Below, in pieces: positions 1 to 54,021 of a DNA stretch of 54,021 nucleotides. The position numbers and the translations under genes are program-made. This DNA comes from a delta proteobacterium MLS_D (GTDB lineage: Bacteria > Desulfobacterota > Syntrophia > Syntrophales > UBA2210). Numbering within the stretch: the stretch's first letter is position 1; each line of letters starts with the position of its first letter. A model generated the notes under the pieces. The model saw only the letters and a list, made by a program, of their open reading frames with translations. It did no database searches and was not told the origin of the DNA. Where the stretch lies: the NCBI GenBank assembly GCA_002030015.1, contig LQBH01000004.1, positions 1 to 54,021 on the forward strand. The letters are read 5' to 3'.

Positions 1-58
1 GTGGCTCCATCAGAGAGAATGTTTCTGCAGGTTTCGCGCCACCATTCACGCCTGCTCT

Positions 59-100
59 TTCACCCCCACCCTGACCCTCCCCCTTCAAGGGGGGGGGATA
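59..100. repeat. REP-like palindromic element, orientation 1
   Basis: The core is a C-rich arm, a short TTCA centre and a G-rich arm, preceded by a CCACCCTGACCC-type segment. It closely resembles the element at 14357-14400. Read in reverse complement, it has the same layout as the elements at 195-234, 14295-14337 and 53943-53982. Confidence 0.6.
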
Positions 101-194
101 ACCAATAACCCGGTCATCCTCGCGTGCCCCGAAGGGGTAGAGCCCCGTCGAAGGATAGACCGGGCAGGCAGGAACCCAGGAACCGACTATATCT

Positions 195-234
195 TTTTCC
201 CTCTTCTGGAGGGAGGGGAGCAAGTGGAGGGGGC
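195..234. repeat. REP-like palindromic element, orientation 2
   Basis: A C-rich arm, CTGGAGGGAGGGGAG, a short spacer and a second G-rich block. This is the same arrangement as at 14295-14337 and 53943-53982, and inverted relative to the copy at 59-100. The two copies here therefore form an inverted pair about 95 bases apart. Confidence 0.55.
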
Positions 235-451
235 GCTTCCTCTTTCGCGGTGGAACCGCTCATGGGTGATTCAGCTTGTCATGTCATTACGGCGCAACCT
301 TCACGGTTCGGTCTGAATGTGCATCGGGCAGCACATATCTCGCCGAATAAACGGAGTGTTGAACTGTCTGTACCGTAAACAGGCTGAACCAATCGCGGAT
401 TTCCGGTTTGCCGGGACAGGTCTTTTTGACGGTCCTGTGGCGGTACGGTGC

Positions 452-1204
452 TCATTGTGTTTGGTCGTCTTTCAGGTACAGCCGCTTGGCATAACGGTAA
501 AAGGTGTGCTCGGCGACATAGAGGGCGACAAGGAATCCTTCCCTGCCGTCGAGGAACCCGCCCCGCCCGATGTAACTGTAAACAAAGCTCCACAGGCCGT
601 GCGAAACGGCTTTCCACAGGGACGACGATCCCCCTCTTCGGCGCATCATAAGCGCCCCGGCGGTCGTGTAGCGGTTCATGGTTTCGATGGCGTCCTCCAG
701 AGATTCGAAGGCCTCGTGCAATATGGGATTGGTAAGGCGCCCCGTGGTCCCTTCAATAATAAGCCGCTCATGGACGAGATCGTCGCTGAAACGGGCGGAA
801 CCGTTCCTTGCCAGGCGGGTTATGTAATCGGGCCACCATCCGGCGTGGCGTATCGGCCGTCCGCAAAAACTGGAAAGTCGCGGCATTTCAAAGGCTTCCG
901 GCGCGTCAGGATCCGCCACGGCCTGTTGGATTTCTTCCTGCAGCTCGCGAGGGATTCGCTCATCGGCGTCCAGGGATAATATCCAGTCTCCCGTCGCCTG
1001 TGCCATGGCCCGGTTCTTCTGGGGGCCGAAGCCGGGCCAGTCCGTTTCATAGACTCTTTCGGTGTAGCGATGGCAGATTTCCACCGTCCTGTCCGTGCTT
1101 CCCGAATCGAAGACGATGATCTCGTCCGCCCAGGCGACGGAGTCGAGACAGGCTTCGATAGCCGTCTCTTCATTTTTCGTTATGATAACTACGGAAAGAG
1201 ACAT
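452..1204 (-). CDS. Family 2 glycosyltransferase, WaaE/KdtX-like
   Basis: A 250-residue GT-A fold glycosyltransferase, expected to transfer a sugar from a nucleotide donor onto lipopolysaccharide core or a similar surface glycan at the inner face of the membrane. The N-terminus SVVIITKNEE, the DSGSTD motif (33-38) and the metal-binding LDADE (78-82) are typical of the WaaE/KdtX branch, where 250-260 residues is usual. The ATG start has GGAGG about 8 bases upstream. It follows nfnB in the same direction after 115 bases and may be read through from it, but no functional link is evident. The family is secure; the acceptor is unknown. Confidence 0.85.
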   Translation of the reverse strand: MSLSVVIITKNEETAIEACLDSVAWADEIIVFDSGSTDRTVEICHRYTERVYETDWPGFGPQKNRAMAQATGDWILSLDADERIPRELQEEIQQAVADPDAPEAFEMPRLSSFCGRPIRHAGWWPDYITRLARNGSARFSDDLVHERLIIEGTTGRLTNPILHEAFESLEDAIETMNRYTTAGALMMRRRGGSSSLWKAVSHGLWSFVYSYIGRGGFLDGREGFLVALYVAEHTFYRYAKRLYLKDDQTQ

Positions 1205-1319
1205 GTCCGGTTTCCTCCACGAAGACAGTGACGTTTCCGGTCAATGCCGCGGTCGTTCAGTCCCGGAAAGGACCGGCGCGGACGCGATGGAATCGGGCGT
1301 TTCCTTCAACGGAGCGTGG

Positions 1320-2726
1320 TTACGCCCTGTTCAGGTATTCATCAATGGCGCGGGCCGCCTTCTTGGCCGCGCCCATCGCCAGAATCACCGTGGCAGATCC
1401 CGTGACGATGTCGCCGCCCGCGAATACGCCGGGGCGGCTCGTCGCGCCCGTTTCTTCGTCGGCTGTTATATAACCCCACCGATTAATCTCGAGACCCGGC
1501 GTGGTTGTCGGGATAACAGGATTCGCACCCGTGCCGATCGCGACAACGACCATATCCGTTTCAATGATAAACTCTGATCCTTCGACGGGAACGGGTCGTC
1601 GCCTGCCCGAATCATCGGGTTCCCCCAGTTCCATGCGGATGCACTTCATGGCGCGCACCCATCCCTTGTCGTTGCCGAGGTATTCCACGGGATTAGTGAG
1701 AAACTGGAACGCCACGCCCTCCTCTTCGGCATGGTGAATCTCTTCGTTTCGGGCGGGCATTTCCGCCCTGGTGCGCCGGTACACAATGGTGGCTTTATCC
1801 GCCCCCAGGCGCAATGCCGTTCGGACCGAGTCCATCGAAACATTGCCGCCTCCCAGGACGGTTACCCGCTTCCCCCGGGCGATGGGGGTGTCGTACTCGG
1901 GAAAACGGTAGGCCTTCATCAGGTTCGAACGGGTCAGGTATTCGTTGGCGGAATAAATGCCGCTGAGATTTTCTCCGGGAATGTTCATAAAAACGGGAGC
2001 GCCGGCCCCGACGCCGAGAAAGACCGCGTCGTAACCTTCGGCGAAGAGATCGTCGACGGTTTTACCCCGACCGATTACCATGTTGGTTTTGATATCAACG
2101 CCCAGGCGGACCAGGTAGTCTACTTCCGCGTCAACGATGGCCTTGGGCAGCCGGAATTCGGGAATGCCGTATATGAGGACACCGCCCGGTTTGTGAAGTC
2201 CTTCGAATACGGTGACCTCGTGCCCTCGCCTGATCAGGTCGCCGGCGATGGTGAGTCCAGCCGGCCCGGCGCCCACGACGGCCACCCGCTTTCCCGTGGA
2301 GGCGGGCAGCGGAGGCAGGGAAACATCACCGGCGGTTCGTTCGTAGTCCGCGACGAACCGTTCCAGGCGGCCGATTGCCACCGGTTTATCCTTTTTGCCG
2401 AGCACACAGAATTTTTCGCACTGGCTCTCCTGCGGGCAGACCCGCCCGCAGATAGACGGCAGGCTGTTGGTTCCCTTGATCAGGCGGGCGGCGTCGGTAT
2501 ACTTCTTTTCCGATACCAGTGCTATGAATCCCGGTATATCAACGTCAACAGGACAGCCGTCAACGCAGAAGGGTCTCTTGCAGCGGAGACAGCGTGACGC
2601 CTCCACGAGCGCCTGGCCCTCCGTATAACCCAGAGGGACTTCGTCGAAGTTGGTTCTCCGGACGGCCGGTTCCTGTTCCGGCATCGGCTGGCGGGGTGTC
2701 TTTTCTCGTTTCGGTTTATTTTCCAT
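1320..2726 (-). CDS. nfnB: NfnB: NADPH-binding large subunit of NADH-dependent ferredoxin:NADP+ oxidoreductase
   Basis: A GltD-like flavoprotein of 468 residues. With NfnA it bifurcates electrons from two NADPH to ferredoxin and NAD+, or runs in reverse, in the cytoplasm. The N-terminal Fe-S domain has two cysteine sets (C46, C49, C54, C58 and C93, C97, C103, C107). A GAGPAG FAD fingerprint follows at 152-157, then an NADPH site with GGGNVSMDS and the YRRTRAEMPA stretch. A GTG lies one codon upstream, but the ATG at 2726 is preferred. The gene overlaps the end of nfnA by 11 bases, implying coupled translation. NfnB is favoured over glutamate synthase small subunit because NfnA is adjacent and no gltB is present. 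Confidence 0.9.
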   Translation of the reverse strand: MENKPKREKTPRQPMPEQEPAVRRTNFDEVPLGYTEGQALVEASRCLRCKRPFCVDGCPVDVDIPGFIALVSEKKYTDAARLIKGTNSLPSICGRVCPQESQCEKFCVLGKKDKPVAIGRLERFVADYERTAGDVSLPPLPASTGKRVAVVGAGPAGLTIAGDLIRRGHEVTVFEGLHKPGGVLIYGIPEFRLPKAIVDAEVDYLVRLGVDIKTNMVIGRGKTVDDLFAEGYDAVFLGVGAGAPVFMNIPGENLSGIYSANEYLTRSNLMKAYRFPEYDTPIARGKRVTVLGGGNVSMDSVRTALRLGADKATIVYRRTRAEMPARNEEIHHAEEEGVAFQFLTNPVEYLGNDKGWVRAMKCIRMELGEPDDSGRRRPVPVEGSEFIIETDMVVVAIGTGANPVIPTTTPGLEINRWGYITADEETGATSRPGVFAGGDIVTGSATVILAMGAAKKAARAIDEYLNRA

Positions 2727-3552
2727 CACAATGACACCTGAATTGTTCCATCGCTTCCTTTTCTTCGCGGTAATACATGCGCAGACGCGTGGTTAGCAGT
2801 TCGAAATCAACCTGGTGTCCGTCGAATTCAGGACCGTCCACGCAGGCCAGTTTCGTTTCGTTTCCCACGGCAACACGACAGGCGCCGCACATGCCCGTGG
2901 CGTCCACCATGATAGGGTTGAGACTCACCACCGTGGGAATACCGGCGGGACGGGTCACGTCGCAGACCACCTTCATCATGGGGACAGGACCGACGGCGAA
3001 GACGCGGTCGATCCGCTCCCCCGAATCGATCAGTTCCTGCAGAACATCGCTGACGAATCCCTTGACGCCGTAGCTGCCGTCGTCGGTGGCCGTGATGAGC
3101 CGGTCGCTGATCGCCCCCAGGGCGTCTTCCAGAATAAGGATATCCTTCGTCCGGGCGCCGATGATGGAGACAACCCTGTTCCCGGCTTCCCTGAGGGCCT
3201 TCGCGATGGGATAGGCCACGCCGATTCCCACACCGCCGCCGACGCAGACGGTTGTGCCGAATTTTTCGATTTCAGTCGGCCGTCCGAGCGGTCCCAGTAC
3301 AGTGTAGAGTTCATCGCCGGGATTCATATCGGCCAGGCAGGTGGTCGTCTTGCCCACGATCTGGAATATGATGGTCACCGTGCCCGCGGCTACGTCCGAC
3401 TCAACAATGGTGAGGGGAATCCTCTCACCCCGCTCGTCGGTCATGATGACCACGAACTGCCCCGCTTTCCGCGTGGCTGCGATATCGGGGGCTTCGACGA
3501 TCATTTCCACCACGTTCGCGGACAGGTATCGTTTTTTATGTATCAGTGACAC
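2716..3552 (-). CDS. nfnA: NfnA: NAD(H)-binding small subunit of NADH-dependent ferredoxin:NADP+ oxidoreductase
   Basis: A 278-residue ferredoxin-NADP reductase-like protein binding FAD and NAD(H), partner of NfnB. The flavin domain occupies roughly residues 1-95 and the nucleotide domain follows (CVGGGVGIGVAYP). The C-terminal cluster-binding loop has D217, C222, C225 and C237 (MCGACRV then ACVDGPEFD). This matches the unusual Asp plus three Cys [2Fe-2S] ligation known in NfnA. The GTG start is supported by AAGGAGAAG just upstream. A GC-rich hairpin lies between this gene and flxA, so nfnAB may be only partly co-transcribed with the flx-hdr genes. The family has also been annotated as sulfide dehydrogenase alpha subunit. 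Confidence 0.9.
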   Translation of the reverse strand: MSLIHKKRYLSANVVEMIVEAPDIAATRKAGQFVVIMTDERGERIPLTIVESDVAAGTVTIIFQIVGKTTTCLADMNPGDELYTVLGPLGRPTEIEKFGTTVCVGGGVGIGVAYPIAKALREAGNRVVSIIGARTKDILILEDALGAISDRLITATDDGSYGVKGFVSDVLQELIDSGERIDRVFAVGPVPMMKVVCDVTRPAGIPTVVSLNPIMVDATGMCGACRVAVGNETKLACVDGPEFDGHQVDFELLTTRLRMYYREEKEAMEQFRCHCDGK

Positions 3553-3677
3553 GGTTTACTCTTCTCCTTGTGTGAAAAATGATGGAATGCAGGCCCCGGT
3601 ATCGAATCCTGCTCATAAATGTTCGAACCGGCAAGAACGACACCGGTCGCGGAGTGCTTTTGCCTCTGAAACAGGAA

Positions 3678-3706
3678 ACGGGCGGGTTTTGACAGCGCCC
3701 GCCCGT
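3678..3706 (-). terminator. GC-rich hairpin between flxA and nfnA
   Basis: ACGGGCGGG (3678-3686) pairs with CCCGCCCGT (3698-3706) around an 11-base loop, a perfect 9-bp stem. On the minus strand only a short T run follows (TTTCC), so it may be a partial terminator, an attenuator or an mRNA processing/stability element rather than a strong intrinsic terminator. It sits just after the flxA stop codon. Confidence 0.5.
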
Positions 3707-3725
3707 CAACCGCCGATGTGGGCGA

Positions 3726-4568
3726 TCAATATTCCGGGGTCAGCTCATCCAGTTCGGCGAGCGAAAAAACAGGGCCGTCCTTGCAGACATACTTGCTGCC
3801 TACATTGCAGCGGCCGCATTTGCCGATACCGCACTTCATGCGCATTTCAAGAGAGGTATAAATATTTTCCTTCGAGAATCCAAGGTTGAAAAATTCCGGC
3901 AACGTGAAACGGATCATGATGGGTGGTCCGCAGATCAGCGCGACGGCGTTTTCCGAACTGGGAGCGACTTCCTTGCACACGGCGGGGACAAACCCTTCCC
4001 GCCCTTTCCAGTCCGCGTCGCCCTTGTCGACGGTGACGTGCATGTCGATATCATCCCGTTTTTCCCAGAGGGCAAGTTCATCTTTATACAGGAGAAGTCC
4101 GGGTTCACGCGCGCCGTAAACGACGGTGATTTTGCCGAACCGGGGCCGGTTTTCTTCGTAGAGCATGTAGTTGGTGAGCGAACGAAGCGTCGTAAAGGCG
4201 AAACCACCGCCCACGACGACCACGTTTTTTCCTTCCAGATAATCCAGCGGCCAGGTGTTTCCCAGAGGGCCTCGTATACCCATGAGGGTCCCCTCTTCAA
4301 GACTGTGCAGTTCCGACGTTACCACGCCCGCCTTCTGTACCGTGAACTCCACGTATCCCTTGTCCGTTGGTGACGAAGCGATTCCAATAGGTGATTCCCC
4401 CTTGCCGAACAGGGAAAGTTCGGCGAACTGACCGGGAAGATAAGCGAAGGACTCTTCATCTTCTTTGTTGACGAAGGAAAAGCGGAACGTCTTGATGTCC
4501 TTCGTTGTCACCTCGGTGATAATTTTATCAACGTTAACCGGCATGGGCACATAGGGATTTTTTTCCAT
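3726..4568 (-). CDS. flxA: FlxA-like FAD/NAD(P)-binding oxidoreductase subunit
   Basis: A 280-residue ferredoxin-NADP reductase-type protein, related to anaerobic sulfite reductase subunit B and hydrogenase gamma subunits. It probably takes electrons from NADH and passes them to the FlxBCD/HdrABC assembly. It has an FAD domain (YLPGQFAELS), a nucleotide fingerprint (VVGGGFAFTTLRS) and a C-terminal [2Fe-2S] motif with C246, C251, C254 and C262 (CGIGKCGRC). An upstream in-frame GTG at 4580 is possible, but GGAG sits 6 bases before the ATG at 4568. The stop of flxB is only about 15 bases away, so the two are tightly coupled. The family is secure; the Flx name rests on the neighbours. Confidence 0.82.
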   Translation of the reverse strand: MEKNPYVPMPVNVDKIITEVTTKDIKTFRFSFVNKEDEESFAYLPGQFAELSLFGKGESPIGIASSPTDKGYVEFTVQKAGVVTSELHSLEEGTLMGIRGPLGNTWPLDYLEGKNVVVVGGGFAFTTLRSLTNYMLYEENRPRFGKITVVYGAREPGLLLYKDELALWEKRDDIDMHVTVDKGDADWKGREGFVPAVCKEVAPSSENAVALICGPPIMIRFTLPEFFNLGFSKENIYTSLEMRMKCGIGKCGRCNVGSKYVCKDGPVFSLAELDELTPEY

Positions 4569-4583
4569 CATGATCTCCACAAA

Positions 4584-5609
4584 CTATAGTTTCGCAATAT
4601 CCTGGGCGATTTTTCGTATGTCGATATTGACGGGACAGTACCTGACGCAGCGTCCGCAACCGACACATGCGATGGCGTCGTAATTATCGACGAAATATTT
4701 AAATTTGTGCATGAATCGCTGGCGCCAGCGCTCCTTCTGAGAGGGGCGGGGGTTGTGCCCCGATGTTTCACGCGTGAAAAGCCAGTACATGCAGGAATCC
4801 CAACTCCTTATACGCCTGCCTTCCGAATCCTTCGCTTCATCGGTAATGTCGAAGCAGTGGCAGGTGGGACAGAGATAGGTGCAGGTCCCGCAGGCGAGAC
4901 AGCCAACGTGGACACTGTCCCAGAACGGATGGTCGAAATTTTCATCCAGCCACGGTTTGATTTCTTTGCCGGGGACTGACGTGGTGATTTCCGCGGCGGC
5001 CTGCTTCGCCATTTCTTCTTTGCGCGCGAGAACCTCGTCGTCCGCCTTGGGCAGGTCGCCCAGCTTTTCAAGCAGTTTTTCTCCCTTGTCGGTTATGCAC
5101 TCCGCCAGCCAGTCGTCGCCCATGTCGACGAGCAGCACATCCGCGCCATCAGAGGAAAATGGATGACCGCCCATGGAGGTGCAGAAACAGGTGCTGTAAG
5201 GAGGGTGAACACAGGCGAGGGAAACGATCGTCGTTTTTTCACGTCTTTCCATGTAGTAGGGGTCGCGATATTTCGGATCGTCGAAGACAAAGTCGAGAAG
5301 GACGAAGCTCCTGGCGTCGCAGGGCCGGACGCCGAACAGGACCGCTTCCGGGAAATCGCCGGGGACCCTCTCAAGTTCTGAACCACGCTCCTTTTTCATG
5401 AAGCGCATCATGGTTTCTGCCTGGGGAAAGAAGAAATTTTTCGGGGCGTTCTTCGCGTTGCCGAACTCCGCCAGGGGTTCCATATCTTTTTCAAGTACCC
5501 TGAAAAAGACATCGTCCTCTTCCTGAACCGGCGCGTACACGAGGGTGTCCTCCGCCAATCCCTTGATCAGGCCGGGCAGGAGCTCTTTCTTGATCAGTCT
5601 CGTTTCCAT
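4584..5609 (-). CDS. flxB: FlxB-like 4Fe-4S protein (AsrA-type)
   Basis: A 341-residue cytoplasmic iron-sulfur protein resembling anaerobic sulfite reductase subunit A and hydrogenase beta subunits. It is expected to relay electrons between FlxA and the Hdr core. An N-terminal domain of about 200 residues includes GVRPCDARS (93-101), a conserved signature of this family. Two C-terminal [4Fe-4S] motifs follow: C237/C240/C243/C247 with an adjoining CPTCHC, and C315/C318/C321/C325. Position between hdrB and flxA supports the Flx assignment. Which iron-sulfur gene is called flxB and which flxC is a naming choice made here by order and homology. Confidence 0.75.
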   Translation of the reverse strand: METRLIKKELLPGLIKGLAEDTLVYAPVQEEDDVFFRVLEKDMEPLAEFGNAKNAPKNFFFPQAETMMRFMKKERGSELERVPGDFPEAVLFGVRPCDARSFVLLDFVFDDPKYRDPYYMERREKTTIVSLACVHPPYSTCFCTSMGGHPFSSDGADVLLVDMGDDWLAECITDKGEKLLEKLGDLPKADDEVLARKEEMAKQAAAEITTSVPGKEIKPWLDENFDHPFWDSVHVGCLACGTCTYLCPTCHCFDITDEAKDSEGRRIRSWDSCMYWLFTRETSGHNPRPSQKERWRQRFMHKFKYFVDNYDAIACVGCGRCVRYCPVNIDIRKIAQDIAKL

Positions 5610-5679
5610 ATTTTCCCTTATGCAACTGATGATTTTTCGTTATTTCCCCGTATGGGGATATTCTTGTTTTCCCTCACCG

Positions 5680-6528
5680 TTATAGCAGGTTGAGCGATTT
5701 CAGCAGCGGACGGGGGTCCGTGTTGTGGCTCCTGAACCACGATTCCGGCCCCTCGAGACCCAGTGCCAGTGCCAAAATTTCGGTGAAATAAAAGGTAGGC
5801 AGCCGGACATTCTCGCTGGCCCGCATATCGAGATTGGCGAAGCAGACGGGACAGGCCGTCACCAGGCAGTTCGCTCCCGCTTCCCGGGCCATGGTCATCA
5901 GTTTGTCCACCAGGCGGACCACCACGTCCGTTTTTCCCAGGGTAAGGCTGCCGCCGCAACAATCAGTCTTGTATGACCAGGGCATCGACTCGGCGCCTAT
6001 GGAGTTCAGCAGATTGTCCATGATGACGGGATTTTCATAGTTGTCGAGCTGGCAGATCTCGGGCGGTCTCAACAGGAGGCACCCGTAATACGAAACAGGC
6101 TTCAACCCCGCAAGTTTTTTTTGCACCTTGTCGCGTATGGTGTCGGTACCGATGTCGTTGTAAAAAATGTCAAGGGGATGTCGTATCTCGACCGTATCGT
6201 GGAACGTACCGCCCACGATTTCCTCGACTTCCTTTTTCAGGGATTCGTCGCGTCTGAGATGGTGCTGGGCCGTCTTCAAACGGTTGAAACAGGCGGCGCA
6301 GGGAACCATGACATCTCCCGGATTTTTTTCTGCGGCGATCAGGCTTCTGGCCGGAAGAGCCACGGACAATTTAAAGTTCGTCATGTGGGCCGACGAGGCA
6401 CCGCAACAGGACCAGTCGTCGACTTCCTGCAGATCGATATCGAGCGCCGAACTGACGGCCTTCACGGAAAGGTCATATTCCTTTCCCGTAGCATGAAGCG
6501 AACATCCCGGATAATATGAAACTTTCAA
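5680..6528 (-). CDS. hdrB: HdrB: heterodisulfide reductase subunit B
   Basis: The catalytic disulfide-reducing subunit, 282 residues. Both CCG domains are intact: C9, C41-C42, C77, C80 in the first and C150, C190-C191, C226, C229 in the second. These bind the paired non-cubane [4Fe-4S] clusters known from HdrB, where a heterodisulfide is cleaved. The physiological disulfide in bacteria is unsettled; a small-molecule or protein thiol such as DsrC has been proposed for sulfate reducers. The start codon is TTG, with AAGGAGG upstream. It lies between hdrC and flxB in one run of same-strand genes. Confidence 0.92.
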   Translation of the reverse strand: MKVSYYPGCSLHATGKEYDLSVKAVSSALDIDLQEVDDWSCCGASSAHMTNFKLSVALPARSLIAAEKNPGDVMVPCAACFNRLKTAQHHLRRDESLKKEVEEIVGGTFHDTVEIRHPLDIFYNDIGTDTIRDKVQKKLAGLKPVSYYGCLLLRPPEICQLDNYENPVIMDNLLNSIGAESMPWSYKTDCCGGSLTLGKTDVVVRLVDKLMTMAREAGANCLVTACPVCFANLDMRASENVRLPTFYFTEILALALGLEGPESWFRSHNTDPRPLLKSLNLL

Positions 6529-6584
6529 GTAACGCCTCCTTCAAAGAATAGCAAACGCCGATGCGGAACGACGGCGCCGTCCCT

Positions 6585-7109
6585 TTACGCGCCTGTTGAC
6601 TTGAATATGGCCCGCACCGATTTCATGTCCTTCGTCCGGGGAGAAATAAGCTTTATTTTTCCCTTCATGAACATACTCATGCCCATGGCCATGTCGGAGA
6701 AATAATCTCCCGATCTGAGCTTGTAATTGACGAGCATCATGGGCTCGTTGATGCGTCCTCCCGACTTTATGTTGGACAGGAAGGCCTCGTGAAATTTCAG
6801 TATTCTCTTTTCTTTCACCGGGACCTTCGACTCGATGGCGATTTCCCGCAGAACGTCCATCATGCGGGCGATGTCCACATTGTTGGGACAGCGGGTGACA
6901 CAGGTCTCGCAGGACGCGCAGAGCCAGATGGTGGAACTGTTGAGAACCTCGTCACGCATGCCCATCTGGATCATCTTTATGATTTTGTTGGGATTGTGTT
7001 CCATGGCAAAAGCGACGGGACACCCGGCGGTGCATTTCCGGCAATGATAACAGGCCTGAATGGGAACGCCGTTTATTTTTTCGTTGACCTCTTCTAAGAA
7101 CGTAGCCAT
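6585..7109 (-). CDS. hdrC: HdrC: heterodisulfide reductase subunit C
   Basis: A 174-residue soluble iron-sulfur subunit carrying electrons from HdrA to HdrB. Two [4Fe-4S] motifs are visible: C20/C23/C26/C30 (CYHCRKCTAGCP) and C64/C67/C70/C74 (CASCETCVTRCP). No transmembrane segment is present, which separates it from the membrane HdrE/DsrM types. The ATG start has AGGGAG upstream. It is followed by hdrB after 56 bases, and flxC ends 20 bases before it. Confidence 0.92.
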   Translation of the reverse strand: MATFLEEVNEKINGVPIQACYHCRKCTAGCPVAFAMEHNPNKIIKMIQMGMRDEVLNSSTIWLCASCETCVTRCPNNVDIARMMDVLREIAIESKVPVKEKRILKFHEAFLSNIKSGGRINEPMMLVNYKLRSGDYFSDMAMGMSMFMKGKIKLISPRTKDMKSVRAIFKSTGA

Positions 7110-7129
7110 AGCTGCTCCCTTGATTCCAC

Positions 7130-8137
7130 TTAAGGTTCGAAGATGAAATCTTCCTTGTCGTAGGTTGAGAACGCTCCCAGGGGCGGCGGGTCCTCGAGGG
7201 ATTCTCCCGCCCGGTGTTCAAAAAGATCGAAGCCGTCCTTGTCGAGTTTTTTCAGGAATTTTCTCAGGTCGACGCCCATGGGACAGACCTCGACGCAGGA
7301 ACCGCAGTCGACACACCGGCCGGCCTGGTGGAAAATGCGCATGATCTGAAAGACCTGCGTGTCGGACTCGTCGACACTGACACCTACCCATCTGGGCTGA
7401 CTCTGTTCCACAAAACAGACCTTGCAGTAGCACGAAGGGCAGGTGTTGCGGCAGGCATAACAGCGAATGCACTTGTCCATTTCCTTTGTGAAATAGGCCC
7501 ATCTCTCGTCGGTGGGAAGGTTTTCAAAGGCATCCACATCGTTGTATTCCCCGTCGGGATTCATGGGAGGAGCCGGCTCGCCCACGTTTATATCGGAAAT
7601 GACGGGGTTGTTGTACCGGCAGGTGAGGCAACTGTCGGAAAGAATGTCCCTGATCAGGATCGATTTCGAACCCTGGGCGGTTTCGACCTTCAGCGAGTCG
7701 CCTTCAACGGCGCAGGCAAGAGGTTCGGCGCCTTCGAGCGCGCGGAAGAGCTTCCTTTTCGCGATGTAGCCGGTGCAGGGTACACCGACGATGACCACCT
7801 CGTTCCGCTCGTACTGCCGTTCCTGAAGGTGGATAACAATCGAGCGTGTGGTGCAGCCCCGGGCGATGACGCCCACGACTTTTTTCGTCCGGTCTTCCGG
7901 CTTGGTCCGTGTCTGCGACTCCCGGTGCTGAAAAATGAGGTCGTGAACATATTTGGCCAGGTTAACGGAGCAGAAGGGGTTCCACACCAGCCTGTCGGCC
8001 TCCTCGGGCTCCGTTATGATACAGGGCGCGGCCTGGTAGGGAAGCGTCCCCTGCTCGTACCCGACCAGCGCGTCCACCTTCTTTTCAGAAAGCAGTTTCC
8101 TGGCCTCTTCCCTCAATTGCTTTTCGATATTTTCCAC
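7130..8137 (-). CDS. flxC: FlxC-like 4Fe-4S dicluster protein
   Basis: A 335-residue iron-sulfur protein. An N-terminal region of roughly 200 residues resembles coenzyme F420 hydrogenase/dehydrogenase beta-type domains, with scattered cysteines including a CLTC pair near 170. Two C-terminal [4Fe-4S] motifs follow: C223/C226/C229/C233, then C275/C278/C281/C285. It is expected to take part in electron transfer between FlxA and HdrA. The GTG start is preceded by GAGGAA. It sits between flxD and hdrC, so the flx and hdr genes interleave here instead of forming separate blocks. Confidence 0.72.
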   Translation of the reverse strand: MENIEKQLREEARKLLSEKKVDALVGYEQGTLPYQAAPCIITEPEEADRLVWNPFCSVNLAKYVHDLIFQHRESQTRTKPEDRTKKVVGVIARGCTTRSIVIHLQERQYERNEVVIVGVPCTGYIAKRKLFRALEGAEPLACAVEGDSLKVETAQGSKSILIRDILSDSCLTCRYNNPVISDINVGEPAPPMNPDGEYNDVDAFENLPTDERWAYFTKEMDKCIRCYACRNTCPSCYCKVCFVEQSQPRWVGVSVDESDTQVFQIMRIFHQAGRCVDCGSCVEVCPMGVDLRKFLKKLDKDGFDLFEHRAGESLEDPPPLGAFSTYDKEDFIFEP

Positions 8138-8186
8138 AGTTTCCGATTCCTCACTCTGTGTTGTTTAAAAATTACCTGCGTGCCGT

Positions 8187-8624
8187 CTACAGGGCCTTTA
8201 TCAGTTTCTCGGCGGGGCCAAGGGCTTTCACCCGTTCGGTCACCCCTTTGATGACGTTGGCGAATTTTTCCCCCTCCGACGCCGATACCCAGGTGAACAT
8301 CGTTCGGTCGGGCTCGATGCCGATATAGGAAAGAAACCTTTTCAGCATGGCGAATTTTCTTCGCGCCGAGAGGTTGCCCGTCAGGTAATGGCACTCGCCG
8401 GGATGGCAGCCGGAAACAAGCACGCCGTCCGCTCCTTCCTGCAGGGCCTTGACAACATAAAAAGGGTTGACCCGCCCGGAACAGGGCAGCCGGATGAGCC
8501 GCACGTTCGGCGGATACTGTATCCTGCTGATCCCCGCCAGGTCGGCGCCAGCGTAGGTGCACCAGTTGCACACAAAGGCGACGATTTTGGGTTCCCAGTT
8601 TTCGTTCGTGTTATTTTCAGTCAT
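8187..8624 (-). CDS. flxD: FlxD/MvhD-type [2Fe-2S] subunit
   Basis: A 145-residue protein of the MvhD family, which docks an electron-input module onto HdrA and carries a [2Fe-2S] cluster. The five-cysteine pattern is clear: C19 and C22 (CNWC), C48 (CSGRV), C73 and C78 (CHPGEC). In methanogens MvhD links F420-non-reducing hydrogenase to HdrA. No hydrogenase large or small subunit gene is seen here, so the Flx reading is preferred. The ATG has AGAGGAT upstream, and the gene follows hdrA by 32 bases. Confidence 0.9.
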   Translation of the reverse strand: MTENNTNENWEPKIVAFVCNWCTYAGADLAGISRIQYPPNVRLIRLPCSGRVNPFYVVKALQEGADGVLVSGCHPGECHYLTGNLSARRKFAMLKRFLSYIGIEPDRTMFTWVSASEGEKFANVIKGVTERVKALGPAEKLIKAL

Positions 8625-8656
8625 GGCATCCTCTACCTTGTCTGTGCCGGGATCGG

Positions 8657-11600
8657 TTACAGGGCGCCGATCTGGGCCAGAATTTCCTCGTTATTGAAAC
8701 CGTACAGATCGACGGCGTTCATCCTGCAGGAGGCCGTGCAGACACCGCATCCTTTACACAGAACCGAATTAACCTCGGCGTACCGCTCGACCTTATTCAC
8801 CTCAATGGCGCCGAAGGGGCAGTTCAGTTCGCAAAGACCGCAACCCATGCACCGCTCCTTATTGACGTAGGCCGTCTTACCTTCCGCCTCGATGTAATCC
8901 TTCGTGAGAATCGTCAGGGCCCGCGATACGGCGGCGTTCGCCTGGGTGACCGATTCATCGCTCATTTTCGGCGAGTGGGCCATACCGCACACGAACACGC
9001 CGTCGGTGGCGAAATCCACCGGGCGGAGTTTGACGTGCGCCTCGAGGAAGAAGTTGTCCTGGTTGGTGGAGACCTTGAGCAGCTGACTGATCTCCCCGTT
9101 ATCAGGGTTGGGGACGGTTCCCACGCTCAACGCCAGCAGGTCGGCGTGCAGTTCCACCTTTTCGTTGAGAATGTAGTCGAAGAGGGATATGCGCAGCCCG
9201 TCACCGTCAGCCGTCACTTCCGGCTTCAGGTCTTCTTCGTAGCGGACGAACTTGACGTTGGCCTCGCGCGCCTTCTTGTAATAATCCTCTTTCAGACCGT
9301 ATGTTCGTATATCGCGGTAAATAATAGTGATATCCCTGTCGGGATCGGCTTCCTTCAGCTTCAGGGCGTTCTTGATGGCCTCACTGCAGCAGTAACGGCT
9401 GCAGTAGGGGCGTTCCTTGCAGCGTGATCCCACGCACTGGATCATGACGACGCTCCTGGCGTCCATGGCCTTCGGATTACCGTCGTGAATGAACTGTTCC
9501 AGTTCCCGTTGCGTCACCACGGCGTTGTGCGTGCCCCGCAGGTATTCATCAGTATCATTTTCATAAGCGCCGGTGGCGATGATTACCACGCCGTGCTCGA
9601 AGGCATGTTCCTTCCCGCCCGCTTCCACGACGGTCTTGTAATTACCGATGAATCCGTCGAGGCTCTTGATGGAGGCGCCGGTGAAAACATGGACCAGGTT
9701 GTTGTTTTTCACGCGTTCCAGGAGTGCCGACAGGTGGCGCTGTGTGTCCAGGCCCTCCAGCGTGTAGTGCAACTTCCGATAGTTTCCTCCCAGCTCCTGT
9801 TCTTTTTCCACGAGATATGCCTCGAAACCCTGATCTGCCAGGTTGAGGGCCGCCGTTATGCCTGCCAGGCCGCCGCCGATGACGAGTGTCGCCTTGTTGA
9901 CGCCTAATTGACCCGGCTTGAGCGGCGTCAGGAACTGGGACTTGGCGACGGCCATGCGAACGAGGTCTTTTGCTTTTTCCGTGGCTTTTTCCGGTTCGTT
10001 CATGTGCACCCAGGAATCCTGGTCGCGGATATTGGCCATTTCGAAGAGATAGCGGTTAAGGCCGGCCTTTTCGCAGTTTTCCTGGAACAGGGGCTCGTGG
10101 GTCCGGGGAGAGCAGGAAGCCACGACGACCCGGGTAAGGTGTTCCTCTTTTATCACTTCGCCCATTTTCACCGCCGTATCCTGCGAGCAGGTGAAGAGGT
10201 TCTCGTCGGCAAAGACGACATTGGGCAGGGTTTTCGAGTATTCCACTACCGCGGGAACGTCCACGACGCCGCCTATATTGATGCCGCACCGGCAGACAAA
10301 AACTCCGATGCGCGGTCCCACACCCCGTATATCTGTTTCCTGAGGCAATTCTTCTTCCGTAATGAGCGTACCCCGTCGCGACGCGAGCAGGGAACCGGCG
10401 CAGGACGCGGCGCCGCTCGCTTCCATGACCGTTTCGGGAATGTCCTTGGGGCCGCCGAAGGCGCCGCAGACATACACACCTTCGCGGGTTGTCTGTACCG
10501 GGTTTTCAAGGGAAGTCCTGCAGAATCCGTGTTCCTCCAGTTCTATGCCCAGACTTTTTGAGAGTTTTTCCGCGTCCCTGGGAGGCGTGAGGCCGACGGA
10601 AAGGACAACCATATCGAATTCTTCCTCGATCAGCGTGCCGTCTTCCTGCACATACGTCATAAGCAGGTTTTTCGTCTGCTGCAGCTCCTTGATCATGGAA
10701 GGCATTGAACGAATGTACCGGACGCCGTACTCGTTCTTGGCCCGGTCCACGAACCGGTCGAAATCCTTGCCGTAGGCCCGGATGTCCATATAGAAGATGG
10801 TGGCTTCCATGTCCTTGGCGTGTTCTTTGCCGATGATGGCTTCCTTCGTTGCGTACATGCAGCACACCGAGGAACACCAGCTGTTGCCGCAGTTGACATC
10901 CCGGGACCCGACACATTGTATGAAGGCGATCTTTCGCGGTTCCTTGCCGTCGGAAATACGTTGCACGTGCCCGAAATAGGGTCCGGAAGCAGACAGAATA
11001 CGCTCGAACTGGATGCTGGTAATGACGTTTTCATAAAGGCCGAAACCGTACTCGCCCCGAATGGACGCGTCGAAGACTTCAAATCCCGGCGCGGCGATGA
11101 TGGAACCCACCTCGACGGTTTCATGCTCTTCTTTCATGTCGTGGTCGATCGCCCCGGCAACACACGCGTCCACGCATTGATAACATTCCGAACAGATGCC
11201 GCAACTGAGGCAGCGCCGGGCTTCTTCCACGACCTGCTCCTCGGTGTAGCCGAGGATGACTTCGTTGAAGTGAGTTTTCCGTTCTTCCGGATCGAGTTCG
11301 GGCATGGCGGGACGGAGCTTTTTCGGCGTCCCGCTGACATCGGCCTTGTCGGCGACGTTTTCTTCCCAGTTACGAGCCCGGCCCAGGGCGATATCCGCGC
11401 CCTGCAGGTAACGGTTGATCGATCGGGCCGCTTCCTTGCCGGCATTGATGGCCTTGACAACCGTCAACGGACCGGTCACATTATCGCCGCCGGCAAAGAC
11501 GCCTTCCATCGTTGTGGCGAAGGTGACCTCGTCGGCTTCGATATTGTTCCACTTGTTGATGGAGATATCCTGTTCCTGCTCCAGGAAGGAAAGGTCGCAC

Positions 11601-13084
11601 GCCTGGCCGATGGCGGGAATGACGGCGTCACACTCTATAACAAATTCAGATCCCTCGATTGGAACGGGGCGTCGCCTGCCGCTTTCGTCCGGCTCGCCGA
11701 GTTCCATCCGGACACATTCGATGCCCGTGACCTTGCCGCCTTCGCCGATCACTTTCCTGGGAGCGGCAAGAAATTCCATCTTGATGCCCTCGTGCAGGGC
11801 CTCCTCGATCTCCTCCGGTGCGGCGGGCATTTCGGCACGGGTCCTGCGGTAGAGCACGAAGGCTTCCTTCGAGCCCGTCCGGAGGGCCGTCCTGACGGCG
11901 TCCATGGCCACGTTGCCGCCGCCCACCACGGCTACCCGGTTCCCCAGGAATACTTTTTCACCTAGCGCCACGCGGCGCAGGAAGTCGATGCCGTGCACCA
12001 CTCCTTCAAATTCGTCCTCGCCGGGCACGTTGAGCTTGCTGCTTTTGTGAGCGCCCGTTCCAATAAAAACGGCGTCGTAATCACTCCGAAGTTCTTCAAA
12101 GGTAACATCTTCGCCGACTTTCGTATTCAGGCGGATCTCGACGCCCATTTCCTGTATCGTTGCGATCTCGGCGTTCAGCACGTCCTTGGGCAAACGGTAC
12201 TCGGGTATGCCCACGGTCAGCATACCGCCGGCGACGGGGAGTGATTCAAACACGACAACCTTGTAGCCCTCGGCGGCCAGATAGTAGGCGGCACTGAGCC
12301 CTGCCGGTCCGGCGCCTATTATGGCAACCTTTTTCCCCTTGTCTTCTTTTATGTCCGGTATGTACTTCGTTTCGTCATTCAAATCGAGATCGGCCACGAA
12401 ACGCTTGAGATACATGATGGCAACGGGCTGATCCACCTCGCCACGCTTGCAGGCCTTTTCGCAGAGGTGGTCGCACACGCGGCCGCAGACGGCGGGGAAG
12501 GGGTTTTCCTGCTTGATGAGTTTGAGGGCTTCCTTGTATTTTCCGTCGGCGATGAGGGCGACGTACCCCTGCACGCTGATATGGGTCGGGCATGCTGCCT
12601 TGCACGGCGCCGTGCCGAGCTTGTCGATGGCGAAGGCGCTGGGAATTGCCTGGGGGAATTTCCGGTAAATGGCCTTTTCGTAGTCAAGGCCTTCGTTGAA
12701 GCGGTTCGGGACGATGACCGGACAGACCTTGGCACAGTCGCCGCACCCGGTACACTTGTCGATATCCACGTAGCGGGGCGCCCTGGTGAGCGAAACGGTG
12801 AAGCGGCCCGGTTCCCCGTCGACGGAATCCACGGTCCGCCTCGTCATGATTTCAACATTGGGGTGTCGTCCCACCTCGACGAGTTTCGGAGAAAGGATGC
12901 AGGCGGAACAATCGTTGGTGGGGAATGTCTTGTCAAGCTGGGCCATGACACCACCGACACTGATGTCATTTTCAACAAGATATACTTTCATTCCCGAGTT
13001 GGCGAGATCCAGAGAAGCCTGTATGCCCGCGATGCCCGATCCCACAACCATAACGGCGCCGATTTTTTCAGTATCGTTTAACAC
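8657..13084 (-). CDS. hdrA: Giant HdrA: two HdrA-like halves with an inserted GltD/NfnB-type NAD(P)H module
   Basis: A 1475-residue flavin/Fe-S protein, about twice the usual HdrA length; HdrA carries the bifurcating FAD of HdrABC. Residues 1-155 begin a first HdrA half: FAD fingerprint GSGIAG (15-20), CSAC (59-62) and a [4Fe-4S] site CTGCGDCAKVCP (111-122). Residues about 157-622 are a GltD-like insert: CKAACP, CGRVC...C...C (200-212), GAGPAG (257-262), GGGNVAMD (388-395). The first half resumes with CLSCGICSECYQCVDAC (625-641) and CCM near 741. A second half spans about 925-1475: FAD fingerprint GGGLAG (1070-1075), CCS near 1232, and two ferredoxin motifs (1412-1423, 1443-1453). One continuous frame encodes it, with a GTG start preceded by GAGGTG. 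It is the first gene of the operon. Confidence 0.9.
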   Translation of the reverse strand: MLNDTEKIGAVMVVGSGIAGIQASLDLANSGMKVYLVENDISVGGVMAQLDKTFPTNDCSACILSPKLVEVGRHPNVEIMTRRTVDSVDGEPGRFTVSLTRAPRYVDIDKCTGCGDCAKVCPVIVPNRFNEGLDYEKAIYRKFPQAIPSAFAIDKLGTAPCKAACPTHISVQGYVALIADGKYKEALKLIKQENPFPAVCGRVCDHLCEKACKRGEVDQPVAIMYLKRFVADLDLNDETKYIPDIKEDKGKKVAIIGAGPAGLSAAYYLAAEGYKVVVFESLPVAGGMLTVGIPEYRLPKDVLNAEIATIQEMGVEIRLNTKVGEDVTFEELRSDYDAVFIGTGAHKSSKLNVPGEDEFEGVVHGIDFLRRVALGEKVFLGNRVAVVGGGNVAMDAVRTALRTGSKEAFVLYRRTRAEMPAAPEEIEEALHEGIKMEFLAAPRKVIGEGGKVTGIECVRMELGEPDESGRRRPVPIEGSEFVIECDAVIPAIGQACDLSFLEQEQDISINKWNNIEADEVTFATTMEGVFAGGDNVTGPLTVVKAINAGKEAARSINRYLQGADIALGRARNWEENVADKADVSGTPKKLRPAMPELDPEERKTHFNEVILGYTEEQVVEEARRCLSCGICSECYQCVDACVAGAIDHDMKEEHETVEVGSIIAAPGFEVFDASIRGEYGFGLYENVITSIQFERILSASGPYFGHVQRISDGKEPRKIAFIQCVGSRDVNCGNSWCSSVCCMYATKEAIIGKEHAKDMEATIFYMDIRAYGKDFDRFVDRAKNEYGVRYIRSMPSMIKELQQTKNLLMTYVQEDGTLIEEEFDMVVLSVGLTPPRDAEKLSKSLGIELEEHGFCRTSLENPVQTTREGVYVCGAFGGPKDIPETVMEASGAASCAGSLLASRRGTLITEEELPQETDIRGVGPRIGVFVCRCGINIGGVVDVPAVVEYSKTLPNVVFADENLFTCSQDTAVKMGEVIKEEHLTRVVVASCSPRTHEPLFQENCEKAGLNRYLFEMANIRDQDSWVHMNEPEKATEKAKDLVRMAVAKSQFLTPLKPGQLGVNKATLVIGGGLAGITAALNLADQGFEAYLVEKEQELGGNYRKLHYTLEGLDTQRHLSALLERVKNNNLVHVFTGASIKSLDGFIGNYKTVVEAGGKEHAFEHGVVIIATGAYENDTDEYLRGTHNAVVTQRELEQFIHDGNPKAMDARSVVMIQCVGSRCKERPYCSRYCCSEAIKNALKLKEADPDRDITIIYRDIRTYGLKEDYYKKAREANVKFVRYEEDLKPEVTADGDGLRISLFDYILNEKVELHADLLALSVGTVPNPDNGEISQLLKVSTNQDNFFLEAHVKLRPVDFATDGVFVCGMAHSPKMSDESVTQANAAVSRALTILTKDYIEAEGKTAYVNKERCMGCGLCELNCPFGAIEVNKVERYAEVNSVLCKGCGVCTASCRMNAVDLYGFNNEEILAQIGAL

Positions 13085-13169
13085 TTGTCTTCACACCTCG
13101 TGTTTAGTGTCTGTATCATCAGTCCGGATCGGCAGGGCAGCCGACCGCTGTCCGCATGCATGGTAAGCC

Positions 13170-13198
13170 ATACTAAAGAACCGCATCGTCGCTAACAA
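13170..13198 (-). promoter_or_regulatory. Candidate promoter of the hdr-flx operon
   Basis: On the minus strand TTGTTA (13193-13198) and TAGTAT (13170-13175) are separated by 17 bases, about 85 bases before the hdrA start codon. Each box matches the sigma-70 consensus at four of six positions, so this is only a moderate candidate. Confidence 0.3.
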
Positions 13199-13235
13199 AC
13201 TTCACCACCTATGTCAAGGCAAAAATGAACGCCGG

Positions 13236-13844
13236 TCACGGCGTTTCGCCGGGATTCCGCGGGAACGGGACAATGTCCGAAAAGGCCGCCAGGAGCTCTG
13301 AACGGCCCTGTCCCGTTCGTGCCGAGAACAGTATGAGTTCGTCCGCCGGAACCTGCAACGGCTTCGCCAGGTCACGTCGCCTTGCGGCGGCAGCGCTTTT
13401 CGACAGCTTATCCGCTTTTGTCAATACGAAACGGTGAGGAATTCCGTAGTGAACAAGCCAGTCGATCAGCGTCCGGTCCTCCGGTGAAGTATCCCGACGT
13501 ATGTCGAGAATTACGACGACAAGTTTCAGGTTCTGCCTGGTTTGCAGGTATTCTTCCACCATAGGTCCCCACTGCTCTTTGACGGCTCGGGGCACCCGGG
13601 CGAACCCGTATCCCGGGAGATCGACGAAGTGGGCCGCCCGCCGGACGAGGAAAAAATTTATCTGCTGGGTTCTGCCGGGCGTACCACTGGTGCGGGCCAG
13701 ACGTTTTCTGCCGAGCACGGTGTTGATAACCGATGATTTTCCGACGTTTGAACGGCCGGCAAACGCCACTTCAGGAAGCGTTCCCGCCGGATATCCGGAG
13801 CGGCGTACGGCGCTCGTGACAAACTCGGCGTCGATACTGTTCAT
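13236..13844 (-). CDS. engB: Ribosome biogenesis GTPase EngB (YsxC/YihA)
   Basis: A 202-residue TrmE-Era-EngA-EngB-Septin family GTPase needed for late 50S ribosomal subunit assembly. The motifs appear in order: P-loop GRSNVGKSS (30-38), G2-region threonines in ARTSGTPGRTQ, G3 DLPGYG and G4 TKAD. Length is normal. The ATG has GAGG upstream, at the far end of useful spacing. It is on the same strand as the hdr operon, whose first gene begins 151 bases downstream, probably with its own promoter. Confidence 0.95.
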   Translation of the reverse strand: MNSIDAEFVTSAVRRSGYPAGTLPEVAFAGRSNVGKSSVINTVLGRKRLARTSGTPGRTQQINFFLVRRAAHFVDLPGYGFARVPRAVKEQWGPMVEEYLQTRQNLKLVVVILDIRRDTSPEDRTLIDWLVHYGIPHRFVLTKADKLSKSAAAARRRDLAKPLQVPADELILFSARTGQGRSELLAAFSDIVPFPRNPGETP

Positions 13845-13931
13845 GCGGAGATAACCTCAGTTGTTCTGTTCTTTGAGAAGATTGCAGTGAAAAAATATGA
13901 TTCCGGTATATCGAGACTTTTGACAAACTTC

Positions 13932-13940
13932 ATTATACCA
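13932..13940 (-). promoter_or_regulatory. Extended -10 promoter of engB
   Basis: On the minus strand the sequence reads TGGTATAAT, a perfect TATAAT with the extended TG dinucleotide, about 88 bases before the engB start. No good -35 box is present at the expected distance, which is tolerated by extended -10 promoters. Confidence 0.45.
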
Positions 13941-14169
13941 TCCTGTCGGACAAGCGAAGCGCGATCCGGTAGTCTCCAGCTGTACAGGATAAAAACCAGG
14001 CAAGAGGGAATCCGGAAAGTACCTGCGGGCCGTGTCCCCGTCAGGGAGTTATACCATCCTTAAAAATATATGACGAATGCGGCGGTTTTGTAAAGTTCTG
14101 AAATAATGTACTGGGCGGGATGTATGGTCCTAAAAAAGTCCCCGGAAGGGATATACCGGTCCTGTAAAA

Positions 14170-14290
14170 AATTCTCTCCATTCCCCCGGGGAGAGGCGAT
14201 AATCCCTGAAGCTTTTTCTCTTTCCCTGGAGGAAGGGGATAATCTCTGAAGTTTTCTTCCCTTCCCCTGAGGGAGGTGATGATCCCCTAA
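14170..14290. repeat. Tandem degenerate palindromic repeats, about 41-base period
   Basis: Three successive palindromes are centred near 14187, 14228 and 14270. Each has a C/T-rich arm facing a G/A-rich arm and is joined to the next by an AT-containing linker such as GATAATCCCTGAAGC or GATAATCTCTGAAGT. The regular spacing and shared linker show tandem multiplication with drift. Confidence 0.65.
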
Positions 14291-14294
14291 ATTG

Positions 14295-14337
14295 TTTCCC
14301 CTCCCCTGGAGGGAGGGGAATAAGGGGAGGGGGAAAT
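14295..14337. repeat. REP-like palindromic element, orientation 2
   Basis: The core is CCCTCCCCTGGAGGGAGGGG followed by a short AT-containing spacer and a second G-rich block. This is nearly identical to 53943-53982. It is the fourth unit of the array and faces an inverted copy at 14357-14400. Confidence 0.7.
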
Positions 14338-14356
14338 CGGTACACAACGGCATTGT

Positions 14357-14400
14357 TCACCCTCACCCCGACCCTCTCCCTTGAAGGGAGAGGGGGATAA
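14357..14400. repeat. REP-like palindromic element, orientation 1
   Basis: CCCTCACCCCGACCCTCTCC leads into a TTGAA centre and a GGGAGAGGGGG arm. In reverse complement it has the same layout as 14295-14337, so the two form an inverted pair, as in bipartite REP (BIME) elements. It also matches 59-100. Confidence 0.7.
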
Positions 14401-14401
14401 A

Positions 14402-14442
14402 AAAATTATCTCTGAAAGCTTCTCCCCCTCCCCTGAGTGGGT
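14402..14442. repeat. Degenerate final unit of the palindrome array
   Basis: The linker ATTATCTCTGAAAGCTTC precedes a C-rich arm and a broken G-rich arm (CCCCTGAGTGGG), centred near 14433. The linker matches those between units 1 to 3, so this is probably a decayed member of the same array. Confidence 0.5.
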
Positions 14443-14491
14443 GTATCGGTCCCGTAAAAAGTCCTTCTGGAGGGGACTAGATGGTTACATC

Positions 14492-14521
14492 TTGACAGTG
14501 CGTATTTTTTTGTGCGCTAAT
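14492..14521 (+). promoter_or_regulatory. Candidate dus promoter
   Basis: A perfect TTGACA (14492-14497) is followed after 18 bases by GCTAAT (14516-14521). Transcription would begin near 14528. That lies downstream of the ATG at 14520 and therefore favours a later start codon for dus. Confidence 0.45.
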
Positions 14522-14573
14522 GCCGTCACCGTCGGAACCGCCCGAACGGGTGAAATTGTGCGGGCATGAAATC

Positions 14574-15575
14574 ATGAATATCGGCAGTCTTTCGTTATCA
14601 AACGGTCTTTTTCTGGCGCCCATGGCCGGCATCAGCGATTCCGCATTCAGGATGGTGGCGCGGAGTTTCGGCGCCTCGCTCTGCTATAGCGAGATGATCA
14701 GCGCTGAAGGTCTCGTGCGTGGAACCGGCCGGTCTTTCGAATATCTTGCCTCGCCGCCCGGCGACAAACCCCTGGGTATTCAGCTTTTCGGTGCCAACCC
14801 GGAGGCACTGGCGGAGGCGGCGATTATCGCGGTTGAACAGGGCGCTGATCTTGTGGACATTAACATGGGGTGCCCCGTCAAAAAGGTTATACGAAACGGC
14901 GCCGGCGCCGCCCTGATGAAAGATCCGGCACGTGTTGCCGCCATTGTATCGGTGGTGCGCCGTGCGGTGACCTGTCCTCTCACGGTGAAACTCAGATCCG
15001 GCTGGAGCGAGGCGTCTATTAATGTTGTTGAAATTGCGCGTATTGTACAGGATTGCGGTGTCGACGCGGTGACCGTTCATCCCCGGACGGCGGTCAGGGG
15101 ATTCAGGGGAGGCGCGGACTGGCGTCTCACGGCGCAGGTCAAAAACGTTCTTTCCGTTCCGGTTATCGGAAGCGGCGACATCTGGACGGCCGCCGATATC
15201 CGCCGGATCAGGGATGTCGCCGGCTGTGACGCGGTCATGGTGGCCAGGGGAAGTCTGGGGAATCCATGGATTTTCAGGGATGCCCTGCGGGAAGAGGAAT
15301 CGGGACTTTCAGCGGGTGGCCCTTCCCCGACGGAACGGGAAGAGACGATCAGACGTCACATGCACCTCGCTCTCGACCTGTACGGGGAGAACCGGGGCAT
15401 GTTTATTTTTAGAAAACACATGCTCTGGTATACGAAAGGTCTGCCCGGCGGCGCCCGGTTCAGAAAGACCGTTCTTGAGGAGAAAAGCAGGGAAGCCGTC
15501 CTGGAATCGCTGCACCGGTTTCTTCACTCAACAGAGGTGCTGATGTCGCCCGACAGTCAGGAGAGACTCGTTTAA
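14574..15575 (+). CDS. dusB: tRNA-dihydrouridine synthase (Dus family)
   Basis: An FMN-dependent enzyme reducing specific uridines in tRNA to dihydrouridine. The N-terminal segment LAPMAGISD is the flavin-binding signature. INMGCPVKKV holds the catalytic cysteine (C100), and VMVARGSLGNPWIF near residue 225 is conserved in DusB. With the start at 14574 the protein has 333 residues, typical of DusB. An in-frame ATG at 14520 would add 18 atypical residues and probably lies before the transcription start. A GTG at 14550 is also possible. No strong ribosome binding site marks any of the three. The Dus subtype is by overall resemblance. Confidence 0.88.
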   Translation: MNIGSLSLSNGLFLAPMAGISDSAFRMVARSFGASLCYSEMISAEGLVRGTGRSFEYLASPPGDKPLGIQLFGANPEALAEAAIIAVEQGADLVDINMGCPVKKVIRNGAGAALMKDPARVAAIVSVVRRAVTCPLTVKLRSGWSEASINVVEIARIVQDCGVDAVTVHPRTAVRGFRGGADWRLTAQVKNVLSVPVIGSGDIWTAADIRRIRDVAGCDAVMVARGSLGNPWIFRDALREEESGLSAGGPSPTEREETIRRHMHLALDLYGENRGMFIFRKHMLWYTKGLPGGARFRKTVLEEKSREAVLESLHRFLHSTEVLMSPDSQERLV

Positions 15576-15635
15576 CTGTCTGTATTTGCTTGATCATTTG
15601 CCATTTCGACAAGACCTCTTCGGGCAGAATTCACC

Positions 15636-15663
15636 TTGACTTTTCCGGCGGACCTGTTAATAG
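15636..15663 (+). promoter_or_regulatory. Candidate promoter of zapB-zapA
   Basis: TTGACT (15636-15641) and TAATAG (15658-15663) are separated by 16 bases, about 70 bases before the zapB GTG. The -35 box is strong and the -10 is weak. Confidence 0.35.
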
Positions 15664-15731
15664 TAATAATCACGTTATGTTTTAAAAAGGTTGGATTTTA
15701 TTCATAGAGAGACGAGAAAGGTGTCTGAATA

Positions 15732-15962
15732 GTGGAGTCGGGAAAATTTGATCAGCTTGAGGCGAAAATAAAACAAGTGGTCGACCGATGCGTCGAACTG
15801 AAAGAGCAGCTGGCTGAACAGGACGAGGTAATACTGGCGAAGGATCGGGAACTCAGGGAAGCGAACGCGACAATTCGTGCTTTGCAGGAAGACAAGGACG
15901 CGGTTCGAGTAAAAGTCGAATCCCTCCTTGAAAAGCTCGATACGCTGGAGCTTCCGTCATAA
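15732..15962 (+). CDS. zapB: ZapB-like coiled-coil cell division protein
   Basis: A 76-residue protein that is almost entirely predicted coiled coil, with regular heptads from FDQLEAKIKQVVDRC to VESLLEKLDTLEL. Size and position directly before zapA match the ZapB-like proteins of Desulfobacterota, which are thought to organise the Z-ring with ZapA. The start is GTG at 15732. Sequence identity in this family is low, so the name rests mainly on coiled-coil character and neighbourhood. Confidence 0.7.
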   Translation: MESGKFDQLEAKIKQVVDRCVELKEQLAEQDEVILAKDRELREANATIRALQEDKDAVRVKVESLLEKLDTLELPS

Positions 15963-15979
15963 ACCAAAGGGGACGGTGT

Positions 15980-16264
15980 TTGAAGAAACGTTTCGACATA
16001 CGGGTGATGGATCAGGACTTTTCGATCCTCAGCGACAAAGAAGACGCCTATGCCGAACGAGTTGTCGGTTTTGTCAACGATCGAGCACGAGAAACAAGGA
16101 AGGCTGTAAAGGACGGTACGGATTTGGGCATCGCCATATTGGTCGCTTTGAATATAGCTGACGAGCTGTTTGAAGTACGGAAACAGCGGGAAGAAGACAT
16201 GGGCCAGATGGAGAGCCGGGCGGCAAGATTGATAGATTATATAAGTACAAGAGGAAATACGTGA
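15980..16264 (+). CDS. zapA: Cell division protein ZapA
   Basis: A 94-residue FtsZ-associated protein that promotes bundling of Z-ring protofilaments. It has the family layout: an N-terminal beta segment (FDIRVMDQDFSI), then AERVVGFVNDRARE, then a long C-terminal helix for dimer and tetramer formation (ALNIADELFEVRKQ). The start is TTG at 15980 with AAAGGGGACGG upstream. The stop codon is 6 bases from the 6S RNA, repeating the conserved zapA-ssrS linkage of proteobacteria. Confidence 0.88.
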   Translation: MKKRFDIRVMDQDFSILSDKEDAYAERVVGFVNDRARETRKAVKDGTDLGIAILVALNIADELFEVRKQREEDMGQMESRAARLIDYISTRGNT

Positions 16265-16269
16265 TGGTG

Positions 16270-16468
16270 AAATCCCCTGCGGTGTACGTGATTGACTGTT
16301 TTTTTTTGATCCAACAGCCATATGCAAGGAAGCCCTTCTTTTTCCGTGGTGAGCAGGTCTTCCCCGTTCCTTCCGGAACGGACGGAAGATAGCCTTAAGC
16401 GGAAAACAGGGCGTCCACCTTTGTATACGGTTCAAAAAGATAGTTAACACGGCATCAGCGGGGGATTA
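16270..16468 (+). ncRNA. ssrS: 6S RNA
   Basis: A regulator RNA that mimics an open promoter and binds sigma-70 RNA polymerase in stationary phase. The ends close into the expected helix: AATCCCC (16271-16277) pairs with GGGGATT (16461-16467), continuing through TGC/GCG and GTGT/ACAC. Internal signatures match canonical 6S: GGTGAGCAGG near 16350, AGCCTTAAG (16391-16399) and GTCCACCTTTG after it. Placement just after zapA is the classic location. Length is near 200 bases. The exact ends are estimated; a TATATAA box at 16238-16244 inside zapA could be the promoter. Confidence 0.88.
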
Positions 16469-16472
16469 AAAG

Positions 16473-16520
16473 GATCAGCAGAGTATCGGGGGCGTTTTTT
16501 TGGTCCCGGTACTCCTGATC
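16473..16520 (+). other. Long hairpin with a T7 tract in its loop, after 6S RNA
   Basis: GATCAG (16473-16478) pairs with CTGATC (16515-16520). Inward of these, AGTA and CGGG pair with TACT and CCCG, and seven T residues lie in the loop. It does not have the stem-then-T-run form of an intrinsic terminator. It may be a processing signal or a small RNA structure. The remaining bases to 16650 show only the rny ribosome binding site. Confidence 0.4.
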
Positions 16521-16650
16521 TCTTCCGGTTCCAGCCCTGCCCCGGCAAGTCTTTTCTTACATTGCTTTCCTTTTTTGTGTCCCCGTAAATGGTTCAACGC
16601 TGCGACAGAAATGTTTCGTAACGTGGAACTGCGACAGGGAGGTATGAACA

Positions 16651-18216
16651 TTGATCGGTTACGGATTACTTTCGGTAATCGTGGTGATAGCGATTGCCGC
16701 AGGAGCGGGGGGGGGATACCTGCTGAGGGTACGGATTTCCAGGAAACTCCTGGAATCGTCGGAAAGTCTCTCGGCACGGATCGTCGAGGAAGCCAAAAAA
16801 GAAACGGAGACCATCAGAAAAGAGGCTATTCTGCAGGCCAAGGATTACCTGCTTAAAGCCAAGAACGAACTCGAAGAGGAATCACGTCGGAAGAAAGCGG
16901 AGTACGAGAGGATTGAGGCGCGGCTTCAGCAGAAGGAAGAAACCCTGGACAAGCGCCTTGACGTTCTGGTGCAGAAGGAAAATTCCATCGAGGCCCGCGA
17001 AAAGTCCCTGATTGCCGGGGAAACCCAGCTCGCCGAGAAAAACCGCCAGGCGGAAATACTTGTGACCGAGCGACAGCAACAGCTCGAAAAGGTGGCGGGT
17101 CTTTCGATGGAGGAGGCGCGCCAGCAGCTCGTCGCTTCAATGATCACCGAGGCCCGGGGCGAGGCGGCGTCGACAATCAGAAAAATCGAGGAGGAGGCCC
17201 GCAGGGAAGCGGAAAAGCGGGCCCACGAGATTCTTGCCTACGCCGTGCAGCGTTATGCCTCGGATTATGTTGCTGAAAACACCGTGTCGGTGGTTAATCT
17301 TCCTTCGGACGAGATGAAGGGCAGGATCATCGGGCGTGAAGGCCGAAACATCCGGGCTATCGAAGCGGCCACAGGTACGGACCTTATCATCGACGACACG
17401 CCCGAAGCGGTCGTTCTCTCCAGTTTCGATCCCGTGCGGCGGGAAGTGGCGAAAAAGTCACTGGAACGTCTCATCAGCGACGGCCGTATACACCCGGGAA
17501 GAATCGAAGACGTGGTGAACAAGGTAAGGGCCGAGATTGATACGGTCATACGGGAAACGGGCGAACGGGTCGCCTTCGACATCGGAATTCACGATATTAA
17601 TCCCGAGCTCTTGAATCTGCTGGGAAAGCTGAAATACCGGACAAGCTTTTCACAGAACGTTCTTGAGCATTCCATCGAAGTCGCCCACTTGACCGGCATG
17701 ATGGCGGCGGAGGTGGGGGCAAACGTCAAGGAAGCCAAGCGTGCGGGGCTGCTCCACGATATCGGAAAAGCCCTCGATCATGAAATCGAGGGGACCCACG
17801 CGGCCATCGGGGCGGAATACGCCAAGAAATACGGCGAGTCCGACAGGGTGGTCCAGGCAATCGCGGCACACCATGACGACGGTAGAAACAACACGCTGCT
17901 TGGCGTGCTCGTCCAGGCGGCGGACACGCTTTCCGCGGCGCGTCCCGGAGCGCGGAAGGAAATGCTGGAAACGTATGTGAAACGACTGACCGACCTTGAG
18001 CGGATCGCCAATTCCTTCAACGGTGTGGACAAGTGTTTTGCCATTCAGGCGGGCAGAGAAATCCGTATTCTCGTGGAGAATGAACATACCAGCGATAACG
18101 ACGCCGTTATGCTTTGCAGGGACATAATAAAGAAGATCGAATCCGAGCTGACTTATCCGGGGCAGATCAAGGTAACCGTTATTCGGGAAATGAGGATATC
18201 AGACTATGCGAAATAA
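16651..18216 (+). CDS. rny: Ribonuclease Y
   Basis: A membrane-anchored endoribonuclease that initiates mRNA decay, 521 residues, the normal length. An N-terminal transmembrane helix (about 4-26) is followed by a long charged coiled coil (about 30-195). A KH domain with [12 protein letters not shown] (224-235) comes next, then an HD domain with H340, HD at 369-370 and AHHDD near 406-410. The start is TTG at 16651, with GGGAGG eight bases upstream. ymdB follows after 12 bases, the usual rny-ymdB pair. Confidence 0.96.
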
Positions 18217-18228
18217 GCACGGGCGATC

Positions 18229-19014
18229 ATGAAGGTGCTGTTCATCGGAGATATTGTCGGCAAACCGGGGAGGCGGGCGGTGAAGCAGCTGCTGCCGGTG
18301 CTTCGGGTACGCCACGGGATCGACGTTGTGATTGCCAACTGTGAAAACGCGGCGGGCGGTTTCGGCGTCACCCGGGATGTTGTTGACGAGCTGCTGCACA
18401 GTTCCATTGATGTACTCACCTCGGGCAACCATATATGGGACAAGAAAGATGTTCTTGAATTCATTGATGATTATCCCCTGCTTCTGAGGCCGGCCAACTA
18501 TCCTGAAGGAACGCCGGGGCGCGGAAGCGTGGTGGCGGACGGGCGCGAGTCAAATGCATCACTGGCCGTGATCAACCTGGAAGGACGCGTCTTCATGCGG
18601 CCTCTTGACTGTCCCTTCAAAGGTGCTCTGCGTGAAATCGATGGTCTTTCACGCCCGGTCCCGGTCATCATCGTTGATATACACGCCGAGGCGACGTCGG
18701 AAAAGCAGGCCCTCGGATGGTATCTTGACGGGAAAGTCAGTGCCGTTATCGGAACCCACACGCACGTGCAGACCGCCGACGAGCGGATTCTGCCGGGCGG
18801 GACGGCATATATCACCGACGCGGGCATGACGGGCGCTTTCGACTCTGTCCTGGGAGTTCGAAAGGAAGCAGCCCTGGAACGATTTCTCACGGGTCTTCCC
18901 AATAAGTTCGACGTGGCAAAGGGAAACATATGGCTCCAGGGAGTCATCGTGGAAGTGGACGGGCGGAGTGGCCGGAGCTCGGCGATAACAAGGGTCAGCG
19001 AAGCACTTGAGTAA
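18229..19014 (+). CDS. ymdB: YmdB-type metallophosphoesterase
   Basis: A calcineurin-like phosphoesterase of 261 residues. Members of this family hydrolyse 2',3'-cyclic nucleotides and influence biofilm and motility decisions in Firmicutes. Metal-site motifs are in place: FIGDIVGKPGRR at the N-terminus, NCENAAGG, SGNHIWD, and GTHTHVQTADERILPGG near the C-terminus. It overlaps no neighbour, but its 12-base gap after rny suggests co-transcription, and the two proteins are functionally linked in other bacteria. Confidence 0.92.
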   Translation: MKVLFIGDIVGKPGRRAVKQLLPVLRVRHGIDVVIANCENAAGGFGVTRDVVDELLHSSIDVLTSGNHIWDKKDVLEFIDDYPLLLRPANYPEGTPGRGSVVADGRESNASLAVINLEGRVFMRPLDCPFKGALREIDGLSRPVPVIIVDIHAEATSEKQALGWYLDGKVSAVIGTHTHVQTADERILPGGTAYITDAGMTGAFDSVLGVRKEAALERFLTGLPNKFDVAKGNIWLQGVIVEVDGRSGRSSAITRVSEALE

Positions 19015-19059
19015 TGGTGGACAAGGGATTTCCCGGGAATTGATGAATAAAGGAAGAAC

Positions 19060-20346
19060 ATGAACGTATACGACACATTGGAACAGCGCGGATTTATAGA
19101 ACAGGCTTCGGACGAGGCCTTCACCAGGGAACTGCTCGGGCGCGAGAGCGTAACCTGCTACATCGGGTTTGATCCAACCGCCGCCAGCCTTCACATCGGA
19201 AGCCTGGTACCCATCATGGCGCTGGTTCACATGCAGCGTGCGGGGCACCGTCCCATTGCTCTCGTGGGAGGCGGCACGGGATTGATCGGCGATCCCAGCG
19301 GGAAATCGGAACTCCGGCGGGTCATGACGAGGGATGAGATCGAAGCGAATGTCGGAGCCATCGGGAAGCAGCTCGCCCGCTATCTCGATTTCGGCGGGGA
19401 TGGGGCGATCCTGCTCAACAACGCCGACTGGCTCGCCGACCTCAAGTACATCGAATTCCTGAGAGACGTGGGACGGCACTTCAGCGTGAACAGGATGCTC
19501 GCCGCCGAAAGCTACCGAATGCGTCTGGAGACGGGGCTCACTTTCGTCGAGTTTAATTATATGCTCCTGCAGTCATACGATTTTTATTATCTTGCCAGTC
19601 ACCACGATTGCCTGCTTCAGATGGGCGGTAACGATCAGTGGGGCAACATCGTCGCGGGTATCGACCTGACGCGCCGCCTGGCGGGCAAGCAGGTGTTCGG
19701 CGTCACCTTCCCCCTCATCACCACCTCCCAGGGGCGGAAAATGGGGAAGACGGAAAAAGGTACGCTCTGGATAGACGGATCCCTGACGCCGCCCTACGAG
19801 TATTACCAGTACTGGGTTAATACCGCGGACGCCGACCTGGAGCGCTTTTTATCCCTTTTTACCTTTCTGCCGATGGAGGAAATAGCCGCGGTCGGCACGC
19901 TCGCCGACGCCGAGCTCAACATGGCCAAATCGGTGCTTGCTTTTGAGGCCACAAAGATTACTCACGGTGAGGAAGCGGCCCGCGCCGCCTGGAAGGCCGC
20001 CGCGGCGGCCTTCGGATCCAGGCCCGTTGCCGACGGGTTGTTCCCTTCGAGCACGATCCCCCGCGAGAAAGAGGGAGGGGACCTGTCGGCAGCCCCGACC
20101 GTGACCGTGAAAAAAAGTTCTCTCGAGGAAGGAATTCCCGCATTTGAACTCTTTGCCGATACGGGACTGTGTGCGTCCAGGGGCGAGGCGAGACGCCTTA
20201 TCGCTCAGGGGGGCGCCTACGTGAACGGTGAACCGGTGGCAACTATCGACGTACGTATCGGCATAAATCACCTGGACGCCGCCGGTGAAATACGGCTTCG
20301 CAAGGGGAAGAAAAAATACGTTATTCTCAGGTCCGCGTCGTCCTGA
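19060..20346 (+). CDS. tyrS: Tyrosyl-tRNA synthetase
   Basis: A class I aminoacyl-tRNA synthetase charging tRNA-Tyr, 428 residues. The ATP-binding HIGH motif appears as HIGS (45-48) within GFDPTAASLHIGS. The KMSKS loop is KMGKT near residue 227, and MGGNDQWGN is the tyrosine-site signature. An S4 RNA-binding domain fills the C-terminus (ASRGEARRLIAQGGAYVNGE). The ATG has AAAGGAAG upstream. It ends the rny-ymdB-tyrS run. Confidence 0.96.
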   Translation: MNVYDTLEQRGFIEQASDEAFTRELLGRESVTCYIGFDPTAASLHIGSLVPIMALVHMQRAGHRPIALVGGGTGLIGDPSGKSELRRVMTRDEIEANVGAIGKQLARYLDFGGDGAILLNNADWLADLKYIEFLRDVGRHFSVNRMLAAESYRMRLETGLTFVEFNYMLLQSYDFYYLASHHDCLLQMGGNDQWGNIVAGIDLTRRLAGKQVFGVTFPLITTSQGRKMGKTEKGTLWIDGSLTPPYEYYQYWVNTADADLERFLSLFTFLPMEEIAAVGTLADAELNMAKSVLAFEATKITHGEEAARAAWKAAAAAFGSRPVADGLFPSSTIPREKEGGDLSAAPTVTVKKSSLEEGIPAFELFADTGLCASRGEARRLIAQGGAYVNGEPVATIDVRIGINHLDAAGEIRLRKGKKKYVILRSASS

Positions 20347-20436
20347 GCAGGACCCCGGGATGCCGTGATCACGAGATGATTGTTCCGGTACCTTCGCTGG
20401 ATATCATAGTTATATTGATAAAGGAGAGGAGACGAC

Positions 20437-22242
20437 ATGGCGGAAAAGTTTGTCAGCGAAACCAACCTGAAATTCCTGATTCACGATGTTTTCGATGTCG
20501 GCAGCCTGACGCGGTATCCTTACTATGGCGACCATAATGATGAAGTCTTCGACATGGTGATCGACACCGCCCTCAAAGTCGGTGAAGATCTTTTGCACCC
20601 CTATTTCGAGGAAATGGACCGCCGCCAGCCGGAGCTGGTGGAAGGGCGCGTGAAGGTTCATCCCCACGTGAAAACCATCATGCGCGAATTCGGTGCCGGG
20701 GGATGGATCGGCGCCGATTTTCCCTACGAAGCGGGGGGACAGCAGCTTCCCCTGACGATCATGCTCCTTTCGGAATTCATTTTCGACGCCGCGAATTATT
20801 CGGCTGCTGTTTACGCCAGTCTCACGTCCGGGGCGGCGGGGCTCATCGAAAGCTTCGGAACGGAAGAGATGAAGGAAACATACCTGCCCCGCATGATGTC
20901 CGGTGAATGGCAGGGGACCATGGCACTGACGGAACCCCAGGCGGGGAGTTCACTTGCCGATACCGTCACGTCGGCGGAGCCGACGGACGAAGGATATTAC
21001 AAGTTGCGCGGGCAGAAAATATTTATTTCCGCGGCCGACCACGATGGCGTGAACAATATTATTCACCTGCTTCTGGCCAAGATCAAGGGAGCGCCGGCCG
21101 GTGTCAGGGGCATATCCCTGTTTGTCGTTCCCCGCGAGCGTATCACCGAAAACGGCTCGCTGGAGTTCAATGATGTTCACTCGGCGGGCATCTATCACAA
21201 GATGGGCTACCGGGGGTCTCCCATCGTCCAGCTGAGCCTGGGTGAAGAAAATGATTGCCGGGGCTGGCTCGTGGGAGAACCGAACAGGGGACTGGCCCAC
21301 ATGTTCCAGATGATGAACGGCGCCCGCATCGGGGTGGGACTGGGAGCGACGGGTATCGCCTCGGCGGCCTACTACGCGTCGCTCCAATATTCAAAAGAGC
21401 GGCAACAGGGGCGCAGGCTCGCGAACAAGGATCCCGAGTCGCCACAGGTCAGGCTGATCGAGCATAGTGACATCAGGCGCATGCTGCTTTTTCAGCGCGC
21501 CGTCGTCGAAGGCTCTCTCTCGCTGCTGGTGCAGTGCGCCTATTATCACGACATGGAACGACTGACGGAGGGCGAGGAAAAAGAAAAATACATGCTTCTT
21601 CTGGACCTGCTGACGCCGGTGGCGAAATCCTATCCCGCGGAAATGGGAATTCTTTCCGTAAGCGCCGGCCTGCAGTGCCTCGGGGGGTATGGTTACTGCG
21701 AAGAATTCCCGCTGGAGCAGCATTATCGCGACATGCGCATCCATCCGATCCACGAGGGAACGACGGGCATCCAGGGTATGGACCTGCTGGGCCGGAAAAT
21801 GGTCATGAAAGACGGAAGGGCCGGTCAACTTTACCTCAAGGAGGTGACGGCGCTCATCGACGAGACCATGGAAATGGAATCACTGGCAAAATACGCCCGC
21901 GCCCTTCGGGAGGCCCTGGAACTGCTTCAGACGGTCACGACGAAACTTACGGACGTGGCCGCGGAAAAGGGGCGTGATTATTTCCTGGCAGACGCCACGG
22001 TCTACCTGGAATTTTTCGGTCTCATCGCCGTCGCCTGGCAGTGGCTGAAGCAGGCGCTTGTCGCTCAAAAGAAACTCGACGAGGGATCGGCCCCGGAAAA
22101 GTCCGACTTTTACCGTGGAAAACTGGCGGTATGCGCCTATTTTTTCGGTTACGAACTCCCGAAGATTTCGGGATTGGCGACAGTGCTCACCGAAGCGGAA
22201 GGTCTTACTGTCGAGATGACGGAAAATCTCTTCGACGACTAG
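20437..22242 (+). CDS. Acyl-CoA dehydrogenase, long form
   Basis: A 601-residue flavoenzyme that introduces a 2,3-double bond into acyl-CoA, passing electrons to an electron-transfer flavoprotein. It is longer than the standard enzyme of about 380 residues because of a C-terminal extension, as in FadE5-like long acyl-CoA dehydrogenases. FAD/substrate motifs are visible: MALTEPQAGSSLADT, GQKIFISAADHD, and IHEGTTGIQGMD holding the likely catalytic glutamate. The ATG has AAAGGAGAGGAG upstream. Substrate chain length cannot be read from the sequence. It fits an organism oxidising fatty or other organic acids. Confidence 0.88.
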   Translation: MAEKFVSETNLKFLIHDVFDVGSLTRYPYYGDHNDEVFDMVIDTALKVGEDLLHPYFEEMDRRQPELVEGRVKVHPHVKTIMREFGAGGWIGADFPYEAGGQQLPLTIMLLSEFIFDAANYSAAVYASLTSGAAGLIESFGTEEMKETYLPRMMSGEWQGTMALTEPQAGSSLADTVTSAEPTDEGYYKLRGQKIFISAADHDGVNNIIHLLLAKIKGAPAGVRGISLFVVPRERITENGSLEFNDVHSAGIYHKMGYRGSPIVQLSLGEENDCRGWLVGEPNRGLAHMFQMMNGARIGVGLGATGIASAAYYASLQYSKERQQGRRLANKDPESPQVRLIEHSDIRRMLLFQRAVVEGSLSLLVQCAYYHDMERLTEGEEKEKYMLLLDLLTPVAKSYPAEMGILSVSAGLQCLGGYGYCEEFPLEQHYRDMRIHPIHEGTTGIQGMDLLGRKMVMKDGRAGQLYLKEVTALIDETMEMESLAKYARALREALELLQTVTTKLTDVAAEKGRDYFLADATVYLEFFGLIAVAWQWLKQALVAQKKLDEGSAPEKSDFYRGKLAVCAYFFGYELPKISGLATVLTEAEGLTVEMTENLFDD

Positions 22243-22248
22243 CAGATA

Positions 22249-22288
22249 ACCGCGGCACCCCGTCGGGGGCGCCGCGGTGCTCGGTTTT
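22249..22288. terminator. Terminator between convergent genes
   Basis: ACCGCGGC and GCCGCGGT form a perfect 8-bp outer stem, continuing inward with CCCCG/CGGGG. TTTT lies at 22285-22288. It ends the acyl-CoA dehydrogenase transcript and probably serves the oncoming lipoprotein gene as well. Confidence 0.7.
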
Positions 22289-22294
22289 GCCGTT

Positions 22295-23200
22295 TCATGG
22301 TATTTTCGCCGGTTTTATGGGCTGCCCGTCCAGGAAGGCGGTCGACTGTTCCATGAGCGTGTCTTCCGTTATTTCCCGGCCAAGGTGGCGTTTCAGTTCC
22401 GTTTCAGAGATCAGGTAACGATATTCCCTGACCGCTCCCCGGTCTTCGGGGTCGCAAAATGGACGCACCAGGGCGAGCACCCTCACGTCGTATCCGAAAA
22501 GCATGTTTGCCGAATCGCCCAGCGTTTCATGGGCCGTGATGGCTGTTTTCAGGGCGGTATCGCTGAAAATTCTTCCCACCAGTCGGGCCTTTGTGAAGGC
22601 CTCAACATTGTACATGATGGCGTCATCGACGGCGAATCGGAGATAATTCCTGTTCTGAATCCGGACCAGGGCGACGGACCCGTCCATCAGGACCGGATCG
22701 GTTCGGGAAACGCGTCGGGCCATCCTGTCGATGAAGGAGAGAAGGGAATTTTTCAGGGCGCCCCCGGGTAGAGCGGTGACGAAAGCGGGGTCAAGGTAAT
22801 CCACGGTCCGCAACAGCCTGACATTGTCGCTGTTAACGGGTTTTTCATATTGTGTCGCGCCGTAGTCGGACAGCAACTCTCCCCTGTTTTCATAGTAGCC
22901 TTTTTTCGTGACGCGATACTCCATGCGGGACCGGTTGCGCGAGGTCTCGAGGCCGTCTTCGACGATCCCGTCGGGACCCGTTGTGAGAGAAGAACTTTTC
23001 ACCGGCCGCTTATTGTCGTACAGGGTATATTCAACGGACGCTCCCTCGACGGTGGCGCCGTCGCGGTCGACCACGACCAGTCGGTAGGAATGGGGCGAAG
23101 GCCCCCCGATTCCCTCGTGACGAGTCATGGGAGAGCCGGCGCATCCGGACAGAAGAACGAGCGCCGCACAGATCGATACAAAAAAAGCAGCAGGTTTCAT
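22295..23200 (-). CDS. Predicted lipoprotein of unknown function
   Basis: A 301-residue protein with a lipoprotein signal peptide: MKPAAFF start, hydrophobic run and the lipobox LLSGC, lipidated at C20. Beyond it lies a beta-rich segment (SYRLVVVDRDGATVEGASVE) resembling a carboxypeptidase-regulatory or Ig-like fold, then a region I do not recognise. It should be membrane-tethered facing the periplasm. A start five codons upstream (23215) would overlap the hydrolase stop as ATGA. AAGGAG sits just before the ATG at 23200, which is therefore preferred. It is probably co-transcribed with the hydrolase. No function is proposed. Confidence 0.75.
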   Translation of the reverse strand: MKPAAFFVSICAALVLLSGCAGSPMTRHEGIGGPSPHSYRLVVVDRDGATVEGASVEYTLYDNKRPVKSSSLTTGPDGIVEDGLETSRNRSRMEYRVTKKGYYENRGELLSDYGATQYEKPVNSDNVRLLRTVDYLDPAFVTALPGGALKNSLLSFIDRMARRVSRTDPVLMDGSVALVRIQNRNYLRFAVDDAIMYNVEAFTKARLVGRIFSDTALKTAITAHETLGDSANMLFGYDVRVLALVRPFCDPEDRGAVREYRYLISETELKRHLGREITEDTLMEQSTAFLDGQPIKPAKIP

Positions 23201-23211
23201 TCGATACTCCT

Positions 23212-23844
23212 TCATGTTGTCATGTTTCCCGGGGCTGTGGTGTCCAGGTAGTCCGCCAGGTGTTTCGCAAGGGCGTCTTCGTATCCCGTATAAAAATGAT
23301 CCGCTCCAGGCACGATCTTGACGAGACAGCCGGATTCGCCGGTTAACTCGGTAAGCAGGCCGAGAGGGCAGAACCGGTCACGATCTCCGCAGATGACAAG
23401 GTCGCCCGCCCTCGCCGGGAAATGCAGATCAAACGAGAGTATGTCGACGGGCGGTGATACCATCACAATGCTCGAGAACATCTCCCGCCGGTCGTACAGC
23501 TTTCCGTTCACCCAGGCGCCGAAGGAATAGCCCGCCAGGATGATGTCGGTTACTTCACGGTCTGCAAGGAACGAGAGCGCTCCCAGCACATCGTCCCGTT
23601 CACCCTCGCCGTTGTCGAACGTTCCGCCGCTGCGGCCGACCCCCCGGAAATTGAACCGCAGGGTGGTGAAGCCCCGATCGCGAAAGACGGTAGTGAGAGC
23701 TTCCACCACATTGTTCGTCATGCTTCCCCCCATCAGTGAATGGGGATGGGTGATAACGGCGCCCCGGCGACCTCCGCCGGCACTGAAACGTCCTTCCAGC
23801 GGGACGCCGCCGCTCTCGAACATAAGAGATTCTTCTGTCATCAT
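23212..23844 (-). CDS. Alpha/beta hydrolase
   Basis: A 210-residue serine hydrolase-fold protein of the small dienelactone hydrolase/YpfH-like type. The nucleophile elbow is GYSFG (S107). ICGDRDRFCP (151-160) holds the likely acid, and GADHFYTG holds the histidine (H183). An oxyanion-region HPHSLMGGSM near 33-42 is typical of this group. No signal peptide is seen, so it should be cytoplasmic. The substrate is unknown. It is the upstream gene of a pair with the lipoprotein. Confidence 0.82.
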   Translation of the reverse strand: MMTEESLMFESGGVPLEGRFSAGGGRRGAVITHPHSLMGGSMTNNVVEALTTVFRDRGFTTLRFNFRGVGRSGGTFDNGEGERDDVLGALSFLADREVTDIILAGYSFGAWVNGKLYDRREMFSSIVMVSPPVDILSFDLHFPARAGDLVICGDRDRFCPLGLLTELTGESGCLVKIVPGADHFYTGYEDALAKHLADYLDTTAPGNMTT

Positions 23845-23904
23845 TATGCTTTCAGCGTTGCGCGGTACCCCGTTTCTTCTCCGTCCGGTCTCCCGGCCAT
23901 CATC

Positions 23905-23932
23905 TATATACAGATTTCCCTTAAAAAGTAAA
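23905..23932 (-). promoter_or_regulatory. Candidate promoter of the hydrolase-lipoprotein pair
   Basis: On the minus strand TTTACT (23927-23932) and TATATA (23905-23910) are separated by 16 bases, about 60 bases before the hydrolase start. Confidence 0.35.
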
Positions 23933-24030
23933 CAGAACGGGTCTTCGTCTGTTTAAAAAGTGGTATTCCGGCGGTCGTTCTGGTACAAGGTGCTTTTCTC
24001 TTTCAGCCGGTTGCGGAGACTCGACTATAC

Positions 24031-25839
24031 ATGAGCAAGGACACTATACGGAACATCGCCATCATCGCCCACGTGGACCACGGGAAGACGACTCTTGTCG
24101 ACGGCATGCTCAGGCAGAGCGGTATTTTCAGTGACCGGCGTCACGAAGTTGACCGCGTCATGGATTCACTCGACCTGGAACGGGAACGGGGCATCACCAT
24201 CCTGGCGAAAAACACCGCCGTCCGGTACGGCGACATCAAAATTAATATCGTTGATACGCCGGGGCACGCGGATTTCGGAGGCGAGGTGGAGCGGAGCATG
24301 AACATGGTTGACGGAGTCCTGCTCCTGGTTGACGCCGCTGAAGGCCCCCTTCCGCAGACGCGGTTTGTTCTGAAAAAAGCACTGGAGAAGCAGTATCCCA
24401 TCATCGTGGTTATAAACAAGATCGACCGGCCCGATGCCCGCATCGACCAGGTCACTGATGAGATTTATGATCTTTTTATCGATCTGGGCGCCCGGGACGA
24501 CCAGATAGAATTCCCCATCCTTTACACCGACGCGAAAAAGGGAATCGCCCACAGGGACCCCGGTGACGATTCACAGACCTTGCGGCCGCTCTTCGATGCC
24601 ATGGTGAACTACATTCCCGGTCCCGAAGTCGACGATGACGATGAAACAAGATTTCTGGTCACGTCGCTGGATTACGATCCCTACGTTGGTCAGCTCGCGC
24701 TGGGACGGCTTGCCGGCGGCATTCTCGAACTGCGCGGCGCCTATGCGCTCTGCGGCGCGGAGGGAGTTACCGAAGGGATTACCTTTTCGGCGCTGTACAC
24801 CTTCGACGGCCTGAGAAAGATTTCCGTGGAGCGGGCCGAGGCGGGTGACATTCTGGCAGTGGCCGGAGTCGACGACGTGGCAATCGGGGATACGATCGCC
24901 GCCGCCGGGAACCCCCATCCCCTGCCCCGTATTCACGTCGACGAACCGACGGTTTCGATGGTGTTCTACGTAAACACCAGCCCCGCCGCGGGCAGGGAGG
25001 GGACCTACCTGACCTCCCGGCATCTCAAGGACCGCCTGGAGAAAGAAGCCTTAAGAAACGTTGCCCTGCGGATTGACTGCCAAGATCTGAAGGACCGGTT
25101 TACGGTGTCCGGCCGGGGGGAACTGCAAATGGCCGTGCTGATCGAGACCATGCGTCGGGAAGGATATGAGTTCATGGTGTCGAAACCCCAGGTTATAACG
25201 CGAGACGAGTCAGGAACCGTCACGGAGCCCATGGAGCGGGTCTACCTGGACATCCCCGACACGTTCATAGGTGTTGTAACAGAGAAACTGTCCCTGCGAA
25301 AAGGACGGATGGTGAATCTTGTCAACAGAGGCAGCGGCCGTGCGGGCATGGAATTTATAATTCCCGCCCGCGGACTTATCGGGTTCCGCGGTCACTTTCT
25401 CACCGACACCAAGGGAGCGGGAATCATGAACACCATTTTCGAGGGATACGGTCCCTGGTGCGGTCCCATTCCGCAGCGCGCCAACGGCGCCATGGTCGCG
25501 GACCGGAAGGGCCGGGTCACCGCCTACGCCAGTCTTGCCATGGCGGATCGCGGAGAACTCTTCGTGGAAGTCGGCACGGAGGTTTACGGCGGCATGATTG
25601 TTGGTGAGAGAAACCGTACGGGCGACCTTCCGGTTAATATTACCAAGGAAAAGCAGCTCACCAACATGAGAAGTTCCACGTCGGAAGCCACCGTCACCCT
25701 GCGCCCGCCCAGACGGCTTTCACTGGATCAGTCAATTGAATTTATCGCCGAAGATGAGCTTGTGGAAGTCACACCCGTCAGCATCCGCCTGCGCAAGATG
25801 GATATCGGCCCGAACGCCCGTTACATCAAGCGTTCATAA
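24031..25839 (+). CDS. typA: Translational GTPase TypA/BipA
   Basis: A ribosome-binding GTPase of 602 residues, important for 50S assembly and growth under cold or stress. G motifs are intact: G1 [11 protein letters not shown]2 region [12 protein letters not shown]3 [14 protein letters not shown]4 [12 protein letters not shown]-like domains III and V follow ([22 protein letters not shown]). The BipA-specific C-terminal domain is present ([18 protein letters not shown]). It is monocistronic and faces the ectABC operon across 150 bases. Confidence 0.96.
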
Positions 25840-25989
25840 AAAAGCCGGAAGAGCACCCGTTTCCCAATCTTTCCAGAGACCCCGGCAGGAACTCCCCGGC
25901 GTTGAGACCATAACGATCAGCCGGTCGACGGATTTGGTGGCCTGGCGATACCCTTTAGCATCAATTTCCTTGAACCGGCTTCCGTGTCG

Positions 25990-26379
25990 TTATTCAAGGG
26001 CGTAGGAACCGTCGGGAAGATGTACTTCCTGTCCCGTAACGGGCGGATTGAAGACGCAGACCAGCCGCATGTCATGTCCGCCGCCCCTGAGATAATGACG
26101 GTCGTGCTCGTTCAGGGCGTACATGGTACCGGGCCTGATAGGAAATTTTTCACCCGTTTTTATAAGTTCAACTTCTCCGTCGCCCTCGACACAGAAAACC
26201 GCCTCCAGGTGGTTCTTGTATTCTATGATTGTTTCCGTTCCCGCAAAGATGATCGTTTCGTGGAAGGAAAATCCCATGCCGTCCTTTTTCAGAAGCAATC
26301 GCCTGCTCACCCAGTTGCCGTTTTCGGCGAATACTTCACGGTCGGTTCCCCTTATTTCATCAATCGTTTTCAGTATCAA
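25990..26379 (-). CDS. ectC: L-ectoine synthase
   Basis: A 129-residue cupin-fold enzyme that cyclises N-gamma-acetyl-diaminobutyrate to ectoine, a compatible solute. Family signatures are clear: GMGFSFHETIIFAGTET and VEGDGEVEL, then a C-terminal LVCVFNPPVTGQEVH. Length is normal. The start is TTG at 26379, 20 bases inside the end of ectB, with AAAGGAA upstream. This indicates translational coupling. It is the last gene of ectABC. Confidence 0.95.
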   Translation of the reverse strand: MILKTIDEIRGTDREVFAENGNWVSRRLLLKKDGMGFSFHETIIFAGTETIIEYKNHLEAVFCVEGDGEVELIKTGEKFPIRPGTMYALNEHDRHYLRGGGHDMRLVCVFNPPVTGQEVHLPDGSYALE

Positions 26380-27655
26380 GGGTATAGGTTCCTTTCAGCA
26401 TGCTGTCGCGTTTTTCAACGCAGGCCGCGATGGATTCATCGATGATGGCGAGCCCCCTTCGAAGCACCTCTTCTTCGATTACCAGGGGCGGAAGGAATTT
26501 TATCACGTCGTGCTCAGCCCCCGAGCGTTCGATGACAAGGCCGCGTTCGAAGGCCTCCGAAGTCACGTTGCCGGCCATTCCCTGCTGGGGGAAACGAAGC
26601 CCGGCTATAAGGCCCCGGCCCCGCACTTCCAGTTCGAGATCGGCGTATTTGTTCGCGATGGCTTCCAGTTCGTCTCGTAAAATCTTTTCGCGGAAGCTGA
26701 GGGCCTCAATAAAATCACCGTTGTCCCAGTAACTGAGCAGCTCCGTCGAAGCCACAAAAGCCAGGTTGTTGCCCCGGAATGTTCCCGTGTGTTCGCCCGG
26801 TTTCCACTGGTCCAGTTCGGGCCGCATCAGCACCATGGCCAGGGGAAGGCCGGCGCCGATCGATTTTGAGAGGGTGATGATATCGGGATTGATGCCCGAG
26901 GGTTCAAAGCTGAAGAAGGTGCCGGTTCGTCCGTTTCCTATCTGCACATCATCCACGATGAGCAATATATCGAAATCACGGCAGATTTGCTCGATCTCTT
27001 TAAGCCACTCACTGCTCGCCACATTGATGCCGCCTTCGGCCTGGATCGTTTCCAGAATGACCGCGGCGGGCAGATCGACGCCGCTGCTCTGGTCTTCCAG
27101 GAATTTCCGCATGTATTGCGCCGTATTGATACCGTCGCCGAAGTACCCGTCGAAGGGCATGAATGAGACGTTGGTCCGGTTGATAAAAGCTTCGTCACGG
27201 TAAAAGGCATTGCCCGTCACGGCCATGGATCCCATGGTGAGGCCGTGAAACCCGTTGGTGAAAGCTATAACGTTTGATCTTCCCTTGACCATGCGGGCGA
27301 TTTTCAGGGCCGTTTCGACGGCGTTGGTTCCCGTGGGACCGGAAAACTGCACCTTGTATTCCATGTGGCGGGGTGCCAGGATGGTGTCGTAAAATTTCTG
27401 AAGGAAATTGACCTTCGCCGTGGTGGCCATGTCGAGACCGTGAATGATGCCGTCATTCTGCATGTATTCGATAAGGGCGCTTATGGCCGCCGGATTGTTA
27501 TGCCCGTAATTGAGCGCGCCCGCGCCGGCAAAGAAATCGATGTATTCTTTCCCCTGCTCGTCGTAGAGCATTGACCACTTGGCGGTCTTGAAGACCGTGG
27601 GGAAATGTCGCACGTAACTGCGTACCTGTGATTCGAGTTGTTCGATTATTCTCAT
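26360..27655 (-). CDS. ectB: Diaminobutyrate-2-oxoglutarate transaminase
   Basis: A 431-residue PLP-dependent class III aminotransferase producing L-2,4-diaminobutyrate from aspartate semialdehyde, the first ectoine-specific step. The cofactor lysine is K264 in TLSKSIGAG. The aspartate contacting the PLP ring lies in LIVDDVQIG (232-240). GPTGTNAVETALK and HTGTFRGNN are conserved in EctB. The ATG has AGGAGA upstream. ectA precedes it by 48 bases. Confidence 0.95.
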   Translation of the reverse strand: MRIIEQLESQVRSYVRHFPTVFKTAKWSMLYDEQGKEYIDFFAGAGALNYGHNNPAAISALIEYMQNDGIIHGLDMATTAKVNFLQKFYDTILAPRHMEYKVQFSGPTGTNAVETALKIARMVKGRSNVIAFTNGFHGLTMGSMAVTGNAFYRDEAFINRTNVSFMPFDGYFGDGINTAQYMRKFLEDQSSGVDLPAAVILETIQAEGGINVASSEWLKEIEQICRDFDILLIVDDVQIGNGRTGTFFSFEPSGINPDIITLSKSIGAGLPLAMVLMRPELDQWKPGEHTGTFRGNNLAFVASTELLSYWDNGDFIEALSFREKILRDELEAIANKYADLELEVRGRGLIAGLRFPQQGMAGNVTSEAFERGLVIERSGAEHDVIKFLPPLVIEEEVLRRGLAIIDESIAACVEKRDSMLKGTYTLDTEND

Positions 27656-27703
27656 GATGTGTCTCCTGTAAAAAAAGGTTTTTCGAACCTTCCCGTCCCA
27701 CCG

Positions 27704-28219
27704 TTATGGCCTGGCGAGAGGATCGATACGGATCAGAAGTTCTGCTTCATGATCCTCCGTTCCGAAAAGTTCTTCACTGTAACAGGGTTCCGTCGAGAAA
27801 GCCGCGTCCCGTTTTCCGGCGAAAGAACGGAAAAACGCCATGGACGCCCGGTTCGAAGGGGTTACCGTCGTTTCCAGGCATCGCGCGCGGCTCAATAGCT
27901 CCCGTTCAAGCAACGCCTCGAGCATTGTCGTCGCCAGCGAACGATTCCGCATGGATTCATCAACGGCTACCTGCCAGACGAAGATTGTCCCGGGCTTTTC
28001 GGGGGGGATATAAGCGGAAATAAAGCCCACTATCACTGATTCCCGCTCCGCCGTGATGCAGGTGTTTCGAAAATGGTCACACAGAAGCAGGTAGCAATAG
28101 AGAGAATTCAGATCCAGCGGCGGCGAGCGCCTGATAAGATCGTAAATCGCCGTGGCATCCTCGATTCGGGGTGCGCGAAGCGTTACATCTGTTTCCTCTC
28201 TGGTGCCTCGTGTTTCCAT
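27704..28219 (-). CDS. ectA: L-2,4-diaminobutyric acid acetyltransferase
   Basis: A 171-residue GNAT-family enzyme that acetylates diaminobutyrate, the second step to ectoine. LDLNSLYCYLLLCDHF is the EctA signature. GFISAYIPP, FVWQVAVDESMR and ETTVTPSNRASMAFF follow as in the family. It is the first gene of ectABC. No ectR regulator, ask_ect aspartokinase or ectD hydroxylase gene adjoins it. A good sigma-70-like promoter lies about 150 bases upstream. Confidence 0.94.
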   Translation of the reverse strand: METRGTREETDVTLRAPRIEDATAIYDLIRRSPPLDLNSLYCYLLLCDHFRNTCITAERESVIVGFISAYIPPEKPGTIFVWQVAVDESMRNRSLATTMLEALLERELLSRARCLETTVTPSNRASMAFFRSFAGKRDAAFSTEPCYSEELFGTEDHEAELLIRIDPLARP

Positions 28220-28368
28220 TGAAACGTTTCCACCTTTTCAGGTTCCTGTCACCTGTTCGACGTGCCATGAAGAGCAGTGCTCAGAACATCGTATTAAATC
28301 ATTCCGGGGGAATCTGGAAGGCCGTCCCTTGGACGTTATTCGGTTGTGCCGCAGCTGGTTATGCGACA

Positions 28369-28397
28369 TTTGTATACGAGGAGTCGGAGCTTGTCAA
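28369..28397 (-). promoter_or_regulatory. Candidate ectABC promoter
   Basis: On the minus strand a perfect TTGACA (28392-28397) is followed after 17 bases by TACAAA (28369-28374), with an overlapping TATACA two bases earlier. The start of ectA is about 150 bases downstream, leaving room for a leader or regulatory region. Confidence 0.45.
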
Positions 28398-28485
28398 GAA
28401 ATCATTTGGCAAAAGAGGCTTATAATATTGATATAATTACTGTTTTCTAAAGATTTGCCTGCCTGGAATCACGGCGCTTACCTTT

Positions 28486-30414
28486 TCAGCGAAGTTTCTT
28501 GAGACGCCGCCGGCGCATGAGTGCAACTGTGAGAAACGGCGCCGCAACGACTACCGCCAGCAGGGCGACCACGGTCCAGGTTATCGCTGTCCCGCCGCGC
28601 ACCAGGTGAACCGGGTTCCAGGACGGTTTCACCACGATGCGACCTTCGGGCGCCGCGTAGCGTTCCGGCACGTCGGGCATGCCGTCGCCGGTTTTGTCGG
28701 GAAAACTCTGCAGGTAGGAGACGAGCGACAGCCATTCCTTGACTTCTCCATTCGCGCCGGAGACAATGCCGTCGGTCATGTTCGCCAGGGGGACACCCCG
28801 GCTGTCTTTCAGTTCCATTGATAAAAGGCCGTGTGAAACAGTGCTGATGTAGTCCACCATGTAGGCGGTGTAGAGATTAGCGGTTACGCGGTACAGGCGG
28901 TCACTCTCGACGGGAACGAAGGTACCCGTTTCGTCCTGCACCTCAAGAGACATGACCCGGTCGAAGGGCAGCCGCCGGGGGTTGTAAACGCACCGGAGAC
29001 CCGACACCTGAAGATGGGCGTCCCTTTTCATGGCCGACACCGTGGTTTCGACCTCCATGAGCTGTTTCAGCTCCCGTCCCGTCAGCCGGCCGGTGATGAG
29101 CGGATACCCCGCCCGCCCGTCCGGACCGATGCCCAGAGAGAGAATCCTGAAAACATCGGCGGCGGTGACGGGTCCTTTCCGCATATAATCGCGTATGTGT
29201 CCCACCGGTTGTATCGCCGTGTGCACGTACTCGTAGCGGTCGCCCTCTGCTTTTTCAACGGCGAAGCGATAGGAATCGGTGATCAGGTTTCCCAGGCCCG
29301 TCTCGCCGGGGTGTTTCGACATCACTGCGAGGGTTTCGCTGGAAAAATTGCTGTGGGCGATAACCCGATTAAAGGAGAGGTCCAGTGGGGCGAGTATCTC
29401 GTCGTCGATCCGGTTTTTAAAGGAATGGACTTCGGCCGCGATAACCTCATTTTCGGGAATGTCGGAGGAAATCGTCCGCAGCCGGTAAGAGAGAACGCGC
29501 GGTTTTTCTTCGGGAGAAACGGCTGTTTCGAGAATTCCGAGGAACGCCCCGTAGCATCCCGCCGAGACAATATACGTGTCGCCGACGACGACGGGTTCCG
29601 TGAACACCGTATGTGTGTGACCACTGATGAGGACATCAATGCCGGGAACCTGCTCCGCGATATGTTCGTCCTCGGAATATTTTTTCTCAGGCGACGTTCC
29701 CGTGTGTGACAGGCAGATAACAATATCGACTTTTTCACGGTTTCTTAGAATGTCCACTACGCGCCGGCACTCCTCCACCGGGTCGGAGAAGGTAACCGGA
29801 GTGGCGAAGGGGGCGTCCACCTGGGCCTTTTCGCCCAGGATGCCGAAGATGCCGGCACGGATGCCGTTTCTTTCAATCACCAGGTAGTCCTGGACGGGGT
29901 ACCGGCGGAATTCCTCCTTCAGGGATTGATCCCGGGGATCGTCATCGGTGAAGATGACGTTTGACGCCGTGATGACGGGAGGATTATCTATTTTGTGCCG
30001 CGCGGCGGCAAGGGCTCTCGCCAGTCCGTCGGGCTTGAAGTCGTATTCGTGATTGCCGATGGTCACGGCATCGTACCCCATGCGGTCCAGGAGACGCAAT
30101 TCGCAGGATTCTTTCATGAACAGGGTATGAAAAAGGGTGCCCATGCTGAAATCACCGGCGTCCAGCAGCAGAACGGCATTTCCGTGTGCCGCCCGTTCTT
30201 CTTTGATTGCTTCGGCAAGCCTGGCGAATCCGCCGATCGTGACAAATCCGCCGTCGGGTTCAGCGTGACGCTGGGGGAGAAAGTAGGAATGGAGATCATG
30301 CGTAAAAAGAATGGTCAGGCGCCGTTCTTCGGGAGGCTGTGCTGTGACGGTGGTCGCACAGATAAAAAAGACAACAAAAAACAGAAAACCCGCAAGACCT
30401 GTCTTTCGCGTCAT
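28486..30414 (-). CDS. Membrane-anchored 5'-nucleotidase/metallophosphatase (UshA family)
   Basis: A 642-residue exported phosphatase expected to release phosphate from nucleotides in the periplasm or at the cell surface. A signal peptide covers about 1-25. The metallophosphatase domain has THDLHSY, DAGDFSMGT, GNHEYDF and SGHTHT. A 5'-nucleotidase C-terminal domain follows (GNLITDSYRFAVEKA and later). Unlike UshA, it ends in a hydrophobic helix (VVALLAVVVAAPFLTVAL) and a basic RRRRLKK tail, which should anchor it in the inner membrane. GGAGG precedes the ATG. Substrate range is not readable. Confidence 0.88.
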   Translation of the reverse strand: MTRKTGLAGFLFFVVFFICATTVTAQPPEERRLTILFTHDLHSYFLPQRHAEPDGGFVTIGGFARLAEAIKEERAAHGNAVLLLDAGDFSMGTLFHTLFMKESCELRLLDRMGYDAVTIGNHEYDFKPDGLARALAAARHKIDNPPVITASNVIFTDDDPRDQSLKEEFRRYPVQDYLVIERNGIRAGIFGILGEKAQVDAPFATPVTFSDPVEECRRVVDILRNREKVDIVICLSHTGTSPEKKYSEDEHIAEQVPGIDVLISGHTHTVFTEPVVVGDTYIVSAGCYGAFLGILETAVSPEEKPRVLSYRLRTISSDIPENEVIAAEVHSFKNRIDDEILAPLDLSFNRVIAHSNFSSETLAVMSKHPGETGLGNLITDSYRFAVEKAEGDRYEYVHTAIQPVGHIRDYMRKGPVTAADVFRILSLGIGPDGRAGYPLITGRLTGRELKQLMEVETTVSAMKRDAHLQVSGLRCVYNPRRLPFDRVMSLEVQDETGTFVPVESDRLYRVTANLYTAYMVDYISTVSHGLLSMELKDSRGVPLANMTDGIVSGANGEVKEWLSLVSYLQSFPDKTGDGMPDVPERYAAPEGRIVVKPSWNPVHLVRGGTAITWTVVALLAVVVAAPFLTVALMRRRRLKKLR

Positions 30415-30511
30415 GACAGTATACCTCCGTGTGAAAAAACTATTACAGAGAAGCCGCGGCCTGTCAATCGGAATCCCGGTGCGCCGTCAGGAGGCTCGAA
30501 AATCCCGGAAA

Positions 30512-30949
30512 TCAGGATGACGGTTCCCAGAGATAGAGATCCGTTTCTTCGTCAAACCGCCGTTCCAGGGGTGCTCCTTCGAAGACTTCCACCATAAATT
30601 CGCAGGCGAAGGCGATGTTGCCTTCCGCGAGGTGCCCGCCGTAGGTCCGTCCGTCGCTGTCGGCGAGCGTTATATGGGCGTGAACGAAGGGTTCGCCGTC
30701 CCGGAGTGAAATATTGCCGGAAAGAGAGGTGATTTCCAGGGGGCGGTCGAGTTGGTTGTACCGGTATTCCCGTGCCTGCTGATCATAGTAGCCCAGGCGG
30801 GCCTTTTCGACGGCGCCGATGGCCTCCACGCGTCCCAGTCTGATTCCTTCACGCCGGCACAGTTCGTTTACTGCTTCCAGGATGTCACTGCCTCTGGAAA
30901 GCCTGCCCATGTAACGGGTTTTTGACTGTACGATGTGTATACAATTCAT
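30512..30949 (-). CDS. PPC/DUF296-domain protein
   Basis: A 145-residue single-domain protein of the PPC (DUF296, PD1-like) family. The family is found alone in bacteria and beside AT-hooks in plant DNA-binding proteins; the bacterial role is unknown. Typical elements are GRVEAIGAVEKARLGYYD, the histidine-rich VHAHITLADSDG and YGGHLAEG. The start ten codons downstream of the longest frame is chosen because GGGAGG lies seven bases before it. It ends about 100 bases after the nucleotidase start on the same strand. A distant paralogue is encoded at 42489-42935. Confidence 0.8.
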   Translation of the reverse strand: MNCIHIVQSKTRYMGRLSRGSDILEAVNELCRREGIRLGRVEAIGAVEKARLGYYDQQAREYRYNQLDRPLEITSLSGNISLRDGEPFVHAHITLADSDGRTYGGHLAEGNIAFACEFMVEVFEGAPLERRFDEETDLYLWEPSS

Positions 30950-31000
30950 GGGAACCTCCCGGCCGGCTTTTTCTTTCACCGGCCCGTCGTTGTGGCGCCG

Positions 31001-33226
31001 TCAGGCGCATTCACTGTAGCCGCAAATGCGGCAGACAGCGCATCCTCCCTCGTGTTCAAGGATGCCGCCGCAGTCCGGGCAGGCGCCCCTGAGAAAGACC
31101 GGTTTTTCCTGGACAGCGCCGTAACCGTTGGCTGTCATGTGGGCCTGGATCGCCTTGGCGACGGCATCCGCGCAGGACAACACCTTGTTTTCACCGAATC
31201 CCGAAGGTGAATGGCATGAAATCCCCTGGAGTTGCTTGACGACCTGGCGGCCCTGAATGCCGCTCCGCCAGGCAAGCGACACCAGGCGGCCGATGGCTTC
31301 GCACTGCGACGCGGCACAACCGCCCGCCTTTCCCATGGTGGTAAAGAGTTCGAAGAGTCCCGTCTTGTCTTCGTTGATGGTTATATAAATGGGGCCGCAT
31401 CCCGTCTGCAACTGGTAGGTCCAGCCCTTCAATACCCGCGGCCGTTCGCGCTTCACGGGCAATTGTTTGTCCACGCGGCCGTCCTCTTCCTGTGCTGTCG
31501 CAGTGCCCCTGGAAAGTACCTGGTGGTCGCGTGAACCGTCGCGGTAAATCGTGACACCCTTGCAGTCCAGTTTCCAGGCCAGTTCATAAACGGTGGCCAC
31601 ATCTTCCACGGTTGCACTTTTGGCGAAGTTGACGGTTTTGCTCACGGCGTTGTCCGTGTATGCCTGAAAGGCGGCCTGCATGCGAATGTGAACGTCCGGT
31701 AAGATGTCATGCGCGGTGACGAAGACCTTCCGGGTATTTTCGGGAATGTCGTCCATATCGCGGACTGAACCGTTTCGGGCGATCTCTTCCATCAGTTCGG
31801 TTGAATAAAAGCCCTGATCCCGCGCCATACGCTCGAAAATGGGGTGTACTTCCACCAGGATATCATTGTCCATGACCTGTCGCACATACGAGACGGCGAA
31901 AATCGGCTCGACTCCGGAAGAGGCGTTGGCTATGATCGAGATCGTTCCCGTGGGAGCCACGGTGGTGACCGTGGCATTGCGGATCGGGGGTTCGCCCCGC
32001 TGTTCGAAAAGCGACCCGGTGAAATTCGGAAAGGGTCCTCTCTGTTCGGCAAGTGTCCGTGAGGCTTCAATTCCTTCATTCTGAATGAATTTCATAACCG
32101 TACCGGCCAGTTCGACAGCCTCCGGCGAGTCATACGGAACGCCCAATAGAATGAGCATGTCGGCCCATCCCATGACTCCCAGACCGATTTTGCGGTTTCC
32201 CATGGTCATGTTCTTGATTTCCGGCAGGGGGTAGTGATTGGCCTCCACCACATTATCCAGAAAGTGCACCGACAGGTGAACAATGTCCTTCAGTCGATTC
32301 CAGTCAACGGCGCCGTCCGTCACGAACTTTCCAAGGTTGATCGATCCGAGATTGCAGGATTCATAGGGCAACAGCGGTTGTTCGCCGCAGGGATTTGTTG
32401 ATTCGATGGTTCCCACGTGGGGCGTGGGATTGTCGCGGTTCAGGCGGTCCAGAAAGACAATGCCCGGCTCGCCGTTGTCCCAGGCCTGGTTCACGATTCT
32501 GTTGAACACCTTCCGCGCGTTGAGTGTTCCCACAACCTCGCCGTTGCGGGGGTTGACGAGATCGTAGTTTTCATCCCGTCCGACGGCTTCCATGAAGGCT
32601 TCCGTGACCCCGACGGAAATATTGAAATTATTGAGCTGCTTCTTGTCGGCTTTGCACATGATGAAATCCATGATGTCGGGATGGTCTACTCGAAGGATTC
32701 CCATGTTGGCACCCCGCCGCGTTCCGCCCTGCTTGATGGTCTCCGTCGCAACGTCGAAAACACGCATGAACGAGATGGGCCCGCTGGAAACGCCGGTTGT
32801 GCTCTTGACCACGTCGCTGGCAGGCCGCAGGCGTGAAAAAGAAAATCCCGTGCCGCCTCCCGATTTGTGAATCAATGCCGTGTGTTTCACGGCGTCGAAT
32901 ATTTCTTCCATGGAATCGCCCACCGGTAAAACGAAACAGGCTGCCAGCTGGCCCAGTTCGCGTCCCGCGTTCATCAGCGTCGGGGAATTGGGCATAAACT
33001 CAAGACGTGCCATCATGTCGTAGAACCGGTCTGCCAGTTCCTTCGTCTCGGATTTCGAATCGAACACGGTATCGGCTTCGGCTATGGTGCGGGCGACCCG
33101 CCGGAACATGTCCGCCGGGGTTTCAAGAACCTTGCCGTCACGGTCCCGTTTCAGGTATCGCCGTTCCAGGACGGTGACGGCGTTGGTTGAGAGCTGTGGT
33201 TCCGGCGGTGAAACGTTCCGACTCAT
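31001..33226 (-). CDS. nrdJ: Vitamin B12-dependent (class II) ribonucleotide reductase
   Basis: An adenosylcobalamin-dependent enzyme of 741 residues making deoxyribonucleotides without oxygen. Active-site elements match RNR: CFVLP with the first redox cysteine, NPCGE with the radical cysteine and its Asn/Glu partners, and SCNLGSINL with the second redox cysteine. A C-terminal zinc-ribbon-like tail holds CPDCGG and CRICGYSEC. The ATG at 33226 is preferred over the longer frame because AAGGAGAAG sits just upstream. Two candidate NrdR boxes lie before the gene. It is a long NrdJ, common in anaerobes. Confidence 0.95.
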   Translation of the reverse strand: MSRNVSPPEPQLSTNAVTVLERRYLKRDRDGKVLETPADMFRRVARTIAEADTVFDSKSETKELADRFYDMMARLEFMPNSPTLMNAGRELGQLAACFVLPVGDSMEEIFDAVKHTALIHKSGGGTGFSFSRLRPASDVVKSTTGVSSGPISFMRVFDVATETIKQGGTRRGANMGILRVDHPDIMDFIMCKADKKQLNNFNISVGVTEAFMEAVGRDENYDLVNPRNGEVVGTLNARKVFNRIVNQAWDNGEPGIVFLDRLNRDNPTPHVGTIESTNPCGEQPLLPYESCNLGSINLGKFVTDGAVDWNRLKDIVHLSVHFLDNVVEANHYPLPEIKNMTMGNRKIGLGVMGWADMLILLGVPYDSPEAVELAGTVMKFIQNEGIEASRTLAEQRGPFPNFTGSLFEQRGEPPIRNATVTTVAPTGTISIIANASSGVEPIFAVSYVRQVMDNDILVEVHPIFERMARDQGFYSTELMEEIARNGSVRDMDDIPENTRKVFVTAHDILPDVHIRMQAAFQAYTDNAVSKTVNFAKSATVEDVATVYELAWKLDCKGVTIYRDGSRDHQVLSRGTATAQEEDGRVDKQLPVKRERPRVLKGWTYQLQTGCGPIYITINEDKTGLFELFTTMGKAGGCAASQCEAIGRLVSLAWRSGIQGRQVVKQLQGISCHSPSGFGENKVLSCADAVAKAIQAHMTANGYGAVQEKPVFLRGACPDCGGILEHEGGCAVCRICGYSECA

Positions 33227-33270
33227 GATGTTCTTCTCCTTGGAAATAGTTGATAATTTCAGGAATAAAT

Positions 33271-33316
33271 ACGCTATATATAGACAGGTTCTTAATATGA
33301 CCACAATATATGGGGG
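33271..33316 (-). promoter_or_regulatory. Two candidate NrdR boxes upstream of nrdJ
   Basis: ACGCTATATATAGACA (33271-33286) and CCACAATATATGGGGG (33301-33316) both resemble the NrdR consensus ACACWATATATWGTGT. Their centres are 30 bases apart, close to three helical turns, which is the usual arrangement for the nucleotide-sensing repressor NrdR. They lie 45-90 bases before the nrdJ start. Confidence 0.55.
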
Positions 33317-33366
33317 GTGTCAATGGTATTTTATCGTGCGGGAATAAATTTCACCGCATCACATTT

Positions 33367-33396
33367 TTGACAGAAAGTCGCCGGTTGTGCTTTACT
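33367..33396 (+). promoter_or_regulatory. Candidate nitroreductase promoter
   Basis: A perfect TTGACA (33367-33372) is followed after 18 bases by TTTACT (33391-33396), about 65 bases before the nitroreductase ATG. The -10 box is weak. Confidence 0.35.
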
Positions 33397-33458
33397 TCCC
33401 TCGGCCGGTACTACCAGGAGATTCAAAAAATCCCATATTGCATGAAAGAGGAGGACCC

Positions 33459-34127
33459 ATGAAACTGCACGAGGCAATTCTGAAGCGCAGGAGCATTCGC
33501 GGCTATCTTCCCGACCCGGTGCCGCGGGAAATACTCGAGGACATAATCGCTCTTTCACTTAGGGCGCCGTCTGCCATGAACACGCAGCCCTGGGAAGTTA
33601 CCGTTGTCACCGGCGAACCCCTGGAAGAGCTGCGTCGGGCCCACACGGAACTGCTGCGGGCCGGTACGCCCCCACGTTCGGATTTCGGCGCGGTGAAACC
33701 CTTCGAAGGTGTCTATAAGGAGCGGCAGCGGGCGTTGGGCTTCGCGCTCTATGGTTACCTCGGAATTGAGAGAGATGATAAAGAAAAGCGTGCGGAATGG
33801 ACCATGAAGGGATTCCGCGGTTTCGAGGCCCCCGCGTTGATTGTGATCGCCGCCGATGAGAATCTCGACGACCGTGTTGCGGCTTCCGATATAGGGGGCC
33901 TTGCCCAGACAATATGTCTGACCGCCCTTGATCACGGACTGGGAACATGCATCAACACCCAGGGAGTGGCCTATCCCCAGTTGGTGCGTGAGATAACGGG
34001 CATGCCCGAAACGAAAAAACTCCACCTCTGCATTGCCGTCGGTTATCCCGATGAAGACGATCCGGCCAACCGCCTTGTGAGTGACCGTGAGCCAGCGGAA
34101 AACGTAACGACCTGGGTGGGTTTTTAA
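33459..34127 (+). CDS. Nitroreductase-family flavoprotein
   Basis: A 222-residue FMN-dependent oxidoreductase of the nitroreductase superfamily, probably cytoplasmic and using NAD(P)H. The N-terminus AILKRRSIRGY with an FMN-phosphate arginine motif, LRAPSAMNTQPWE, and the later GLAQTICLTALDHGLGTCI and IAVGYPDED segments are typical. The ATG at 33459 is chosen because GAGGAGG lies just before it; the longer frame starts in non-coding sequence. The physiological substrate is unknown. Its stop codon overlaps the left end of the RAYT element. Confidence 0.87.
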   Translation: MKLHEAILKRRSIRGYLPDPVPREILEDIIALSLRAPSAMNTQPWEVTVVTGEPLEELRRAHTELLRAGTPPRSDFGAVKPFEGVYKERQRALGFALYGYLGIERDDKEKRAEWTMKGFRGFEAPALIVIAADENLDDRVAASDIGGLAQTICLTALDHGLGTCINTQGVAYPQLVREITGMPETKKLHLCIAVGYPDEDDPANRLVSDREPAENVTTWVGF

Positions 34128-34186
34128 TTCCGGGGACATAACACTTAATTATTGACTCGACAGGAAAACGACGGTACGGACATCAT

Positions 34187-34867
34187 ATGCCACGACTGTC
34201 CCGCATAGTAGTCACCGGGTTTCCCCATCACGTTACGCAGCGCGGCGTGCGATCAATGGATATCTTCGCCGATGATCATGACAGGAGTCAGTATGTACAC
34301 TTCATGCGCGAGGAATCCCGGAGACACGAAATGGAGATTCTCGCCTGGTGCCTGATGACGAACCATGTTCACTTCATCGTCGTACCCCACAGTGAAACCT
34401 CTCTTGCCCGTGGATTCGGCGAAGCCCATAAGCGATACACGCGCATGAAAAATTTCCGCGAAGCTACCCGCGGGTATCTTTTCCAGGGCCGTTTCAGTTC
34501 CTCTGTTCTTGATGAGCCCCATCTGCTTGCCGCAACCCGTTACGTCGAGAACAATCCCGTCGCCGCGGGAATGGTGCGCTGTGCCTGGCACTATCAGTGG
34601 TCTAGTGCGGCTTTTCACGTAGGTGATGTGGAAGAGGATCCTCTGGTGAAAGACAAAAGCCTTTGGGATCTGGTAGGTGATTGGCGGTCTTTCCTGGAGG
34701 AAGGTGCTCGTCGCGGTACGGGGGATGCGGAAAATCTGGTCATGAAAGCGACACGTACGGGCCGTCCTGCAGGGGACAGCGACTTTATAAAGAAGATAGA
34801 GAGACTGACCGATCGTGACTTGAGTCGGAAAAAGCCGGGGCCGAAGGGGAAAAGGGGCGATAATTAA
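34187..34867 (+). CDS. REP-associated tyrosine transposase (RAYT, Y1_Tnp/IS200-like)
   Basis: A 226-residue single-strand DNA transposase of the TnpA_REP group. The HUH motif is H60-V-H62 in NHVHFIVVP, and the likely catalytic tyrosine is Y119 in ATRYVENNPVAAGM. The N-terminal MPRLSRIVV...HHVTQRG is typical of RAYTs. The lysine-rich C-terminus (SRKKPGPKGKRGDN) ends at a TAA lying inside the right inverted repeat. The frame and motifs are intact, so the protein may be active. RAYTs are usually single-copy and chromosomal, and are thought to disperse palindromic REP sequences. Confidence 0.88.
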   Translation: MPRLSRIVVTGFPHHVTQRGVRSMDIFADDHDRSQYVHFMREESRRHEMEILAWCLMTNHVHFIVVPHSETSLARGFGEAHKRYTRMKNFREATRGYLFQGRFSSSVLDEPHLLAATRYVENNPVAAGMVRCAWHYQWSSAAFHVGDVEEDPLVKDKSLWDLVGDWRSFLEEGARRGTGDAENLVMKATRTGRPAGDSDFIKKIERLTDRDLSRKKPGPKGKRGDN

Positions 34868-34992
34868 GTGTTATGTCCCCCGAATTCGTGTAAAGAAGAT
34901 AGAGAGACTGACCGATCGTGACTTGAGTCGGAAAAAGCCGGGGCCGAAGGGGGAAAAGGGGCGATAATTAAGTGTTATGTCCCCCGAATTCG
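34788..34992. repeat. Tandem duplication of the RAYT 3' end, about 102 bases
   Basis: Bases 34788-34888 and 34891-34992 are identical except for one extra G in the second copy. Each holds the last 26 codons of the transposase frame plus the right inverted repeat. The second copy has no start of its own and is a non-coding remnant. Confidence 0.92.
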
Positions 34993-34995
34993 GGG

Positions 34996-36678
34996 TTATC
35001 TTGTCAGGTGCCGGTACTTGAGCCGGTGGGGCTGGTCGGCATCTCTGCCGAGACGCCGTTTCCGGTCGTCCTCGTAGTCCGAGTAGTTGCCCTCGAACCA
35101 GGTGACTGTGCCGTCATCTTCAAAGGCCAGAATATGGGTGGCGATACGATCGAGGAACCACCGGTCGTGGCTGATGACGACGGCGCATCCCGCGAAGTAT
35201 TCCAGCGCTTCTTCCAGTGACCGCATGGTGTTTACGTCGAGGTCGTTGGTGGGCTCGTCCAGGAGCAGGACGTTCGCGCCCTGCTTGATGATCGATGCCA
35301 GGTGTACACGGTTGCGCTCGCCGCCGGAAATCATATTCACCTTTTTCTGCTGATCCGTTCCGGTGAAATTGAACCGTGACACGTAAGCCCTTGAGTTCAT
35401 TTCACGATCGCCCAGCGTGACCATGTCGTTTCCCCCGGAGATGACTTCCCAGACGGTCTTGTCCGGGTCCAGGCTGTCCCGCTCCTGGTCGACGTAAGCG
35501 AGCTTGACCGTGTCACCCACTCGGAGCACGCCGGCGTCCGGTTCCTCGGTCCCGGTAATAAGCTTGAAGAGCGTCGTCTTGCCGGCGCCGTTCGGGCCGA
35601 TGACGCCGACGATCCCGCCTGCGGGCAGTGAAAAGGTCATGGTGTCGAAAATAATCCGGTCACCGTACGATTTCGCGAGGTTGTCCGCCTCGACCACGAT
35701 GTCGCCCAGCCGGGGACCGGGGGGTATGTAAATTTCCAGATCGTCGGGAGTCTTTTCGCGGGTCCGCTCAAGCAGGTCTTCGTAGGCGCTTATGCGCGCT
35801 TTGGACTTGGCCCGCCGTCCCTTCGGCGACATGCGGATCCAGTCCAGTTCACGTTCGAGGGTTTTTTGCCGTTCCGACTCGCTTTTCTCCTCCTGCCTCA
35901 GCCGGTCCCGTTTCTGTTCCAGCCAGGATGAGTAATTTCCTTTCCAGGGAATGCCCCGTCCCCGGTCAAGTTCGAGAATCCACCCCGCCACGTTATCGAG
36001 AAAATAGCGGTCGTGGGTTACGGCGATGACGGTGCCTTCGTATTGCTGAAGATGCTGCTCCAGCCAGGCGACGGTTTCCGCGTCCAGGTGATTGGTTGGT
36101 TCGTCGAGGAGTAAAATATCGGGTTTCTGCAGCAGCAGGCGACAGAGAGCGACCCGGCGTTTTTCTCCTCCTGACAGCACTGTTACCGGTGTATCTTCCG
36201 GCGGGCAGCGCAACGCGTCCATTGCCATATCGAGGCGGGCATCGATATCCCAGGCGTCGAGACGGTCGATGGTTTCCTGCAATTCACCCTGGCGCTCCAT
36301 GAGCCTGTTCATGTCGTCGTCGGACAGGGGTTCGGCAAATTTTTCGCTTATTTCATTATATTCACGCACCACGTCCACGACATCCCGCAGTCCTTCCTCC
36401 ACTTCTTCCCTGACGGTCCTGTCGGGATCGAGTTTCGGCTCCTGTTCGAGGTATCCCACGGTGAATCCGGAGGAGAGTATTGTTCTGCCCTCGAATTCCT
36501 CGTCCACCCCGGCGAGTATGCGCAGCAGGGAAGTCTTCCCCGAACCGTTGAGGCCGAGTACGCCGATCTTGGCCCCGTAAAAATAAGAAAGCGAGATATC
36601 GGAAAGCACGGCCCTGTTGCCGTAATACTTGTTCACCCGCATCATGGTATAAATAATTTTGTCCGGTGCTTCACTCAT
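34996..36678 (-). CDS. ettA: Energy-dependent translational throttle protein EttA (ABC-F)
   Basis: A 560-residue soluble ABC-F ATPase that binds the ribosomal E site and gates entry into elongation by ATP/ADP level. It has two nucleotide-binding domains. The first has Walker A GLNGSGKTS and signature LSGGEKRR. The second has Walker A GPNGAGKTT and signature ISGGERNR. The H-switch segments follow each LLLDEPTN. A charged linker (about 240-310) matches the P-site tRNA interaction motif. There are no transmembrane helices. AAGGAG precedes the ATG. Its stop codon abuts the RAYT element. Confidence 0.95.
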   Translation of the reverse strand: MSEAPDKIIYTMMRVNKYYGNRAVLSDISLSYFYGAKIGVLGLNGSGKTSLLRILAGVDEEFEGRTILSSGFTVGYLEQEPKLDPDRTVREEVEEGLRDVVDVVREYNEISEKFAEPLSDDDMNRLMERQGELQETIDRLDAWDIDARLDMAMDALRCPPEDTPVTVLSGGEKRRVALCRLLLQKPDILLLDEPTNHLDAETVAWLEQHLQQYEGTVIAVTHDRYFLDNVAGWILELDRGRGIPWKGNYSSWLEQKRDRLRQEEKSESERQKTLERELDWIRMSPKGRRAKSKARISAYEDLLERTREKTPDDLEIYIPPGPRLGDIVVEADNLAKSYGDRIIFDTMTFSLPAGGIVGVIGPNGAGKTTLFKLITGTEEPDAGVLRVGDTVKLAYVDQERDSLDPDKTVWEVISGGNDMVTLGDREMNSRAYVSRFNFTGTDQQKKVNMISGGERNRVHLASIIKQGANVLLLDEPTNDLDVNTMRSLEEALEYFAGCAVVISHDRWFLDRIATHILAFEDDGTVTWFEGNYSDYEDDRKRRLGRDADQPHRLKYRHLTR

Positions 36679-36754
36679 ACGGTACGGCTCCTTCTATTGA
36701 ATAGGCGCCACACTATCATCGGGATTCGGAGGGAGTCAAGAGGTTCGAACGGGT

Positions 36755-37855
36755 TCAGTCATTCGTCGCGGCGTCCTCAAAGAGATCGGCGTATTCGCCG
36801 TATCCCTCGGCGGCGAGATCTTCCCGCGGAACGAAACGGAGGGCCGCGGAATTCATGCAGTACCGAAGCCCCGTGGGGGAGGGACCGTCTGAAAAGACAT
36901 GCCCGAGGTGCGCGTCCGAGACCCTGGCGCGCACTTCCCGTCGGATCATGCCGTGGCCCCGGTCTTCCCTTTCCACGACCGCGTCATGGTCGACGGGGCG
37001 CGAGAAGCTCGGCCAGCCCGTACCGGAATCATACTTGTCGCGGGAACTGAAGAGTGGTGCCCCGGAAATAATGTCGACGTAGATGCCTTCCCGTTTATTG
37101 TCCCAGTATTCGTTGTGAAAAGGCGGCTCCGTGCCGCCCTGTCGGGTTACCCGGAACTGGAGCGGCGTCAGTTTCTTTTTCAGCTCCTCATCCGAGGGCG
37201 GGCGCCGGCGTGTCCCGTCATCGGGCGGTTCTGCGTCCTCTTTCCAGGTTTTTTTCAGAAAGGACTGTCGTCCCGAACCTGACCGGTACAGCCGGTAGTG
37301 CAGCGGGTTTCGGGCGTAATAGCCCTGGTGATGCGCTTCGGCAGGCCAGAAAGGTCCGGCGGGCCTGACTTCCGTAACCAGGGGTTTTGTGAACCGTCCG
37401 CTTTCTTCCAGGGCCGCTTTTGATGCTTCGGCCTGAAGGCGCTGTTTATCATCGTGGTAAAATATAGCGGCGGCATACTGCGTCCCCCGGTCGGCGAACT
37501 GTCCGCCCTCGTCCGTAGGGTCGATTTGCCGCCAGAAAACATCCAGAAGCTTTTCGTAGCTGATTATTGCAGGGTCATAGATCACCCGCACCGCCTCGAC
37601 GTGCCCGGTCGTTCCCCGGCAGACCTCTTCATAGATGGGATTTTCCACGGAACCGCCGGTGTACCCGGAAACCACGCCGATCACGCCATCGAGCTTCGAG
37701 AAGGGTGGCTCCATGCACCAGAAACAACCTCCGGCGAACGTTGCCACAGACGTTTCCCGGCCTGCGTGGTCTTCGCTCCCTCCTGCCGCCCCCGTCGCCA
37801 TCAGCACACTTATTACCAGTATTTCACACAACATGATCGCGCTCCCTCGTTTCAT
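36755..37855 (-). CDS. msrAB: Secreted bifunctional methionine sulfoxide reductase MsrA/MsrB
   Basis: A 366-residue fusion enzyme repairing both S- and R-methionine sulfoxide, probably in the periplasm. A signal-peptide-like N-terminus ([17 protein letters not shown]) precedes the MsrA domain, with catalytic C44 in GGCFWC. The MsrB domain has SGTGWPSF and GHVFSDGP, with its catalytic cysteine in RYCMNSAAL (about C333). The CXXC zinc pairs found in many MsrB proteins are not visible. The ATG at 37855 is chosen over a longer frame because AAAAGGAG lies just upstream. Such exported fusions resemble PilB/MsrAB. Confidence 0.92.
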
Positions 37856-37999
37856 CGGGTGCTCCTTTTGCAGGCCTGCAAAGAGTGCCGGTTCTCCGGC
37901 GCCTGGCCCTGACTCCCGGTTATCCAGGGTCATGGAATAGAACAGCCCACAATTTTAAATAATATAACCATGGTGGCTAAAGTAAAAAAGAGGCGAGGG

Positions 38000-38015
38000 T
38001 GTGATTTCGGTCACA
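38000..38015. promoter_or_regulatory. CRP/FNR-family (HcpR-like) binding site
   Basis: TGTGATTTCGGTCACA is a perfect TGTGA-N6-TCACA palindrome in the gap between the divergent msrAB and thioesterase genes, 69 bases before the thioesterase ATG. The same half-sites are known for CRP and for HcpR of deltaproteobacteria (TTGTGA-N6-TCACAA). The flanking bases here are G on both sides. Confidence 0.5.
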
Positions 38016-38083
38016 GGAATTCCAAATGGACAACCTGCGCAGATTCTTGTATGAAAAACGAAGGAACGCCGGGAGGATACACC

Positions 38084-38524
38084 ATGAAAGACGACGTAAC
38101 AACGACGCTGATGAAGAAGGCGGAAAAGGAACCTTACGCTCGCATGCTGGACATGCGGGTAATAGAGGCAGGCGCGGGTTCATCACGTGTGGAAATGACG
38201 CTGACCCCGAGGATGGAAAACATTTTCGGGATGGCTCACGGCGGTGCTGTTTTTTCGCTTATCGACGAGGCCTTTGAGATGGCATCCAATTCACACGGCA
38301 CCATGGCGGTGGCCCTCAACATGAACGTGACCTACATCGCGGCCGCCAGGACGGGAGACGTACTGCGCGCCGAGGCGCGGGAAGACGCCCGGACCAGGCG
38401 CACGGCCCATTATGATATCACCGTTCACAACGGCGACGGCGGTCTTGTCGCGACCTGCAGTGCGCTGGTGTACCGGAAGGACAAGTCCCTGCCGTTTTCC
38501 GATCCCCCGCGAGAGATTGATTGA
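38084..38524 (+). CDS. PaaI-family hotdog thioesterase
   Basis: A 146-residue hotdog-fold acyl-CoA thioesterase, probably cytoplasmic. MAHGGAVFSLIDEAFEMA carries the family HGG and the acidic catalytic residue. VALNMNVTYIAAARTGD follows as in PaaI. The start is set by GGGAGG shortly before the ATG at 38084; the longer frame runs back over the TGTGA-N6-TCACA site. PaaI-type enzymes often release CoA from stalled aromatic or short acyl thioesters. The substrate cannot be read here. The metallo-beta-lactamase gene follows after about 73 bases. Confidence 0.87.
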   Translation: MKDDVTTTLMKKAEKEPYARMLDMRVIEAGAGSSRVEMTLTPRMENIFGMAHGGAVFSLIDEAFEMASNSHGTMAVALNMNVTYIAAARTGDVLRAEAREDARTRRTAHYDITVHNGDGGLVATCSALVYRKDKSLPFSDPPREID

Positions 38525-38597
38525 CAGACAGCTCGATTCCCCCTATACTCCGCCGCGAAGGGGAGGCAAAAATGTTGAAAAGGCGGGGCGTTGTAAG

Positions 38598-39506
38598 GTG
38601 AGGCATATCGAAGCGGGACAAGTGACCGGGGGCGTCTGGTACCTGGGACGGGAAGAATCGGGTATTTACCTGCTCGAGGGCCCGTCGTCGTCCATGATTA
38701 TCAGCGGCGGCATGAGCTGGATCATCGAGGACGTGCTTGAACAGATGGATCGTTTCGGCATTGACGAGAGCCGGATCGACAAGTTACTGATTCTGCATTC
38801 ACACTTCGACCACGTCGGCCTGGTGCCGTTTTTCAAGCGTCGTAATCCGGACCTGACCGTGTACGCGTCGGCTCCGGCCTGGAAGGTGCTGGGGAATCCG
38901 AAAGCGATAGAAACCATTAACCGGTTCAGTCGGGCCACGGCAGAACGGCACGGCCGTGCGGACGTTCCGGCCGCCCGCGATCTCGACTGGCGGGACGATG
39001 TAAGCGGGGTCGTCGTATTCGAGGGGGATCGTATCGACTGCGGCGGTCTCGATGTCGAAATCATCGAGATTCCGGGTCATTCCTCATGTTCGATCGCCGC
39101 GTACGCGCCCGCCCTGAGGGCGCTCTTCCCCTCCGACGGCGGAGGCATTCCGTTCAGGGACGTCATTATACCTTCGGGTAATTCGAACTACACCAGGTTC
39201 CAGCAGAGCCTGGAAAAAATGCGGCGGTTGCCCGTCGATTTTTTCTGTGCCGATCACGGAGGATTCGTGACGGGCGACGAGGCCCGTCATTTTATTGACG
39301 ATACCATTACGGCGGCGCGAGACTTTCGAATCCTCATGGAACGTGTGTATCGGCGCAGCGGATCAGTTGAGGCGGCGACAAAACGTCTCGTTTCTCTGGC
39401 ACGTGCCGCCCGGCCCGATTACTTTCTGCCCGTTGAAATAATGGAAGGCGTTTACATGCAGATGGTTCGGCACGTGGCATCGGCGGCACCAGAGAGCAAA
39501 AAATAA
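38598..39506 (+). CDS. Metallo-beta-lactamase-fold hydrolase
   Basis: A 302-residue metal-dependent hydrolase of the glyoxalase II/RNase Z superfamily. The metal site is HSHFDHVG near residue 73, with GHSSCS and FCADHGGF supplying further ligands. There is no signal peptide. The start is uncertain: GTG at 38598 gives VRHIEAGQV, a typical N-terminus, but the ribosome binding site is weak. The product could hydrolyse a thioester or lactone; nothing in the sequence decides. It runs in the same direction as the thioesterase gene. Confidence 0.8.
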   Translation: MRHIEAGQVTGGVWYLGREESGIYLLEGPSSSMIISGGMSWIIEDVLEQMDRFGIDESRIDKLLILHSHFDHVGLVPFFKRRNPDLTVYASAPAWKVLGNPKAIETINRFSRATAERHGRADVPAARDLDWRDDVSGVVVFEGDRIDCGGLDVEIIEIPGHSSCSIAAYAPALRALFPSDGGGIPFRDVIIPSGNSNYTRFQQSLEKMRRLPVDFFCADHGGFVTGDEARHFIDDTITAARDFRILMERVYRRSGSVEAATKRLVSLARAARPDYFLPVEIMEGVYMQMVRHVASAAPESKK

Positions 39507-39538
39507 AAATTAATGTGAGGAGTGTGTGTAAATAAACC

Positions 39539-41119
39539 GTGAAATTTTCCGAATTCAATATTCATGAAAATATTCTGAAAGGAATCGAGGACGCCGGTTT
39601 TACCGACTGCACGGAAGTCCAGGAAATGACTCTTGCAGAAACACTCGGCGGTCGCGATGTGGCTGTCCAGTCGCAGACGGGGACGGGGAAAACGGCAGCC
39701 TTTTTGATAACGATATTCCAGCTTTTGTGCGAGGAATGGACGCCGTTCAGGAAAAAGGCGCTGATTGTTGTTCCCACCCGTGAGCTGGCCGTTCAGATCG
39801 AAAAGGAGGCGCGCCTCCTTGGAGGGCATCTGGACATTGCCATGGGAAGCATCTACGGGGGTGTCGGATACGCGGAGCAGGAGGCGCTCCTGGAGCGGGA
39901 CGCCGACATTATTATCGGAACGCCCGGCAGGCTTCTCGACTTCAGCCAGTCGGGAAAATTAAAACTCAAGGACCGGGGATTCCTGGTCATCGACGAGGCG
40001 GACCGGCTGTTCGATATGGGATTTCTGCCCGACCTGCGGCGGATGTTTCGAAAAATGCCCCCGCCGGATCGCAGGATGACCATGCTCTTCAGCGCCACGC
40101 TCGACGCCACGGCCCGGGAGCTTGCCTGGGAGCATATGAACGACCCCATTGAGATCAAGGCGACGCCGGGCCGGATGCTGGTTGAGGACGTGACGCAGGA
40201 ACTCTACCATGTGGGAATCCACGAGAAAATGAACCTGCTCCTCGGTCTCCTGAAAAAAGAAAACCCCCGAAACGTGCTTATTTTTACCAACACGAAACAC
40301 GACGCCTACGAGGTTTCGAAGCGGCTCGAGTGCAATGGATACCGCAGTACTTACATGATCGGCGATCTGCCGCAGAGCAAACGTCTCAAGATAATCGGCA
40401 ATCTTAAATCGGGGAAAGTACGTTACCTGGTTGCCACGGATGTTGCCGCCCGGGGGCTCCACGTGGATGACCTGCAGATGGTTGTCAATTACGATATTCC
40501 GCAGGATTTCGAAAATTACGTGCACCGGATCGGGCGGACGGCACGGGCCGGCAGGACGGGGAAAGCGGTGTCGCTGGCCTGCGAAAAATATGTATACGGC
40601 CTGGAAGCTATAGAAAAATATATCGGTATGAGTATTCCCGTGGTCTGGCCTGAAGAGGATCTCCTGGTTCCCGACGTCAGTTCAGGCAAGAGGTTTAGAA
40701 TGACTGACAGGGAACGCGAGCCAAAGCTGAAGGTCCGCGGGGAGAAACGGGAGATGCCGTTGCGGAAGAGGAAGAAACAGGCGAAAGAGGGCCCGGAACG
40801 GGCGGAGGAGGAAAAGAAGCGCCGTCGCGAACCTTCCGTGTCGTCCGGATCGAAAAAGCAGCCGAAAGAACGGACCGGGAAGCCGCCGTCTGGAAAGAAA
40901 ACGAGGGAAGAGCGGATCGCTTATTATCGTGAAAAATACGGAGAAGATTTCACTGTTCCCGCCGAAAAGGTAAAAACCGTTTCCGCGGTCGCGGAACATC
41001 CTGTCCGGCAGGCTGAACCCGTTGACCGGCGTAAAAAAAGCGAAAACCCTTCTTTCCTCTCGAAAGTCAGGCGTTTCTTCGGAGCACAATCCGGGGAGAA
41101 GCAAACGAAAAAGAAATAA
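39539..41119 (+). CDS. DEAD-box RNA helicase with basic C-terminal tail
   Basis: A 526-residue ATP-dependent RNA helicase, probably acting in ribosome assembly or mRNA turnover. Motifs in order are: Q motif CTEVQ, Walker A TGTGKT (47-52), PTREL, DEAD (152-155), SAT, and HRIGRTARAG. From about 390 the chain is a low-complexity, strongly basic tail rich in K, R and E, typical of RNA-binding extensions in RhlB/RhlE-like proteins. The GTG start has GAGGAG upstream at rather long spacing. A strong terminator follows. Confidence 0.93.
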   Translation: MKFSEFNIHENILKGIEDAGFTDCTEVQEMTLAETLGGRDVAVQSQTGTGKTAAFLITIFQLLCEEWTPFRKKALIVVPTRELAVQIEKEARLLGGHLDIAMGSIYGGVGYAEQEALLERDADIIIGTPGRLLDFSQSGKLKLKDRGFLVIDEADRLFDMGFLPDLRRMFRKMPPPDRRMTMLFSATLDATARELAWEHMNDPIEIKATPGRMLVEDVTQELYHVGIHEKMNLLLGLLKKENPRNVLIFTNTKHDAYEVSKRLECNGYRSTYMIGDLPQSKRLKIIGNLKSGKVRYLVATDVAARGLHVDDLQMVVNYDIPQDFENYVHRIGRTARAGRTGKAVSLACEKYVYGLEAIEKYIGMSIPVVWPEEDLLVPDVSSGKRFRMTDREREPKLKVRGEKREMPLRKRKKQAKEGPERAEEEKKRRREPSVSSGSKKQPKERTGKPPSGKKTREERIAYYREKYGEDFTVPAEKVKTVSAVAEHPVRQAEPVDRRKKSENPSFLSKVRRFFGAQSGEKQTKKK

Positions 41120-41146
41120 ATCCGACAGGTATCGGGTACAGGAAAA

Positions 41147-41186
41147 GACCCGCGGACAGGCGGTGCAATCCGGCTGTCCGCGGGTC
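41147..41186. terminator. Bidirectional terminator hairpin
   Basis: GACCCGCGGACAG (41147-41159) pairs perfectly with CTGTCCGCGGGTC (41174-41186), a 13-bp stem between convergent genes. T-rich sequence follows on the plus strand and an A-rich tract (AAAA) precedes it, so it can serve both the helicase and the isomerase transcripts. Confidence 0.8.
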
Positions 41187-41215
41187 CTGTTGTTTCTGTT
41201 CCCGTCAGTCGGTTT

Positions 41216-42202
41216 CTACAGGAACCGCTCTATTTTCGCCGATTTTTTGAGATCGTTCACATATTCCTCGACGATTTTGTTGCTTTTCTGTTCCTTCAGG
41301 TGTTTGCCGATGGTGTCCTTCGCCTCGTCGAACGGTACCACTCGCGCGTCCTTCCTGTCGGTCACCCGGATGATGTGATAGCCGAACGAGGTTTCGATCA
41401 CCGGGCTTGTTTCATCCGGCTTCATCGAAAATGCGGCGTCCTCGAAGGTTTTGTCCATGTTACCCCGGGCGAAGAAACCCAGGTCACCTCCCTGTTCACT
41501 GCTGGGACACTGGGAGACCTCGCGGGCCACTGTTTCGAAATCATCGCCTTTTTCAAGTCGTTTTCCGGCGGCGTCGATTTTCCCCCGCGCTTCCTTCTTG
41601 TCGTCTTCTGATGCATCTTTCGGGACGGCGACAAAAACATGGCTTGCCTTGACCTGTTCAGGTTCCTTGAAATGGTCGGGATTTTCCTCGTAGAAGGTTT
41701 CACATTCCTCGCCGGACACGGAAATTGTGCTCAGTACCTTCTTATCAAGAAGGTTTTTCACGGCGAGATTCCTTTTTATCTGCGATTCCAGTTCCGCCTG
41801 CGTGATACCCATGTTTGCCATTGTATTCCGGTAGGTATCTTCATCGGGAAACCGCTCCTTCAGACCCTGGAGCTCACGGTTTACCGCCTCGGAGGAAACG
41901 GGAATCTTCTCCTTGACACTTTCCTGGCAGAGCAACTCGTAATTGATGAGTCGTTCCAGAACTTCATGCTTCATGTTTTCCATCTGGGACTCGGCCAGCT
42001 GCTCTCCTTTCATGGCTGAAAGTTCCCTGATCTTGGTGACTTCTTTTTCGAGGGTGTCCCGTGAAATCATCGTGCCGTTTACAAGTGCTGCCGGTTTATC
42101 GGCCATTTTCTTCTCGGGTGCCGCCTGGGCCGCCGCAGCGTGCGGAAGGATCCACAGCATCAGGAAAACCGCTACCCACATAATTTTCATGTTGACGCGC
42201 AT
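41216..42202 (-). CDS. Periplasmic PpiC-type peptidyl-prolyl isomerase (SurA/PrsA-like)
   Basis: A 328-residue folding chaperone with an N-terminal signal peptide (hydrophobic run to about residue 26, AAAAQAA cleavage region). A SurA-N-like helical chaperone domain follows (PAALVNGTMISRD onward). One parvulin domain lies at about 180-290 (ASHVFVAVP, GGDLGFFARGNM, SFGYHIIRVTDR). It should assist folding of outer membrane or secreted proteins. GGAGTG precedes the ATG. The single parvulin domain separates it from E. coli SurA, which has two. Confidence 0.9.
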   Translation of the reverse strand: MRVNMKIMWVAVFLMLWILPHAAAAQAAPEKKMADKPAALVNGTMISRDTLEKEVTKIRELSAMKGEQLAESQMENMKHEVLERLINYELLCQESVKEKIPVSSEAVNRELQGLKERFPDEDTYRNTMANMGITQAELESQIKRNLAVKNLLDKKVLSTISVSGEECETFYEENPDHFKEPEQVKASHVFVAVPKDASEDDKKEARGKIDAAGKRLEKGDDFETVAREVSQCPSSEQGGDLGFFARGNMDKTFEDAAFSMKPDETSPVIETSFGYHIIRVTDRKDARVVPFDEAKDTIGKHLKEQKSNKIVEEYVNDLKKSAKIERFL

Positions 42203-42488
42203 ACATTCACTCCGTTGTTATGGATTTGAAAAAGAGTTCCCGGGACTTTCCGTGCCGGTAAAGACGAACCGGCCGCCGTCTGTCGTGTAGATAACGGGCA
42301 ACTCTTGATCAGTTATCGTTCGACCCTTATCACAAATAAATGAAATTAAAAAATATTTTTTTAAACAAGTCGGCGATGCTGTATATCTTCGAAAGCGCCC
42401 GACACCGATGGCATGATCGACGGTGTTGTGCTATGGCAACGGAAAGCATGAATTACCCGACGGCAGACCTTCACGAAAGGGGTATTCC

Positions 42489-42935
42489 ATGAAATATTCA
42501 GCGGCGCAACAGGGAAGAATATTTGTTATTCGCCTCGAAGACGGCGACATCGTTCATGAAGAAATCGAGAAACTCGCACGCTCCGAAGATATCAGGGCGG
42601 GAGCGCTGATCATCCTCGGAGGCGCCGACGAGGGAAGCCGCATTGTCTCCGGTCCCCGTGAGGGCAGGTCGCAACCCGTCGTCCCCATGGAAACGATTCT
42701 CAACGACGTGAACGAAGCAGCGGGCACGGGAACGCTCTTTCCCGACGAGGAGGGGAATCCGGTTCTTCACATGCATATGACGTTCGGCAGGCTGGGTGAA
42801 CCGAGCCGAACCGGTTGTATCCGGTCGGGTGTTCGCGTGTGGCATGTCATGGAGGTTGTTCTCGTGGAATTACTCGACTCGACGGCGGTCCGCCGGCTTG
42901 ACGATACAACGGGGTTTGCGCTGCTTGATCCGTGA
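42489..42935 (+). CDS. PPC/DUF296-domain protein, second copy
   Basis: A 148-residue protein of the PPC (DUF296) family and a distant paralogue of the protein at 30512-30949. The family elements are GRIFVIRLEDGDIV, GALIILGGADEGSRI, the histidine cluster LHMHMTFG, and RVWHVMEVVLVEL. The start at 42489 is set by AAAGGGG upstream; the longer frame begins in non-coding sequence. It converges with nifS, with 18 bases between the genes. The function of bacterial members is unknown; DNA binding is not established. Confidence 0.8.
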   Translation: MKYSAAQQGRIFVIRLEDGDIVHEEIEKLARSEDIRAGALIILGGADEGSRIVSGPREGRSQPVVPMETILNDVNEAAGTGTLFPDEEGNPVLHMHMTFGRLGEPSRTGCIRSGVRVWHVMEVVLVELLDSTAVRRLDDTTGFALLDP

Positions 42936-42953
42936 CGGGGCTTTGACGGTGGT

Positions 42954-44135
42954 TCAACGACCGTCGGCCGGTCGGGAATCCTCGTTCCAGAAGGGCGACA
43001 TGGCTCGCAGTGTCGCCATGATGCTTTCAAGTTTTTCCACGACGAAGTCTATCTCTGCCTCCTCACTGTATATGCTGAGGCTGAACCGTATGGAACCGTG
43101 GGCCATGGTGAAGGGAACGCCCATGGCAAGCATGACATGGGACGGCTGCAGAGAACCCGAGGTACAGGCGGAACCTGACGATGCGCAGATGCCGTATTCG
43201 TTCATCATGAGAAGAATGCTTTCCCCTTCGACAAATTTGAAGCTGATGTTCGACGTGTTGGGCAGGCGGTTTTTTTTATCGCCGTTGACTGTCGCGTGTG
43301 GAATTCTCGACGTGATTTCGCGTTCCAGTTTGTCGCGCAGTTTTCTGACGCGGTTTTCCATGGCGGGCAGGTGATCCAGGGCACGTTCACAGGCCTTGCC
43401 CAACCCGGCTATGTAGGGAACATTTTCCGTGCCGGCGCGGCGTTCCAGCTCCTGGTGCCCTCCGATGAGAAAAGGAACGAACCTGGTTCCTTTTCGCACG
43501 TAGAGGACGCCGATACCCTTGGGGGCGTGCAGCTTGTGCCCCGAAAGGGACAGCATGTCGACACCCGATGAGTCCACGTCTATGGGGACTTTGCCTACTG
43601 CCTGCACGGCGTCGGTATGAACGAGAATTCCCCGCTCGCGGGCGATGCCGGCGGCTTCCTCCACGGGGAAAATAACGCCCGTTTCATTATTGGCCCACAT
43701 GAGTGTTACCAGGGCCGTGTCATCGGTGAGACTCTCCCGGTAGGCGTCCATGTCGAGACGGCCTTTCGAATCGACGGGCACTTCCGTTATACGGTAGCCG
43801 TTCCGCGCGAGGAACAGGCAGAGTTCCCGCACGGCGGGATGTTCCACACGGCTCGTGACGATATGACGTTTTTCGGGATTGACCGCCAGGGCCGAGCGTA
43901 CGGCCGTGTTATCGCTTTCCGTGCCGCAACTGGTGAAGATAATTTCGTCGGGCGAAGCGCCGATAAGCCGGGCCACTTGCCCGCGGGCTTCCTCAACGAC
44001 GGGAGCGACCCGTCCGCCGAAAGAATGCATGCTTGAAGGGTTGCCGTAATACCCGGTGAGGTAGGGCATCATGGCGTCGAGCACTTCCGTCGCGATCCGG
44101 GTGGTGGCGTTGTTGTCCAAATACACGGTATTCAT
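42954..44135 (-). CDS. nifS: Cysteine desulfurase NifS
   Basis: A 393-residue PLP-dependent enzyme that takes sulfur from cysteine and delivers it to NifU for Fe-S cluster assembly. The PLP lysine is K201 in LSLSGHKLHAPKG. The catalytic cysteine is C324 in GSACTSG. The N-terminus YLDNNATTRIA is typical. Its start overlaps the nifU stop by four bases (ATGA), so the two are translated together. No nitrogenase structural genes are present, so it should serve general or Hdr/Nfn cluster assembly. Confidence 0.94.
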   Translation of the reverse strand: MNTVYLDNNATTRIATEVLDAMMPYLTGYYGNPSSMHSFGGRVAPVVEEARGQVARLIGASPDEIIFTSCGTESDNTAVRSALAVNPEKRHIVTSRVEHPAVRELCLFLARNGYRITEVPVDSKGRLDMDAYRESLTDDTALVTLMWANNETGVIFPVEEAAGIARERGILVHTDAVQAVGKVPIDVDSSGVDMLSLSGHKLHAPKGIGVLYVRKGTRFVPFLIGGHQELERRAGTENVPYIAGLGKACERALDHLPAMENRVRKLRDKLEREITSRIPHATVNGDKKNRLPNTSNISFKFVEGESILLMMNEYGICASSGSACTSGSLQPSHVMLAMGVPFTMAHGSIRFSLSIYSEEAEIDFVVEKLESIMATLRAMSPFWNEDSRPADGR

Positions 44136-44707
44136 TCCGGCACCCCATTTTCGGAACGCACCCGGTCGATGATGTCCTGAATGATTTCATGACAGGTTCC
44201 GCAACCGCCGCCGGCCTTGGTGAAATTGGTGACCTCCTCCACGGTCGTGAGATTGTTTTCGCTGATCGCCTGCTCGATCTCCCGGGCGGTGACGTTGAAA
44301 CATTCACAGACGAGAGCATCCGTTTCAGTCGGCGACGGCGCCCCCCGGTAATTGGCGATGGCCGCTTCCAGGGCCTGACGTCCCATGACCGAGCAGTGCA
44401 TCTTGGCGTCGGGCAGTCCGCCCAGGTATGCGGCGATATCCCGATTCGTAATTTTCTCCGCTTCCTCGACGGTCAATCCCTTCACCATCTCCGTGAGGGC
44501 CGACGCGGAAGCGATGGCGCTGGCGCATCCGAATGTTTTGAAACGCGCATCCCTGATTCTTCCCGTTTCATCGAGTTTGAAGGTGAACCTGAGGGCGTCT
44601 CCACAAGCCATGGATCCTACCTCCGCCATGCCGTCCGGATTTTCCAGATCGCCCACGTTGCGGGGATGAAGAAAATGATCCCGTACCTTGTCTGTATAGT
44701 CCCACAT
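44132..44707 (-). CDS. nifU: NifU-like Fe-S scaffold, IscU plus BFD domains
   Basis: A 191-residue scaffold on which Fe-S clusters are assembled. The IscU-like domain (1-125) has the three ligand cysteines C35 (MACGD), C61 (GCAS) and C105 (MHCS). The second domain carries a permanent [2Fe-2S] site of BFD type: C134, C136, C169 and C172 (CECFN and CGTC). The C-terminal Nfu domain of classical NifU is absent, as in many anaerobes. GAAGGAGA precedes the ATG. Confidence 0.92.
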   Translation of the reverse strand: MWDYTDKVRDHFLHPRNVGDLENPDGMAEVGSMACGDALRFTFKLDETGRIRDARFKTFGCASAIASASALTEMVKGLTVEEAEKITNRDIAAYLGGLPDAKMHCSVMGRQALEAAIANYRGAPSPTETDALVCECFNVTAREIEQAISENNLTTVEEVTNFTKAGGGCGTCHEIIQDIIDRVRSENGVPE

Positions 44708-44774
44708 GATTCAATCTCCTTCGGCATCAGCAAAAAATCCTGTCACCGGCATGGTGCGTAATACTTTATTTATT

Positions 44775-44803
44775 ATAATAATCCCGGTTTATTGTCCGGT
44801 CAA
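44775..44803 (-). promoter_or_regulatory. nifUS promoter
   Basis: On the minus strand TTGACC (44798-44803) and TATTAT (44775-44780) are separated by 17 bases. Each matches the sigma-70 consensus at five of six positions, about 68 bases before the nifU ATG. Confidence 0.65.
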
Positions 44804-44988
44804 CCATGCCCGCTTCTTCCCCGGTACGTTTCGGCGGAGAAACAGGCAGAACTTGTATCGGTACGCGTTGATTGTTGTCAAGGCAAAAGTCGATTTCGGT
44901 CGACCGAAAAAACGGAAACGCGCGGAGAACTCCCTGTTTTTCTCACCGTTAAAAGGAATGCTTTTTGCTAAATAAATCAGTACGACAG

Positions 44989-45017
44989 TTGCTTTCGGTA
45001 CATGATACCGTTATAAG
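44989..45017 (+). promoter_or_regulatory. Sensor kinase promoter with overlapping palindrome
   Basis: TTGCTT (44989-44994) and TATAAG (45012-45017) are separated by 17 bases. Between them CGGTA (44996-45000) and TACCG (45006-45010) form an exact inverted repeat that could be an operator. Confidence 0.5.
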
Positions 45018-45089
45018 AAAAATATACGTGAATCGAGCCGCCGAAGTCGACTGGCCGGAAAGCCGGCTTTCGGAAAGGAGCGGGAAAGA

Positions 45090-47594
45090 ATGAATCTGCG
45101 AAATACCGGAGAGAAGCCGGAGAACAGGATCGACGCGCTGGAGAGAAAAGTTGAGAAACTTGAGCGCTTGAATCGTGATCTGCACTACCGCCTCAGGTTC
45201 GAAAATCTCATCACCGCCATATCGAGCAAATTTATCAATCTTCCCTCTGATTCGATCGACGCGGGTATCGACGAAGCCCTTCGCGAAGTGGGCGAGATGA
45301 TGTCCGTGGAGCGCACCTATATTTTCAGATACGATCCGGAAGCGGGAACGGTAACCAACACGCACGAGTGGTGCGCCCCGGGCGTGGAACCCTTTCAGGA
45401 CCGCCTGCAGGACATTCCTCTTGAGTGGGGTTCCTGGCTTGCCGGGAAAATCACCGCCGGCGACGTCGTCCACATTCCCCGGGTGCGGGACCTGCCCCCG
45501 GAAGCGGCAATGCTGAAAGCGCTCAATGTCGAGCAGGGAACAAACTCCCTGGTCCTGGTTCCGCTTGCTTACGGGGGGACGATTACGGGATTGCTCGGTC
45601 TCGATTCCAGGAACGAGAACCGGACCTGGAGCGACGAGGTGATCTCCCTGCTGAAAATACTGGGGGAGATAATTTCAAGCGCCATGGAGCGGAAACGTGC
45701 GGAAGAGGCGCTGCGACGAAGCGAGGAGAAATACCGCACCGTTCTTGAAACGATAGAAGAGGCATACTGGGAAGTCGATCTGAAAGGTAATCTCGTTTTT
45801 TTCAATCCGTCCCTGGTCGGACTGATCGAGTACGGGGAAGAGGAGCTTCCCGGCATGAATTACCGTAATTACACGGCGCCGGAAGACCTGGAGAGAATTC
45901 GGAGTTCGTTCAACGCCGTTTATCGAACGGGCAGAGGCGTCAGGCTCGACAATTATGTTTTTGTCGCGAGCGGAGGGCGGCACAGGGCGGTGGAGATGTC
46001 GACCTACCCGGTTCGCGACGGTGACGGAAACATTATCGGTTTTCGTGGTGTCTCCCGGGACGTGACGGAACGGAAACAGGCCGAACAGGCGCTTCATGAA
46101 AGTGAGATGCGTTACCGCGTCGTGCTGGAGGCGAACCCCGATCCCCTGGTGGTCTTCGACAGAGAAGGACGTGTCGTGTATTCCAACCCCGCTTTCAGCG
46201 AGGTTTTCGGTTGGAGTGCCGAGGAACTGAAGGGGCGGGTCATGGAGGGATTTATTCCCGATGACCATCTGGATGAAGGCCGCCGCATGGCTGAACAAAT
46301 GGTGTCCGGTAAACGGTTTTCAGGCATAGAAACGGAACGGTTCACCCGGTCGGGCGAACGTATACCCGTCGGCATCAGCGGCGCCGGATATCGCGACGCG
46401 AGGGGAACGTTCATGGGAGGAATCGTGACGTTGCGGGATATTCGTGAGAAAAAAAGAATGGAAGAACAGCTTCTCAATATACATAAACTGGAATCAATCG
46501 GCACGCTGGCCGGCGGCATCGCTCACGATTTTAACAACCTGCTCATGGCCGTTCAGGGAAATGTATCGCTGGCGCTTTATAACCTCGATGAAGAACATCC
46601 GCATTACCGCCTTTTTAAAAATATCGAAAAAAGTGTTACGAGCGGTTCCCGGCTGACGTCGCAACTGCTCGGATTCGCCCGGAAAGGCCGTTACGAGGTC
46701 AAACCGGTCGATGTGAACCGTCTGATGGACGACGTGGTGAAAACCTTCGGCCGGACCCGAAAAGATATCGTCGTTCATAGCGATCCCGCGGCGGACCTGT
46801 GCGCCGTCGAAGCGGACGAAGGGCAACTCGAACAGATGCTGCTCAATATTTTCATGAACGCGGGGGAGGCCATGCCCTCGGGTGGCGATCTGTTCCTGGC
46901 GACGGAAAACATGGTGCTTGAGGAATCCGACACGAACTTCGTGGAACTGGAGCCGGGCCGGTATGTGCACCTCTCGGTGAGGGATACAGGTGTCGGCATG
47001 GATAAGCAGACCATGGATCATTTGTTCGAACCCTTTTTCACCACCCGTGAAATGGGACATGGAACCGGGCTCGGAATGGCATCAGTCTACGGTATCGTAA
47101 AAGGACACGACGGCCACATAGAAGCACATTCGCTGGTAGGCGCCGGAACCACATTCGATATATATCTGCCCGCCTCTGATAAACCATTGCAGGCGGAAAG
47201 CGCCGAACAGCAGGACATGATGGAACAGGGAAAAGGAACGATTCTACTGGTTGACGATGAGGACATGGTGCTCACCGTCAGCGGGCAGATGCTCGAAAGA
47301 CTGGGGTACGACGTCCTGAAGGCCTCCTGCGGAGCAGACGCTCTCGGGTTCTGCGAACGACACCGCGAAAAGATCGACCTGGTCATTCTCGACATGGTCA
47401 TGCCCGGCATGGGCGGCGGGCAGATGTTCGACCGTCTCAGGGAAAAATATTCGGGTATCCGGGTGCTGCTCTCGAGCGGCTACAGTCTCGAGGGACAGGC
47501 CCGCGAAATCATGGATCGCGGCTGTGACGGGTTTATTCAGAAACCCTTCACCATTCAGGAACTTGCTGCGAGGATCAGGGAGGTCCTGGACTGA
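45090..47594 (+). CDS. Hybrid sensor histidine kinase, GAF-PAS-PAS-HisKA-HATPase-REC
   Basis: An 834-residue, apparently soluble hybrid kinase; no transmembrane helix or signal peptide is seen. A short N-terminal coiled coil leads to a GAF domain (about 38-200), then PAS (about 211-328) and PAS (about 338-455). The phosphoacceptor is H479 in GGIAHDFNN. ATP-binding boxes are N590, DTGVGM (632-637) and GTGLGM (658-663). A C-terminal receiver has D722/D723, phosphoacceptor D768 and K818. It is an orphan: no response regulator adjoins it. The signal is unknown. GAAAGGAG precedes the ATG. Confidence 0.9.
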   Translation: MNLRNTGEKPENRIDALERKVEKLERLNRDLHYRLRFENLITAISSKFINLPSDSIDAGIDEALREVGEMMSVERTYIFRYDPEAGTVTNTHEWCAPGVEPFQDRLQDIPLEWGSWLAGKITAGDVVHIPRVRDLPPEAAMLKALNVEQGTNSLVLVPLAYGGTITGLLGLDSRNENRTWSDEVISLLKILGEIISSAMERKRAEEALRRSEEKYRTVLETIEEAYWEVDLKGNLVFFNPSLVGLIEYGEEELPGMNYRNYTAPEDLERIRSSFNAVYRTGRGVRLDNYVFVASGGRHRAVEMSTYPVRDGDGNIIGFRGVSRDVTERKQAEQALHESEMRYRVVLEANPDPLVVFDREGRVVYSNPAFSEVFGWSAEELKGRVMEGFIPDDHLDEGRRMAEQMVSGKRFSGIETERFTRSGERIPVGISGAGYRDARGTFMGGIVTLRDIREKKRMEEQLLNIHKLESIGTLAGGIAHDFNNLLMAVQGNVSLALYNLDEEHPHYRLFKNIEKSVTSGSRLTSQLLGFARKGRYEVKPVDVNRLMDDVVKTFGRTRKDIVVHSDPAADLCAVEADEGQLEQMLLNIFMNAGEAMPSGGDLFLATENMVLEESDTNFVELEPGRYVHLSVRDTGVGMDKQTMDHLFEPFFTTREMGHGTGLGMASVYGIVKGHDGHIEAHSLVGAGTTFDIYLPASDKPLQAESAEQQDMMEQGKGTILLVDDEDMVLTVSGQMLERLGYDVLKASCGADALGFCERHREKIDLVILDMVMPGMGGGQMFDRLREKYSGIRVLLSSGYSLEGQAREIMDRGCDGFIQKPFTIQELAARIREVLD

Positions 47595-47622
47595 AGATTC
47601 CGCCTTCTCGGGATTCCCTGTT

Positions 47623-49239
47623 TTATTCTCCGGTGAAGAGATCGGTGTCGACAATAATACCGCGCCGCATAAGCAGTGAACCGTCGAGGCGGTAAAGGAC
47701 GATGCGGGCCTTGCGATACCCGATGATTGCGTCGATCTCGTCGAGGCGACTTTCCAGAAGGTCGCGCTGGGCCAGGGCGACAGCCAGGGATGTTCCCCGT
47801 CCCACATCGAATTTCACCTTTTCCGACCGGACAACTTCTTCCTGAAGCCGGCGCCGCTCGGCCGAGGCCTCGATCTGTGCCCGGGCCCGGCAGGCTTCCA
47901 CGTGGGCGCCGAGAATATCTTCCGCAATGAGCTGGGCCATGTTGTCCAGGCTTGCCACGGCCTGGGCCCTGCCGGCGAGGGCGCGGCGTTCGGCGGCACG
48001 GGCGGCGCGGTTTTTCAGCGACCATTCAAAGTTCAGGCCGGCCGTCGCCCGGTATCCCGGTCCGGTTATGTCGGACAATGATCCGCCGAAACTGTCGGCG
48101 TATCCCGTCTTGCCCAGGGTGATAAAAAGATCGAGTCGGGGCAGTAATCCGTCGCGGGTCTGCATCACCTCGAGATCGCCCCGTTCTATTCTGAGTTCGG
48201 CTTCCGCCAGTTCCGGGCGAAGGCTCAGTCCAAGGGCCACGTGATCGCCCGCGGGATCGAGCTCGATGTCGGGTTCTCTGGGGCAGTCCTTTGGTTCGAG
48301 GTCCAGCAGCCATGCATCGGATGCACCCGGGTTGATCAGGCGCAGCAGTGACAGGCGGTTTTTTTCGCGCCTGCTGCGGGCGTTGATTAATCCCTGCATT
48401 CGGGAGGCCAGTTCGGCCCGCGCCGCCGCGAGCTCCGTTTCAGCGACGGTGCCAACGGCGATGCGCCGTTCGATATCTTCAACCTGCTGCCTGGCGATTC
48501 TGAGCGCTTCATGAAAAATCAATACCTGTCGTTCGGCGAGAACGAAGTCCCAGTAGGTGGTTTCGGTTTCCGCGACCAGTGCTTCCGTGAACCCTCGCAC
48601 CTCGTGAACGGAAATCATGGTGTCCAGTTCCGCCTGCCGGATTCCGGCCAGGTTTACCTTTCTGCCGGCACCCCTGAGCAGGGCCTGCGTCATGGACACC
48701 TCCACTCCGGCCGCCTGTCGATCGAGAACGGTCCCTGAATCTGAGCGTGACTGGCGCACCGACAGGTCCACGGCAGTCCCTGTTGAAAGACGCCGGCCGA
48801 TGCCCGCGCGGTACGTTTCCGATTCACTGCGCAGGCCGACGGGTTTCCCCGTCACCAGGTTGTTTCGCTCGATTTTTTCTCTGGACAAGGACGTTTCGGC
48901 AAAAAGCGACGCGTCGAAAACCGCCCGCTCCTGCTCCTCGAAGGTGCCTGCAATGATGGGAGAAAAAAGCTGTACCGCCAGCGACCTGTTGTTTCGAAGC
49001 GCGAAGACGACGGCATCCTCAACGGAAATGGACAGTTTCCCGTCCACGGGTTCAGGAAGATCTCCCGGCATGCCCTCAGGCTGAGGCCTGAGGCGATCAA
49101 CCCGTGGTTCCTCGACGCGGTGGATTTTTTCCCTGAGCGGATTTTCAGTGAAGGTTCCCCACACTGTCGAAGAAGCCGCCGCCGGCAGCGTGAGAGCCAT
49201 ACTTGCGATGATTGCAAACAGGCACAACCGCGGTTTCAT
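47623..49239 (-). CDS. TolC-family outer membrane efflux protein
   Basis: A 538-residue outer membrane channel with an N-terminal signal peptide (LFAIIASMALTLPAAASS). Two TolC-type repeats rich in long alpha helices are visible, for example GLRSESETYRAGIGRRLS and the helical ETELAAARAELASRMQ. Together with the two upstream genes it would form a tripartite pump spanning both membranes. Its ATG overlaps the RND stop by four bases, and GGGGAGG lies upstream. Confidence 0.9.
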   Translation of the reverse strand: MKPRLCLFAIIASMALTLPAAASSTVWGTFTENPLREKIHRVEEPRVDRLRPQPEGMPGDLPEPVDGKLSISVEDAVVFALRNNRSLAVQLFSPIIAGTFEEQERAVFDASLFAETSLSREKIERNNLVTGKPVGLRSESETYRAGIGRRLSTGTAVDLSVRQSRSDSGTVLDRQAAGVEVSMTQALLRGAGRKVNLAGIRQAELDTMISVHEVRGFTEALVAETETTYWDFVLAERQVLIFHEALRIARQQVEDIERRIAVGTVAETELAAARAELASRMQGLINARSRREKNRLSLLRLINPGASDAWLLDLEPKDCPREPDIELDPAGDHVALGLSLRPELAEAELRIERGDLEVMQTRDGLLPRLDLFITLGKTGYADSFGGSLSDITGPGYRATAGLNFEWSLKNRAARAAERRALAGRAQAVASLDNMAQLIAEDILGAHVEACRARAQIEASAERRRLQEEVVRSEKVKFDVGRGTSLAVALAQRDLLESRLDEIDAIIGYRKARIVLYRLDGSLLMRRGIIVDTDLFTGE

Positions 49240-52200
49240 TGTTCCGACCTCCCCGTCGATTCGTTCACCGCGACGTCATGACCGCGGTAAAAGACCGAAT
49301 ATATAAGAGGAATAAGAATAAGAGTGATGAAAGCCGAACTCATCAATCCACCGATCACGACGCGCGCCATGGGCGCCTGCTGTTCGCTTCCTTCGCCGAT
49401 GCCGAGCGCCAGGGGGGTAAGAGCCAGCATGGTTGTAAAGGACGTCATCAGAATAGGGCGCAGGCGGCGGGTTCCCGCCTCGATTGCCGCGCGGCTGGCG
49501 TCAATGCGCTGGTCGCGGCGGATTCGTCCCGCCTGGTCGACGATAAGAATGGCGTTGTTTACCACGATACCCACCAGCATGATGCCGCCGATGTAGGACT
49601 GGGCGTTGAGCGTGGTTCCCGTGGCAAGCAGCATAATAACGACGCCGATAAGGGCCATGGGCACGGAAAACATGACGATGACAGGGTCTCGCAGGGACTC
49701 GTAAAGACAGGCCATGACCATGTAAACCAGGATAACGGCGAGGACAAGTCCCCAGGCCAGTTCGCCGAAGGCCCGTTGTTGTTCCTCGTAATCGGCGCCG
49801 AAGGTGATATCGATTTCCCGCGGTGTGGGAATGGAGGCGAGACGCTGCCGGACATCGGCCACCACTGATCCCAGGTCGCGGCCGCTTATGTTCGCCTGAA
49901 CGCGGCTCACCCGCTGCTGGTCCAGTCGCTCAATAGTCTGGGGACCTTCGGCGCGCTCGGCGTCCACCACGTTTCTGAGGGATATGAATTCGTTGCGGTC
50001 GTTCATGACGCCCACGTTGAGGATGTCGTCGAAATCAAGCTGCTCGGCGTCCTTCAGCCGCACGAATATGCGGTACTCAGAACTCCCGTCGCGGAATTCT
50101 CCCGCCGTGGACCCGGCGATGGCCGTCTCGATCGTCCGGGCGATGCGGGATACGGAAAGACCGAGATCGGCGGCCCTGATTCGGTTGATGCGGAGCAGCT
50201 CCAGCGGCACGGAGCCTTCCCGGCTGAGGAGGAGATCGGTAATTCCTTCCACGTCCTTGACGGCGTCACGCACTTCCCGGGCGACGCGGTCAAGCAGGTC
50301 CAGGTCGAAACCGCGCACGTCGATGCTCAGCCGTTCATCATCTCCGGCGGAGGCGAGGCGGAGAACAAAGAGGCCGCCGCTTGCCCGGGTGCGGATGCGC
50401 GCCCCGGGAATGTCCTTCAGCAGGCGCCTCAGCTCGTCGGCTATCTGTTCACTCGAGCGGGAACGCTCCGTCATGGGCGCCAGAGAGAGGCGGATGTCGG
50501 CGCCCATGGCTTCACCGCTTCGGTACGAAGTGCCTCCGACGGTAACGCTGACGGCCGTTGATTCGGGAACAGCGGGCAACACGATGTTTTCAACCTGGCG
50601 TACCGTTTCATCAAGCAGGGCGAGACGGGTTCCCGCTTCCATTTCGATGGAAACTCTGACCTCTCCCTCGTCGGCCGTGGGCATGAATTCTGATCCTACG
50701 GCTGAAAGAAGCGCGAGAGACAGCAGAAACAGGGCGAAAAAACCGAATATAACCGGTCCCCGCGATCCCATGGCGATTTCCAGTATCCTCCTGTAGCGAC
50801 GGTCCATGGCATCGAAGAGCTCGCCGCTCAGAGCGGCCAGCCGTGCCATAATTCCATTGCCGGGGCCGCGTTTTTCAGAAGGCGGTCTTACCCAGCGCGC
50901 AGCCAGCGTCGGCGTCAGCGTCAGTGACGCGACGAGAGAGGCCAGAAGGGCGAATCCCACCACCCAGGCGAGCTGGCGGAAAAGGATTCCCGCCAGTTCC
51001 CGGGCGAACAACATGGGCAGAAAAATCGCCAGTGTTGTCAGGGTACCCGCCGTAACAGCCGCGGCCACCTCGCCGGTTCCGCGGACCGCGGCGTCCTTCA
51101 GCGTAATTCGTTCGCGTTCGCGGATACGGGAAATATTTTCCAGAACCACGATGGAGCTGTCCACCATCATGCCCACGCCCAGTGCGAGTCCTCCCAGGGT
51201 CATCAGGTTCAGTGTGAAGCCGCCGAAGTAAATTAACCCGAATGTCGCTATCACGGAGACAGGAATGGCCGTGGCAGCCACCAGGGTCGATGAGAAGCTT
51301 CGCAGAAAAAAGAGCAGTACCAGAATCGACAGGGAACCGCCTAAGAGAATGGAGCGGCCTACGTTGTTGATGGCAAGCTGGATATACTGTGAGGCGTCCC
51401 TGACGGTAAAAATGGTGACCTGGGGAAAGTCGCGTTTGAGGTTTTCTATTTCCCGGTATACCGCTCGAGCCACCGCGACGGTGTTGGCGTCGGGCTGCTT
51501 GCGGACGGCGAGGCGGACGCCGGGCTGGTCATTAATACGGATGAGGCTTGTGACGCGTCGATGAGTGTCGAGAACCTCCGCGACCTGATCAAGTGTTATG
51601 GGAGCGCCGTCGCGCACGGCCATGACCGTGGATGCCAGTTCTTCCAGGGACGTGAACTGGCCCGGCGTCCGGAGCGTGACATCGAAGCGGCCCCGTTCGA
51701 TGTCGCCGGCGGGCACAGTGATGTTGGCGTCCTTTATGGACTGACGGATGCCGTCAAGCGAAAGTCCCAGGGCTCGTACCTTGTCGAGATCGAGATTGAC
51801 CTGGATTTCCCGCTCAAGGCCGCCCCAGATGTCGACGGCGGCGACGCCGGGCACCCGCTCGATGCGGTAGCTCATGCGTTCGTCGATGAGGTTGCGCAGT
51901 TCCAGGGGGTCCATGGGGCTCGAAACGCCGAGCATGAGGATCGGCATCGCCGAAATATCAAATTTCCGCACCTGGGGTCGGGTGACATCCTCGGGCAGTA
52001 TGTGAATAATCCGGTCAAGACGGTCCCGAATATCGTTCGCCGCGACGTCGATATCGGTGTCCCACGTGAAGGAGACCCGCACGTTGCTTGTTCCTTCCGA
52101 GGAATATGAGTTGATTTGTTCCACACCCGCCACGGCCGCCACGGCCTGTTCCACCGGACGGGTGATTAATTCTTCCATTTCTTCGGGGCTGGCGTTTTCG

Positions 52201-52352
52201 TAGGTGGCGATAATGGACAACGTGGGATAGGTGACTTCCGGCATGAGATCGATGGGAAGCCGCGACAGGGAAACGACGCCGATGGACACGGCGATGAGCG
52301 TGGCCATGATGGTGAAAACGGGCCGTCGAACAGTAAAACGGGCGGGATTCAT
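49236..52352 (-). CDS. RND (AcrB/HAE-type) efflux transporter
   Basis: A 1038-residue inner membrane proton-driven transporter with the normal RND length and duplicated 6-TM layout. The first helix begins at RRPVFTIMATLIAV. TM4 has GVGMMVDSSIVVLEN, where the aspartate is the expected proton-relay residue. The second half repeats the pattern with VGIVVNNAILIVDQAG. Two large periplasmic loops lie between. HAE-type members export drugs, bile salts or similar amphiphiles; the substrate here is unknown. Four-base overlaps join it to both neighbours in an adaptor-RND-TolC operon. Confidence 0.95.
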   Translation of the reverse strand: MNPARFTVRRPVFTIMATLIAVSIGVVSLSRLPIDLMPEVTYPTLSIIATYENASPEEMEELITRPVEQAVAAVAGVEQINSYSSEGTSNVRVSFTWDTDIDVAANDIRDRLDRIIHILPEDVTRPQVRKFDISAMPILMLGVSSPMDPLELRNLIDERMSYRIERVPGVAAVDIWGGLEREIQVNLDLDKVRALGLSLDGIRQSIKDANITVPAGDIERGRFDVTLRTPGQFTSLEELASTVMAVRDGAPITLDQVAEVLDTHRRVTSLIRINDQPGVRLAVRKQPDANTVAVARAVYREIENLKRDFPQVTIFTVRDASQYIQLAINNVGRSILLGGSLSILVLLFFLRSFSSTLVAATAIPVSVIATFGLIYFGGFTLNLMTLGGLALGVGMMVDSSIVVLENISRIRERERITLKDAAVRGTGEVAAAVTAGTLTTLAIFLPMLFARELAGILFRQLAWVVGFALLASLVASLTLTPTLAARWVRPPSEKRGPGNGIMARLAALSGELFDAMDRRYRRILEIAMGSRGPVIFGFFALFLLSLALLSAVGSEFMPTADEGEVRVSIEMEAGTRLALLDETVRQVENIVLPAVPESTAVSVTVGGTSYRSGEAMGADIRLSLAPMTERSRSSEQIADELRRLLKDIPGARIRTRASGGLFVLRLASAGDDERLSIDVRGFDLDLLDRVAREVRDAVKDVEGITDLLLSREGSVPLELLRINRIRAADLGLSVSRIARTIETAIAGSTAGEFRDGSSEYRIFVRLKDAEQLDFDDILNVGVMNDRNEFISLRNVVDAERAEGPQTIERLDQQRVSRVQANISGRDLGSVVADVRQRLASIPTPREIDITFGADYEEQQRAFGELAWGLVLAVILVYMVMACLYESLRDPVIVMFSVPMALIGVVIMLLATGTTLNAQSYIGGIMLVGIVVNNAILIVDQAGRIRRDQRIDASRAAIEAGTRRLRPILMTSFTTMLALTPLALGIGEGSEQQAPMARVVIGGLMSSAFITLILIPLIYSVFYRGHDVAVNESTGRSEQ

Positions 52353-53587
52353 CGAGACGGACCTCCGCCCGGCCTGTCGGAATGCGCGGCGTCGTCTTGT
52401 TCTGTTCCGTCCGCTTCGTGTCCGCCGGAAACCAGTATGGGTGCTCCGTCGCTGAGCAGATGCTGCCCCAGCGTTACCACGAACCCGTCAAGAGGAGGGT
52501 GACGTATTTCCACCAGATCACGCGTTTCCACTCCCGTTTCGACCGTCACGTAACGGGCTGAGCCGGTCTCGAGATCGGCCATGTAGAGAGCCCGCAGGCC
52601 GGGTCGTTCAACGAGCGCCGTACGGGGAACGATACGGGCGTCGTCGCTGCGATCCATTTCTATTTCCAGGCGGACGAACATGCCCGGCTTGAGTATCATG
52701 TCGGGATTGTCGACGGCGATTTCCATACGGGCCTGGCGCGACGCCTCGCGCACTACCGGGGCGAGGCGTGCCAGCCTGCCGGAGAAGACGCGGTCGGGCA
52801 CGGCGTCTACCGTCACATCAACGTGCCGACCGACGGAGAGGCGCGGGTAATCGCGTTCTGAAACATAGGCGACGGCGGTGAGCGTGTCGATTTTGACGAT
52901 TGAAACAATCGGTGTGTTGGCGGGCAGGTAGGTTCCTTCGTCTGTATAGCGTTCACCAACAACGCGGATGTGATCGTTGTCCTGCCAGTCCGCCCGGATG
53001 ATCGTGTAGGACAGCATGAGCTCCGCGCCCATGAGAGCGGCCTGTTTCTGGGCCACCTGGGCGGAGGCGACGCGAACCCGCGCCTGCTGGGCCTGGTATT
53101 CGGCCCTGGCGCTGTCAAGCTCGGCTTCGGAAGCCACCCGTTGTTTACGGAGCTGCTCCGCGCGCTCGTATTCGCGACGCCTGATCGCGAGACTGCTTTC
53201 AGCCTCGGCCAGGTTCGCCCGGGCGACTTCGAGTTCGGCCTTCGCCTGCTCCAGTTCGAAACGGTACTTGTCGTCATCGAGGAGGGCCACTACCTGCCCC
53301 TGCCCGACCGTGTCCCCCAGGTCTACCTTCAGGTCGTCGAGACGACCGGCTATCTGTGTCGACAGGTCGAATTGCGCTCCCGGACGTAAAGTTCCCGTAA
53401 AGGTCTGTATTTGAACGAGCGGACCCCGTTCGACGGGGGCGATTTCCACCGCCACGGGTGCCGCCGCTCCCTTCGGTGCGACTCCCTGCGGAACCTGGTC
53501 GCTGTCTCTTTCAATGAAGAGCCACCAGGCGACAGCGAAAGCGAGAAGCGTAATTCCCGCGTAATACCATATATTTTTCTTTTTCAC
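52349..53587 (-). CDS. RND periplasmic adaptor (membrane fusion protein)
   Basis: A 412-residue adaptor linking the RND pump to TolC. One N-terminal membrane anchor (YYAGITLLAFAVAWWLF) is followed by a barrel-sandwich half (GAQFDLSTQIAGRLDD), a long alpha hairpin (about 105-175, rich in E, Q and A) and beta-barrel parts (SIVKIDTLTAVAYVSERD, PGMFVRLEIEM). There is no lipobox. The start is GTG at 53587, with AGGAGAG upstream. It is the first gene of the pump operon. No regulator gene lies beside it. Confidence 0.93.
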   Translation of the reverse strand: MKKKNIWYYAGITLLAFAVAWWLFIERDSDQVPQGVAPKGAAAPVAVEIAPVERGPLVQIQTFTGTLRPGAQFDLSTQIAGRLDDLKVDLGDTVGQGQVVALLDDDKYRFELEQAKAELEVARANLAEAESSLAIRRREYERAEQLRKQRVASEAELDSARAEYQAQQARVRVASAQVAQKQAALMGAELMLSYTIIRADWQDNDHIRVVGERYTDEGTYLPANTPIVSIVKIDTLTAVAYVSERDYPRLSVGRHVDVTVDAVPDRVFSGRLARLAPVVREASRQARMEIAVDNPDMILKPGMFVRLEIEMDRSDDARIVPRTALVERPGLRALYMADLETGSARYVTVETGVETRDLVEIRHPPLDGFVVTLGQHLLSDGAPILVSGGHEADGTEQDDAAHSDRPGGGPSR

Positions 53588-53684
53588 CGGCCGGCTCTCC
53601 TGATGATGTTGTCCGTTCCCCCGGTCGAGGGGGCCGATACGTTAATCCTGTGACACACAATTAATTCGGCGGATTCGTTCCCGT

Positions 53685-53703
53685 AAAACCGTTTCACGGT
53701 TTT
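53685..53703. promoter_or_regulatory. Palindrome in the efflux operon leader, possible operator
   Basis: AAAACCGTTTCACGGTTTT has perfect 8-base arms around TTC, about 100 bases before the adaptor GTG. TetR- and MarR-type efflux regulators bind comparable palindromes, but no regulator gene is adjacent, so this remains a suggestion. It could also be an RNA hairpin. Confidence 0.4.
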
Positions 53704-53942
53704 CCACGGTCAGATATAACGCAAATCAGCATAATTCATGCGTGATTGTTCCGCAAGAGAAAGAGAAACAAAGAGAAACAGAAAACCTAAAATCCGCGAT
53801 TGATTTTCTGTAGAGCACGTTATCGAGTCTTCGGTATGCACAGTCGAACTATATAACAAAGATGGTACCGACATTTGGCCTTCGAGGGGGCTCAGGAGAG
53901 TTCGTGTCGAAATATGGGCAGGAAGAAGCCAAACACTATCGT

Positions 53943-53982
53943 TTCCCCTCCCCTGGAGGGAGGGGATGAAGGGGAGGGGGTG
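53943..53982. repeat. REP-like palindromic element, orientation 2
   Basis: The core CCCTCCCCTGGAGGGAGGGG is followed by a short spacer and GGGGAGGGGG. It is nearly identical to the element at 14295-14337 and similar to 195-234. Confidence 0.7.
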
Positions 53983-54021
53983 ATTTTCCGCCTGTTCTGT
54001 CATTGCAGCACCCCTGATGGT

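Follow-up and report, generated by a model that had tools for sequence, protein, structure and literature searches.

Introduction

BoxC/PIT/TM elements were first described in Escherichia coli in the 1990s. According to the excerpts of Holder et al. 2015 (PMC4666352) on which we draw throughout, the E. coli form, TM_ECO, whose kind is also present in other Proteobacteria, is an intergenic class II C-G-G triplex motif with the consensus CCCTCNCCCN3-6GGGNGAGGGN3GGGNGAGGG. The motif forms a triplex in vitro by CD and NMR, where 18 imino signals were read as a triplex by the authors, and a DMS footprint indicated no stable triplex in vivo. The same excerpts name a quadruplex as a possible competitor of the triplex and report more rearrangement near the motifs, with slippage as a possible cause but no in vivo proof. 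They assign the elements no settled function, report, citing earlier work, neither promoter nor terminator activity, and state that a link to transposons was not found in E. coli. Motifs of A-type and B-type are joined in all five E. coli pairs, four of which face inward with gaps of 16-27 nt and one outward (Table 1 of PMC4666352).

The B-type stem has also been met under other descriptions. About 100 palindromes of the form CCCTCTCCC-XX(X)-GGGAGAGGG, which frequently stand as doublets or triplets at the 3' ends of genes and are presumed to be terminators, are described for Enterobacter sp. 638 in the excerpted part of PMC2869309, and the same stem appears among the primers tabulated for E. 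asburiae (PMC10845240, likewise excerpted). A different class of short, dispersed, intergenic palindromes is formed by the REP, BIME and REPIN sequences, for which our definitions are drawn from excerpts of PMC8266576 and PMC3733652. These palindromes are mobilised by a RAYT/TnpA-REP transposase and occur as inverted pairs and tandem runs, and PMC3733652 describes large REP clusters as tandemly reiterated units with flanking DNA.

Here we analyse an intergenic array of palindromes in a delta proteobacterium of the order Syntrophales. The stretch of DNA that was analysed (the window, 54,021 nucleotides) corresponds to an entire contig (C4) of a genome of 2.51 Mb (2,512,366 bases) that is 96% complete and comprises 70 contigs.

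Results

An intergenic array ending in two perfect stems

According to the ORF list and Pfam profiles, the array lies between two divergent genes. One encodes a ribosome-binding GTPase of the EngB/YihA type (13236-13844, minus strand; PF01926, E=8e-19), which we take to be EngB, and the other a tRNA-dihydrouridine synthase (Dus; 14520-15575, plus strand; PF01207, E=2e-88). Just beyond the array, a promoter-like stretch of the Dus gene with TTGACA at 14492-14497 (plus strand) was recognised by eye and is also present in the related loci L071, L072 and L073; the sites listed by a promoter scan do not include this TTGACA. At gathering thresholds, Rfam reported 6S RNA alone in the window (RF00013, 103 bits, 16271-16468). 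The 6S RNA lies directly 3' of a short ORF (15980-16264), which presumably corresponds to zapA by its resemblance.

The original prediction had described tandem palindromes 40-42 bases apart, and this arrangement was borne out by the tandem-repeat search, in which TRF reported an array at 14177-14319 with a period of 40, 3.6 copies, 75% matches, a score of 151 and stem spacings of 40, 40 and 40. The predicted number of six also stands, since six related stems can be recognised from about 14172 to 14475, but only two of them (14296-14320 and 14372-14394, in opposite orientations) are perfect, and the remaining four are imperfect by eye. All the other units lie on the plus strand: a degenerate stem 1 at 14172-14196, defined by the TRF array and the DNA fold; imperfect stems 2 (14218-14239) and 3 (14258-14279), defined by the TRF array and repeat comparison; a right-hand linker with stem 5 at 14405-14443, belonging to repeat family D2 with 82% identity to its reference copy; and a remnant, stem 6, at 14463-14475, recognised by eye. 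By eye and by repeat-family comparison, the array thus continues rightward over 14405-14475 in the orientation of the left array. Decayed units also extend it leftward over about 14112-14168 (plus strand), where we recognised by eye two linker-plus-stem remnants with linkers containing CCTAAAAAAGTC and CCTGTAAAAAATTC. The linkers GATAATC-CTGAAG, predicted to be conserved, are clear in two cases (14198 and 14238) and rough in others. As a single strand, 14165-14470 folds better than 100 of 100 dinucleotide shuffles (z -4.4). The stems are imperfect and the linkers alike, so that near-identical repeats with unrelated spacers are not what is seen here; in line with the original prediction, the repeats and linkers show no sign of CRISPR.

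The perfect stems carry third strands

The fourth and fifth palindromes had been predicted to be inverted copies of one unit. Their orientation is indeed opposite, but they represent two stem types, A (TCCCCTCCC/GGGAGGGGA) and B (CCCTCTCCC/GGGAGAGGG). On the 3' side of each perfect stem lies a G-rich third strand, at 14322-14332 for the A-type and at 14369-14359 for the B-type, which the original prediction did not report. In the A-type the G-rich arm GGGAGGGGA is followed by AGGGGAGGG, and in the B-type the arm GGGAGAGGG by GGGTGAGGG; each third strand mirrors its arm. The complete A-type class II triplex motif occupies 14296-14332 on the plus strand (C-rich strand at 14296-14306, G-rich strand at 14310-14320 and third strand at 14322-14332, separated by loops), as defined by a triplex scan and by alignment with E. 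coli and relatives. The complete B-type motif, at 14359-14395 on the minus strand, agrees with the published consensus at every base (PMC4666352, excerpts), and the A-type motif is a stem variant that does not match the exact consensus string. Both motifs reached a score of 20 in the scan, and 9/9 triads fit the antiparallel purine register (C-G-G, T-A-A, T-A-T) in both. A spacer of 26 nt (14333-14358), identified in the neighbour analysis, separates the two third strands.

We asked how closely third strands follow their stems, using 16 distinct pairs of arm and third strand, all with a second loop of 3 nt, from own-genome stretches and from 34 loci of relatives. The mean was 7.56 fitting triads of 9, compared with 6.11 when third strands were re-dealt among arms, and 0 of 10000 deals reached the observed value, a count that is not a clean probability because the 16 pairs are related to one another. 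Among the six arm strings of this test, four have a partner with 9/9 triads, and the other two, which are register-shifted readings, attain at most six triads. Inspection by eye showed that the third strands of two stem classes mirror their arms, with exchanges of A or T, rather than copying them directly. Mirror-image third strands with such exchanges are not a product of ordinary copying. The tracking of stems by third strands across several stem classes provides sequence-level support for a triplex over a plain hairpin or a quadruplex.

A G-quadruplex element is the alternative closest to this reading. The G-rich half (GGGAGGGGAATAAGGGGAGGGGG and GGGAGAGGGTCGGGGTGAGGG) could form an intramolecular quadruplex, with the C-rich arm being incidental, and each motif does contain four successive G-runs of at least three, in line with the competitor named in the excerpts of PMC4666352. 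However, a quadruplex requires neither that the C-rich arm stay complementary nor that the A/T positions of the third strand track the stem, as they do, and the 18 imino signals of the E. coli motif were read there as a triplex. We therefore regard the quadruplex as improbable.

The triplex scan located two further motifs of the BoxC-like family in the window, one B-type at 62-97 (minus strand) and one A-type at 53943-53978 (plus strand). The start and the end of the contig (1-400 and 53785-54021) both lie within copies of the same triplex-carrying repeat, and this repeat therefore probably caused the assembly break. A further triplex class, TTCCCCCC..GGGGGGAA..AAGGGGGG, was observed in own-genome contigs C42 (2193-2238 and 8905-8939) and C55 (4918-4950), and some motifs of this class have arrays of their own.

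A dispersed family of inverted A-with-B pairs

The question whether the unit occurs elsewhere in the genome has a clear answer. With the array as the query, BLAST gave 73 matches at E<=10 throughout the 2.5-Mb genome, including the window itself and reverse-strand palindrome echoes. A looser stem pattern with three mismatches gave 23 matches compared with 14 in the control and was set aside as evidence. A 116-nt core matched in 25 of 41 genomes searched, the own genome included. Own-genome counts below refer to 145,215 bases fetched around matches, out of 2,512,366, and are therefore not a random sample. The class II triplex scan of these 145 kb identified 59 motifs at a score of at least 16, and their mid-points fell inside a six-frame ORF with a minimum length of 120 aa in 14/59 cases, compared with 4058/4399 control positions. 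In the same stretches, all 15 of the neighbouring motifs at most 90 nt apart (gaps 10-70) were inverted, with third strands facing inward and an A-type joined to a B-type. The dispersed, mostly intergenic and oppositely paired palindromes of the original prediction are thus confirmed. The inward rule depends on the 90-nt cut: the next neighbours, with a gap of 91 nt, have third strands facing outward, and more distant ones are mixed.

Beyond this genome, a search of 297 genomes of the phylum found the exact published consensus in 97 and the reversed pattern in two. Among phages, 2 of 50,697 records matched the pair at E<=1, and among plasmids 113 of 72,556, few of them over the whole pair. In E. 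coli strain K_EC180, the yggL-yggN gap aligned with 94% of the 111-nt window pair (74.5% identity, E=3e-7); 4484 of 5426 E. coli genomes matched the pair at the loose threshold of E<=10, 504 of them with a query coverage of at least 80%.

The window family shares with BoxC/PIT/TM elements the consensus (in the B-type), the antiparallel register, the inverted A-with-B pairs, with a window gap of 26 nt, and the dispersed intergenic copies. Its A-type stem is TCCCCTCCC/GGGAGGGGA rather than the CCCTCGCCCC given in the excerpts of PMC4666352. The window pair is almost certainly a BoxC/PIT/TM element, composed of inverted class II intrastrand-triplex motifs. The Enterobacter sp. 638 palindromes resemble it in the identical B-type stem, in their copy number of about 100 and in often occurring in twos and threes, but the excerpted part of PMC2869309 describes them as hairpins and names neither a third strand nor a carrier.

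In E. coli K-12 (L248-L265), the outer flanks of 15 A-type BoxC motifs are alike, with a mean pairwise score of 13.94 compared with 10.93 (sd 0.22) in shuffles; the value for eight B-type motifs is 11.93 compared with 10.78 (sd 0.38). Conservation past the motif suggests that the E. coli element may exceed the motif in length.

Comparison with REP/BIME elements and other explanations

The original prediction assigned the array a REP/BIME architecture. Part of this description stands, because the family is dispersed and mainly intergenic with inverted pairs and tandem runs, such as those of BIME structures and of the reiterated REP clusters of PMC3733652. The genome even contains two Y1_Tnp genes, and a short C/G stem is located next to the start of one of them. 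The hallmarks of mobilisation by a RAYT/TnpA-REP transposase were not seen, however. Neither GTAG nor CGTC, the tags covered by our test, occurred within 12 nt of either foot in any of the 59 motifs, or anywhere in 14165-14482, where the variant tag GGAG occurs eight times inside stems. Both own-genome Y1_Tnp genes have, by eye, long inverted ends of their own, so that neither (0 of 2) qualifies as a cognate, repeat-flanked RAYT. Relatives gave 26 Y1_Tnp matches, but four of 12 unit-carrying genomes (G003, G004, G029 and G031, with completeness of 80, 96, 99 and 100%, respectively) had the unit without any Y1_Tnp match at E<=0.001. Finally, the REP/BIME model has no place for a third strand. 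A REP, BIME or REPIN origin of the array is thus decidedly improbable.

As for the two Y1_Tnp genes, the one in the window (34187-34867; IS200-like/RAYT-type) has inverted ends GGGGACATAACACTTAATTAT that bear no relation to the triplex repeat, and its 3' end recurs as an incomplete second copy at about 34885-34990. The second (L070, C46:8782-9105) has inverted ends GGGACGTAGTTAACTTATTAACTTAT, within which the stem CCCCC-TTGCA-GGGGA is located by the gene start.

The hairpins are strong by folding and the related Enterobacter palindromes were presumed terminators (PMC2869309), which raises the question whether the array could terminate transcription or stabilise mRNA for the flanking genes. These genes are divergent, and hence neither transcript ends at the array. 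A single terminator-like site was found, compared with 1.3 expected in shuffles, and it is located outside the array stems; moreover, the excerpts of PMC4666352 report BoxC/PIT elements to be devoid of promoter or terminator activity. Such a role is highly improbable. Despite a moderate TRF array score, the idea that a C/G-rich minisatellite expanded here by chance, without belonging to a dispersed family, is all but certainly wrong, as it is refuted by the genome-wide matches, the occurrence in 25 of 41 genomes and the 15/15 pairing rule.

Extra stems lie on the C-rich side

We counted extra stems within 220 nt of 56 of the 59 motifs, leaving out three with shorter flanks. An extra stem was found on the C-rich side of 26/56 motifs (12/27 solo and 14/29 paired) and on the third-strand side of 0/27 solo and 11/29 paired motifs; the latter 11 are taken to be the stem of the partner. 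Shuffled flanks contained no extra stems. The difference between 12/27 and 0/27 among solo motifs indicates that stem copies were added on one side. Their spacings are mostly 36-43 nt.

Identity showed no decay gradient away from the complete motif over ranks 1-6 (0.73, 0.75, 0.72, 0.64, 0.69 and 0.72), and no duplication junction at a constant position was seen in the second loop, where 0.83 of four bases match compared with 0.79 in shuffles, so that slippage has no direct trace besides polarity and period. The idea that linkers are wholly locus-specific was rejected, as linker families, recognised by eye and in their contexts, are common to several loci; the arrays were therefore in part copied along with their surroundings. 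We give the origin of the array by slippage about an even chance.

In other genomes, a stem copy on the C-rich side was found at 3 of 71 motifs, including one in a genus mate (the count omits L064 and L191, whose stretches are off centre). Since the triplex is the same, the motif alone is insufficient to produce an array. Among the loci examined, one-sided arrays are mainly a habit of the window's genus.

A transposon-like carrier in relatives

In relatives from other genera and families, the A+B pair is found inside a compact element of about 157 bp with inverted ends TTGATGnnnTCGTAAAAAGTC. Loci that had been retrieved with the pair or with the ends yielded 26 such elements of 120-250 bp (two of 28 fell outside this range and were left out); 18 contain a BoxC-like pair, and all 18 measure 155-159 bp. 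The two bases flanking the ends are directly repeated in 15/26 elements (mean 2.3 and maximum 8 in 2000 shuffles) and in 11 of the 18 with a BoxC-like pair; they are repeated in the inverted sense in 5/26. A 6-bp direct flank repeat, mostly AANNTT, is present in 11/26. Judged from these sequences, the flank duplication at the carrier ends has the appearance of a mark of transposition, and a transposon-like carrier of the BoxC-like pair very probably exists in the relatives. The end pattern occurs in at least 45 of 119 genomes of the order, and its reversed pattern in 0 of 119. The same ends also flank other, quite different palindromes (L180, L189, L197, L227, L232 and L233), as if one small transposon bore exchangeable palindrome cassettes.

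The relatives' element resembles MITEs in its size of about 157 bp, its 21-bp inverted ends, a 2-bp flank duplication, its many copies and its lack of genes; it is unlike them in that the same ends also enclose other palindromes. Inverted ends together with a target duplication are found in the relatives' copies but not at the window copy, which does not have both inverted ends and keeps only decayed, same-orientation pieces of one end.

No intact TTGATGnnnTCGTAAAAAGTC end was present among the own-genome matches listed, which include one with a mismatch. In the window, CGTAAAAAGTC, the exact 11-base core of the relatives' end, is located by pattern match in a linker at 14453-14463 (plus strand); it is the only plus-strand match to the end with at most one mismatch in the window, and no right-hand carrier end within one mismatch was found near the array. 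When the seven linkers were compared with the transposon end, one matched strongly, three weakly (p 0.03-0.09) and three not at all, and we rejected the idea that all linkers derive from that end. The linkers with CCTAAAAAAGTC and CCTGTAAAAAATTC gave p=0.034 and 0.086 against shuffles, uncorrected. The summed linker score exceeded 1000 of 1000 shuffles, with much of it contributed by one linker.

The own genome contains a second, larger repeat of 315-567 bp with ends CCCAAAATCCGCGATTG (13 copies in the fetched stretches), which houses many motifs: at least one scored motif in 11/13 copies and at least two in 5/13.

The site in relatives

In G001, which belongs to the same genus, the orthologous gap (L244, showing no difference from L073 across the compared stretch) is free of the array, and in G004 (L243/L072), where the Dus protein is 88% identical, it contains other repeats including part of the second carrier, the larger repeat with ends CCCAAAATCCGCGATTG. 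By eye, positions 1-310 of L072, the orthologous gap of a genus mate, show a different tandem array with a unit near CCGGTTGnCGACCATACCGAATGGTnCnGGATGA together with that carrier part. The gap between the GTPase and Dus genes seems to collect repeats. The promoter-like stretch beside the array, with TTGACA and TAAT, is kept by eye in all compared gaps. Because the gap is array-free or otherwise filled in relatives, the array either arrived late, beside the promoter-like stretch, or was lost in the others.

Discussion

We favour, with moderate confidence, an account in which the window contains a BoxC/PIT/TM inverted pair of A- and B-type triplex motifs with an outer array of stems on the C-rich side, the element acts at the level of DNA, and in relatives it is spread by transposition of its carrier. 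When a strand is exposed during replication or repair, the two arms would pair and the third strand would fold back onto them. The folded triplex might then block the polymerase, and slippage at the block could reiterate the stem plus its flank with a step of about 40 nt. Transposition of the carrier would spread the element from site to site, at least in the relatives, whereas in the own genome the carrier end may be left as decayed pieces, with motifs residing in the second, larger repeat or alone. The element is likely to be selfish or neutral DNA that travels as cargo of a transposon and through its fold gives rise to tandem slippage, and no service to the host is necessary to explain it.

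The carrier and the one-sided arrays appear to be new with respect to the known BoxC/PIT/TM elements. The excerpts of PMC4666352 contain neither stem-only tandem copies on the C-rich side, as in the window genome, nor a pair carried as cargo of a small transposon-like element, as in the relatives. Among the literature matches listed, seen in part and covering few subscription journals, the motif was joined neither to a transposon nor to one-sided arrays, and a search with the letters of the transposon end returned, judged by title, no paper on bacterial repeats.

A broader interpretation, which we put forward tentatively and consider doubtful, is that BoxC-kind triplex repeats generally travel as cargo inside small DNA transposons, a cassette swapped between different carriers, with the E. 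coli copies being relics. It draws on the two sets of ends that enclose the A+B pair, TTGATGnnnTCGTAAAAAGTC in the relatives and CCCAAAATCCGCGATTG in the own genome, and on the conserved outer flank of the E. coli A-type motifs. The triplex would then aid its carrier, for instance by retaining single-stranded DNA at the fork. If true, this interpretation would account for the spread of the motif between phyla. The copies within the order Syntrophales offer both a testable spreading route, in the carrier ends and the flank duplication, and a visible local trace, in the one-sided stem arrays.
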